37,119 nucleotides of DNA from an uncultured Clostridia bacterium (GTDB lineage: Bacteria > Bacillota > Clostridia > Oscillospirales > QAMX01), in NCBI GenBank assembly GCA_944380935.1, contig CALWJF010000067.1:1-37119 (forward strand), written 5' to 3'. Positions within the stretch are counted from its first letter, which is position 1; each line of letters opens with the position of its first letter. Below, one piece after another: positions 1-37,119 of the stretch. The notes under the pieces are model-generated. The model was not told where the DNA came from. It saw only the letters and a list, made by a program, of their open reading frames with translations, and ran no database searches. The position numbers were made by a program, and so were the translations under genes.

Positions 1-1
1 A

Positions 2-100
2 AATGTTGATTCGGCTACTGCTTATATATCGCTTGCCTCCTTCATATGGGATAAATTTGGACTAAATCAGCATACTCGCCTGAAACAGCGGCATTTCTGA
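2..100 (+). CDS. Unidentified partial reading frame, C-terminal end only
   Basis: A reading frame open from the window edge runs 32 codons to a TGA at 98-100. The peptide contains a patch reading ASFIWDKFGL and ends TRLKQRHF, which looks like ordinary protein rather than random translation. I do not recognise the family. It converges on, and overlaps, the shortened end of spoVAC, so it may be the tail of a gene carried on DNA that replaced the end of spoVAC. It could equally be a chance frame; the upstream part lies outside the window. Confidence 0.2.
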   Translation, partial: NVDSATAYISLASFIWDKFGLNQHTRLKQRHF

Positions 101-450
101 CTTGGGGTTATTATAACACGCTCCTCACTCTTGAATTCCAGAGCCGCGGATACTACCGCATTGGAAAATCCGGTAATTGGTACCAGGGTCCCAGCCCCTC
201 CATATTTTGCCAAATTATCATATACGTTCAATCCGGTCAGCAAAGCGCCAATGAAAATTAGTGTTGCGCTCGTCGCCGCAGCCATATCCATTTCTTTAAG
301 TCCTGCCAGTCCCCAAAGATCATGAATACCCTGTCCAAACGTACAGATTGCACCGCCGATTAAAAAAGCCAGTATTATATTACGCCCCAACGGTGAGGGT
401 GGGGATTTTTTTTTAACATATTCATCATATTTTTGCCGATTGATGGCCAT
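67..450 (-). CDS. spoVAC: Stage V sporulation protein AC, C-terminally truncated
   Basis: SpoVAC is a membrane part of the SpoVA channel that moves dipicolinic acid into the forespore and out again at germination. Typical family features are visible: a basic N-terminus, a first membrane segment with GGAICTFGQG, a second with FIGALLTGLNVYD, then GAGTLVPITGFSNAVVSAALEFKSE. Family members run to about 150 residues and continue with another membrane segment. Here similarity stops after FKSE (around position 123), and 18 unrelated residues follow before a stop. Neither alternative frame downstream restores a SpoVAC-like tail. No spoVAD or spoVAE follows within the window. A good ribosome site (AAGGAGGG, about 458-465) precedes the ATG. 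The gene is probably a broken or orphan copy; an assembly junction at the contig edge would look the same. Confidence 0.75.
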   Translation of the reverse strand: MAINRQKYDEYVKKKSPPSPLGRNIILAFLIGGAICTFGQGIHDLWGLAGLKEMDMAAATSATLIFIGALLTGLNVYDNLAKYGGAGTLVPITGFSNAVVSAALEFKSEERVIITPSQKCRCFRRVC

Positions 451-535
451 TTGAAATCCCTCCTTGTCGAAGATTAGTTTATATGAGCAAATTGAGAATT
501 ATCCAAGGCAAATTTACCCATGCAAAAACTTTTCC

Positions 536-553
536 AACTGGTATATTCCAGTT
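536..553. repeat. Inverted repeat between spoVAC and yaaL
   Basis: AACTGG and CCAGTT flank a TATATT spacer, a perfect 6-6-6 inverted repeat. It lies in the intergenic region between the divergent spoVAC and yaaL genes, about 80 bases upstream of the yaaL start. It could be a regulator binding site, but no family can be assigned, and a repeat this short can occur by chance. Confidence 0.3.
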
Positions 554-633
554 ATTTTCAGGGAAGTATATACATATCTATTCACTGTGGAACATGTACA
601 AGCGCCACAAATCCATTTTTAGGGAGTACGCAC

Positions 634-894
634 ATGTTTAAAAAGAAGAATCGCGCCGATGTTGCGCTGATTGCAGAAATTCAATCCGTCACCGATGCGC
701 TGGCGCGCGCTAATTCCGCTGCTGCACAGTGCAGCGATCCACTGCTGTTTGAATCCACGGTGTATGAAATCAAATATTTGCAGACCCGTTATGCCTATCT
801 GATGAATGTCGCGCGGGAATCCGGCATTTCTGGAAAAGATTACCGTGACACAGCCCGAAAGAACAGAGGTGCAACATGGAAAAGATCCTCCTGA
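634..894 (+). CDS. yaaL: YaaL/DUF2508 family protein
   Basis: This small soluble protein of 86 residues matches the DUF2508 (YaaL) type: a basic start (MFKKKNRAD), a helical middle section and an ESTVYEIKYLQTRYAYLMNVARE stretch, with no membrane segment. Its function is unknown. The call rests partly on its neighbour, because yaaL precedes bofA in Bacillus subtilis and related Firmicutes, where the two follow recR; recR is not present here. I chose ATG 634 because AGGGAG at 621-626 is well spaced before it and the family begins there. An in-frame ATG at 520 would add an unrelated 38-residue extension. The last 19 bases overlap bofA, so translation of the two is probably coupled. Confidence 0.75.
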   Translation: MFKKKNRADVALIAEIQSVTDALARANSAAAQCSDPLLFESTVYEIKYLQTRYAYLMNVARESGISGKDYRDTARKNRGATWKRSS

Positions 895-1136
895 TCGGAA
901 TCGTCCTATTATTTGTTTTTGTCGTTTTTAAACTCTTCTCGCTCCCAATTCGATGGATTTTTAAACTCCTAATAAATACTGCGGCTGGGTTTATCTTTCT
1001 TTTTTTATTTAATTACATAGGTACCTTTATTGGCCTTTCGCTCGGCGTCAATATTCTCAATGCGCTGTTCATCGGTATTTTAGGAATTCCAGGATTGATT
1101 CTACTATTATTGGCAAAGTGGATTTTCCTGTTTTAA
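876..1136 (+). CDS. bofA: Pro-sigma-K processing inhibitor BofA
   Basis: BofA is an integral membrane protein of the forespore outer membrane that holds the SpoIVFB protease inactive until a forespore signal arrives, timing sigma-K activation in the mother cell. The product is 86 residues, the usual size, and almost wholly hydrophobic, with membrane segments near residues 3-20, 31-52 and 62-85. The family hallmark near the end, GVNILNALFIGILGIPG, is clear. It starts inside yaaL (19-base overlap), with GAGGTG-like pairing just upstream. It indicates, with spoVAC, that the organism forms endospores. A strong hairpin follows directly. Confidence 0.88.
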   Translation: MEKILLIGIVLLFVFVVFKLFSLPIRWIFKLLINTAAGFIFLFLFNYIGTFIGLSLGVNILNALFIGILGIPGLILLLLAKWIFLF

Positions 1137-1140
1137 CAAA

Positions 1141-1186
1141 AAAGTCCCCGGACGTAGGAAAAAATCTGATCCTACATCCGGGGCTT
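1141..1186. terminator. Bidirectional terminator between bofA and typA
   Basis: A long GC-rich hairpin (1141-1158 pairing with 1169-1185, one bulged base and one mismatch) sits between the convergent bofA and typA genes. An A-rich run precedes it and CTTTCTAT follows, so it can serve both strands. Confidence 0.85.
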
Positions 1187-1203
1187 TCTATATCTCTCTG
1201 CAA

Positions 1204-3030
1204 TTACCGATTCTTCGACGCAAAACGCGCTTTAGCCCGTAAATTACTATCTAAAATCCGCTTGCGAATCCGCAAATTCAGCGGCGTAACTTCGATCAGC
1301 TCATCATCCGAAATAAACTCGATACAGTTTTCCAGACTCATCTGTCTTGGGGGTGTCAACCGAAGCGCTTCATCCGCATTCGACGAACGGGTATTGGTCG
1401 CATGCTTCTTTTTACACACGTTGACGTTCAAATCTTCATCTTTTGGCGATTCACCCACAACCATACCTTCATAGACCTGCGTACCCGGCCCAATAAACAA
1501 GGTGCCGCGCTCCTGGGCATTATACAAGCCATAGGTGACGGCCTCGCCGGTTTCAAACGCCACCAGCGCACCCGTATTTCGACCGGAAATCTCGCCCTTA
1601 AATGGGACATAGCTTTCAAATACGGAATTCATAATTCCTTCGCCGCGCGTATCTGTAAGCATTTCATTACGATAACCAAACAGCCCGCGAGAAGGTACCA
1701 GAAATTCAATTTTCATCCGGTCGCCCTGCGGCGTCATTTCCACAAGCTCACCCTTGCGCGCAGAAAGCTTACTCATTACACTGCCAACCGCATCCGCAGG
1801 TACGTCGATCACAACACGCTCCATGGGTTCACACAATTTCCCATCAATCTCTTTAAGCATCGCTTTTGGTGCGCCTACCGAAAACTCATAACCTTCCCGG
1901 CGCATCGTCTCAATCAGAATGGACAAATGCATTTCTCCGCGGCCACAGACCCGGAAACTTTCCGTCGTATCCGTATCTGAGACCCGCAGGGAAACGTCTT
2001 TTAAAAGCTCACGTTCCAGACGGGCACGCAGATGGCGTGAAGTAACAAATTTTCCTTCCCGGCCTGCAAATGGACTATCATTTACGGAAAACACCATCTC
2101 CACCGTAGGCTCAGAAATCTTGACAAAGGAAATCGGTTCCGGTGTCTCAACCGCACAAATTGTATCGCCAATGGTGATGTCTGCGATACCGGACAAGCAT
2201 ACAATATCACCCGCCTGTGCCTGCTCTACAGCAGTCCGGTTCAAGCCTTCAATTGTATATAAATTTACCACACGTGCGCGATAAGGCGCATGTCCTTCAT
2301 GGTAATCGCATACGACGACTTCCTGTCCTTTTCGGATTGTACCCCGTTCCACCTTACCAATACAGATGCGGCCGACATAATCGTTATAATCAATGGAAGA
2401 TACCAGCATCTGTAAGGGGCCTTCCGTGTCAACCTCCGGACAGGGAATATGCGAAAGAATCGCATCCAGCAGCGGTTTTAAATTTTCAAATGGACCATTA
2501 GGATCAAGAGATGCCGTCCCATCCCGGCCGGAACAAAACAGCACCGGGCTTTCAATCTGTTCGTCCGTCGCATCCAGGCTGATCAACAGGTCAAGCACTT
2601 CGTCGACGACTTCAAAAATACGTGCATCCGGCCGGTCAATTTTATTGACCACAACAACGACGCGATGACCCATTTCCAGCGCTTTCGACAGTACAAAGCG
2701 CGTCTGCGGCATCGGGCCTTCCGCCGCGTCTACCAGCAACAAAACCCCATCCACCATTTTCAATACACGCTCAACCTCTCCGGAAAAATCGGCGTGGCCG
2801 GGGGTGTCAATCACATTAATCTTAACGCCATTATAACGAATGGACGTATTTTTCGCCAAAATTGTAATTCCGCGTTCCCGTTCCAGATCACCAGAATCCA
2901 TTACGCGATCCTCTACAACCTGATTATCCCGAAAAATACCGCTTTGCTTCAACATTTCGTCTACCAGCGTAGTCTTACCATGATCTACATGCGCAACAAT
3001 TGCAATATTGCGAATATCTGTTCTCTGCAT
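1204..3030 (-). CDS. typA: Ribosome-associated translational GTPase TypA/BipA
   Basis: TypA (BipA) is an EF-G-like GTPase that binds the ribosome and helps 50S assembly and translation under stress or cold. The 608-residue length is typical. The GTPase motifs appear in order: G1 AHVDHGKT (13-20), the switch region [12 protein letters not shown]3 DTPGH, G4 NKID and a SGRDG G5-type loop. These are followed by EF-Tu domain 2, the EF-G-like domains III and V ([28 protein letters not shown]) and the BipA-specific C-terminal domain (NARSSN-like and DEALRLTPP patches). It is monocistronic, with its own promoter and terminator. It could be confused with LepA or EF-G, but the C-terminal domain is specific to TypA. 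Confidence 0.97.
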
Positions 3031-3068
3031 TTTAACTGCCCCTGTCCTATATAAATCAACATTTTGAA

Positions 3069-3097
3069 ATTATACAGCAGGATTGCATCCTTGTCTA
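3069..3097 (-). promoter_or_regulatory. Sigma-A-type promoter of typA
   Basis: Read on the minus strand: TAGACA (3097-3092), a 17-base spacer, then TATAAT (3074-3069), about 40 bases before the typA start codon. Confidence 0.75.
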
Positions 3098-3191
3098 CAG
3101 CATTATTGACAAAATCTGAACTCTTTTCCTTTGTTTTGTCTGTTTTACAGGCTTTCCTGCGTCTTTTCCCACTTTCCGTAGGGAAAAGCAA

Positions 3192-3220
3192 TTGAAGCAC
3201 TCCTGCTTTCGTGCTATAAT
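3192..3220 (+). promoter_or_regulatory. Sigma-A-type promoter of the MATE-pdxA2-dtnK operon
   Basis: TTGAAG (3192-3197), a 17-base spacer and a perfect TATAAT (3215-3220). The first gene starts about 95 bases after the expected transcript start, leaving a leader long enough to fold. Confidence 0.8.
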
Positions 3221-3227
3221 GAAAAAA

Positions 3228-3312
3228 ACATGTATAAAGCTGCAATATGCGTCCTTCCCCCACATGTTTTGCAGATGGGGCAGGATGCTAGTGACTGCTA
3301 TAAAAAAGGATG
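3228..3312 (+). promoter_or_regulatory. Structured leader with possible H-type pseudoknot before the MATE gene
   Basis: The leader can form a hairpin of 3249-3262 (GCGTCCTTCCCCCA) with 3276-3288 (TGGGGCAGGATGC). The hairpin loop holds TTGCAG (3269-3274), which is fully complementary to CTGCAA upstream (3240-3245). Together they make an H-type pseudoknot. The palindrome ACATGT also occurs at 3228-3233 and 3262-3267 as a possible alternative pairing. The 5' strand GCGTCC could instead pair with GGATGT at 3307-3312, beside the ribosome site, suggesting a switch. I matched it to no known riboswitch class. This is inference from base pairing by eye. Confidence 0.4.
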
Positions 3313-3321
3313 TAACAAACC

Positions 3322-4695
3322 ATGAAAAACGCTGTACAAGATTTTACCCAGGGGAAAATGTCTGTAAACATAACAAAAATGGCGATTCCAGTCGTCATCG
3401 CTCAGATTGCCAACCTCTTATATAACGTCGTTGACCGGATGTTCATCGGCCGAATGGGAGACGAAGGCGTACTAGCCCTGACTGGGGTAGGGTTGTGCTT
3501 CCCCTTGATTACCATCGTCACTGCCTTTACCAACCTGTGCGGTATCGGCGGCGCGCCACTGTGCTCCATAGCGCGCGGACACGGGGATGAAGATCAGGCG
3601 CGTAGCATTATGGCAAATGCCTGTATTATGCTCACTGCCTTGTCGCTTATCCTCATAGCTGTAGTCTATACTGCGAAACAGCCGCTGCTATATGCCTTTG
3701 GTGCAAGCGACAGCACCTTTCATTATGCCGATGAATATCTGAGCATGTATATGTGCGGAACCGTTTTTTCCATGCTTGGGCTTGGTATGAACGCTTATAT
3801 CAACGCCCAAGGGTTCGGACGTACGGGTATGATCAGTATTCTCATCGGCGCAGCACTGAATATCCTGCTTGATCCGCTTTTCATTTTCGTCCTCGATATG
3901 GGCGTCCGGGGCGCGGCACTGGCAACCATAATTTCGCAGGCGGTTTCTTTTCTTTGGGTTATGTCTTTTCTGTTTATGCGTGCAACCATTCGCTTGTCCC
4001 TTAAAAATATGCGCTTTCATTTTCCACTTGCCCGCCGTATGCTGGCGCTCGGCACTTCCAACTTCATTATGCAGGTTACCAACAGCGCCGTACAAGCCAC
4101 CTGCAATTCCACTCTTTCTCTGTTCGGCGGCGATCTCTATATCGCCGTTATGACGGTCACCCATTCAGTCCGAGAAATTGTAACGCTCCCCTTTGAGCGC
4201 TTCAGCGCAGGCGCCGTTCCCGTGCTAAGTTATAATTATGGCGCAGGATGCTATGCACGTGTACGAGCTGGAATTCGTTTTCTAACGATAGTTAATATTA
4301 TACTTGCATCTTTAACAACCCTGCTTGTCATGCTCTTTCCCTCGTTTGCCATTCGCATCTTCAACTCGAATCCTGAACTTGTATCTTATGGTGTTCCTTG
4401 CCTTCGCATTTATTTCTGCTGTATGTTTATGATGGCATTTCAAAACAGCGGACAGCAAACTTTTGTATCTATGGGCTATTCCCGCCACGCCATCTTTTTT
4501 TCCCTTTTACGTAAAGCAATTCTTGTCGTCCCTCTCACATTGGCGCTGCCGCATATAGGCGGACTTGGTGTTTATGGTGTTTTTCTGGCGGAGCCGATTT
4601 CGGAGGTTATCGGTGGGGCAGCCAGTTATCTTACCATGCGCTGTACTGCATGGAAACACCTGAAAAGCGCCGACACAGTACCTGAAACAACCTGA
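3322..4695 (+). CDS. MATE family efflux transporter
   Basis: This is an integral membrane protein of 457 residues with about twelve hydrophobic segments and the two-fold repeated layout of MATE exporters, which use a Na+ or H+ gradient to expel drugs, toxins or metabolites. Typical patches include the start KMAIPVVIAQIANLLYNVVDRMFIGRMG, then GVGLCFPLITIVTAF and GGAPLCSIARGHGDEDQA, and in the second half SFNY-like SYNYGAG and a QTFVSMGYSRHA segment. A ribosome site AAAAAGGA lies upstream. pdxA2 follows after 18 bases, so the exporter is probably co-transcribed with the four-carbon acid sugar enzymes, an unusual partner for them. The substrate cannot be told from sequence. A structured leader precedes it. 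Confidence 0.93.
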   Translation: MKNAVQDFTQGKMSVNITKMAIPVVIAQIANLLYNVVDRMFIGRMGDEGVLALTGVGLCFPLITIVTAFTNLCGIGGAPLCSIARGHGDEDQARSIMANACIMLTALSLILIAVVYTAKQPLLYAFGASDSTFHYADEYLSMYMCGTVFSMLGLGMNAYINAQGFGRTGMISILIGAALNILLDPLFIFVLDMGVRGAALATIISQAVSFLWVMSFLFMRATIRLSLKNMRFHFPLARRMLALGTSNFIMQVTNSAVQATCNSTLSLFGGDLYIAVMTVTHSVREIVTLPFERFSAGAVPVLSYNYGAGCYARVRAGIRFLTIVNIILASLTTLLVMLFPSFAIRIFNSNPELVSYGVPCLRIYFCCMFMMAFQNSGQQTFVSMGYSRHAIFFSLLRKAILVVPLTLALPHIGGLGVYGVFLAEPISEVIGGAASYLTMRCTAWKHLKSADTVPETT

Positions 4696-4713
4696 AACGG
4701 AGGAAACATCATC

Positions 4714-5748
4714 ATGCGTCCCATCCTTGCCGTCACCATGGGCGATCCTGCGGGGATCGGCCCTGAAATCTGCGTAAAAGCCTATAAAAACGGAAAATTT
4801 CATAATAAGTGCAACGTTTTCGTCATCGGTTCCGCCACAGCGCTTGCCGATGCGCTGCGCTATACCGGCATAGACCTTACGCTGCATGCCTATTCCTCAC
4901 CGGAACAGGCGCAAGGCAGGCCGGATGTGCTTGACTTTATCGACCCGCGTCCGCTGGCAGATGGGGAGTATACGCCCGGGAAAGTCAACCCCGCCTGCGG
5001 CGATGCCGCCTTTCTGTACGTGCGCACCGCTATTGAATACTGCCAGGCCCATCGGGCCGATGCGGTAGCTACCGGACCCTTAAATAAAGAAGCCATGAAT
5101 CTTGCCGGCCATCATTTTGACGGACATACGGAAATTTTTGCCCATTACACCCATACGCATTCTTATACCATGCTGCTTGCCAGCGGCCCGCTGCGCGTCG
5201 TGCATGTTTCCACACATGTCCCGCTTGCACGCGCCTGCGAACTGGTCACCTGCGCGCGCGTTTATGAAACCATCCTGCTTGCCAAACAGGCGCTGGAAAT
5301 GCTGGGGATTCCAAACGGGCGGATCGCCGTCGCGGGCTTAAATCCGCATGCGTCCGACAACGGCTTATTCGGCCAAACCGAAGCGCGTGAGATCGCGCCC
5401 GCCGTTGAACGGGCACGTCAGGATGGACTGAATGTTTTCGGCCCCATCCCTCCGGACAGCGTATTTGTCCGTGCCCTGGGCGGCGACGCGGATATGGTCG
5501 TGGCAATGTATCATGACCAGGGCCATATTCCTCTCAAACTTGCCGGTTTCCATCTGGACCCCGCTACTGGACGCTACAGTCAAATGAGCGGCATTAATAT
5601 GACCATTGGCATCCCGATTTTGCGCACTTCCGTCGACCACGGGACAGCCTTTGACCGGGCCGGACGCAATACTGCTAATGAAGGAAGCCTGCTGGAAGCA
5701 ATTGATGTCGCCTGTACTGCCGTTTTAGCAAGGAGGGCAGATAAATGA
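4714..5748 (+). CDS. pdxA2: PdxA-family 4-phospho-threonate/erythronate dehydrogenase (PdxA2-like)
   Basis: The PdxA fold is clear over 344 residues: MGDPAGIGPEI (9-19), a THVPL histidine near 167, the MYHDQGHIPLK metal-site segment near 265 and DHGTAFD near 308. Classical PdxA makes vitamin B6 from 4-phospho-hydroxythreonine. The PdxA2 subgroup instead oxidises and decarboxylates D-threonate or D-erythronate 4-phosphate to dihydroxyacetone phosphate, partnered by a DUF1537 kinase. Here the next gene is exactly such a kinase, overlapping by 4 bases (ATGA), and no other vitamin B6 gene is nearby, so I infer PdxA2. It has a strong ribosome site, GGAGGA, at 4699-4704. The exact substrate is not decided by sequence reading. 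Confidence 0.85.
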   Translation: MRPILAVTMGDPAGIGPEICVKAYKNGKFHNKCNVFVIGSATALADALRYTGIDLTLHAYSSPEQAQGRPDVLDFIDPRPLADGEYTPGKVNPACGDAAFLYVRTAIEYCQAHRADAVATGPLNKEAMNLAGHHFDGHTEIFAHYTHTHSYTMLLASGPLRVVHVSTHVPLARACELVTCARVYETILLAKQALEMLGIPNGRIAVAGLNPHASDNGLFGQTEAREIAPAVERARQDGLNVFGPIPPDSVFVRALGGDADMVVAMYHDQGHIPLKLAGFHLDPATGRYSQMSGINMTIGIPILRTSVDHGTAFDRAGRNTANEGSLLEAIDVACTAVLARRADK

Positions 5749-6941
5749 CCAAACTGCTTCTGCTCGCCGATGACCTCACCGGCGCGCTGGATACCGGCGT
5801 ATTTTTTCCCGGTGCACAGATCTGCTTGGATCCCGTCCCGATCAACGCCGCACGGGAAAGTAAGTGCCGGCTGTTATGCCTGAACAATCGGCATGCCGCA
5901 GCACAGGACACAGCGGACTGTATCACACGGGCGCTTGCCGAAACCCCCGCGCAAATGGTTTATATGAAAACCGATTCCCTCCTTCGCGGCCACGTTGGCA
6001 CAGCACTTGGCACATTGGCACAAGCACGCGGTCCCGTCTTTTTTGCTCCAGCTTACCCGGCCAACGGGCGTACAACCGTGAATGGTACTGTCTATATCCA
6101 TGGTACACGCCTTTCGGAAACCGCTGCGGCACAAGATCCGCTGGATCCGGTTCGATGCGACGTCATACGGGAACTTCTTGCGCAGGAAAATTCTGTGCAG
6201 ACGCTTTCCATCCGGCCCGGTGATCCCATCCCACAGGATTTTAAAGGTGTCGTCATCTGTGACGCCGCTACTGACACAGATCTTGACGCCGCTGCACGGC
6301 AGGCTTTGGCCCTTGGGTTCTGCAATTTTGCCGGATGCGCCGGTTTTGCACGCGCACTGGCCGCAGCCTTATATGGCCCGCTTCCCGAAATGGAATTGTA
6401 TTTGCACTCCACACGCCTTCTGGTAATCAGCGCAAGCGTGCATCCTGCTACTCTGGAACAGCTGTCTACCGCCCGGGGACTCGGTATTCCCGGCGTGTGG
6501 CTCTACGACGGAGGACATGGACAACAACAGCTTGAGGCAGCAACAGAAAAAACAGTCCGCCTCTTAAAATCCTCGCCCTGCACGATGCTCGCGGTTGCCT
6601 TTAACGATACCCATCGCAGGAAAAACGCCAATTTTTTCCAATCTGCACAGATCTCCGATATGGACACAGCTCAACAGATTACCGCTGAGCTTTCTGCCTG
6701 CGCCAAGCGCGCCCTTTCGCGCATATCTGCCACGCCCTTTGTCATCGGCGGCGATACGTTGCGCGCATTTTGTAACGCTATAGGGCTGGTCTCTATTGCA
6801 CCGCGTTTTTCTCTTGCTCCCGGGATTATCTATTGCACCGCTTTCGACCCACGCGGCCGGGAAAAGGTACTCATTACCAAATCCGGCGGTTTTGGCGATG
6901 CAGCCTGTATTCTGGATCTTGCGGATTCCTTGGCTAAATAG
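5745..6941 (+). CDS. dtnK: Four-carbon acid sugar kinase (DUF1537, DtnK-like)
   Basis: This 398-residue protein has the DUF1537 two-domain layout. The N-terminal sugar-acid-binding half begins LLLADDLTGALDTGVFF and contains KTDSLLRGHVG and FAPAYPANGRTTVNG. The C-terminal ATP-binding half contains VIGGDTLRAFCNAIG, DPRGREKVLITKSGGFGD and a last helix. The family phosphorylates D-threonate, D-erythronate or related four-carbon acids at O4. It overlaps pdxA2 by 4 bases, so the two are translationally coupled and act in sequence to yield dihydroxyacetone phosphate. No isomerase, epimerase or decarboxylase needed for L-threonate routes is nearby, which favours D-threonate/D-erythronate. No terminator is evident on the plus strand before htpG. 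Confidence 0.87.
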   Translation: MTKLLLLADDLTGALDTGVFFPGAQICLDPVPINAARESKCRLLCLNNRHAAAQDTADCITRALAETPAQMVYMKTDSLLRGHVGTALGTLAQARGPVFFAPAYPANGRTTVNGTVYIHGTRLSETAAAQDPLDPVRCDVIRELLAQENSVQTLSIRPGDPIPQDFKGVVICDAATDTDLDAAARQALALGFCNFAGCAGFARALAAALYGPLPEMELYLHSTRLLVISASVHPATLEQLSTARGLGIPGVWLYDGGHGQQQLEAATEKTVRLLKSSPCTMLAVAFNDTHRRKNANFFQSAQISDMDTAQQITAELSACAKRALSRISATPFVIGGDTLRAFCNAIGLVSIAPRFSLAPGIIYCTAFDPRGREKVLITKSGGFGDAACILDLADSLAK

Positions 6942-7017
6942 AAGCTCGTTCTATATGTAAGAATATTGGATGATTCTGTAAAAACAGTTATCTTATCTTT
7001 CCGGATATTTTATAAAC

Positions 7018-7052
7018 AAAAAACGCCCGGCGAAAGGAACCTTTCGCCGGGC
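7018..7052 (-). terminator. Rho-independent terminator of htpG
   Basis: A perfect 13-base-pair stem (7025-7037 with 7040-7052) with a two-base loop. On the minus strand it is followed by GTTTTTTG, just after the htpG stop codon. The plus-strand side lacks a U-run. Confidence 0.93.
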
Positions 7053-7059
7053 ACTGTAT

Positions 7060-8931
7060 TTAACTCAGTTTTTCCATAATCTGGGCGCTACGGGCAATAA
7101 AGGCTGTCATATCCGCGCTCTCCAGCGGACGCTGCGCGATAAGAGCCAAATCGTAAACTTGGCTTGCCAGCAATTTCGCCGTTTCCGCATCGCTGCTTTC
7201 CAGTGCAGCCAGCTTTTTATAAAGCGGGTGGGCGCTGTTAAGCACCAGCGTATATTCGGCCTTATACATATCGGCCATTCCCTCCGGGCCGCCGAATAAA
7301 CGCGCCATTTCCTGCATACGCCGTCCTTCCTCGGAAAGTGTCAGCACAGCCGGCGCAGCACCCTCGCCCAGGGCAGCAGTCTCCACTTTTACGCCGCCGG
7401 CGATTCCCCCGAACAGTTTTTCCATCGCCTGCGCATCTTCCGCTGTCTGATCTCCGGTTTTCAAGTCGCTGATATCGGCATCAATCCGACGGAAACGGAC
7501 TGCACGGTTTTTTGACTCCAACATGGAAATAAACGCATTATCCAGCGTATGATTCAAAATCACCGCTTCAATCCCGCGTGCAGCGAACATCGCAATATAC
7601 TGTGCCTGCGCTTTTTCATCGGTGACATAATAGATGGTTTTAACCGCTGCGTTTTCTTTTCCTTCCTGCGGTGCCTGCTCGTCCTCCTGCGGGGCTTCCG
7701 GCAGATATTCATCCACCGTTTTGTAGCTGCCGTCGAGGAACTTGAAAATCAAAGCGGGTTTGACCCGTTCATAGAACTTCTCATCGCGTAGACAGCCATA
7801 TTTAATAAAGGGATTGATATCGTCCCAATATTTATTGTACTGCTCCCGCTCATTTTTAAACAAAGAAAGCAGTCGGTCAGCCACCTTGCGCGTAATGTGC
7901 GCACTGATACGCGTCACTGTTCCATCGTTTTGCAGGAACGAACGGGAAACATTCAACGGCAGATCCGGACAGTCAATGCAGCCTTTCAGCAGAAGCAGAT
8001 ATTCCGGAATGACCTCCTTGATATTATCCGCAACAAATACACGCGAACAGTACAGTTTAACCTGCCCTTCCACAGACTCAAATTCATTTTTCAGTTTCGG
8101 GAAATATAAAATTCCCTTCAGCCGGAACGGATAATCAATATTTAGATGCACCCAAAACAGAGGGTCTGCCACATCCATAAACAATTTATGATAAAAATCG
8201 CGATATTCTTCGTCCGTGCAATCCGTTGGGGCTTTTTCCCATAACGGCGCATCTGCATTGATCGGTTTCGCATCTTCTTTGGGTTCCTCTTTCGCGTCCT
8301 CCAGATATACCGGCGTCGGAAGGAACCGGAAATATTTCATTAATACATTGTGGACATTCCAACGCTGTGCATATTCCTTGGAATCGTCCGCAAGCTCCAG
8401 TGTTACCACCGTCCCCCTCGTCTGCTTTTCACACGGCTCGAGCGTATACTCCATCCCGCTTTCACTGACCCAGCGCACCGCTTCGCTTCCGGGGACAAAA
8501 GACTTTGTTTCAATGGTCACTTTCTTCGCGACCATAAAAGCAGAATAAAAACCAAGGCCAAAGTGGCCGATAATTTGCGCTGTATCTTTTGCGTCCTTAT
8601 ATTTTTCAAAAAAATCTTTTGCGCCGGAAAAGGCAACCTGGTTGATGTATTTCTTTACCTCATCCGCCGTCATTCCAATTCCATTGTCGGAAAAAGAAAG
8701 CGTTGCGTTTTCTTCATCGCTCTTTACCGTAATCCGATAAGGCTGGCCGTCATCCTCCGCTTGTCCAAGCGAGCGCAGCCGCTCGTGCTTAGCGATGGCA
8801 TCGGCACAGTTAGAAACCAACTCGCGGATAAAAATATCCTTTTCAGAATAGAGCCACTTTTTAATAATCGGAAACATATTTTCCGCAGCAATGGAAATAG
8901 AGCCCGATTCATACGTCTTCTGTTCATCCAT
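7060..8931 (-). CDS. htpG: Molecular chaperone HtpG (Hsp90)
   Basis: HtpG is the bacterial Hsp90, a dimeric ATP-driven cytosolic chaperone. The 623 residues show the GHKL ATPase domain first: YSEKDIFIRELVSNCADAI (the usual NASDA Asn motif reads NCADA), DNGIGMT and GHFGLGFYSAFMVA. The middle domain carries LPLNVSRSFLQ and LNVSRS-type loop features, and the C-terminal dimerisation region contains NSAHPLYKKL. An acidic linker (DAKEEPKEDAKP) replaces longer charged linkers. It lies 78 bases downstream of rsmI on the same strand. It may be read through from the miaB operon, or have its own control at the palindrome upstream. No CIRCE or CtsR box is visible. Confidence 0.96.
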   Translation of the reverse strand: MDEQKTYESGSISIAAENMFPIIKKWLYSEKDIFIRELVSNCADAIAKHERLRSLGQAEDDGQPYRITVKSDEENATLSFSDNGIGMTADEVKKYINQVAFSGAKDFFEKYKDAKDTAQIIGHFGLGFYSAFMVAKKVTIETKSFVPGSEAVRWVSESGMEYTLEPCEKQTRGTVVTLELADDSKEYAQRWNVHNVLMKYFRFLPTPVYLEDAKEEPKEDAKPINADAPLWEKAPTDCTDEEYRDFYHKLFMDVADPLFWVHLNIDYPFRLKGILYFPKLKNEFESVEGQVKLYCSRVFVADNIKEVIPEYLLLLKGCIDCPDLPLNVSRSFLQNDGTVTRISAHITRKVADRLLSLFKNEREQYNKYWDDINPFIKYGCLRDEKFYERVKPALIFKFLDGSYKTVDEYLPEAPQEDEQAPQEGKENAAVKTIYYVTDEKAQAQYIAMFAARGIEAVILNHTLDNAFISMLESKNRAVRFRRIDADISDLKTGDQTAEDAQAMEKLFGGIAGGVKVETAALGEGAAPAVLTLSEEGRRMQEMARLFGGPEGMADMYKAEYTLVLNSAHPLYKKLAALESSDAETAKLLASQVYDLALIAQRPLESADMTAFIARSAQIMEKLS

Positions 8932-8977
8932 ACTTACACAACTTCCTTTCTATGTATCTAGAAATTCGCGTCTTTTG

Positions 8978-8991
8978 GGACAAATTTGTCC
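8978..8991 (-). promoter_or_regulatory. Perfect 14-base palindrome upstream of htpG
   Basis: GGACAAATTTGTCC is a perfect inverted repeat in the 78-base rsmI-htpG gap. On the minus strand it lies 17 bases after a TTGACT, where a -10 region would be, and about 47 bases before the htpG start codon. Its place suggests an operator. It resembles neither CIRCE nor the CtsR heptad repeat, so no regulator is assigned. Confidence 0.4.
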
Positions 8992-9009
8992 TGAAAACGT
9001 GGAGAAAAG

Positions 9010-9870
9010 TCAATTTTCATTCAAAAGACTGTCATATAATGCATTTTTGGAAATGCCATACTGCGCCGCGGCGGTTTTCAGCGCCGCACTGCGCGGCATA
9101 CCGTCTGCCATCAGGCGTCCGGCAAGCGCCTGCGCAGCCTCCATCGCAGTTTCCGCATCTTGGGCCTGTTCCGGTTCTTCCGCAGCGCCATCCACAACCA
9201 ACACAAACTCGCCGCGCGGCGGGATTTGGGCATATTTTTCCTTTGCCTGTCCCAGCGTCATACGCAGGCTTTCCTCATGCGCTTTCGTCAACTCCCGCGC
9301 AAGCAGGATCTGACGATCCGCACCAAAGGTTTCGATAAAATCATCAAGCGTCGCGCACAGCTTATGCGGGGCCTCATAAAAAATCATCGCACGTTTTTCC
9401 CCCCGTAAAGATGCCAGATGCTCTCGGCGGGAGCGCTTATTCATTGATAAAAAGCCCTCAAAACAAAATCTTGCACCCGGAAGGCCCGCCAATGCAAACG
9501 CCGCAATCAACGCACAGGGACCGGGGACAACTTCCATACGGATTCCCGCTTCCCGGCACTGCGCCACAAGCATTCCGCCCGGATCCGAAATCACCGGCAT
9601 TCCCGCATCGGTCGTCAACGCGCAGTTTTCCCCCGCCAGAATGCGTTGCAGCACCAGTTCGCCGCGCTGCCGCATATTGTGTTCGTAATAGCTAATCAGC
9701 GGCTTGGAGATTCCAAAATGGGAAAGCAGCTTCATCGCCACCCGTGTATCCTCGGCCGCAATGAAATCCACCTGTTTCAGTGTCTCCAACGCACGTACGC
9801 TGATATCGCCCAGATTCCCGATCGGCGTACCGACGATATACAGCTTACCGGCGTTTTCCCCTTGTATCAT
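9010..9870 (-). CDS. rsmI: 16S rRNA (cytidine-1402-2'-O)-methyltransferase RsmI
   Basis: RsmI methylates the ribose of C1402 in the 16S rRNA decoding centre using S-adenosylmethionine. The 286-residue product has the tetrapyrrole-methylase-like fold: LYIVGTPIGNLGDIS near the start, AEDTRVAMKLLSHFGI, the glycine loop TTDAGMPVISDPG, the GLPGARFCFEGFL segment and RAMIFYEAPHKL. The C-terminal extension with ALAGRLMADGMPRSAALKTAA is the HTH-like tail common to RsmI. It overlaps the mutS stop by 4 bases (ATGA) and is part of the miaB-mutS-rsmI operon. Confidence 0.95.
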   Translation of the reverse strand: MIQGENAGKLYIVGTPIGNLGDISVRALETLKQVDFIAAEDTRVAMKLLSHFGISKPLISYYEHNMRQRGELVLQRILAGENCALTTDAGMPVISDPGGMLVAQCREAGIRMEVVPGPCALIAAFALAGLPGARFCFEGFLSMNKRSRREHLASLRGEKRAMIFYEAPHKLCATLDDFIETFGADRQILLARELTKAHEESLRMTLGQAKEKYAQIPPRGEFVLVVDGAAEEPEQAQDAETAMEAAQALAGRLMADGMPRSAALKTAAAQYGISKNALYDSLLNEN

Positions 9871-12449
9871 GGCAACCTCGCAATTCTTGTTTTCAACTCC
9901 AGCACAAACGTCAACGCCTGTACCGGCGTCATATTGTCCACATCGGTTTCGCGGATGCGGTCGATAATCTCCAATATGCCCTGCTCCATCATGTTGGCCT
10001 GCGTGTCTTCCAGCGGTGTCTTTTTCGGTGCAGCAGGCGCATTCGACCCGGCTTCCAAGCCCTTTAAAATCTGGTGTGCGCGCCGGATCAGCGCATCGGG
10101 AAGCCCGGCAAGTTTCGCCACCTCGATACCGTAAGAATCATCTGATCCTCCTGCGATAATCTGATGCAGGAAGGTAATCCGGTCGCCATGCTTGATCACC
10201 GCAGTCGATAAATTAAAAACCCCCGGCAACGAATCCAATGCAACCAGTTCATGATAATGCGTGGCAAACAGCGTCTTGGCGCCCACCTTTTTCGCCATAT
10301 ACTCCAGCACTGCGCGCGCAATACTCATCCCATCATATGTTGAAGTCCCCCGACCCACCTCGTCGAGGATAACCAGGCTTTTATTTGTGGCCTCTCGTAC
10401 AATATCCGCCACCTCGCTCATTTCCACCATAAACGTGGACTGCCCGGCAGACAGGTCGTCCGAGGCGCCGATACGGGTAAAAATCCGATCTATGACCCCG
10501 ATATGCGCCCGGCGTGCCGGTACAAAACTCCCAACTTGTGCCATCAACACGATAATCGCATTCTGCCGCATATAGGTAGATTTCCCCGCCATATTCGGCC
10601 CGGTAAGAATCGCCACACGGCGATCCCGCCCATCCATCTTCATATCGTTGGCAACAAACCCGGAAATACTGCGTTCCACCACCGGATGCCGGCCGGCCTG
10701 GATGTCTACTGCATCAGAATAATCCACCTGCGGCATATTATAATCGTTATCCAACGCTACACGCGCCATAGAAGCGGTAACATCCAGTTGTGCAATCGCT
10801 GTAGCCGTAGTCTGCACCCGCGCAGCAGTATCCGCAACCCGGCTGCGAATCCGGCAGAACAACTCATACTCAATCGCATTGGCCCGCTCCTGCGCGCCAA
10901 GGATACGGCTTTCCAACTGCTTAAGCTCCTCCGTAACATAGCGTTCGCCGGTCGTCAGGGTCTGACGGCGTATGTAATCTTCAGGCACCAGATGCAAAAA
11001 CGACGGTGTAACTTCAATATAATATCCAAACACTTTGTTATAGCCGATTTTCAGATTTTTAATCCCGGTACGTTCCCGCTCCCGCGTCTGAATCGATAAA
11101 ATATAACTGCGTGTATCATGGGCAATATTGCGAATGTTATCCAGCTGCGTCTGGTATCCTTCCCGGATAATCGCACCGTCTTTGATCCCCGGCGGTGGAT
11201 CTTCGGCAATCCCTTCTTCAATTAACGTATAAATATCCCTAAGCTCATCGATCTGATTCCAAATTTCCTGCATAGCCTCGCAGGGAATACCCTCGATCAA
11301 AGACCGCAGCTGCGGCAGCGATTCCAACGTCGAAGCAACCGCACGCAAATCGCGCGCATTGGCGGTACCGGAAGAGATCCGCCCAATCAGCCGCTCCAAA
11401 TCGGATATATTGCGCAGTACTTCTTCTATCTGGGACAACTTTACCGGCTCATCCACCAGCGACGCCACCGCATTTAAGCGCCTGCGAATTCCCACAGGAT
11501 TCAGCAGCGGCTGCTCTAAACGCCGGCGCAGCGCACGTGCGCCCATCGAGGTGGATGTCTGGTCCAACACCCATAAAAGCGAACCGGATTTTTCGTGCGA
11601 TCGGATGGTTTCAAACAGTTCCAAGTTTGTGCGCGCTGTATGGTCCAGCGTCATATACATCGAAGGCGTATATATTTCAGGATTGCGCAGCTGCGCAAGC
11701 GTATTCTTCTGCGTCTGATATAAGTAGGAAAGCAGGCCGCCCAATGCGCGGTTCAATGTTTGACTCGCTTCAATATCCGGAATATCGGCGTATCGGCTTT
11801 TGACCGCCTGTTCCGCCACATCCGGCAGAAAACGCTGCGCACCGTCCTCCAGTGCACATAACAACTGCTGCCGCAAAAAATCTTTCAATTTTGTACTGGC
11901 ATAAGCTTCCTCAGACAAAACCGCCTCACGTGGTGAAAAGCGTTCGCATTCGTTCTGGATATCCGTCAAAATCCGGGGACTGGAAATGGAACATAACTGG
12001 ATTTCCCCAGTTGAAATATCACAAAAGCACAGACCCGCTTCCTGTCCGGACAAATAAACCGAAGCAATAAAATTGTTGGTTTTCTGATCGAGCATTGATT
12101 CGTCGGTGATCGTGCCCGGCGTGATGATGCGTACAACCTCGCGGCGGACCAAACCCTTTGCCTTGGCGGGGTCCTCCATCTGCTCGCAAATCGCCACTTT
12201 ATATCCGCGTGCAATGAGCCGCGCCACATAGGCTTCATAACTGTGAAACGGTACACCGCACATGGGCGCACGTTCCCCGCCGCCTGCATTTTTCCCGGTC
12301 AGCGTCAAATCCAAAACTTTGGACGCAATAATCGCATCATCAAAGAACATTTCATAAAAATCGCCGAGCCGGTAAAATACAATTTCTTCTTTATGCTTAT
12401 CCTTGATTTCAAAATATTGCCGCATCAGCGGCGAAGTGGCTTCCGGCAT
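9867..12449 (-). CDS. mutS: DNA mismatch repair protein MutS
   Basis: MutS recognises mismatches in newly copied DNA and starts repair with MutL. With the start at 12449 the product is 860 residues, the usual size. The mismatch-binding domain (FYRLGDFYEMF, holding the Phe-x-Glu wedge) comes first, then connector, lever and clamp domains, then the ATPase with Walker A GPNMAGKST near 617, DEVGRGTSTYDG and THYHEL. ATG 12449 is supported by GGAGG seven bases upstream and by homology beginning at SPLMRQYFEIK; the frame is open for 67 more codons, but these overlap the end of miaB. It starts one base after the miaB stop and overlaps rsmI by 4 bases. No mutL is in the window. Confidence 0.97.
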   Translation of the reverse strand: MPEATSPLMRQYFEIKDKHKEEIVFYRLGDFYEMFFDDAIIASKVLDLTLTGKNAGGGERAPMCGVPFHSYEAYVARLIARGYKVAICEQMEDPAKAKGLVRREVVRIITPGTITDESMLDQKTNNFIASVYLSGQEAGLCFCDISTGEIQLCSISSPRILTDIQNECERFSPREAVLSEEAYASTKLKDFLRQQLLCALEDGAQRFLPDVAEQAVKSRYADIPDIEASQTLNRALGGLLSYLYQTQKNTLAQLRNPEIYTPSMYMTLDHTARTNLELFETIRSHEKSGSLLWVLDQTSTSMGARALRRRLEQPLLNPVGIRRRLNAVASLVDEPVKLSQIEEVLRNISDLERLIGRISSGTANARDLRAVASTLESLPQLRSLIEGIPCEAMQEIWNQIDELRDIYTLIEEGIAEDPPPGIKDGAIIREGYQTQLDNIRNIAHDTRSYILSIQTRERERTGIKNLKIGYNKVFGYYIEVTPSFLHLVPEDYIRRQTLTTGERYVTEELKQLESRILGAQERANAIEYELFCRIRSRVADTAARVQTTATAIAQLDVTASMARVALDNDYNMPQVDYSDAVDIQAGRHPVVERSISGFVANDMKMDGRDRRVAILTGPNMAGKSTYMRQNAIIVLMAQVGSFVPARRAHIGVIDRIFTRIGASDDLSAGQSTFMVEMSEVADIVREATNKSLVILDEVGRGTSTYDGMSIARAVLEYMAKKVGAKTLFATHYHELVALDSLPGVFNLSTAVIKHGDRITFLHQIIAGGSDDSYGIEVAKLAGLPDALIRRAHQILKGLEAGSNAPAAPKKTPLEDTQANMMEQGILEIIDRIRETDVDNMTPVQALTFVLELKTRIARLP

Positions 12450-12450
12450 C

Positions 12451-13881
12451 TCAGTCCTCCACCTTTTCTCCAAATAAAGCCCACGGACTTGCCCGCACGA
12501 TATGCGCACGGCAGAACGTGCCGATTTCCTTCGGGTCTGCAGCAAGATATACAACGCGGCCGGTATCCGTCCGCGCCGCAACCGGGAATGCATCGAAACG
12601 GCTCTTCGACTCGCAAAGGACCCGACACGTCTGTCCCACACAGGCTGCATGGATCTGTTCGCTTATCGCATTCTGCACCTGGCACAGCCGTTCAAACCGG
12701 CGTTGTTTTTCTTCGTGCGGCGTATCGTCCGGCATGGACGCGGCAGGTGTGCCCCCGCGTGGGGAATATAAAAAGGTAAACAACGCATGATACCGCACCC
12801 GTTCTACAAGTGCAAGCGTCTGTTCGAAATCTTCCAGCGTCTCGCCCGGGAATCCAACAATAATATCGCTGGTAAACGCAATATTCGGGATTCGTGCGCG
12901 TGCGTAATCAATGAGTTCCAGATATTGCGCCGCAGTATACCGCCGGTTCATTTCTTTCAAAATCCGGTCGGAGCCGGACTGAACCGGCAAATGCAGCTGC
13001 GGCGCAATTTTTTCGCAGTCCGCCATTGTGTCGATCAATTTCCTTGTCGCGTCCTTGGGATGGCTGGTCATAAAACGCACGATAAAATCCCCCGGCAATT
13101 GCGCGACCGCACGCAGCAAGTCGGGAAAGTCCATTGCATAATCCGTCCCATGACCATAAGAATTGACATTCTGGCCCAGCAGGTTAATCTCCCGGCAGCC
13201 TTTTTCAATCAGGCCCCGTACTTCGTTGAGAATATCTTCCGGACGGCGGCTGCGCTCTCGTCCGCGTACATACGGTACGATGCAATAAGAACAAAAATTA
13301 TTGCACCCATACATGACGCTTACCCAACCTCGGATGTAATCCTTCCGCTGCACCGGAAGCCCCTCAGCAATGCGTCCGTCCTCATCCTCCACGTCAAAAA
13401 CGCGCCGTCCAAACGTCAACTTTTGATAAATCAGTTCCGGAAGCCGCCACAGTGCATGCGTTCCGAATACAATATCGACATAGGGAAAGCTTTTTTTCAG
13501 TTTTTCAGCCATTGCAGTCTGCTGCGTCATGCAGCCGCCGACGCCGATAATCATATCCGGCCGCGCTTTTTTACAATGGGAAAGCGCGCCGACATTCCCA
13601 AGTACGCGCATTTCCGCATGTTCGCGTACTGCGCAGGTATTTAAAAGCACAACGTCTGCATCCTGCTCATCCTTTGCCGGCTCATAACCCATTTCGCGCA
13701 GCATTCCACGCATACATTCAGCATCTGCTTCATTCTGCTGGCAACCATAGCAATCGACAAATGCGCTACGGCGGCGGCCATATCGGGCCGTATATTCATC
13801 ATTCAGCTTTGCGATCCGTTCCGTAAATTCACGTTGACGTGCAAGCTCCTGCGGTGTGACAAAAACTTCTTGATTCTTCAT
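12451..13881 (-). CDS. miaB: tRNA-2-methylthio-N6-dimethylallyladenosine synthase MiaB
   Basis: MiaB is a radical-SAM enzyme with two iron-sulphur clusters that adds the methylthio group to i6A37 of tRNAs reading UNN codons. The 476 residues show the N-terminal methylthiotransferase domain (YGCQQNEADAE, NTCAVREHAE, GVGGCMTQQ, supplying three cluster cysteines), the radical-SAM domain with CNNFCSYCIVPYVRGRERSR near 192-210, and the C-terminal TRAM domain (GQTCRVLCESKSRF onward). It heads the operon miaB-mutS-rsmI; the miaB-mutS order is common in Clostridia. The first 35 residues are a variable extension. MtaB and RimO are less likely because of the HAEMRVLGN and GRERSR contexts. Confidence 0.95.
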   Translation of the reverse strand: MKNQEVFVTPQELARQREFTERIAKLNDEYTARYGRRRSAFVDCYGCQQNEADAECMRGMLREMGYEPAKDEQDADVVLLNTCAVREHAEMRVLGNVGALSHCKKARPDMIIGVGGCMTQQTAMAEKLKKSFPYVDIVFGTHALWRLPELIYQKLTFGRRVFDVEDEDGRIAEGLPVQRKDYIRGWVSVMYGCNNFCSYCIVPYVRGRERSRRPEDILNEVRGLIEKGCREINLLGQNVNSYGHGTDYAMDFPDLLRAVAQLPGDFIVRFMTSHPKDATRKLIDTMADCEKIAPQLHLPVQSGSDRILKEMNRRYTAAQYLELIDYARARIPNIAFTSDIIVGFPGETLEDFEQTLALVERVRYHALFTFLYSPRGGTPAASMPDDTPHEEKQRRFERLCQVQNAISEQIHAACVGQTCRVLCESKSRFDAFPVAARTDTGRVVYLAADPKEIGTFCRAHIVRASPWALFGEKVED

Positions 13882-13907
13882 GTTTTTTCTCCATACTGTA
13901 ATAGTTT

Positions 13908-13936
13908 ATTATACTCGATTCGTCACTTTTTTTCAA
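13908..13936 (-). promoter_or_regulatory. Sigma-A-type promoter of miaB-mutS-rsmI
   Basis: On the minus strand: TTGAAA (13936-13931), a 17-base spacer, TATAAT (13913-13908), about 26 bases before the miaB start codon. Confidence 0.85.
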
Positions 13937-14003
13937 GCAGCAGGCGCGCCTTTTTCAAAAACGGTACTGCTCATGGTCTTTTCAATCGTATTGCTTGAAA
14001 AAA

Positions 14004-14037
14004 GCACAACGGCATAGCCGAAACCATGCCGTTGTGC
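14004..14037 (-). terminator. Rho-independent terminator downstream of the cytidylate-kinase-like gene
   Basis: A perfect 12-base-pair stem (14004-14015 with 14026-14037) followed on the minus strand by a TTTTTTC run. It separates this gene from miaB; the 214-base gap between them also holds the miaB promoter. Confidence 0.9.
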
Positions 14038-14095
14038 AGTGCAAACCATATTGTTCCCTTTTACGTGGCAAAGCGGTCAGGCCGCTTTCACAACG

Positions 14096-14680
14096 TTAAT
14101 AAAGATCCGCGATAATTTTTACACAGGTATCGATCCCCAAGATACCACTGTCAAGCGCAACCTGATAATTGCGCACATCGCCCCATTCCATATCCGTATA
14201 GAACTGATAGTAAGCACGGCGGCGTTTATCCTTATCTTTCAAACGCTTTTCCGGAGAATCCTCACGCTCACCATATACACGCACAATCCGTTGCGCACGC
14301 TGCTGCATACTGGCATGGATAAAAACGGTCAAAAGATCCGCCTCATCCCGGAGGATATAATCGGCACAGCGCCCGACAATGACGCAGCTTTCCTTTTCTG
14401 CCAATTCCAGGATCATCTGCCGTTGCATTGTCCAAATATGATCCTGGATCGTCATCCCTCTAACATCACGATCTGCAAAGGCATTGGCAAACCAGTTGCC
14501 ATAGGGCGTATATTCACTCTTCTCCCGAACAAAATCCTCGGAAAGTCCAGACTTTTCTGCGATTTTTTCAATCAATTCCTGATCATAGCAAGCGATGCCA
14601 AGTTTTTTAGCAACCTGCTTGCCTACTGTACGACCACCACTTCCGAATTCACGGCTTATGGTGATAATCCTATTTTTCAT
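14096..14680 (-). CDS. Cytidylate kinase-like family protein
   Basis: This 194-residue P-loop protein belongs to the cytidylate-kinase-like family common in gut Clostridia. It begins RIITISREFGSGGRTVGKQVAKKLG, where GSGGRTVG is the nucleotide-binding loop, with CYDQELIEKIAEKSGLSE as the next helix. CVIVGRCADYIL matches the family's second conserved strand, and the basic lid region is EKRLKDKDKRRRAYYQFYTDMEWG. It lacks the classical Cmk GKGT P-loop, and its substrate is not established; some members sit in regulatory contexts. It has its own promoter and terminator, so it stands alone. Confidence 0.88.
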   Translation of the reverse strand: MKNRIITISREFGSGGRTVGKQVAKKLGIACYDQELIEKIAEKSGLSEDFVREKSEYTPYGNWFANAFADRDVRGMTIQDHIWTMQRQMILELAEKESCVIVGRCADYILRDEADLLTVFIHASMQQRAQRIVRVYGEREDSPEKRLKDKDKRRRAYYQFYTDMEWGDVRNYQVALDSGILGIDTCVKIIADLY

Positions 14681-14722
14681 AAGTCTCCCCCCATTGACTC
14701 AAAGATTGATCTATCTATTCTT

Positions 14723-14750
14723 ATTTTATACGATTGTACAAAACAGTCAA
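14723..14750 (-). promoter_or_regulatory. Promoter of the cytidylate-kinase-like gene
   Basis: On the minus strand: TTGACT (14750-14745), a 16-base spacer, TAAAAT (14728-14723). A GGGGGGA ribosome site precedes the ATG. Confidence 0.65.
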
Positions 14751-14792
14751 GTACAATTCCAAAAAATTCCGTTTTATCTGACACAAATCCGC

Positions 14793-15548
14793 TTAAGTTC
14801 TGGATATCGGCATAATCAAATTGTGCGGGATAAGTTTGGCAAGCAGACGATAGACTTTCATCAACGCAAGCGGCGTATAGGAGCCTTTTCCCGCCGCAGC
14901 CCGCGCAAGCGATACTTTTGCAACTTTTTCAGGAATACAGCGCGGAAGCCGGTCAAAGGTACGGCTGTTGCCGTTAATACCGCCTACGGCAAGAAAATCG
15001 GTATTCATCGGACAAGGGTATACTGCCAGCACATGGATTCCGCGCGGGGCAAGCTCATACCGCAGTGCTTTCGCGAAGCTTTGGATATACGCCTTGGTTG
15101 AACAGTATACGCTCATACGCGGCGTTGGGGCAAACGCCGCAATGGATGAGACAAAAACAATCGCCGCACCCTGCGTCATATAGGGAATTGCCGCAGATGT
15201 CAACAATGTCGGTGCCCGCATGTTTACATCACACATCGCACAGTTGTTTTTTTCTGTTATGTCTTCAAAATCCCCTAAAAAGCCAAGCCCCGCGTTATTG
15301 ATCAGCAACCGGATCTGCGGATTTGCCTGACGGATGCGTGCACAAAGTGAATCGATTTCTTCTGTCCGAGACAAATCGCAAGGGAAAATGCGAAACCGCC
15401 TTTCGGGCATCGAATCCGCAAGATCGCGCATCGCCCCTTCTCTCCGCGCAATCAACCATAGCTCGTCCAGTTCAAATTGTTCAAACGCATGGCGCGCGTA
15501 TTCCCGTCCCAGCCCGGACGAAGCACCGGTTATAATCCCGATTTTCAT
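14793..15548 (-). CDS. SDR family NAD(P)-dependent oxidoreductase
   Basis: This is a classical short-chain dehydrogenase/reductase of 251 residues. The dinucleotide-binding motif TGASSGLGREYA lies at 7-18, followed by NNAGLG, the catalytic serine in FVSSIAAFAP and the Tyr-x3-Lys pair in YCSTKAY. An Arg at the end of beta-2 (IARREG) suggests NADPH preference. The C-terminal part (KVYRLLAKLIPHN) is amphipathic and resembles the DltE/YqjQ-like group, some of which act on lipids or long-chain substrates. The substrate is unknown. A separate promoter lies upstream, and its downstream neighbour also has its own promoter. Confidence 0.88.
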   Translation of the reverse strand: MKIGIITGASSGLGREYARHAFEQFELDELWLIARREGAMRDLADSMPERRFRIFPCDLSRTEEIDSLCARIRQANPQIRLLINNAGLGFLGDFEDITEKNNCAMCDVNMRAPTLLTSAAIPYMTQGAAIVFVSSIAAFAPTPRMSVYCSTKAYIQSFAKALRYELAPRGIHVLAVYPCPMNTDFLAVGGINGNSRTFDRLPRCIPEKVAKVSLARAAAGKGSYTPLALMKVYRLLAKLIPHNLIMPISRT

Positions 15549-15577
15549 ATTTTCTCTCCCCAGCTTTTATTTCTATC

Positions 15578-15606
15578 AGTATACTTTAAAAACGCTTTTT
15601 TTTCAA
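15578..15606 (-). promoter_or_regulatory. Sigma-A-type promoter of the SDR gene
   Basis: On the minus strand: TTGAAA (15606-15601), a 17-base spacer, TATACT (15583-15578), with GGGGAGA about ten bases before the ATG. The stretch from 15607 to 15773, before the T-box promoter, holds nothing else I can identify. Confidence 0.75.
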
Positions 15607-15773
15607 GCAAAACACACAAGCGAGCGCATCTAGCGGTTATAATAAATTTCTTAGCAACTTCATTTATCGCATATATCGAACAGAATCTTACATTTTTTCT
15701 GTAAAACGCGTTTTTTTCAGTTTTAAGTCTTTGTTGCCCATGGACAAAAAACAAATTAGATAAATTTTCATAC

Positions 15774-15802
15774 TTGACAAAACGCCAGCACTTGCATATA
15801 CT
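15774..15802 (+). promoter_or_regulatory. Sigma-A-type promoter of the T-box/trpB2 transcript
   Basis: A perfect TTGACA (15774-15779), a 17-base spacer and TATACT (15797-15802), about 10 bases before the riboswitch. Confidence 0.9.
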
Positions 15803-15813
15803 AAGGATGTTAT

Positions 15814-16109
15814 TAAACCGTAGATGCAGATGAGTAAGCAAGCTGCGTTTCTGACAGAGAGCCGCCGGGGGCTGGGATGGCGGCAGAGGCAAGCTTGGTG
15901 AATGGACTGTGGAGGGCGGACTGAACATCTATTCCGGATTAGTAAGTTTCGACGGGCTTTTCCTCCCGTTATCAAGGGAAGATGTGTAGAACGCACATCA
16001 ATGAGTGGACGGTTTTTTTCCGTCAATTTGGGTGGCACCGCAGAAGTTGGAAACGCTTTTGTCCCAAGGATTTACTTTCCGGATCTTTGGGAAAAAGCGT
16101 TTTTTTCAT
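15814..16109 (+). ncRNA. T-box riboswitch, tryptophan-specific (UGG specifier)
   Basis: A T-box leader senses uncharged tRNA and opens transcription of the downstream gene. Stem I contains an AGTA motif (GATGAGTAAG). CAAGCT (15839-15844) pairs with AGCTTG (15892-15897), which frames the specifier loop GTGAATGGA. The specifier codon is TGG at 15903-15905, the Trp codon. The distal stem carries the AGAGAGC...GGGATGGCGG signature. The T-box proper, TGGGTGGCACCGCAG, is at 16029-16043; its UGGN element ends in C (16036), which would pair with G73 of tRNA-Trp. The terminator follows at 16051-16108 (AAACGCTTTT...AAAAGCGTTTTTTT). Two independent contacts therefore agree with tRNA-Trp, as does the downstream gene. 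Confidence 0.95.
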
Positions 16110-16153
16110 AATTTTCTCGAAAGACCGGTCAACAGGAAAGGAGACCCGCAAAT

Positions 16154-17539
16154 ATGGCACATGAAAAAATCCCCTATAAAATTTATCTTTCGGAAGAAGA
16201 AATGCCGAAAACCTGGTATAACGTCCGAGCGGACATGAAAAACAAACCCGCGCCCCTGCTCAATCCCGCTACGTTTGAACCCATGGGCTTTGAAGATCTG
16301 CGTCCCGTCTTTTGTGACGAGCTGATCCGGCAGGAACTCGATAACGATACCCGTGAAATTCCAATCCCAACCGAAATCCGTGATTTTTATAAAATGTATC
16401 GGCCTGCCCCATTGGTACGCGCATACTGCCTGGAAGAAAAACTGCAGACGCCCGCCAAAATCTATTATAAATTTGAGGGTAACAATACATCCGGTTCCCA
16501 TAAACTGAATTCCGCTATTGCCCAGGCTTATTATGCAAAAATGCAGGGACTTACCGGTGTTACAACTGAAACCGGCGCAGGACAGTGGGGTACAGCGCTT
16601 TCCATGGCTTGCGCTTACCTTGGCTTGGACTGCAAAGTATTTATGGTTAAAGTCAGCTACGAACAAAAGCCTTTCCGCCGTGAAGTAATGCGTACCTACG
16701 GCGCATCCGTAACGCCTTCCCCGTCTATGGAAACAGCCGTCGGACGTAAAATCCTGGCTGAACATCCCGGGACCGGCGGAAGCCTTGGCTGCGCAATTTC
16801 CGAAGCGGTTGAAGTCGCAACTTCTACTCCCGGTTACCGCTATGTGTTGGGGAGCGTACTCAACCAGGTCCTGCTGCACCAATCCATTATCGGTTGCGAA
16901 ACCAAAATTGCGTTGGATAAATATGGCGTCGTTCCGGATATCATCATCGGCTGCGCCGGCGGCGGCTCCAATCTTGGCGGCCTGATTTCCCCCTTTATGG
17001 GTGAAAAACTTCGCGGTGAGCGCGACTACCGGTTCATCGCCGTTGAACCGGCTTCCTGTCCAAGTCTCACACGCGGCCGCTTTGCTTACGATTTCTGTGA
17101 CACCGGCATGGTCTGCCCCCTGGCAAAAATGTATACCCTCGGTTCTTCTTTTATTCCCTCTGCCAACCACGCCGGCGGCCTTCGTTACCACGGCATGAGT
17201 TCCGTTCTTTCCCAGCTCTATCACGATGGGTATATGGAAGCCGTTGCCGTTGAGCAGACAAAGGTCTTTGAAGCTGCGGAACAGTTTGCCCGTGTCGAGG
17301 GCATCCTCCCGGCCCCGGAGTCCAGCCACGCGATCCGCGTAGCCATCGATGAAGCGCTCAAATGCAAGGAAACCGGTGAAGAAAAAACCATCGTCTTTGG
17401 TTTGACCGGCACCGGGTATTTCGATATGCTCGCTTATGAAAAATTCCATAACGGCGAAATGCAAGATTTTATCCCCTCCGACGCACAGCTGGAAGAGAGT
17501 TTTGCAAAACTTCCGAAAGTTCCCGGATGCGATGCCTGA
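16154..17539 (+). CDS. trpB2: Tryptophan synthase beta chain-like protein TrpB2
   Basis: This pyridoxal-phosphate enzyme joins indole to serine to make tryptophan. At 461 residues it has the long N-terminus of the TrpB2 class (IPYKIYLSEEEMPKTWYNVRADM...), unlike the roughly 400-residue TrpB1. The PLP lysine lies in NNTSGSHKLNSA near residue 117, the ETGAGQWG substrate loop is intact, and the phosphate-binding glycine run CAGGGSN is clear. TrpB2 proteins usually lack the TrpA contact surface and may act alone, salvaging free indole. No trpA or other trp genes are present. It is controlled by a tryptophan T-box. Ribosome site AAAGGAGA; a hairpin terminator follows. Confidence 0.95.
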   Translation: MAHEKIPYKIYLSEEEMPKTWYNVRADMKNKPAPLLNPATFEPMGFEDLRPVFCDELIRQELDNDTREIPIPTEIRDFYKMYRPAPLVRAYCLEEKLQTPAKIYYKFEGNNTSGSHKLNSAIAQAYYAKMQGLTGVTTETGAGQWGTALSMACAYLGLDCKVFMVKVSYEQKPFRREVMRTYGASVTPSPSMETAVGRKILAEHPGTGGSLGCAISEAVEVATSTPGYRYVLGSVLNQVLLHQSIIGCETKIALDKYGVVPDIIIGCAGGGSNLGGLISPFMGEKLRGERDYRFIAVEPASCPSLTRGRFAYDFCDTGMVCPLAKMYTLGSSFIPSANHAGGLRYHGMSSVLSQLYHDGYMEAVAVEQTKVFEAAEQFARVEGILPAPESSHAIRVAIDEALKCKETGEEKTIVFGLTGTGYFDMLAYEKFHNGEMQDFIPSDAQLEESFAKLPKVPGCDA

Positions 17540-17561
17540 TTTTAATCCAAATGAATCGTAT

Positions 17562-17599
17562 AACCCCCATAGCCGAAGATTTCCTCGGTTATGGGGGTT
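17562..17599 (+). terminator. Terminator of trpB2
   Basis: A perfect 15-base-pair stem (17562-17576 with 17585-17599) shortly after the trpB2 stop. The following tract is only moderately T-rich (GTTTGCATTG). Confidence 0.8.
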
Positions 17600-17630
17600 G
17601 TTTGCATTGCTGTCAAATTCTTCAAAGAAA

Positions 17631-17654
17631 AAACCTCCGGAAAACCGGAGGTTT
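17631..17654 (-). terminator. Terminator of tRNA-Cys
   Basis: A 10-base-pair stem (17631-17640 with 17645-17654), loop of four, followed on the minus strand by TTTTTTCTTTG. It lies about 28 bases past the tRNA 3' end. Confidence 0.88.
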
Positions 17655-17681
17655 TTCACAGCTTCTATCCAGCTGCCCTAT

Positions 17682-17755
17682 TGGAGGCGCCACCCGGAAT
17701 CGGACCGGGGATAAAGGTTTTGCAGACCTCTGCCTTACCGCTTGGCTATGGCGCC
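17682..17755 (-). tRNA. tRNA-Cys (anticodon GCA)
   Basis: On the minus strand the acceptor GGCGCCA (17755-17749) pairs with TGGCGCC. The D-arm (AGCCAAGCGGTAAGGC), the anticodon loop CTGCAAA with GCA, and the T-arm with GGTCCGATTCC are all present. The discriminator is U, as expected for tRNA-Cys, and the 3' CCA is encoded (17684-17682). The 74-base length without a long variable arm rules out Leu, Ser or Tyr. It has its own promoter and terminator. Confidence 0.97.
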
Positions 17756-17775
17756 GTCGTCCTGAAAACGTTGTT

Positions 17776-17804
17776 ATTATACTATGGATCTTTTCTCTTG
17801 TCAA
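17776..17804 (-). promoter_or_regulatory. Consensus promoter of tRNA-Cys
   Basis: On the minus strand a perfect TTGACA (17804-17799), 17 bases, and a perfect TATAAT (17781-17776), 20 bases before the tRNA. It is divergent from the metal-efflux promoter. Confidence 0.93.
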
Positions 17805-17861
17805 GCCAAAAAAAGCATGGACACCATACAAAAAATTTATCGCTGAATTTGCAATTTCCTC

Positions 17862-17891
17862 TTGACAATTGAAGGTGTATGCAACTATACT
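17862..17891 (+). promoter_or_regulatory. Promoter of the metal-efflux operon
   Basis: TTGACA (17862-17867), an 18-base spacer, TATACT (17886-17891). The operator palindrome begins 17 bases after the -10 box, so a bound repressor would block transcription start or clearance. Confidence 0.85.
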
Positions 17892-17907
17892 ATATGCATA
17901 AAACAGT

Positions 17908-17921
17908 TGAGCAATTGCTCA
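17908..17921. promoter_or_regulatory. Likely ArsR/SmtB-family operator
   Basis: TGAGCAATTGCTCA is a perfect 14-base palindrome placed between the -10 box and the ribosome site (CGGAGGA) of the HMA gene. Its form fits ArsR/CadC-type operators, and an ArsR-family gene lies at the other end of the module. No copy is visible at the arsR promoter. Confidence 0.75.
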
Positions 17922-17941
17922 TCTGAATTTCGGAGGATGCT

Positions 17942-18163
17942 ATGAAAAAGACATTTTTGCTTGTCGGTCTTGACTGTCCCAACTGCGCTGCAGAAATCGA
18001 GCGCAATATCCGCGCCATTCCCGGCGTTACCGACGCCAGCGTCAGTTTTATCACCACAAAAATGACCATTGAAGCCATGGAGACCCAGATGGAAGAAATT
18101 ACAAAAAAAGCAAAAAAGATTGCCCGCCGTGTCGAACATGCCATAGAAATTCAGGAAATATAA
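17942..18163 (+). CDS. Heavy-metal-associated (HMA) domain protein
   Basis: This 73-residue protein is a single ferredoxin-like HMA domain. The metal site is GLDCPNCA with Cys12 and Cys15, followed by EIERNIRAIPGVTDASVSFITTKMTIE, the normal beta-alpha-beta pattern. Such domains carry soft metal ions (Cu+, Zn2+, Cd2+). The downstream ATPase lacks its usual N-terminal HMA domain, so this gene probably supplies it as a separate chain; the gap is only 12 bases. The Asp before the first Cys (GLDCPNC) is typical of zinc/cadmium-type ATPase domains, while copper chaperones more often read GMxCxxC. Confidence 0.9.
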   Translation: MKKTFLLVGLDCPNCAAEIERNIRAIPGVTDASVSFITTKMTIEAMETQMEEITKKAKKIARRVEHAIEIQEI

Positions 18164-18175
18164 AAGGGTTCTTTT

Positions 18176-20014
18176 ATGAAGAAAGATATACTTCGTATTT
18201 CGGTTGGCGCAATATTTTTTCTCTGTGCGTTACTGATTCGGCCCGTCCCGGAGTCCGTTACAATTTTACTGTATGCTTTGGCTTATTTTATCTGCGGCGC
18301 GCCCGTGCTGTATCAGGCATTACGCAATATCCTTCGCGGTCGTATTTTTGATGAAAATTTCCTTATGGCAATTGCCTCTTTGGGTGCATTCCTAATCTCT
18401 GAATATCCGGAAGCAGTCGCCGTTATGATTTTTTACCAGATCGGCGAAATGTTTGAACACTATGCAGTATCTCGTTCCCGCCGTTCCATTGCAAGTCTAA
18501 TGCAGATCCGCCCGGATCATGCGAATGTCCGGCGGGAAGGCGGCGTACGGACTGTGGCGCCGGAGGAGGTTTCAGTCGGCGAAGAAATTGTGGTGCGGCC
18601 CGGCGAGAAAATCCCGCTCGACGGTTATGTAATCGAAGGCATTTCTGCGCTGGATAGTTCTGCATTGACCGGTGAAAGCCTTCCGCGCGACGTCGTACCG
18701 GGCGATGAAGTGCTTTCCGGCTGTGTCAATCTCAGCGCCGTATTGACGGTGCAGGTCGAGCGGGCGTTCCATGATTCTACCGTCAGCCGGATCCTGGATC
18801 TTGTGGAAAACGCTGCGGCGAAAAAATCTGCTTCGGAAAACTTCATTTCCCGGTTTGCCGCCGTCTATACGCCGGCTGTTGTCACAGCTGCGGCGCTGCT
18901 GGCGCTGATCCCATCTCTGATTACCGGACAATGGAGCGTATGGGTATATCGTGCGCTGAACTTTCTGGTTGTTTCCTGTCCCTGCGCGTTGGTTGTTTCC
19001 GTTCCGCTTTCTTTCTTCGGTGGAATCGGAGGTGCATCCCGTGCCGGAATCCTTGTTAAAGGCGGGAACTATCTGGAAGCGCTGGCAAATACGGAAATAG
19101 TCGTATTTGATAAAACCGGTACGCTGACCGAAGGTGTTTTTGAGGTTAGCGCAGTGGAACCGGTTGGGATAGAAGCCGGCCAGCTGCTTCATTATGCCGC
19201 CGCGGCCGAACATTTTTCCAGCCATCCGATTTCCCAGTCCATCCAAAAAGCTTATGGCAATGCGGTTGACGAAACTACCGTTCGCGGTGTCCGGGAAATC
19301 CCAGGGCAGGGAATCGAAGCCCAAGTCGACGGCGTACCGGTCTGGGTTGGCAACGACAAGCTCATGCAAACGCTTGGTATCCGTATTCCTCCGGTTCAGG
19401 GTTCCGGTACCATTGTATATGTGGCACGTGACGGTACATACTGCGGTTTGATCCGCATTTCCGATCGGATAAAACCGGACGCAAGCCAGGCGATCCGTCA
19501 GCTGCGTGCCTGCGGCGTAAAAAAACTCTACATGCTTTCCGGCGACCGCAAACAGACTGCACAGGAAGTCGGCAGGCTGCTGCAACTTGACGGCGTATAC
19601 GCCGAACTGCTTCCTGCCGATAAGGTCGAAGCATTAGAACAAATTGAAACGCAAAAATCTGCACACGGGAAACTTGCCTTTGCCGGCGACGGTATCAATG
19701 ATGCGCCGGTACTGGCACGTGCCGACATCGGGGTTGCAATGGGCGCACTGGGTTCGGATGCCGCCATCGAAAGCGCAGACGTCGTGCTTATGAATGACCA
19801 GCCTTCCCGTCTTGCTACTGCAATTGAAATTGCCCGGCGTACTGTGCGCATTGTCCGGCAAAACATCGTCCTTGCATTGACGGTAAAGGCAGCCGTCTTG
19901 ATCCTATGCGCCGTAGGCGTCACCGGAATGTGGGCCGCTGTATTCGCCGACGTCGGCGTAATGTTCCTGGCAGTATTGAATGCTTTGCGTGCGCTGCGCA
20001 GATTGGAACAATAA
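18176..20014 (+). CDS. cadA: Heavy-metal-translocating P-type ATPase (CadA/ZntA-like)
   Basis: This membrane pump exports Zn2+, Cd2+ or Pb2+ using ATP. The 612-residue chain starts directly with the membrane region, without an HMA domain. Present in order are the actuator TGES-type loop (SALTGESLP), the transport-site SCPCALVV with the CPC motif at about 268-270, the phosphorylation site DKTGTLTEG with Asp near 312, the HP motif (FSSHPISQSI), the nucleotide-binding GTIVYVARDG, and GDGINDAPVLA. The CPC motif and HP pair place it in the P1B group. Zinc/cadmium specificity is inferred from the CadA-like layout and from the CzrA-type zinc site of the nearby regulator. It is co-transcribed with the HMA protein. 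Confidence 0.94.
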   Translation: MKKDILRISVGAIFFLCALLIRPVPESVTILLYALAYFICGAPVLYQALRNILRGRIFDENFLMAIASLGAFLISEYPEAVAVMIFYQIGEMFEHYAVSRSRRSIASLMQIRPDHANVRREGGVRTVAPEEVSVGEEIVVRPGEKIPLDGYVIEGISALDSSALTGESLPRDVVPGDEVLSGCVNLSAVLTVQVERAFHDSTVSRILDLVENAAAKKSASENFISRFAAVYTPAVVTAAALLALIPSLITGQWSVWVYRALNFLVVSCPCALVVSVPLSFFGGIGGASRAGILVKGGNYLEALANTEIVVFDKTGTLTEGVFEVSAVEPVGIEAGQLLHYAAAAEHFSSHPISQSIQKAYGNAVDETTVRGVREIPGQGIEAQVDGVPVWVGNDKLMQTLGIRIPPVQGSGTIVYVARDGTYCGLIRISDRIKPDASQAIRQLRACGVKKLYMLSGDRKQTAQEVGRLLQLDGVYAELLPADKVEALEQIETQKSAHGKLAFAGDGINDAPVLARADIGVAMGALGSDAAIESADVVLMNDQPSRLATAIEIARRTVRIVRQNIVLALTVKAAVLILCAVGVTGMWAAVFADVGVMFLAVLNALRALRRLEQ

Positions 20015-20035
20015 CTACCTGTTATTTTTAAGCCC

Positions 20036-20075
20036 AACCCCCCTGGCAGAATCTAAAAAATCTGCCAGGGGGGTT
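20036..20075. terminator. Terminator between the ATPase and arsR genes
   Basis: A perfect 15-base-pair stem (20036-20050 with 20061-20075), then GAATTTTTC on the plus strand. It lies between the convergent ATPase and arsR genes. The minus-strand side is less U-rich (GGGCTTAAAAATAAC). Confidence 0.9.
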
Positions 20076-20132
20076 GAATTTTTCATTTTGCTGTAAGTTT
20101 TAAAGTGCAGGTTCCGTAAGGCAAACCAATTC

Positions 20133-20498
20133 CTACAGTCCTTTTTTATGCCGGACATGCACAAGCGTCGTATGCAGCACATCCACAACATGCTGATCGT
20201 CTAAAGAATAATAAATATTTTTTCCTGCTCGACGCGCTTTAACCAAACCCTCGCCCCGAAGAAAGCGCAGCTGATGCGATACCGCTGACTTTGTCATGGC
20301 AAGCGAAGCTGCCAGATCGCCAACACAAACCTCATGCTGTGCTAATGCATAGAGAATGCGCATCCGGGTCGGATCGGAAACTGCTTTACAAAATGCCACC
20401 GCGCCTTCCAATAGCGCCGGCGTCAGCATATTGGCCCGAATTTCGGCTACCGCCTGCACATCTACAATTGGCGCTTGCTCTCCTTTTCGCACTGTCAT
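20133..20498 (-). CDS. ArsR/SmtB-family metal-sensing repressor (CzrA-like zinc site)
   Basis: This winged-helix repressor of 121 residues would release DNA on binding metal. It shows the ArsR core: FCKAVSDPTRMRILYALAQHEVCVGDLA, then the recognition helix TKSAVSHQLRFLRGEGLV and the wing RRAGKNIYYSLDD. The alpha-5 metal site Asp101, His103, His114, His117 has exactly the spacing of SmtB and CzrA zinc sites. The alpha-3 site of CadC (CxC) is reduced to Cys58-Val-Gly60, so cadmium/lead sensing through alpha-3 is unlikely. I chose ATG 20498 for its GGAGGGGGA ribosome site; the longer open frame adds 43 unlike residues. It converges on the ATPase gene it most likely controls. Confidence 0.92.
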   Translation of the reverse strand: MTVRKGEQAPIVDVQAVAEIRANMLTPALLEGAVAFCKAVSDPTRMRILYALAQHEVCVGDLAASLAMTKSAVSHQLRFLRGEGLVKARRAGKNIYYSLDDQHVVDVLHTTLVHVRHKKGL

Positions 20499-20583
20499 CG
20501 CGTCCTTTTCCCCCTCCGTTTTTCTGCATCCATGCACAGCCGCCCACACGCTCCGGTTTTCCAGGGACAGTTCCTTTTTTTCT

Positions 20584-20611
20584 ATTATCGCACATTCCGA
20601 AAAGTTTACAA
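20584..20611 (-). promoter_or_regulatory. Promoter of the arsR-family gene
   Basis: On the minus strand: TTGTAA (20611-20606), a 16-base spacer, GATAAT (20589-20584), 85 bases before the start codon. It is divergent from the promoter of the TerB-domain gene about 60 bases away. Confidence 0.6.
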
Positions 20612-20671
20612 GAGTGTTTCCCTGCAAAATCTGTTTTTTGTTGCCAACCTCGGAAATACCACAAATCTTTC

Positions 20672-20700
20672 TTGTAAAAATAAGCGTGTGTTGCTATAAT
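20672..20700 (+). promoter_or_regulatory. Promoter of the TerB-domain/ATPase unit
   Basis: TTGTAA (20672-20677), a 17-base spacer and a perfect TATAAT (20695-20700). The gene starts only 27 bases later, leaving a leader of about 20 bases and no room for a riboswitch. Confidence 0.8.
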
Positions 20701-20726
20701 AAATAGAATAAGGATGGTGAAACTGT

Positions 20727-22979
20727 ATGGATGGACCTTTTTATGACATAAAAATTCCGCGCCGCCCTTCCGAACAAACCTGTCCGGAAGACTTTGCCAT
20801 ACATTTCGCCTTTTTAAGACAACGAGGTGTGCTGCGTCTGGATCTTCACGGAGACTCCATGCCGCTGCAATACAGCGGTAAGGGGCGTATTTTGCTGCAA
20901 AATGGATTTTTCCGGATTGCACAGCTGGCTACGCTTGACCCTTTCCTGATCGAACGCCGCTTTATCCCGTCTAAATTTTTCAAAATCTTTTTCCGCGTGC
21001 AGTATCCCAAAATTTCTGCCTGCGGATGGCCGGTTACAAGCGAACTGACGATGGAAAAAACACCGGCCCTGCAGCTGTGCATCGATACCACAGATCCAGG
21101 GAACCCTGTATGCAACGTGCGCTGGAATATCCGCCGGGAAGCATTTTCTTTTCTCGATGGGTTTGAAGAATATGTGATCTGTGATGGCTGCTGCTATCCT
21201 GGTCCGCGTTCAGTTCTCAATACCGTGGCGCACCTATCCGACGGAATACACAAACTCGATGAAGCTATGCTTACCGCTCTGCGCCGCCATTATCAGGACG
21301 CGCCTTACCTGTTCACGCTTCAGGGAGAGGACCCAAGAAAAGCGAACCTTCCACACCGCGCCAATCCGCAGATACACAAAAATCCATCCGTCAATCCGGT
21401 CATCCAACAAACGTTTTCAGATATTTTGGATTTGAGCGATTCCCGTCCTGCTGCCGCACCTCCGGAACGCAATTTGGCCGGCAGCAGTATACCGTCTGCT
21501 CCGCCCAAAAAGATTTCCATGGACGGGCCTGCGCTGTTATCTTTTTCCCATACAGCCAATATACGCGCGGAAAATGGGAAATTTTCTTTCTTCACCATTG
21601 AAGCCCGTCGTTTTGCCGAATATCGTCCGGAAAAAGCGGAATTTGTACCTTTTACCTGCTATTGGCCGATCTATTCTAAAATGTCGCGTGAACAACGCGC
21701 CTGGTATTTTTACTGGCGCGACCAGTTTCGGCAGAGAAATGCATTAAAAACCGATCTTTCTTATATTTTTGTTTGCATTTATGAACTGATCAACCGTGCG
21801 TACGGGAGCGTAGAGGAGGGATTGGATACCCTTTTTTCGCTTTGGCGCACGTATCGCAAACCCTTCCCGCGGCTGGATTACTATATGCCGGTTTACTGTG
21901 CTGATTATATGATTTTAAACGGGTTGCACAACCGGCTGGGAGAAATACAACAGCACTTTTCCCTCGCGCCCGGTTCCATGCGCCCTTTTGCCGAACTTTA
22001 TATCAACGATTTGCTGCGCGAAGGTTTGCATGCTCTTCCGTTTGAGTTATTGTGCGAGCTGTCTGATTATAAGCTTCTGCAAAGCCGCTTCTATCAGCAG
22101 CAGCCTGAATTATGCCAAGATATGATACGGCAGGTTTTATCCGAACTCGATCATGCCATGCGTGCGGCAAAAAATCAACCTTTGCTTTCTGCGTTTTCTC
22201 CGGCACCGGTAACTATAAACTGGACCGCATATTCCGGAGCCGTCTGCGGCCGCAGCGCAGCACGGCAAATCTGTGCACAATATATTCCCTATACCGGCGA
22301 CCCCGCCATACGAACATTTCTTACCGGTGTCTTCAAACACACGGAAAACGGCCTGCGCAAACGTTCAGGTTATGCCGGACGCTTACGCGGTTATACCCTG
22401 AGCCAACCGGTTTGTACACTCATTGACCGTGTTACCGGCGTTTCCAGTGTTAAAGCAGCCGCTCATACCGACCACTCCCCATCCGTGCAGACACCGCAGC
22501 CAATCGAAATTGACTTGGAGGCCGCAAAAAAATTGGAGCTTGCGTCCTGGGAAAACACGAAAAGACTCATTGATGCGGTAGAATCCACACAGCAGACGCC
22601 GCAGGATGCAGATATTCTGTCTCCAACGGTTACACCTCTTCCCACGTCCGTCCCCCAGATGCCGGAACAGACGCAGGTTTCTCTTCCTGCCGATTTTTCG
22701 CAATATGCGGACGCTTATACAGCGTTTGCCGCCGCGCTTTCGCAATTTCAGCGCACGTTTTTATCTGCATTGCTTGACGGGGCATCCTATGATACCCTAT
22801 CTACGTTGGCGGCCCGGGAATTTTCTTTTCCGGAAGCCGTTTTCGAAACGTTGAACGAACTGGCGCAAAGCTGCATCGGCGATCTGATTCTGGCGCCGGA
22901 CAGCGGAGAAATTTATGAAGAACATAAGCAGGCGCTTCAGCATGCGCTTGCCGAATCAACAGGAGGACCCAATGGCTGA
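20727..22979 (+). CDS. TerB_N and TerB_C domain protein
   Basis: This cytosolic protein of 750 residues has no membrane segment or signal peptide. Residues 1-220 are not recognised. After a low-complexity linker, a TerB_N domain spans about 290-480; its signature is SKMSREQRAWYFYWRDQFRQ near 317, followed by TDLSYIFVCIYELIN. A TerB_C domain covers about 595-745 (LEAAKKLELASWENTKRLI onward, ending CIGDLILAPDSGEIYEEHKQAL). These domains are known from comparative genomics of Ter-linked stress and defence systems; their molecular role is unclear. The stop codon lies inside the start of the ATPase gene (8-base overlap), so the two products probably act as one complex. It is not a classic small TerB tellurite protein. 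Confidence 0.85.
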   Translation: MDGPFYDIKIPRRPSEQTCPEDFAIHFAFLRQRGVLRLDLHGDSMPLQYSGKGRILLQNGFFRIAQLATLDPFLIERRFIPSKFFKIFFRVQYPKISACGWPVTSELTMEKTPALQLCIDTTDPGNPVCNVRWNIRREAFSFLDGFEEYVICDGCCYPGPRSVLNTVAHLSDGIHKLDEAMLTALRRHYQDAPYLFTLQGEDPRKANLPHRANPQIHKNPSVNPVIQQTFSDILDLSDSRPAAAPPERNLAGSSIPSAPPKKISMDGPALLSFSHTANIRAENGKFSFFTIEARRFAEYRPEKAEFVPFTCYWPIYSKMSREQRAWYFYWRDQFRQRNALKTDLSYIFVCIYELINRAYGSVEEGLDTLFSLWRTYRKPFPRLDYYMPVYCADYMILNGLHNRLGEIQQHFSLAPGSMRPFAELYINDLLREGLHALPFELLCELSDYKLLQSRFYQQQPELCQDMIRQVLSELDHAMRAAKNQPLLSAFSPAPVTINWTAYSGAVCGRSAARQICAQYIPYTGDPAIRTFLTGVFKHTENGLRKRSGYAGRLRGYTLSQPVCTLIDRVTGVSSVKAAAHTDHSPSVQTPQPIEIDLEAAKKLELASWENTKRLIDAVESTQQTPQDADILSPTVTPLPTSVPQMPEQTQVSLPADFSQYADAYTAFAAALSQFQRTFLSALLDGASYDTLSTLAAREFSFPEAVFETLNELAQSCIGDLILAPDSGEIYEEHKQALQHALAESTGGPNG

Positions 22980-24300
22980 AACGATTCAGAATGTCCCAAA
23001 ACGAATCTCCGGTGCAATCCTCAATTCCCTCGCTTCCGGCGTCGTTCCCCGCACCGGGCTTGAATACATTGCAATTGGCCGTACCCGGGAAATCGCGGCA
23101 ATATTGGAGGACCTGGATACAGTGGCCGAAGGCGGCAGCGCATTCCGGATGATTTCCGGACGTTATGGTTCGGGAAAAAGCTTTTTGATCCAGCTGATGC
23201 GTTCCCATGCTATGGAACGCGGCTTCGCAGTTGCCGACGCAGACTTGTCGCCGGAACGCCGGCTTGCCGGGTCTAACCGCCAGGGACTTGCTACGTACCG
23301 GGAGCTGCTGCGCAATTTATCTACGCGCGCCGCACCTGACGGCGGTGCCTTGCCGGTAGTGCTGGCACGTTGGATCTCCAAAATCCAGGTATCCCTTGCC
23401 CGGGAAAAAAATCTGGCGCCGGGAAGCCAGGCGCTGGCCGATGCTGTCGAAGTCGAAATCATGGCGCAGATCGCCAGCTTGGAGACGCTTGTCCACGGTT
23501 TTGACTTTGCAACGGCAGTCCGCTGCTTCTACCGGGGGACAGTAGAAGGGGACGATGAACGCCGGCAGGCAGCACTGCGCTGGCTTCGCGGAGAATTTGC
23601 AACCAAAACGGAAGCCAAATCCCTGCTTCCCGTTTCCGGTATTATCGAAGATGCAAGCTGGTATGACTATCTCAAACTCATCGGTGAGCTGATGAAGCTT
23701 GCCGGACACACAGGTTTTATCGTTTTTATTGACGAAGCTGTGAACCTGTATAAAATCACCCAATCGGTATCCCGCGAAGCGAATTATGAAAAACTGCTGA
23801 ATATTTTCAATGACGCAACCCAGGGACGCCTTTCGGGTATGGCTTTTATCTTCGGCGCAACACCCCAGTGTATTGAAGACCAACGCCGCGGATTTTATAG
23901 TTATGAGGCACTCCGTTCGCGTCTGTCCGGGTCCCGATTTGCCCAGGCGGGTATTGTGGATTTTTCTGAACCGGTAATCCGCCTGCAGCCCTTGACGCCG
24001 GAAGAAATCACCGCACTTTTGAAGCGTATCCTCTATATTCATTCCCGGCATTTTGACTGGGACCCGCAGGTTACCGACGAACAGATTGCTGCACTGGTGA
24101 AGAACCTCGCCGGGCGCATGGGCGCAGAAGCGCTGTTGACGCCGCGGGAAATCGTACGGGATTTTACCGGCCTGCTGAATATTCTCCGGCAAAACCCTTC
24201 CGAAAGCTTTGACTCTCTGGCCGCCCGGCTCGATATCCGTCCTGCCGATGCCGAAGCTTCGCAGGATAAAACCAATCCCTATGCAGAATTTACGCTCTAG
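22972..24300 (+). CDS. DUF2791/BREX_ATP_bind (BrxD-like) P-loop ATPase
   Basis: This 442-residue ATPase begins with a helical segment (PKRISGAILNSLASGVVPRTGLEYIAIGR), then Walker A GRYGSGKSF (63-71) and Walker B FIVFIDEAVNL near 250-260. A sensor-like FIFGATPQCIED follows, then an arginine-rich stretch (YEALRSRLSGSRFA) and a C-terminal RLQPLTPEEITALLKRIL/LTPREIVRDFTGLLNIL lid typical of the family. The P-loop family includes BREX BrxD. ATG 22972 is chosen for its AGGAGGA site and because homology begins at IQNVPKRISGAILNSL; the frame opens earlier inside the TerB gene. Overlap with that gene implies coupled translation. No helicase, PglZ, methylase or nuclease is next to it, so this is not a BREX locus. 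Confidence 0.87.
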   Translation: MAETIQNVPKRISGAILNSLASGVVPRTGLEYIAIGRTREIAAILEDLDTVAEGGSAFRMISGRYGSGKSFLIQLMRSHAMERGFAVADADLSPERRLAGSNRQGLATYRELLRNLSTRAAPDGGALPVVLARWISKIQVSLAREKNLAPGSQALADAVEVEIMAQIASLETLVHGFDFATAVRCFYRGTVEGDDERRQAALRWLRGEFATKTEAKSLLPVSGIIEDASWYDYLKLIGELMKLAGHTGFIVFIDEAVNLYKITQSVSREANYEKLLNIFNDATQGRLSGMAFIFGATPQCIEDQRRGFYSYEALRSRLSGSRFAQAGIVDFSEPVIRLQPLTPEEITALLKRILYIHSRHFDWDPQVTDEQIAALVKNLAGRMGAEALLTPREIVRDFTGLLNILRQNPSESFDSLAARLDIRPADAEASQDKTNPYAEFTL

Positions 24301-24394
24301 GGGAAAAGATAAATCCATATTGTTTTTTTCGGCATTTATTGCAAGGCGCAAATGAATACAATGTACCGATTCTTAAAAAGGCGGTGCATACTCT

Positions 24395-25123
24395 TTGTTC
24401 AAAATCTGGCTTTTTACCTTGATCGGTACTTTCGCCGGCGTTGTCGGTACCGGCGCCGGCGGCGCAATGGCGTTTGCGTTTCCCGCGCGTGAGGGAAAAT
24501 TTGGACAGCTATTGGATTTTTCTGCCGGACTCATGCTGGCCATTGTCTGTTTTGACCTGTTGCCGGAAGCATTTTCCCTCGCCGCGTTGCCGATTGTCCT
24601 TATGGGCGTCCTGTTAGGGGCAGGCATTGTGCTGCTGGTCAGCCGTTTTGATACGCATACGCATGGAATGCCGCGCAACACTTTCCGTTTAAGCGCATTG
24701 AGTATCGTACTCGGCATCGCAGTCCATAATTTTCCTGAAGGACTGGCAATCGGAACAGCATTATGTGAAAATTTCCAATTGGGCCTTGCGTTGTGCCTGA
24801 CAATTTTTATCCATGATCTTCCCGAAGGGATCAGCGTAGGACTGACCTTGCGGGTCAGCGGCACATCGTTTGCAAAAGCGACGGCCATCGCCGCGCTGGC
24901 CGGTCTCAGCACCGGTGTTGGCACCGGCATCGGAGCCGCGGCCGGCGCATTGTCTCCGGCAGTCAGTGCACTGTGTCTGGCAAGTGCCGCCGGAGCAATG
25001 CTCTATCTTGTGCTCGGACAGATGCTGCCGGAAGCCGACCGACTGCTTTCCACGCGCTCGCCGCGGCTTTTCGGCATCGCGGGCGTGGCGGCCGGAATGG
25101 CGCTGCGCGTTCTTTTACACTAA
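24395..25123 (+). CDS. ZIP family divalent metal transporter
   Basis: This membrane protein of 242 residues has about eight hydrophobic segments and both ZIP signature motifs: HNFPEG at 111-116 in segment 4 and HDLPEG at 140-145 in segment 5, which form the binuclear metal site. A short DTHTHGMP loop may bind metal on the cytoplasmic side. ZIP proteins usually bring Zn2+, Fe2+ or Mn2+ into the cytoplasm. The start is a TTG (24395) because no in-frame ATG or GTG precedes it; AAGGCGG lies about 10 bases upstream. It heads the run of genes to 31621, though its own promoter is not obvious in the 94-base gap before it. Confidence 0.93.
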   Translation: MFKIWLFTLIGTFAGVVGTGAGGAMAFAFPAREGKFGQLLDFSAGLMLAIVCFDLLPEAFSLAALPIVLMGVLLGAGIVLLVSRFDTHTHGMPRNTFRLSALSIVLGIAVHNFPEGLAIGTALCENFQLGLALCLTIFIHDLPEGISVGLTLRVSGTSFAKATAIAALAGLSTGVGTGIGAAAGALSPAVSALCLASAAGAMLYLVLGQMLPEADRLLSTRSPRLFGIAGVAAGMALRVLLH

Positions 25124-25146
25124 ATAAAACATAAGCTGGTTTATTT

Positions 25147-26796
25147 ATGGAAACACAAATTTTTAAAATCGAATCACCTTGCGCCGATGCAGAAGCACTT
25201 GAACAGGCCGGCGCAATCATACAAAATGGCGGGCTGGTTGCATTTCCCACAGAAACCGTATACGGCTTGGGCGGAAATGCGCTGGACGCAGCGTCTTCGG
25301 CCAAAATTTTTTCTGCTAAAGGACGGCCGCAGGATAATCCCCTGATCGTCCATATTGCGGATATGGAACAGCTGGATGTTCTGTGCCACGATATCCCCGA
25401 CGCAGCGAGAGCGCTGGCAAACGCCTATTGGCCGGGTCCGCTGACCATGGTTTTGCCGAAAAATAACTGTCTTCCCGATACAACCACCGCAGGACTTGAT
25501 ACCGTGGGAATTCGGATGCCAGCGCATCCCGTCGCCCGCGCCCTGATCCGCTGCGCAGGCGTTCCCATCGCCGCGCCATCCGCAAACCGTTCCGGCAAAC
25601 CCAGCACCACCAGCTTTGCCCACGTCCTGCGCGACATGGAAGGCCGGATCAATGCGATTATTGACGGCGGGAAATCGGAAGTCGGACTGGAATCGACAGT
25701 TATTGAATTTGACGGCAACCGGGCACGCATCCTGCGTCCCGGATACATAACGCAGGAAGATATTGAAGCTGTACTCGGCCCCGGTATGTGCCTGATCGCA
25801 CCGGGCGTACGCGAACATGTCGCCGACGGCGAACGGGTACGCTCACCCGGAATGAAATACCGACATTATGCGCCCTCTGCCCCGGTCCTAGCCATTTGCG
25901 GGGAAGCGCGCGATGTCGCGCGGGAAATGCAGCGCCGTGCCCGCGGCCATGAAAATTGTGCCGCCATCATCTGCGATGAATATGCGCAGGCTCTCCCCTG
26001 CCGAACCATTGCCTGCGGGCCGCAGGGCGATTACGCCGCACAGGCGCACCGGCTCTTCGATGCGCTGCGGCAGCTGGACCGTCCGGAAATTGATTTTATC
26101 CTTGCTCAATGCCCGGACGAATACGGCCTGGGTATGGCCATTGCCAATCGTTTGAAACGTGCCGCTGCTTTCCATGTCGTACAGGCACGGCACGGTTGTG
26201 TCCTTGGTTTAACAGGTCCGACCGGTGCCGGAAAAAGCGCTGCCTGTGCCGTTTTCGCCGAGCGGGGCGCGCAGATTCTTGACTGCGACGCGCTTTACCA
26301 CAAAATGCTGGAAACCGACGAAACACTGCTGAAAACGCTGTACGAAATCTTTCCTTCCGCCTTCAGGGACGGCCAATTTGACCGCCATGCCTTAGGAAAA
26401 CTGGTCTTTTCCGATCCGGCAGCACTTGCGCAACTCAATGCCGCCGTGCTTCCGCTTGTCCGCACACGTGTGGAAACGGAAATCACACGTGCGGATGCTT
26501 CCGGTACCGATGTCCTTGTCCTTGATGCACCGACACTGTTTGAAAGCGGGATCGACGCGCTGTGCGATTTTACGCTGGCTGTACTTGCACCGCCGCAATT
26601 GCGTATTGCACGCATCAGCGCGCGCGATGGGCTCGACGGTGCTTATGCCCGCTTACGTGTGGAAGGCGGGCAGGATGACGATTTCTATTTGACCCGTTGC
26701 GATGCGTCCGTAGTCAATGACGGACGTCTTGAAACCTTACGCGCACAAATTCAAACCATATGGGATAGATTATTTTACGGAGGTAAAAAATCATGA
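25147..26796 (+). CDS. Fused threonylcarbamoyl-AMP synthase (Sua5) and dephospho-CoA kinase (CoaE)
   Basis: Two complete enzymes lie in one 549-residue chain. Residues 1-345 are Sua5: the YrdC domain with PTETVYGLG (34-42), KGRPQDNPL (58-66), PSANRSGKPS, then the linker SPGMKYRHYAP and the Sua5 C-terminal domain. It makes threonylcarbamoyl-AMP for the t6A37 tRNA modification. Residues from about 352 are CoaE: GLTGPTGAGKS (P-loop 357-364), DCDALYHKML, VLVLDAPTLFESG and a helical end, performing the last step of coenzyme A synthesis. The frame is continuous, and the CoaE part has no Met at its natural start, so this is a true fusion rather than two overlapping genes. It overlaps the M18 gene by 4 bases. 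Confidence 0.93.
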   Translation: METQIFKIESPCADAEALEQAGAIIQNGGLVAFPTETVYGLGGNALDAASSAKIFSAKGRPQDNPLIVHIADMEQLDVLCHDIPDAARALANAYWPGPLTMVLPKNNCLPDTTTAGLDTVGIRMPAHPVARALIRCAGVPIAAPSANRSGKPSTTSFAHVLRDMEGRINAIIDGGKSEVGLESTVIEFDGNRARILRPGYITQEDIEAVLGPGMCLIAPGVREHVADGERVRSPGMKYRHYAPSAPVLAICGEARDVAREMQRRARGHENCAAIICDEYAQALPCRTIACGPQGDYAAQAHRLFDALRQLDRPEIDFILAQCPDEYGLGMAIANRLKRAAAFHVVQARHGCVLGLTGPTGAGKSAACAVFAERGAQILDCDALYHKMLETDETLLKTLYEIFPSAFRDGQFDRHALGKLVFSDPAALAQLNAAVLPLVRTRVETEITRADASGTDVLVLDAPTLFESGIDALCDFTLAVLAPPQLRIARISARDGLDGAYARLRVEGGQDDDFYLTRCDASVVNDGRLETLRAQIQTIWDRLFYGGKKS

Positions 26797-28184
26797 GCGA
26801 CACTATGCGTGAAAAACTGTTTTATGCTCCAAAGAACGCTTATACCCGCATTGACGAGCAAACGCGCCGTGCAATTCATAACTTTGCCGAGGGTTATAAA
26901 GCCTTTCTCGACAAATCCAAAACGGAGCGCGACGCTGTAATGTCCGTAACCGAGCTGGCTGAAGCACATGGTTTCGTCCCCTACGGACGGGAAATGAAGC
27001 TCTCCGCCGGCGACCGGGTTTACACCATCAACCGCAATAAATCCATCCTCCTTGCCGTGATCGGCAAACAGCCAATGACCAACGGCGTGAATATTCTTGC
27101 CGCACACATCGACGCACCGCGCCTGGATTTGAAGCCGATGCCTCTGTGTGAAGACAAAAAGGAGCTGGTCTATCTTAAAACGCACTATTACGGCGGGATC
27201 AAAAAGTACCAATGGACGGCAATTCCGCTGGAATTACGCGGTGTTGTTGCGTTAGCCGGCGGCGGCGTCGTCAATGTTTCCATCGGCGCAGACGCGGGCG
27301 ATCCGGTTTTTACCATCACCGACCTGCTTCCGCATCTTGCCAAACAGCAGATGAGTAAAACCCTTGACGAAGGCGTTACGGGGGAAAATCTGCGCGTACT
27401 GATAGGCTCTATTCCCGATACGCAGGAGGAGGGTTCTGACGCAGCAAAATTTGCAATATTAAAGCTTCTTTATGAAAAATACGGAATTACCGAGCAGGAT
27501 TTCCTTTCGGCTGAACTCTCCATCGTTCCCAACTTCCCGACCCGCGATGTCGGGCTTGACCGCAGTCTGATCGGCGGCTATGGTCACGACGACCGCTGCT
27601 GCGCATATCCGGCTGTCCAGGCGCTGTTTGATCTGCCTACGCCGCAGAAAACTGCCGTATGCATCCTGGCCGATAAGGAGGAAATTGGTTCCGTCGGCGC
27701 AACCGGTATGCAGTCGGAATATTTTGACAATTTCCTTGCCAGCCTGTGCGGTGGCTCCGATGCGCTGCGGGAATGTTATGAACATTCTGCATGCCTGTCC
27801 GCCGATGTTACGAATGCGTATGACCCGCTCTACGGCGACGTCTGCGAGGCACAAAATTCCTCATATGCAAACTACGGCGTCTGCCTGATGAAATATACCG
27901 GATCACATGGCAAGTCCGGTTCTAACGACGCAGAGGCGGAATTTATCGGATGCCTGCGCGGCATTTTCGACGAGGCAAAGGTTATCTGGCAGATGGCAGA
28001 ACTCGGCCGCGTTGATGCAGGCGGCGGCGGAACGGTCGCAGGCTATATGGCACGCCGCAATATCTCGACCATTGATATTGGGGTTCCTGTGCTTTCAATG
28101 CATGCGCCGTTTGAAGTCATTTCCAAATTGGATTTATACATGGCGCAGCGTGCGATGCGTGCGTTCTGCGCCATGGACGAATAA
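26793..28184 (+). CDS. apeA: M18 family aminopeptidase
   Basis: This cytosolic dinuclear-zinc aminopeptidase of 463 residues belongs to peptidase family M18, which removes N-terminal acidic or neutral residues. Metal-site and catalytic features are seen in NILAAHIDAPRLDLK, the bridging aspartate in GGYGHDDRCCAYPAVQAL, the glutamate pair in DKEEIGSVGATGMQSEYF, and the final histidine in VPVLSMHAPFE. It has an intact KTHYYGGIKKYQW loop. It starts inside the stop of sua5-coaE (ATGA) and ends 4 bases before murD, in a densely packed gene run with two more peptidase-family genes downstream. A GGAGG ribosome site precedes it. Confidence 0.95.
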   Translation: MSDTMREKLFYAPKNAYTRIDEQTRRAIHNFAEGYKAFLDKSKTERDAVMSVTELAEAHGFVPYGREMKLSAGDRVYTINRNKSILLAVIGKQPMTNGVNILAAHIDAPRLDLKPMPLCEDKKELVYLKTHYYGGIKKYQWTAIPLELRGVVALAGGGVVNVSIGADAGDPVFTITDLLPHLAKQQMSKTLDEGVTGENLRVLIGSIPDTQEEGSDAAKFAILKLLYEKYGITEQDFLSAELSIVPNFPTRDVGLDRSLIGGYGHDDRCCAYPAVQALFDLPTPQKTAVCILADKEEIGSVGATGMQSEYFDNFLASLCGGSDALRECYEHSACLSADVTNAYDPLYGDVCEAQNSSYANYGVCLMKYTGSHGKSGSNDAEAEFIGCLRGIFDEAKVIWQMAELGRVDAGGGGTVAGYMARRNISTIDIGVPVLSMHAPFEVISKLDLYMAQRAMRAFCAMDE

Positions 28185-28188
28185 GCCT

Positions 28189-29574
28189 ATGACCTTTGCC
28201 GAATATCTTGCCTCCCTGGAAGGCAAAACCGTGGCAGTTCTCGGCTGCGGCGTCAGCAATCGGCCGCTGCTGCGCCGTCTTGCCAAAAGCCGCGCGCAAG
28301 TATGCGCCTATGACCGAAAGACACGCACCGAGCTGGGCGAATTTGCACAGGAGCTAGACGGACTTGGAATCGAACTCTATGCAGGTCCGGACTATCTGGA
28401 CAAGCTGCATGGCGATATCATTTTTCGAACGCCGGGCCTTCGGCCCGACATCCCGCAAATCGCACGCGCAGTCGCGGCGGGCGCCGTGCTGACAAGTGAA
28501 ATGGAGGTCTTTTTTGACGTCTGCCCCTGCCCGATTTATGCTGTAACCGGTTCTGATGGAAAAACTACGACCTCAACCTTGATTGCGCAACTGCTTTCCG
28601 CCGCTGGCTTCCGCTGCCATCTCGGCGGTAATATCGGACGGCCGCTGTTATGCGACGCCGATGAATTCAGCCCGGATGACCGCGTCGTCGTGGAACTTTC
28701 CAGCTTTCAGCTGTTGACTATGAAAAAAGCCGCCGCTGTTGCAGTTGTCACCAATGTCGCGCCCAACCATCTGGATGTTCACCGTGATATGGACGAATAT
28801 ATTGCGGCAAAGCAAAATGTATTCCTCTATCAATCTGCATCCGGGCGCGTCGTGCTCAATTATGACAATGCGATCACCCGCAGTTTTGCGGATAAAGCAA
28901 AGGGGAAGGTTTGCTTTTTTTCCAAGACGGATATTCCCGGCGATGGTGCCTATCTTAAAGCCGGCGTAATCCATATGCGTGAAAACGGTCTGGATACAGC
29001 GGTTTGCCCAATTTCTGACATCCGAATTCCGGGTATGCATAATGTAGAAAACTACATGGCCGCTATTGCTGCCGTCTGGGGCAGTGTTTCCATGGAAGCC
29101 ATTCGCACGCTTGCCCGCAATTTCGGCGGCGTAGAACACCGGATCGAATTTGTCCGCGAGGTTCGCGGGGTACGCTATTATAATGACTCTATTGCGTCAT
29201 CTCCAACCCGTACCATCGCCGGACTGCACGCTTTTTCCCAAAAGATCATCCTGATTGCCGGCGGTTACGATAAAAAGATCCCCTTCGCGCCGCTCGCGCC
29301 GGAAGTCTGCGCCCATGTAAAGACACTGATTTTATGCGGCGCAACAGCAGACCAAATTCGCGCAGCCGTACTTGCCTGCCCCGATTACAACGCGGCTTCG
29401 CTCCGGATCAGCGAAGCCGATACGTTGGAAGAAGCGGTCACACTGGCAGCACAGGCCGCCGTCCCCGGTGATATTGTATCCCTCAGTCCTGCCTGTGCAG
29501 CTTTTGACCAATTTGCCAATTTTGCTGTACGCGGCCATGCATTTAAAGACTATGTCCATGCGCTGCCGGAATGA
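28189..29574 (+). CDS. murD: UDP-N-acetylmuramoylalanine-D-glutamate ligase MurD
   Basis: MurD adds glutamate to UDP-MurNAc-alanine in peptidoglycan synthesis. The 461 residues show the Rossmann N-terminal domain (VAVLGCGVSNRPLLRRL), the ATP-binding loop VTGSDGKTTT near 119-128 (the usual GTNGKTT reads GSDGKTT), the ELSSFQL motif, NHLDVHRDMDEYIAAKQN, and the C-terminal domain with YYNDSIASSPTRTIAGL and ILIAGGYDKKIPF. The NDS(I)ASSPTRT form differs from the DSKATN of E. coli MurD. ATG 28189 is chosen by homology; upstream frame continues into the M18 gene. murD stands here outside any cell-division cluster, between peptidase genes, so it may be a second or relocated copy. Confidence 0.92.
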   Translation: MTFAEYLASLEGKTVAVLGCGVSNRPLLRRLAKSRAQVCAYDRKTRTELGEFAQELDGLGIELYAGPDYLDKLHGDIIFRTPGLRPDIPQIARAVAAGAVLTSEMEVFFDVCPCPIYAVTGSDGKTTTSTLIAQLLSAAGFRCHLGGNIGRPLLCDADEFSPDDRVVVELSSFQLLTMKKAAAVAVVTNVAPNHLDVHRDMDEYIAAKQNVFLYQSASGRVVLNYDNAITRSFADKAKGKVCFFSKTDIPGDGAYLKAGVIHMRENGLDTAVCPISDIRIPGMHNVENYMAAIAAVWGSVSMEAIRTLARNFGGVEHRIEFVREVRGVRYYNDSIASSPTRTIAGLHAFSQKIILIAGGYDKKIPFAPLAPEVCAHVKTLILCGATADQIRAAVLACPDYNAASLRISEADTLEEAVTLAAQAAVPGDIVSLSPACAAFDQFANFAVRGHAFKDYVHALPE

Positions 29575-29588
29575 ATGGGAGGTTTATA

Positions 29589-30593
29589 TTGAACCTTGAA
29601 CATCTTTTAAAGACGCTGTGTGCAATTCCCGCCGTGTCCGGTTTTGAACCGGGCACGGCAGATGCTATGCAGCAGCTTTTTTCCAACTATTGTGATGAAT
29701 TTATTTCAACGTCCGCAGGCTCACAGATCGGACTGCGGCGCTGTGGGAAGCCGGACGCACAGCTTTTGCTCATTGACGGACATCTCGACCAAATCGGCGG
29801 ATACGTCACGCATATTGAAAACGGCTTTATCTATTTTACCGGAACTTTTGACCGAAGGGTTCTGGACGGGAAAACGCTTGTTGTCTATGGGGCACAGCCG
29901 ATCTATGGAATTACCGGGACACGGGAAAGCGACGAAAACAAGCTGGGCAAGTTTCGCGATTTCTTTATCGATACCGGACTTGCTCCGCAAACTGTGGAAA
30001 CGTTGGTTCATCCTGGTGATCCGATCACCTACGCGCCGGATTTTTGTGTTTTATCCGGCGGCTATGTTTGTGCACCCGCAATTGACGACCGTGCTGCCAT
30101 CGCAGCCGGACTCTATGCACTAAGCCTGCTTCAGGATGAAAAAGTCGGCATCGATATCGCGCTATGCGCAAGTGCGGGGGAAGAAGTGGGCGGTGCCGGT
30201 GCACGGACAGCCGCCTATGCCTTACGTCCGGATTACGCCGTTGCCATCGATGTTACCTTTTCCGCACAACCCGGCCTTGACGAAGACGACATGCTCTGCG
30301 ACGATATCGGGGTTACCATCACACGCGGACCGCACATGAACCGTGCGTTGACGCAACAGCTCTTTACACTGGCCGAACGGGAAAAAATCCCGCATGGAAT
30401 TGAGGTGGAACCCGGCTTCACCGGTACCAATACATCCAGCATCCGCGCAGCAGGCGATGGCATCGCCTGTGCCCTTCTTGGCCTTCCGATACGCAGCATG
30501 CATACCTGTGTGGAATCGATCCGGCTTTCCAATATTGAAGCAGCAGGGCGCTTGCTGGCAGCTCTGATCCGTGCGCTTGGAGGGACCGCATGA
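29589..30593 (+). CDS. M42 family metallopeptidase, active-site residues intact
   Basis: M42 enzymes are cytosolic aminopeptidases that form hollow tetrahedral or similar complexes. With the TTG start at 29589 the product is 334 residues; GGGAGG at 29577-29582 is spaced six bases before it. An ATG at 29571 is the alternative, but it overlaps the murD stop with no ribosome site. The zinc and catalytic residues are present: GHLDQIGG (His65, Asp67; the usual HMDE has Gln here), AIDDRAA, the glutamate pair ASAGEEVGG (198-199), AIDVTFSAQ and the final MHTCVES histidine. The next gene is a paralogue, overlapping by 4 bases. Confidence 0.88.
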   Translation: MNLEHLLKTLCAIPAVSGFEPGTADAMQQLFSNYCDEFISTSAGSQIGLRRCGKPDAQLLLIDGHLDQIGGYVTHIENGFIYFTGTFDRRVLDGKTLVVYGAQPIYGITGTRESDENKLGKFRDFFIDTGLAPQTVETLVHPGDPITYAPDFCVLSGGYVCAPAIDDRAAIAAGLYALSLLQDEKVGIDIALCASAGEEVGGAGARTAAYALRPDYAVAIDVTFSAQPGLDEDDMLCDDIGVTITRGPHMNRALTQQLFTLAEREKIPHGIEVEPGFTGTNTSSIRAAGDGIACALLGLPIRSMHTCVESIRLSNIEAAGRLLAALIRALGGTA

Positions 30594-31621
30594 TTGAATC
30601 CATAAAATCACATCTGATGCACTTATGTACGCTGCCGGGTATATCCGGCTATGAAGACGCAGTTCGCAATTATATCCGTGAGTATGCCGCACCTTTTGCG
30701 GATGAAATACAGGAAGATTCTACCGGGAACCTGTTGCTGCTGCGCCGTGGTACCGGAAATGGTACCGGAAATGCAAAGCGCGTTATGCTTTGCGCACATA
30801 TGGATGAAACCGGCTTTCTCATTACACACATTGGCGCGGATGGGATGCTGAAATTTGTGCCCGTCGGTAATTTTTCACATCGTATCGTCCCCGGCCTCTT
30901 TGTACGCGTTGGCGATGCGCAGGTTCCCGGAAGTATCGGGCTCAAACCGATTCACTTAACGCCGAAAAAGGAACGCGATCTGAGCGTCCCTATGGACGCG
31001 CTTCGGATAGATCTCGGCGCACGAAGCCGGGGGGAAGCAGAAAAGTATACCTTTCCAGGGGATTTTGCTGCGTTTGATTCCAAAATCCGCGATTATGGAG
31101 AAGACGGCCTGACCGCGAAAGCGCTCGACAGCCGTATTGGATGCCTTGTTTTGCTGGATCAGATCAAAAAACAGCAATATTGCGACGTATGGTATGTTTT
31201 TTCCGTCCAGCGCCAGATCGGTTCCAACATTGCCTCTGTGATCCATCGGCTCGCGCCTGACTTTGCGTTGGTCTTCGACGCAATTGAAGACGGCGGCCTG
31301 CCCGGATCTACGCAGCCTCCACCGTGTCTGGCCGGAAAAGGCGTAGTCTTGCCGCTGATAAACGGCAATTCCTGCGCTCCCTCGCCATATTTGGCCGCAA
31401 TCCAGCAGATAGCATCCAACTGCCATCTTCCCCTTCAGTGCATCGCACAGGCGGATGGTGGCGACACGGAACGCATCTGCGCTGCAGCACAGGGCGTTGC
31501 TGCACTTTCCCTGCGCACCGCCGTTCGCTATCTGCGCTGTCCGCACAGCAGTGTACAGTTGTCTGACGTTCGCGACCTCCTCCGGCTTACCAATGCGCTC
31601 TTCGCCCATGAAGTCTTTTAA
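30590..31621 (+). CDS. M42-like peptidase homologue lacking the catalytic glutamate pair
   Basis: This 343-residue protein follows the M42 plan: LMHLCTLPGISGYEDAVRNYI at the start, AHMDETGF (His70, Asp72), the PDZ-like domain (VGNFSHRIVPGLFVRVGD, GLKPIHL), KALDSRIGCLVLLDQ with the bridging Asp, and RYLRCPHSSVQLSDVRDLL with the last histidine. The catalytic segment that should read VQEEVG is VQRQIG (Arg208, Gln209), so both the general base and a zinc-ligand glutamate are gone. The gene is otherwise intact, in frame and overlapping its active-looking paralogue by 4 bases. It may be an inactive partner or regulator subunit. A 12-base tandem duplication gives the GTGNGTGN insertion near residues 54-61. 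Confidence 0.85.
   Translation: MIESIKSHLMHLCTLPGISGYEDAVRNYIREYAAPFADEIQEDSTGNLLLLRRGTGNGTGNAKRVMLCAHMDETGFLITHIGADGMLKFVPVGNFSHRIVPGLFVRVGDAQVPGSIGLKPIHLTPKKERDLSVPMDALRIDLGARSRGEAEKYTFPGDFAAFDSKIRDYGEDGLTAKALDSRIGCLVLLDQIKKQQYCDVWYVFSVQRQIGSNIASVIHRLAPDFALVFDAIEDGGLPGSTQPPPCLAGKGVVLPLINGNSCAPSPYLAAIQQIASNCHLPLQCIAQADGGDTERICAAAQGVAALSLRTAVRYLRCPHSSVQLSDVRDLLRLTNALFAHEVF
30749..30772 (+). repeat. Tandem 12-base repeat inside the second M42 gene
   Basis: GGTACCGGAAAT occurs twice head to tail. It keeps the frame and encodes GTGN twice, in a surface-loop position just before the HMDE motif. Recent slipped-strand duplication is likely. Confidence 0.85.
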
Positions 31622-31700
31622 TCGATTCCCTATGGATCGGGCTGACTCCATCCTTTTCAATGTTGATTCGCGATAAACAGAACACTTTCCATCGAATAAA

Positions 31701-31732
31701 AAACCAGACGTGTGATTACGCACGTCTGGTTT
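31701..31732. terminator. Bidirectional terminator after the M42 genes
   Basis: A perfect 12-base-pair stem (31701-31712 with 31721-31732), loop TGATTACG, with T-run GGTTTTTTAAAAT on the plus strand and A-run before it. It ends the plus-strand run that begins at the ZIP gene and can also serve the GH30 gene. Confidence 0.92.
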
Positions 31733-31740
31733 TTTAAAAT

Positions 31741-31770
31741 GCCGGCGTCTGAAAAAATCCAGGCGCCGGC
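31741..31770 (-). terminator. Second hairpin downstream of the GH30 gene
   Basis: An 11-base-pair GC-rich stem (31741-31751 with 31760-31770, one G-T pair), A-rich loop, followed on the minus strand by ATTTTAAAAAA. With the adjacent hairpin it forms a tandem stop for the minus-strand gene. Confidence 0.75.
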
Positions 31771-31814
31771 AATCGTTATTTTAGCCTATACTTGCATACT
31801 TGCACTCCTGCAAA

Positions 31815-34800
31815 TCAGCCAATATAGGACTGCGCAAAGCGCATCAACATAGAAGCAATTTCGGCACGCGTGGCAGTTCCCTGCGGGGCAATTGTTCCAT
31901 TGCCCATACCGCTGACGACACCTGCTCCGACAGCCCACTTTACAGAATCAAGCGCATAAGCGGAGACTTGTCCCGCATCTGTAAAGACGGACAAATCACC
32001 AGACGCGTTCACACGCAATCCACGGTATTGTGCATAACGATACAGGAACGCAGCCAATTGTTCACGCGTAATCGTATCGTTCGGGCCGAAGGTACCATCT
32101 CCGTAACCGTAAGCGATGCCTTCCTTGACCGCCCATGTTATCGCATCCGCATAATCCGAGGAAGCAGAAACATCACTGAACTCTACCTGGCTGCCATAGA
32201 CAAAGGGTTTCCCAGAAAGATTATACAACGCCGATACAACTGTCCAACGCGTGCACGGCTCATTCGGTCCGAAACGGTATGCACTCAGGCCATCTATGAT
32301 ACCATTTTCATCGGCCCAAGTTACGCACGCATAGAACCAGTCCCAACTATCCACATCGTCATATGGATTCGTGTAAGATTCACTCGAGGAATCCTGCTCC
32401 GTCTCATCTTCCGGCGGAAGAACAGGCGGATAAGAAGGCTTATCCGGCTGTTGCGGATACTCCGGTTCCGGTACATAAATACCATTGGAAAGCTCTTCGC
32501 GGATTTTCTTAATCGCATCCGCAATGTCGGTCCAGGTCGCATTCACATCAGGAATCAGCGCCCAACCGGCGTCCATAGCGTCCTCTAAATCTTCCAAGTC
32601 TGCCTGCGTGAAGCTGTCCTTGTCATAGGTGGTGTTGAGCACCGAGATCAATTCACGCTTGTCTACATAAGGAATCAAAGACACTTCATCAATATAATAA
32701 GTATTTCCCGAATCCTCTCTTATTTCTAAACGCAGCGATGCAAGCGTATTCAAATCCAGATCCGAATACGTAAATACGGAACAAAGCTGTCCCCATACCT
32801 TTTCTGTCAAGCCATCCCGTTCAGCTATAATAACACGATCCAGCTCTTCTCCATCTGCATCCAGATATACCAATGTAGCCGTTGCGTCAGAAGCAGAAGC
32901 GCCGGTAAGGATAAATGCGTCCAAACGATAGGTACCGCCATCCTCCAGCAGCCCGATATCCGTACTTACCGTACCGCCATCGACCATTAGCGAACATGCA
33001 GCGGTTGCGCTACTGGTAATAAAGGGAGCCGAATAATTCTGTACATTGCTGGCCTCAATATTGGATTCCGAAGTCCAGCCATCGGCAGTGGGGATTACTT
33101 CGATTCTCTGCCACCAACCAACGCCAGTTATCCGTTCTTCTTCGAAGCTGCCATTGGCAATCAAGTCCGGATATTCGATGACTTCATCATCAAATTCAAA
33201 GCGGTCGATTGCAAACAATTCTTTTCCATCGCCTGCAAATACAGCATACAAATCATGATAGCCGTTTGCAGCAATATCGCCTGTGTCAATCTGCGTCATA
33301 TATTCCTGATAAGTCGAACCGTCGCCGCTCGGGATCGTAAATTCACCTACAATCGGGCCGGTCCACGGATCATCCAGGCGCAGATAAATTATACCACCTG
33401 TTGCAGGTGCCGCAATAGCACGCATGCTCAAGACGTGACGACGTACAATACCGCCGTTAGCAGAACCATCTGCAAAGTTAATATTCGCGAAGCACAGATA
33501 CTGTCCATTCATTGCAATGACAGATTCTCCATCCGCAGTATAGCGACGTTCTCCGGAAATACCGTCATTGTCTTCGGCTTCCAGCGTAGACCAGATGTCT
33601 CGCTTAGCCGTCAAACCGGGGAGATTATCACCGTTTTCCGCAACAAAAGTAATAACCGTCTGTGCCGGAATTTCTGCTGTAAAGCTGCCATCCTGAATAG
33701 CAATCGGATCAAGGCGCTTCTGATTTTCACTGGCACTGGTACGGTAACCAATGGCGGCCGTCGTGTTCAGCGGGAAATCCTCCGCAAAGTTGAACGACAA
33801 AGTACGATCCTCATCACCGGTATTAACCACTACGATCTTAAATTCGCCGGTAGTCGGATCCTTATACGCAGACAGATTAATTCCATCCGCCGGTACACGA
33901 GTTGCATCAACACGAATATCACCGCTGTTGACGAAACGGGCAAAGTTACCAAACGCATAGAAGCGCTTAAAGATACGGTACAGGCCAAGCGGCGTCGCCG
34001 TATCGCCAAGGCTCTGGGATTGTCCGTTGGTACAAGCGCGAATCAAATCCGAACCGTCAGCGCCGTTGTTGCCCCACGGCCACCACCACAACCAGGCATT
34101 GAAGCCAGGTTCACTGGTAAAGCAGTTGGTAATTAAATTGGCCCAATACACAGCATCGGAAATCGTCTGATTCTCATAAACCTGCGTATTGGAATTGGCA
34201 GAAGAATTCGCACCGTTCTGCGTCATGTACTCTGTCTGCCAAAGGGTATAATTTTCCAGCCATTCCGGCCAGTTATTTGCTGGAGCAACCTGCGGTCCAT
34301 TTTCAAACATATTTGCCGAGCCATACAGATGGGTCGAGAATACGCCAACAATCTCCTGTACATCCGCATTCTGCATCATACCACCATAGGTCCGACCAGC
34401 AGATGCACCAAGATTGGTACCTTCCGGAGCTACAATAATCGGAGGCTCAATTCCGAGTTCCTCAAATTTAGGCGTATATTCTTCCAACGCAGCAGGCAAA
34501 TATTCGGTTAAGAATTTCGTATAATCATCCGCATAGAACAGGAATCCATCATAGCCGCCATGCTGCATTTCGCATTCATTGGTCGGACCGATGTGCGTGA
34601 TGTGTACGCCAAACTCACGGTAATAACCAAGTGCAAACTCCATCAAATACTTCGCATAATCGTCGAAGCAATCATCACGCAAATAGGAACCCGAGTTTCC
34701 AAGTACGCTTTTATTTTCTTTCATCCAATATGGAGGAGTCCAGGCTGTGGCATAGATTGTATCAACTCCATATTCCTGTGCGGTCTGGCAGAACCAAATC

Positions 34801-35243
34801 TGATCTGGGTCAAAAGAATCTTTCTTTTCTTCCCAATCCGGCTGGTTCCAGACAATATTCTCTTCGCCTTCCTCCGGCCAGATTGTATCACTCGGACCGT
34901 CATACCAGCGGTTACCCCATTCTGCCCCGGTTGCAGCATTTGTGATACCACCAGAGCCAACAATTATACGCACGATATCCATTCCGATGCCTGTCTCTTC
35001 ATCAAACATCAGATCCATCAATTCCTGCGTAAGTTGAGGGTTCGTTTCATTCCAAACATTCAACGGATATGCTTTATTAAACGCAATAGCGCCGCCCAGC
35101 CCATCCATTACCTGTTTTTCAACGTTTGTGATCTCTACATCGTAAATCGAGTCGACCGCTTGCGCCTGGAACACAGGCAAGCAGGTCAGCAGCATTGCGA
35201 TTGTCAAGACATACGCAAACGCCCGCTTCAGGGTTGTGTTCAT
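31815..35243 (-). CDS. Secreted GH30 glycoside hydrolase with CBM and three SLH domains
   Basis: This 1142-residue exported enzyme begins with a signal peptide (MNTTLKRAFAYVLTIAMLLT..., cleavage near AQA|VDS). Residues 30-540 are a GH30 catalytic barrel with side domain: DGLGGAIAF, ATAWTPPYWMKEN, the acid/base Glu in IGPTNECE near 222, STHLYG, and the nucleophile Glu in LWQTEYM near 336. A CBM6-like module follows at about 548-685 (LEAEDNDG...IYLRLDDPWTGPIVGEF...YHDLYAVFAG), then a CBM4/9-like beta-sandwich (NGSFEEE to about 855), a helical FIVAR-like segment, a Pro/Glu linker and three S-layer-homology domains (about 957-1010, 1018-1075, 1085-1140). It probably acts on xylan or another plant glycan while fixed to the cell wall. 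The subfamily is not certain. Ribosome site GAGGTGA. Confidence 0.92.
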   Translation of the reverse strand: MNTTLKRAFAYVLTIAMLLTCLPVFQAQAVDSIYDVEITNVEKQVMDGLGGAIAFNKAYPLNVWNETNPQLTQELMDLMFDEETGIGMDIVRIIVGSGGITNAATGAEWGNRWYDGPSDTIWPEEGEENIVWNQPDWEEKKDSFDPDQIWFCQTAQEYGVDTIYATAWTPPYWMKENKSVLGNSGSYLRDDCFDDYAKYLMEFALGYYREFGVHITHIGPTNECEMQHGGYDGFLFYADDYTKFLTEYLPAALEEYTPKFEELGIEPPIIVAPEGTNLGASAGRTYGGMMQNADVQEIVGVFSTHLYGSANMFENGPQVAPANNWPEWLENYTLWQTEYMTQNGANSSANSNTQVYENQTISDAVYWANLITNCFTSEPGFNAWLWWWPWGNNGADGSDLIRACTNGQSQSLGDTATPLGLYRIFKRFYAFGNFARFVNSGDIRVDATRVPADGINLSAYKDPTTGEFKIVVVNTGDEDRTLSFNFAEDFPLNTTAAIGYRTSASENQKRLDPIAIQDGSFTAEIPAQTVITFVAENGDNLPGLTAKRDIWSTLEAEDNDGISGERRYTADGESVIAMNGQYLCFANINFADGSANGGIVRRHVLSMRAIAAPATGGIIYLRLDDPWTGPIVGEFTIPSGDGSTYQEYMTQIDTGDIAANGYHDLYAVFAGDGKELFAIDRFEFDDEVIEYPDLIANGSFEEERITGVGWWQRIEVIPTADGWTSESNIEASNVQNYSAPFITSSATAACSLMVDGGTVSTDIGLLEDGGTYRLDAFILTGASASDATATLVYLDADGEELDRVIIAERDGLTEKVWGQLCSVFTYSDLDLNTLASLRLEIREDSGNTYYIDEVSLIPYVDKRELISVLNTTYDKDSFTQADLEDLEDAMDAGWALIPDVNATWTDIADAIKKIREELSNGIYVPEPEYPQQPDKPSYPPVLPPEDETEQDSSSESYTNPYDDVDSWDWFYACVTWADENGIIDGLSAYRFGPNEPCTRWTVVSALYNLSGKPFVYGSQVEFSDVSASSDYADAITWAVKEGIAYGYGDGTFGPNDTITREQLAAFLYRYAQYRGLRVNASGDLSVFTDAGQVSAYALDSVKWAVGAGVVSGMGNGTIAPQGTATRAEIASMLMRFAQSYIG

Positions 35244-35557
35244 AATAATTTCACCTCAGTTGCAGAATGTTTATTCATAAAAAACATTTTGCCAAACCAC
35301 TGAAAGTTCCTTAAAACACGAGCTTTTCTTCACCCCATATGTAAAATGAAGTCAGCTCTGCGAACTTCGGCCGATTTGTCAAAACGTATGAATAACGAGA
35401 TTCCAAATTCTAGATGGTATATTTAATTATAAGCAATACAAACAAAAAATCAATATTTTATGACTTTGATTTCAAAGATTGTCATATATGCATATAATTT
35501 CTATAAAATTTTTATCTATTTTTAACAAAATGTTAATCCTCTCATTCTTATAAAAAA
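35244..35557. other. AT-rich non-coding stretch upstream of the GH30 gene
   Basis: This stretch of just over 300 bases is clearly richer in A and T than the genes around it and holds no convincing reading frame. A weak promoter for the GH30 gene is possible on the minus strand (TTGGCA, 16 bases, TAAACA, about 35295-35268). A TTGACA farther upstream lacks a good -10 box. The short inverted repeat CTTTGATTTCAAAG lies at 35464-35477. No RNA gene is recognised. Confidence 0.4.
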
Positions 35558-35589
35558 CTCCGTCCATATAACATGATATACGGACGAAG
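35558..35589 (-). terminator. Terminator of the ferredoxin-like gene
   Basis: On the minus strand a 13-base-pair stem with two G-U pairs (35589-35577 with 35570-35558), six-base loop, then TTTTTTATAAG. It lies 24 bases after the stop codon. Confidence 0.88.
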
Positions 35590-35613
35590 TCTTTATTCGA
35601 ATAAACGGTCGAA

Positions 35614-35862
35614 TTATGCTGAAATTTTTGCAGCAATATGTTCTGCGAAAAAGCTATCCGCAGTATCCGGGGATACAGAAAAACTTTCCCCATCCACCGT
35701 CACGGATACATCATCCTTACAAATCCCCATGCAGAAAGTTCCCGCAAGCTCTACCTGATCTTCCAGATGATCCCGGGCAATTAACTCACGAAAACGGTCT
35801 ACAACCTGCTTGGAACCTTTTAAATGGCAGTAACTTCCGATGCAGACAATAACCTTTACCAT
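35614..35862 (-). CDS. Thioredoxin-like (2Fe-2S) ferredoxin domain protein
   Basis: This 82-residue protein is a small thioredoxin-fold ferredoxin like the NuoE/HndA C-terminal domain. Four cysteines with the family spacing, Cys7 and Cys12 (VCIGSYCHLKGS) and Cys44 and Cys48 (GTFCMGICKDDVSVTVDGE), would bind one [2Fe-2S] cluster. In Clostridia such stand-alone domains often serve hydrogenases or redox-sensing partners, but none is in the window. It follows the antiporter gene after 38 bases on the same strand with no terminator between, so they may be co-transcribed. AGGAGGGA is a strong ribosome site. Confidence 0.9.
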   Translation of the reverse strand: MVKVIVCIGSYCHLKGSKQVVDRFRELIARDHLEDQVELAGTFCMGICKDDVSVTVDGESFSVSPDTADSFFAEHIAAKISA

Positions 35863-35900
35863 AATTCCCTCCTAAATATATGAAAATCGTTTTCTTGCAG

Positions 35901-37119
35901 TTAACCAAGGAACAGACACAGCGCCTGTGATATCAGTACAACCGTAATCAACGCAATCGGATAGGTAGCGGCATATGCCGATGCTACGTCATCCGTACCT
36001 GCGACGTTGATCAGCGTACCCAGCGCCGGAGTACTGGTCATACCGCCGGTAATCGATCCAAGATTATTAAGCAGATTAAGTTTCAGCACATATTTTGCAA
36101 AAACAAATCCGACAATCATCGGTATAATGGTCATAACAATACCATACAGGAAGTAAACCGCTTTGAAATACTCGATAAACTTCGCTCCACCGGCAACGCC
36201 TGCGCCAATCAGGAACAACATCAAGCCAAATTCTCGGAATACTTTGGCTGTATTGTTATCCAATGCAATATTAACAGGCCCGATATGCCCAAAATGACCG
36301 AACAGCAACGCAGTAATCAACACACCGCCTGTAGTCGTTAAGGAAAAGGTTGTTCCCGAAAGTCCGGCAGATGACAGCGGAATCTTAATGGAACCGATAA
36401 AAATCCCAATCAGAGCCGCACAGGAAAAGGCCATTATTCCAAACGCATCCATATAGATCAGTTTGCCCGTGTAGCGCTTATGCGCCCCGGTATCCACAAC
36501 TGTGATTTTCCTGCGCTCTTCTTCCATATTTGCACCCATCAGCTTCGGAATCAGCTGCACAAACAGCACTACACCGATTACGCCAAAGAGATAGGCGATA
36601 CCATGCCCGACTGTAACCGCATTTTCATAGACCTCGGCCACGGAAGCCTTTGCCGCCGAAAAAGCAGGCGTACTGGTCAATGCGCCGGATAAAATACCGA
36701 CAAGCATCGCAACAAACTCTTTCGAGTCGCTTTCCGAACCCAGGCCGATATAATAGCATGCCACACAGGCCAAACCCCCGGACAGCACGATAATCAGGCC
36801 AAGAAGAATATAGGATTTATAATTCTTTTTCAGGTTCTTGAAAAAATTGGGGCCGGCAATGAATCCAACCGCCGTTACAAACAGGATCAAACCGATGTTT
36901 TCCATTGCCTTTAAAATGTTCCCGCTGATATCTTCCACCGTACCATCAGCCAATTTCTGCGTTACCGTCGCGCTGATGGTGTCCGAGAACAACGCTCCAT
37001 AAAGCAGCGCAACGATAAAAACACCTGCTGTGCCAAGGCTTACGCCTTTAATGGTGATCCGTCCCAGCGAATAGCCTAATGCAGCTATGATAAAAAGGGA
37101 AAACAGCATAAAGGTAATG
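35901..37119 (-). CDS. YidE/YbjL (AspT-like) putative antiporter, 5' end beyond the window
   Basis: This membrane protein shows the duplicated AspT/YidE/YbjL domain: two halves, each opening with a glycine-rich hydrophobic segment and containing the repeated GALTSTPAFSAA and GGMTSTPALGTL signatures. Between the halves is a short cytoplasmic loop (MEEERRKITVVDTGAHKR) with no RCK/TrkA-C domain, unlike E. coli YidE. AspT exchanges aspartate for alanine; the substrate here is unknown. The first in-window ATG is at 37109, but the frame stays open to the edge, no ribosome site precedes that ATG, and the family usually starts several residues earlier, so I treat the gene as partial at its 5' end. 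Confidence 0.88.
   Translation of the reverse strand, partial: ITFMLFSLFIIAALGYSLGRITIKGVSLGTAGVFIVALLYGALFSDTISATVTQKLADGTVEDISGNILKAMENIGLILFVTAVGFIAGPNFFKNLKKNYKSYILLGLIIVLSGGLACVACYYIGLGSESDSKEFVAMLVGILSGALTSTPAFSAAKASVAEVYENAVTVGHGIAYLFGVIGVVLFVQLIPKLMGANMEEERRKITVVDTGAHKRYTGKLIYMDAFGIMAFSCAALIGIFIGSIKIPLSSAGLSGTTFSLTTTGGVLITALLFGHFGHIGPVNIALDNNTAKVFREFGLMLFLIGAGVAGGAKFIEYFKAVYFLYGIVMTIIPMIVGFVFAKYVLKLNLLNNLGSITGGMTSTPALGTLINVAGTDDVASAYAATYPIALITVVLISQALCLFLG

What the first reader, a model, noticed from the sequence alone, without database searches (positions are those of the whole stretch)
20672..24300. Two-gene TerB_N/TerB_C plus DUF2791 ATPase unit without its usual partners
A 750-residue TerB_N/TerB_C protein and a BrxD-like P-loop ATPase overlap by 8 bases and share one promoter. 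Both families are linked by comparative genomics to stress or phage defence, often beside a superfamily II helicase or inside BREX loci. Here there is no helicase, PglZ, methylase or nuclease. The first 220 residues of the TerB protein match nothing I know. The unit may be a minimal defence or DNA-surveillance complex, or the remnant of a larger one.
Basis: partly seen in the sequence, partly recalled or inferred. Interest (0 to 1): 0.72.

Follow-up and report, generated by a model that had tools for sequence, protein, structure and literature searches.

The report
Shango defence system split in two
The two genes are two-thirds of a known bacterial anti-phage system called Shango; its third gene, a helicase, lies elsewhere in the same genome beside housekeeping genes, and this split has happened repeatedly in related bacteria without the helicase being lost.

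Summary
In detail: sngA (20727-22979) and sngB (22972-24300) overlap by 8 bases behind one promoter-like site, with no helicase in the window. The interpretation (minimal two-gene system, or remnant) is not supported. PADLOC profiles identify the pair as SngA (E 8e-62) and SngB (E 2e-168) of Shango, a tested three-gene anti-phage system. The missing part, the SngC helicase, is in the same genome on another contig (E 2e-260, full length), between cvpA and lgt in a run of housekeeping genes. Both half-loci are syntenic in a second genus, so the split is inherited and not an assembly accident. Across 295 genomes of the order, SngB occurs in 66 and SngC in 65 of those (the other has a fragment). 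In 15 of the 66 the helicase is on another contig; trees need at least 7 split/adjacent changes (5-6 forced by strongly supported branches), and SngB and SngC distances correlate at r = 0.87 in split genomes. What is new is the arrangement: a recurrently dispersed Shango, which locus-based detection would call incomplete. Defence activity here is inferred, not shown.

The parts
20672..20700 (+). promoter-like site for sngAB (TTGTAA-17-TATAAT, extended -10)
   Evidence: consensus match only (6 found, 5.0 expected in shuffles), but placed 27 bases before the sngA start
20727..22979 (+). sngA: TerB_N/TerB_C protein of Shango, 750 aa
   Evidence: TerB_N E 9e-28; PADLOC SngA E 8e-62; full-length relatives
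20754..21296 (+). SngA N-terminal domain (about residues 10-190), beta-rich, specific to this family and some long SngA forms
   Evidence: profile also hits L193, L143, L133; predicted fold, most ten-residue blocks at pLDDT 70-90
21606..22082 (+). TerB_N domain (residues 294-452)
   Evidence: pLDDT above 90 over most of it
22680..22961 (+). C-terminal TerB_C-like region (residues 652-745), weakly winged-helix-like
   Evidence: best Z 6.4, FixJ; suggestive only
22961..22966 (+). ribosome-binding site AGGAGG of sngB, inside sngA
22972..24300 (+). sngB: BrxC/BrxD-type P-loop ATPase of Shango, 442 aa
   Evidence: SngB E 1.6e-168, 559 bits, against BrxD 190 bits
23158..23181 (+). SngB Walker A, GRYGSGKS
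   Evidence: invariant core in the alignment
23725..23745 (+). SngB Walker B region, FIDEAVN

Best explanation
The pair is SngA and SngB of a complete, apparently intact Shango anti-phage system whose third gene, the SF2 (Lhr-like) helicase sngC, has been moved to a second chromosomal locus. Shown: all three genes are in one genome, full length with intact ATPase and helicase motifs; the two half-loci are each syntenic in two genera; splitting recurs and the helicase is kept. Inferred: SngA and SngB, translated from overlapping genes, form a sensor/adaptor plus AAA+ ATPase complex. It recruits SngC in trans onto phage DNA or phage replication intermediates. SngC then unwinds or strips them, blocking phage replication without a dedicated nuclease. 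In this lineage sngC lies 40 bases behind cvpA in a housekeeping run, so it may be expressed constitutively while sngAB has its own promoter.
For: Identity: PADLOC SngA E 8e-62 and SngB E 1.6e-168; SngC E 2e-260 over positions 4-715 of 720; motifs intact. Shango as a TerB + ATPase + helicase system with tested anti-phage activity: PMC10250203. Co-occurrence: the same 17 of 59 relatives carry A, B and C. Order-wide, 66 have SngB and 65 of them SngC, and the last has a fragment; in 15 of 66 it is on another contig. Split not an artefact: in all 15 the positions and contig lengths leave no room for sngC next to sngB. Synteny: sngAB-(ZIP)-sua5coaE-pepM18 and cvpA-sngC-lgt-folD recur in G005, G012 and G017. 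Repeated origin: at least 7 changes on each tree, 5 (SngC) and 6 (SngB) forced by starred branches. Matched partners: SngB/SngC distance correlation 0.87 in 15 split genomes, 0 of 2000 permutations as high. Constraint: dN/dS about 0.06-0.13 for sngA, sngB and sngC where it could be computed, and SngB more conserved than most neighbouring housekeeping proteins.
Against: No experiment on this system; anti-phage action rests on homologues in Pseudomonas and E. coli. These are MAGs (this one 87% complete, 113 contigs), so the real distance between the loci is unknown, though it exceeds about 17 kb from contig lengths. One Lachnospiraceae MAG (L163) has sngAB and no SngC found at E 1e-60. G168 has sngC and no sngB. 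The mechanism (complex formation, helicase action on phage DNA) is inference; no SngA or SngB relative has a solved structure detectable by sequence.
Confidence: 0.85

Rival explanations
1. A domesticated Shango: the same three proteins now serve mainly chromosome maintenance (helicase plus ATPase handling of stalled forks or recombination intermediates), with phage defence secondary. Both halves sit among core genes and are inherited vertically.
For: Both half-loci lie beside core genes in several lineages: lgt/cvpA and sua5coaE, alaS, rny and spoIIE. Conserved over two genera, low dN/dS for sngB and sngC, no SngB in IMG/VR contigs.
Against: Patchy presence across the order (66 of 295) and in the family (11 of 21) is unlike an essential housekeeping gene. 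SngA is fast-evolving (45% identity to G017 while SngB is 80%), as expected in an arms race. Homologues are tested anti-phage systems (PMC10250203).
Confidence: 0.25
2. One reading: sngAB is a self-sufficient two-gene defence or DNA-surveillance unit that does not need a helicase.
For: No helicase within the window; one MAG (L163) shows sngAB without a detectable SngC.
Against: SngC is in the same genome and in essentially every SngB genome of the order. The separated copy is the phylogenetically matched partner.
Confidence: 0.05
3. A decaying remnant of a larger system that lost its partners.
For: The pair stands without its usual neighbour in the window.
Against: All motifs intact, strong purifying selection in close relatives, partner present, the same arrangement conserved in four genomes of two genera.
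Confidence: 0.03
4. Part of a BREX or BREX-like system.
For: SngB matches Pfam BrxC_BrxD and NCBIfam BrxD.
Against: NCBIfam BrxD score 191.7 against a cut-off of 350; SngB model scores 559 against 190 bits for BrxD; no PglZ in the genome.
Confidence: 0.02

Closest known systems
Shango (sngABC), P. aeruginosa PA14 and E. coli (PMC10250203; second report by Millman et al. cited there)
   Same: All three protein families at full length, and the sngA-sngB order and overlap or near-overlap.
   Different: sngC is not downstream of sngB but in a distant housekeeping locus; SngA carries an extra N-terminal domain of about 190 residues; the genes sit in core chromosome, not in a defence hotspot.
BREX (BrxC/BrxD ATPases, BrxHI helicase)
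   Same: SngB is a BrxC/BrxD-family ATPase; SngC groups with BrxHI, DruE and DpdJ helicases in a published tree (PMC12278908).
   Different: No PglZ in the genome; BrxD equivalog cut-off not reached.
Hachiman (HamAB) as a functional parallel
   Same: A helicase used as DNA sensor in defence (PMC12278908); weak sequence match of SngC to HamB (E 1e-4).
   Different: Hachiman has a nuclease effector, and no nuclease domain was found in SngA, SngB or SngC.

Membership tests
Shango | SngA (TerB-domain protein) | tested here: met
   PDLC03958 E 8.2e-62, profile 81-525 of 528
Shango | SngB (ATPase) | tested here: met
   PDLC03959 E 1.6e-168, profile 4-438 of 439
Shango | SngC (DEAD/DEAH helicase) in the genome | tested here: met
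   E 2e-260, profile 4-715 of 720, on contig C96
Shango | the three genes side by side (usual arrangement; not shown to be essential for function) | tested here: not met
   sngAB on C67, sngC on C96, both with long flanks; adjacency holds in 75 of 80 loci from other genomes
Shango | anti-phage activity | not testable with these tools
   needs a phage challenge; shown for homologues in PMC10250203
BREX | PglZ phosphatase | tested here: not met
   no match in the genome (87% complete)
BREX | BrxD equivalog score | tested here: not met
   191.7 bits against a cut-off of 350
Lhr-like SF2 helicases (for SngC) | sequence similarity to Lhr and YprA | tested here: met
   5v9x E 5.5e-28, 7lhl E 2.6e-27, YprA 6znp E 4e-25 (the name Lhr for 5v9x and 7lhl is my knowledge; the tool says ATP-dependent DNA helicase)
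SNF2-type ATPases (for the N-terminal part of long SngA) | SNF2 fold or homology | tested here: inconclusive
   L133, E 0.012; hhalign E 4.7e-4 but probability 32%; ZorD Z 3.7, rmsd 8.0; Walker A absent

The most novel reading that the evidence does not exclude
In this Clostridial order Shango has repeatedly been dismantled into two chromosomal loci, and its helicase has become a core-genome gene shared between defence and chromosome maintenance, so the system is a domesticated genome-surveillance machine rather than a mobile defence cassette.
Probability: 0.25. Interest if true: 0.65.

Novelty: new variant of a known kind. Interest (0 to 1): 0.45.

Why it matters
Detection tools for multi-gene defence systems rely on gene neighbourhood (PADLOC states synteny requirements, PMC9252829), and surveys read solitary or incomplete defence genes as erosion or non-defensive roles (PMC10924106). 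Here an apparently incomplete locus is a complete system, and in this order about a quarter of Shango systems (15 of 66) would be misread that way. The split also gives natural evidence that SngC can act in trans and that SngA-SngB is the unit that stays together, which bears directly on the unknown Shango mechanism.

Tried and rejected
BREX membership: rejected. Two-gene or remnant reading: rejected. Split as a contig-break artefact: checked for all 15 genomes from positions and contig lengths, rejected; G002 looked split but sngB itself is cut by a contig end and its tail adjoins sngC, so it was counted as adjacent. Solved structures of SngA or SngB by sequence: none. Foldseek for SngA: nothing significant; VIA-align gave only middling matches for the C-terminal region (Z up to 6.4, DNA-binding HTH proteins), so DNA binding is a hint only. 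N-terminal domain: Foldseek nothing significant; best VIA match ZorD, Z 3.7 at rmsd 8.0, too weak to use alone. SngB in viral contigs: none. Literature: no open paper found reporting a dispersed Shango; the library lacks most subscription journals, and the Millman et al. paper was not among the results.

Full report
OBSERVATION. The window holds two overlapping genes as described: 20727-22979 (750 aa) and 22972-24300 (442 aa from the start with a ribosome-binding site), behind a promoter-like site at 20672-20700. Pfam confirms TerB_N in the first (E 9e-28) and BrxC_BrxD in the second (E 2e-154). TerB_C is not reached by Pfam in this protein, but is found in homologues, and the corresponding C-terminal region is conserved and confidently folded.

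IDENTITY. PADLOC's profiles name the two proteins SngA (E 8e-62) and SngB (E 1.6e-168, 559 bits, against 190 for BrxD). These are two of the three parts of Shango, described as a TerB-like protein, an ATPase and a DEAD/DEAH helicase, with 10-100-fold plaque reduction for many phages in P. aeruginosa PAO1 (PMC10250203). It is not BREX: the NCBIfam BrxD cut-off is missed and the genome has no PglZ.

THE MISSING HELICASE. A search of the window's own genome found SngC at G000:C96:21689-23983, full length, E 2e-260. It lies in a run of housekeeping genes: ECF transporter parts, truA, DUF5711, cvpA, sngC, lgt, folD, a cyclophilin, gdpP, a 146-aa gene (probably rplI, not tested), dnaB, tilS, ftsH. 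The contigs are 37.1 kb and 28.0 kb with the genes well inside, so the loci are at least about 17 kb apart. Helicase motifs are intact (ASGKTE, DEIH, SAT, QRMGRTGR). Its nearest solved relatives are Lhr-type DNA helicases, and published phylogeny groups SngC with BrxHI, DruE and DpdJ (PMC12278908).

IS THE SPLIT REAL? Three genomes of another genus in the family (G005, G012, G017) have the same two half-loci: sngAB-(ZIP)-sua5coaE-pepM18 and DUF5711-cvpA-sngC-lgt-folD. Other members of the family keep lgt-folD and sua5-pepM18 without the sng genes there. So the arrangement is inherited and not an assembly accident.

HOW GENERAL IS IT? In 59 relatives exactly the same 17 carry A, B and C. In 295 genomes of the order 66 have SngB; 65 have SngC at E 1e-70 or better and the last (G097) has a fragment next to SngB. 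In 15 of the 66 SngC is on another contig, always with flanking sequence that excludes adjacency. Fisher's test for those 15 alone against genomes lacking either gene gives p = 6e-21; this ignores shared ancestry. Trees of SngC and SngB need at least 7 changes between split and adjacent, 5 and 6 of them forced by starred branches. In 80 loci from a broad set of genomes (Paenibacillus, Clostridia, cyanobacteria, Chloroflexi and others) 75 have SngC directly downstream, so adjacency is the likely ancestral state; I did not infer the direction formally. Of the five exceptions, two are cut by contig ends, one is the split genome G019, a Symploca MAG has SngC on another contig, and a Lachnospiraceae MAG (L163) has none detected.

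ARE THE SEPARATED GENES PARTNERS? Patristic distances of SngB and SngC correlate at r = 0.87 among the split genomes, 0 of 2000 permutations as high; the value is 0.59 among 34 adjacent ones. Within the window's family the two trees agree closely. Between close relatives dN/dS is about 0.06-0.13 where it could be computed. SngB (80% to G017) and SngC (74%) are more conserved than most housekeeping neighbours, while SngA is only 45%. That pattern, conserved motors and a fast sensor, fits a working defence system better than a remnant.

WHERE THE HALVES WENT. Independent splits put the halves beside different core genes: sngAB beside alaS (G186, G247) or rny (G048, with the same neighbours in G025), near dprA (G102); sngC beside lgt/cvpA, a VanY-type peptidase and spoIIE (G186), a MATE transporter (G102).

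SngA N-TERMINUS. The ~190-residue N-terminal domain occurs in all family members with a long enough sequence, and weakly in SngA of L193, L143 and L133. Its model is beta-rich with most blocks at pLDDT 70-90. In SngA forms of 930-1230 aa the N-terminal region looks like a degenerate SNF2 ATPase without Walker A: Pfam SNF2 E 0.012 in L133; hhalign with Paenibacillus-group SNF2 helicases E 4.7e-4 over 229 columns but probability only 32%; best structural neighbour of the window domain is ZorD, at a weak Z 3.7. I treat this as a lead, about 40% likely.

MECHANISM. Shown: the components, their intactness, their linkage in evolution. Inferred: SngA-SngB is a sensor/adaptor plus AAA+ ATPase complex, translationally coupled through the overlap; SngC joins in trans and unwinds or strips phage DNA; no nuclease domain was seen in any of the three, so interference with replication is more likely than cleavage. 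Confidence in the identification is about 0.95, in a trans-acting complete system about 0.85, in the helicase-blocks-replication step about 0.4.

VERDICT. The pair is not a new minimal system. It is a known system in a dispersed form that recurs in this order, which I did not find described in the open literature searched. New variant of a known kind; moderate interest, mainly for how defence systems are counted and for the Shango mechanism.

Noticed in passing
G129:C52, G283:C161, G269:C34 (L108, L124, L112): Three genomes of one family carry two tandem sngC helicases after sngB, 41-47% identical to the window genome's SngC.
   Followed up: no
L076:14017-19056 (G035): A 1679-aa protein with a C-terminal REase_MTES_1575 nuclease domain starts 3 bases after an adjacent-type sngC.
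   Followed up: no
L133, L142, L143, L156, L194 (SngA genes): SngA forms of 930-1230 aa have a long N-terminal region that looks like a degenerate SNF2 ATPase without Walker A.
   Followed up: partly
L073:4958-6223; L067:9070-9876; L095:2430-4372: Extra genes sit between sngA and sngB in a few genomes: a GH39-like protein, GNAT acetyltransferases, DUF3990.
   Followed up: partly
L078 (G045): An adjacent-type sngABC lies near gdpP, dnaB, tilS and ftsH relatives, the same core region in which the window genome's sngC lies; it may mark an older site.
   Followed up: no
window 18176-25123: sngAB is flanked by metal-handling genes: a P-type ATPase, an ArsR regulator and a ZIP transporter; ZIP stays next to sngAB in two genomes of the sister genus.
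   Followed up: partly
window 25147-26796: Sua5 and CoaE are fused in one gene here and in the sister genus, separate in most of the family.
   Followed up: no
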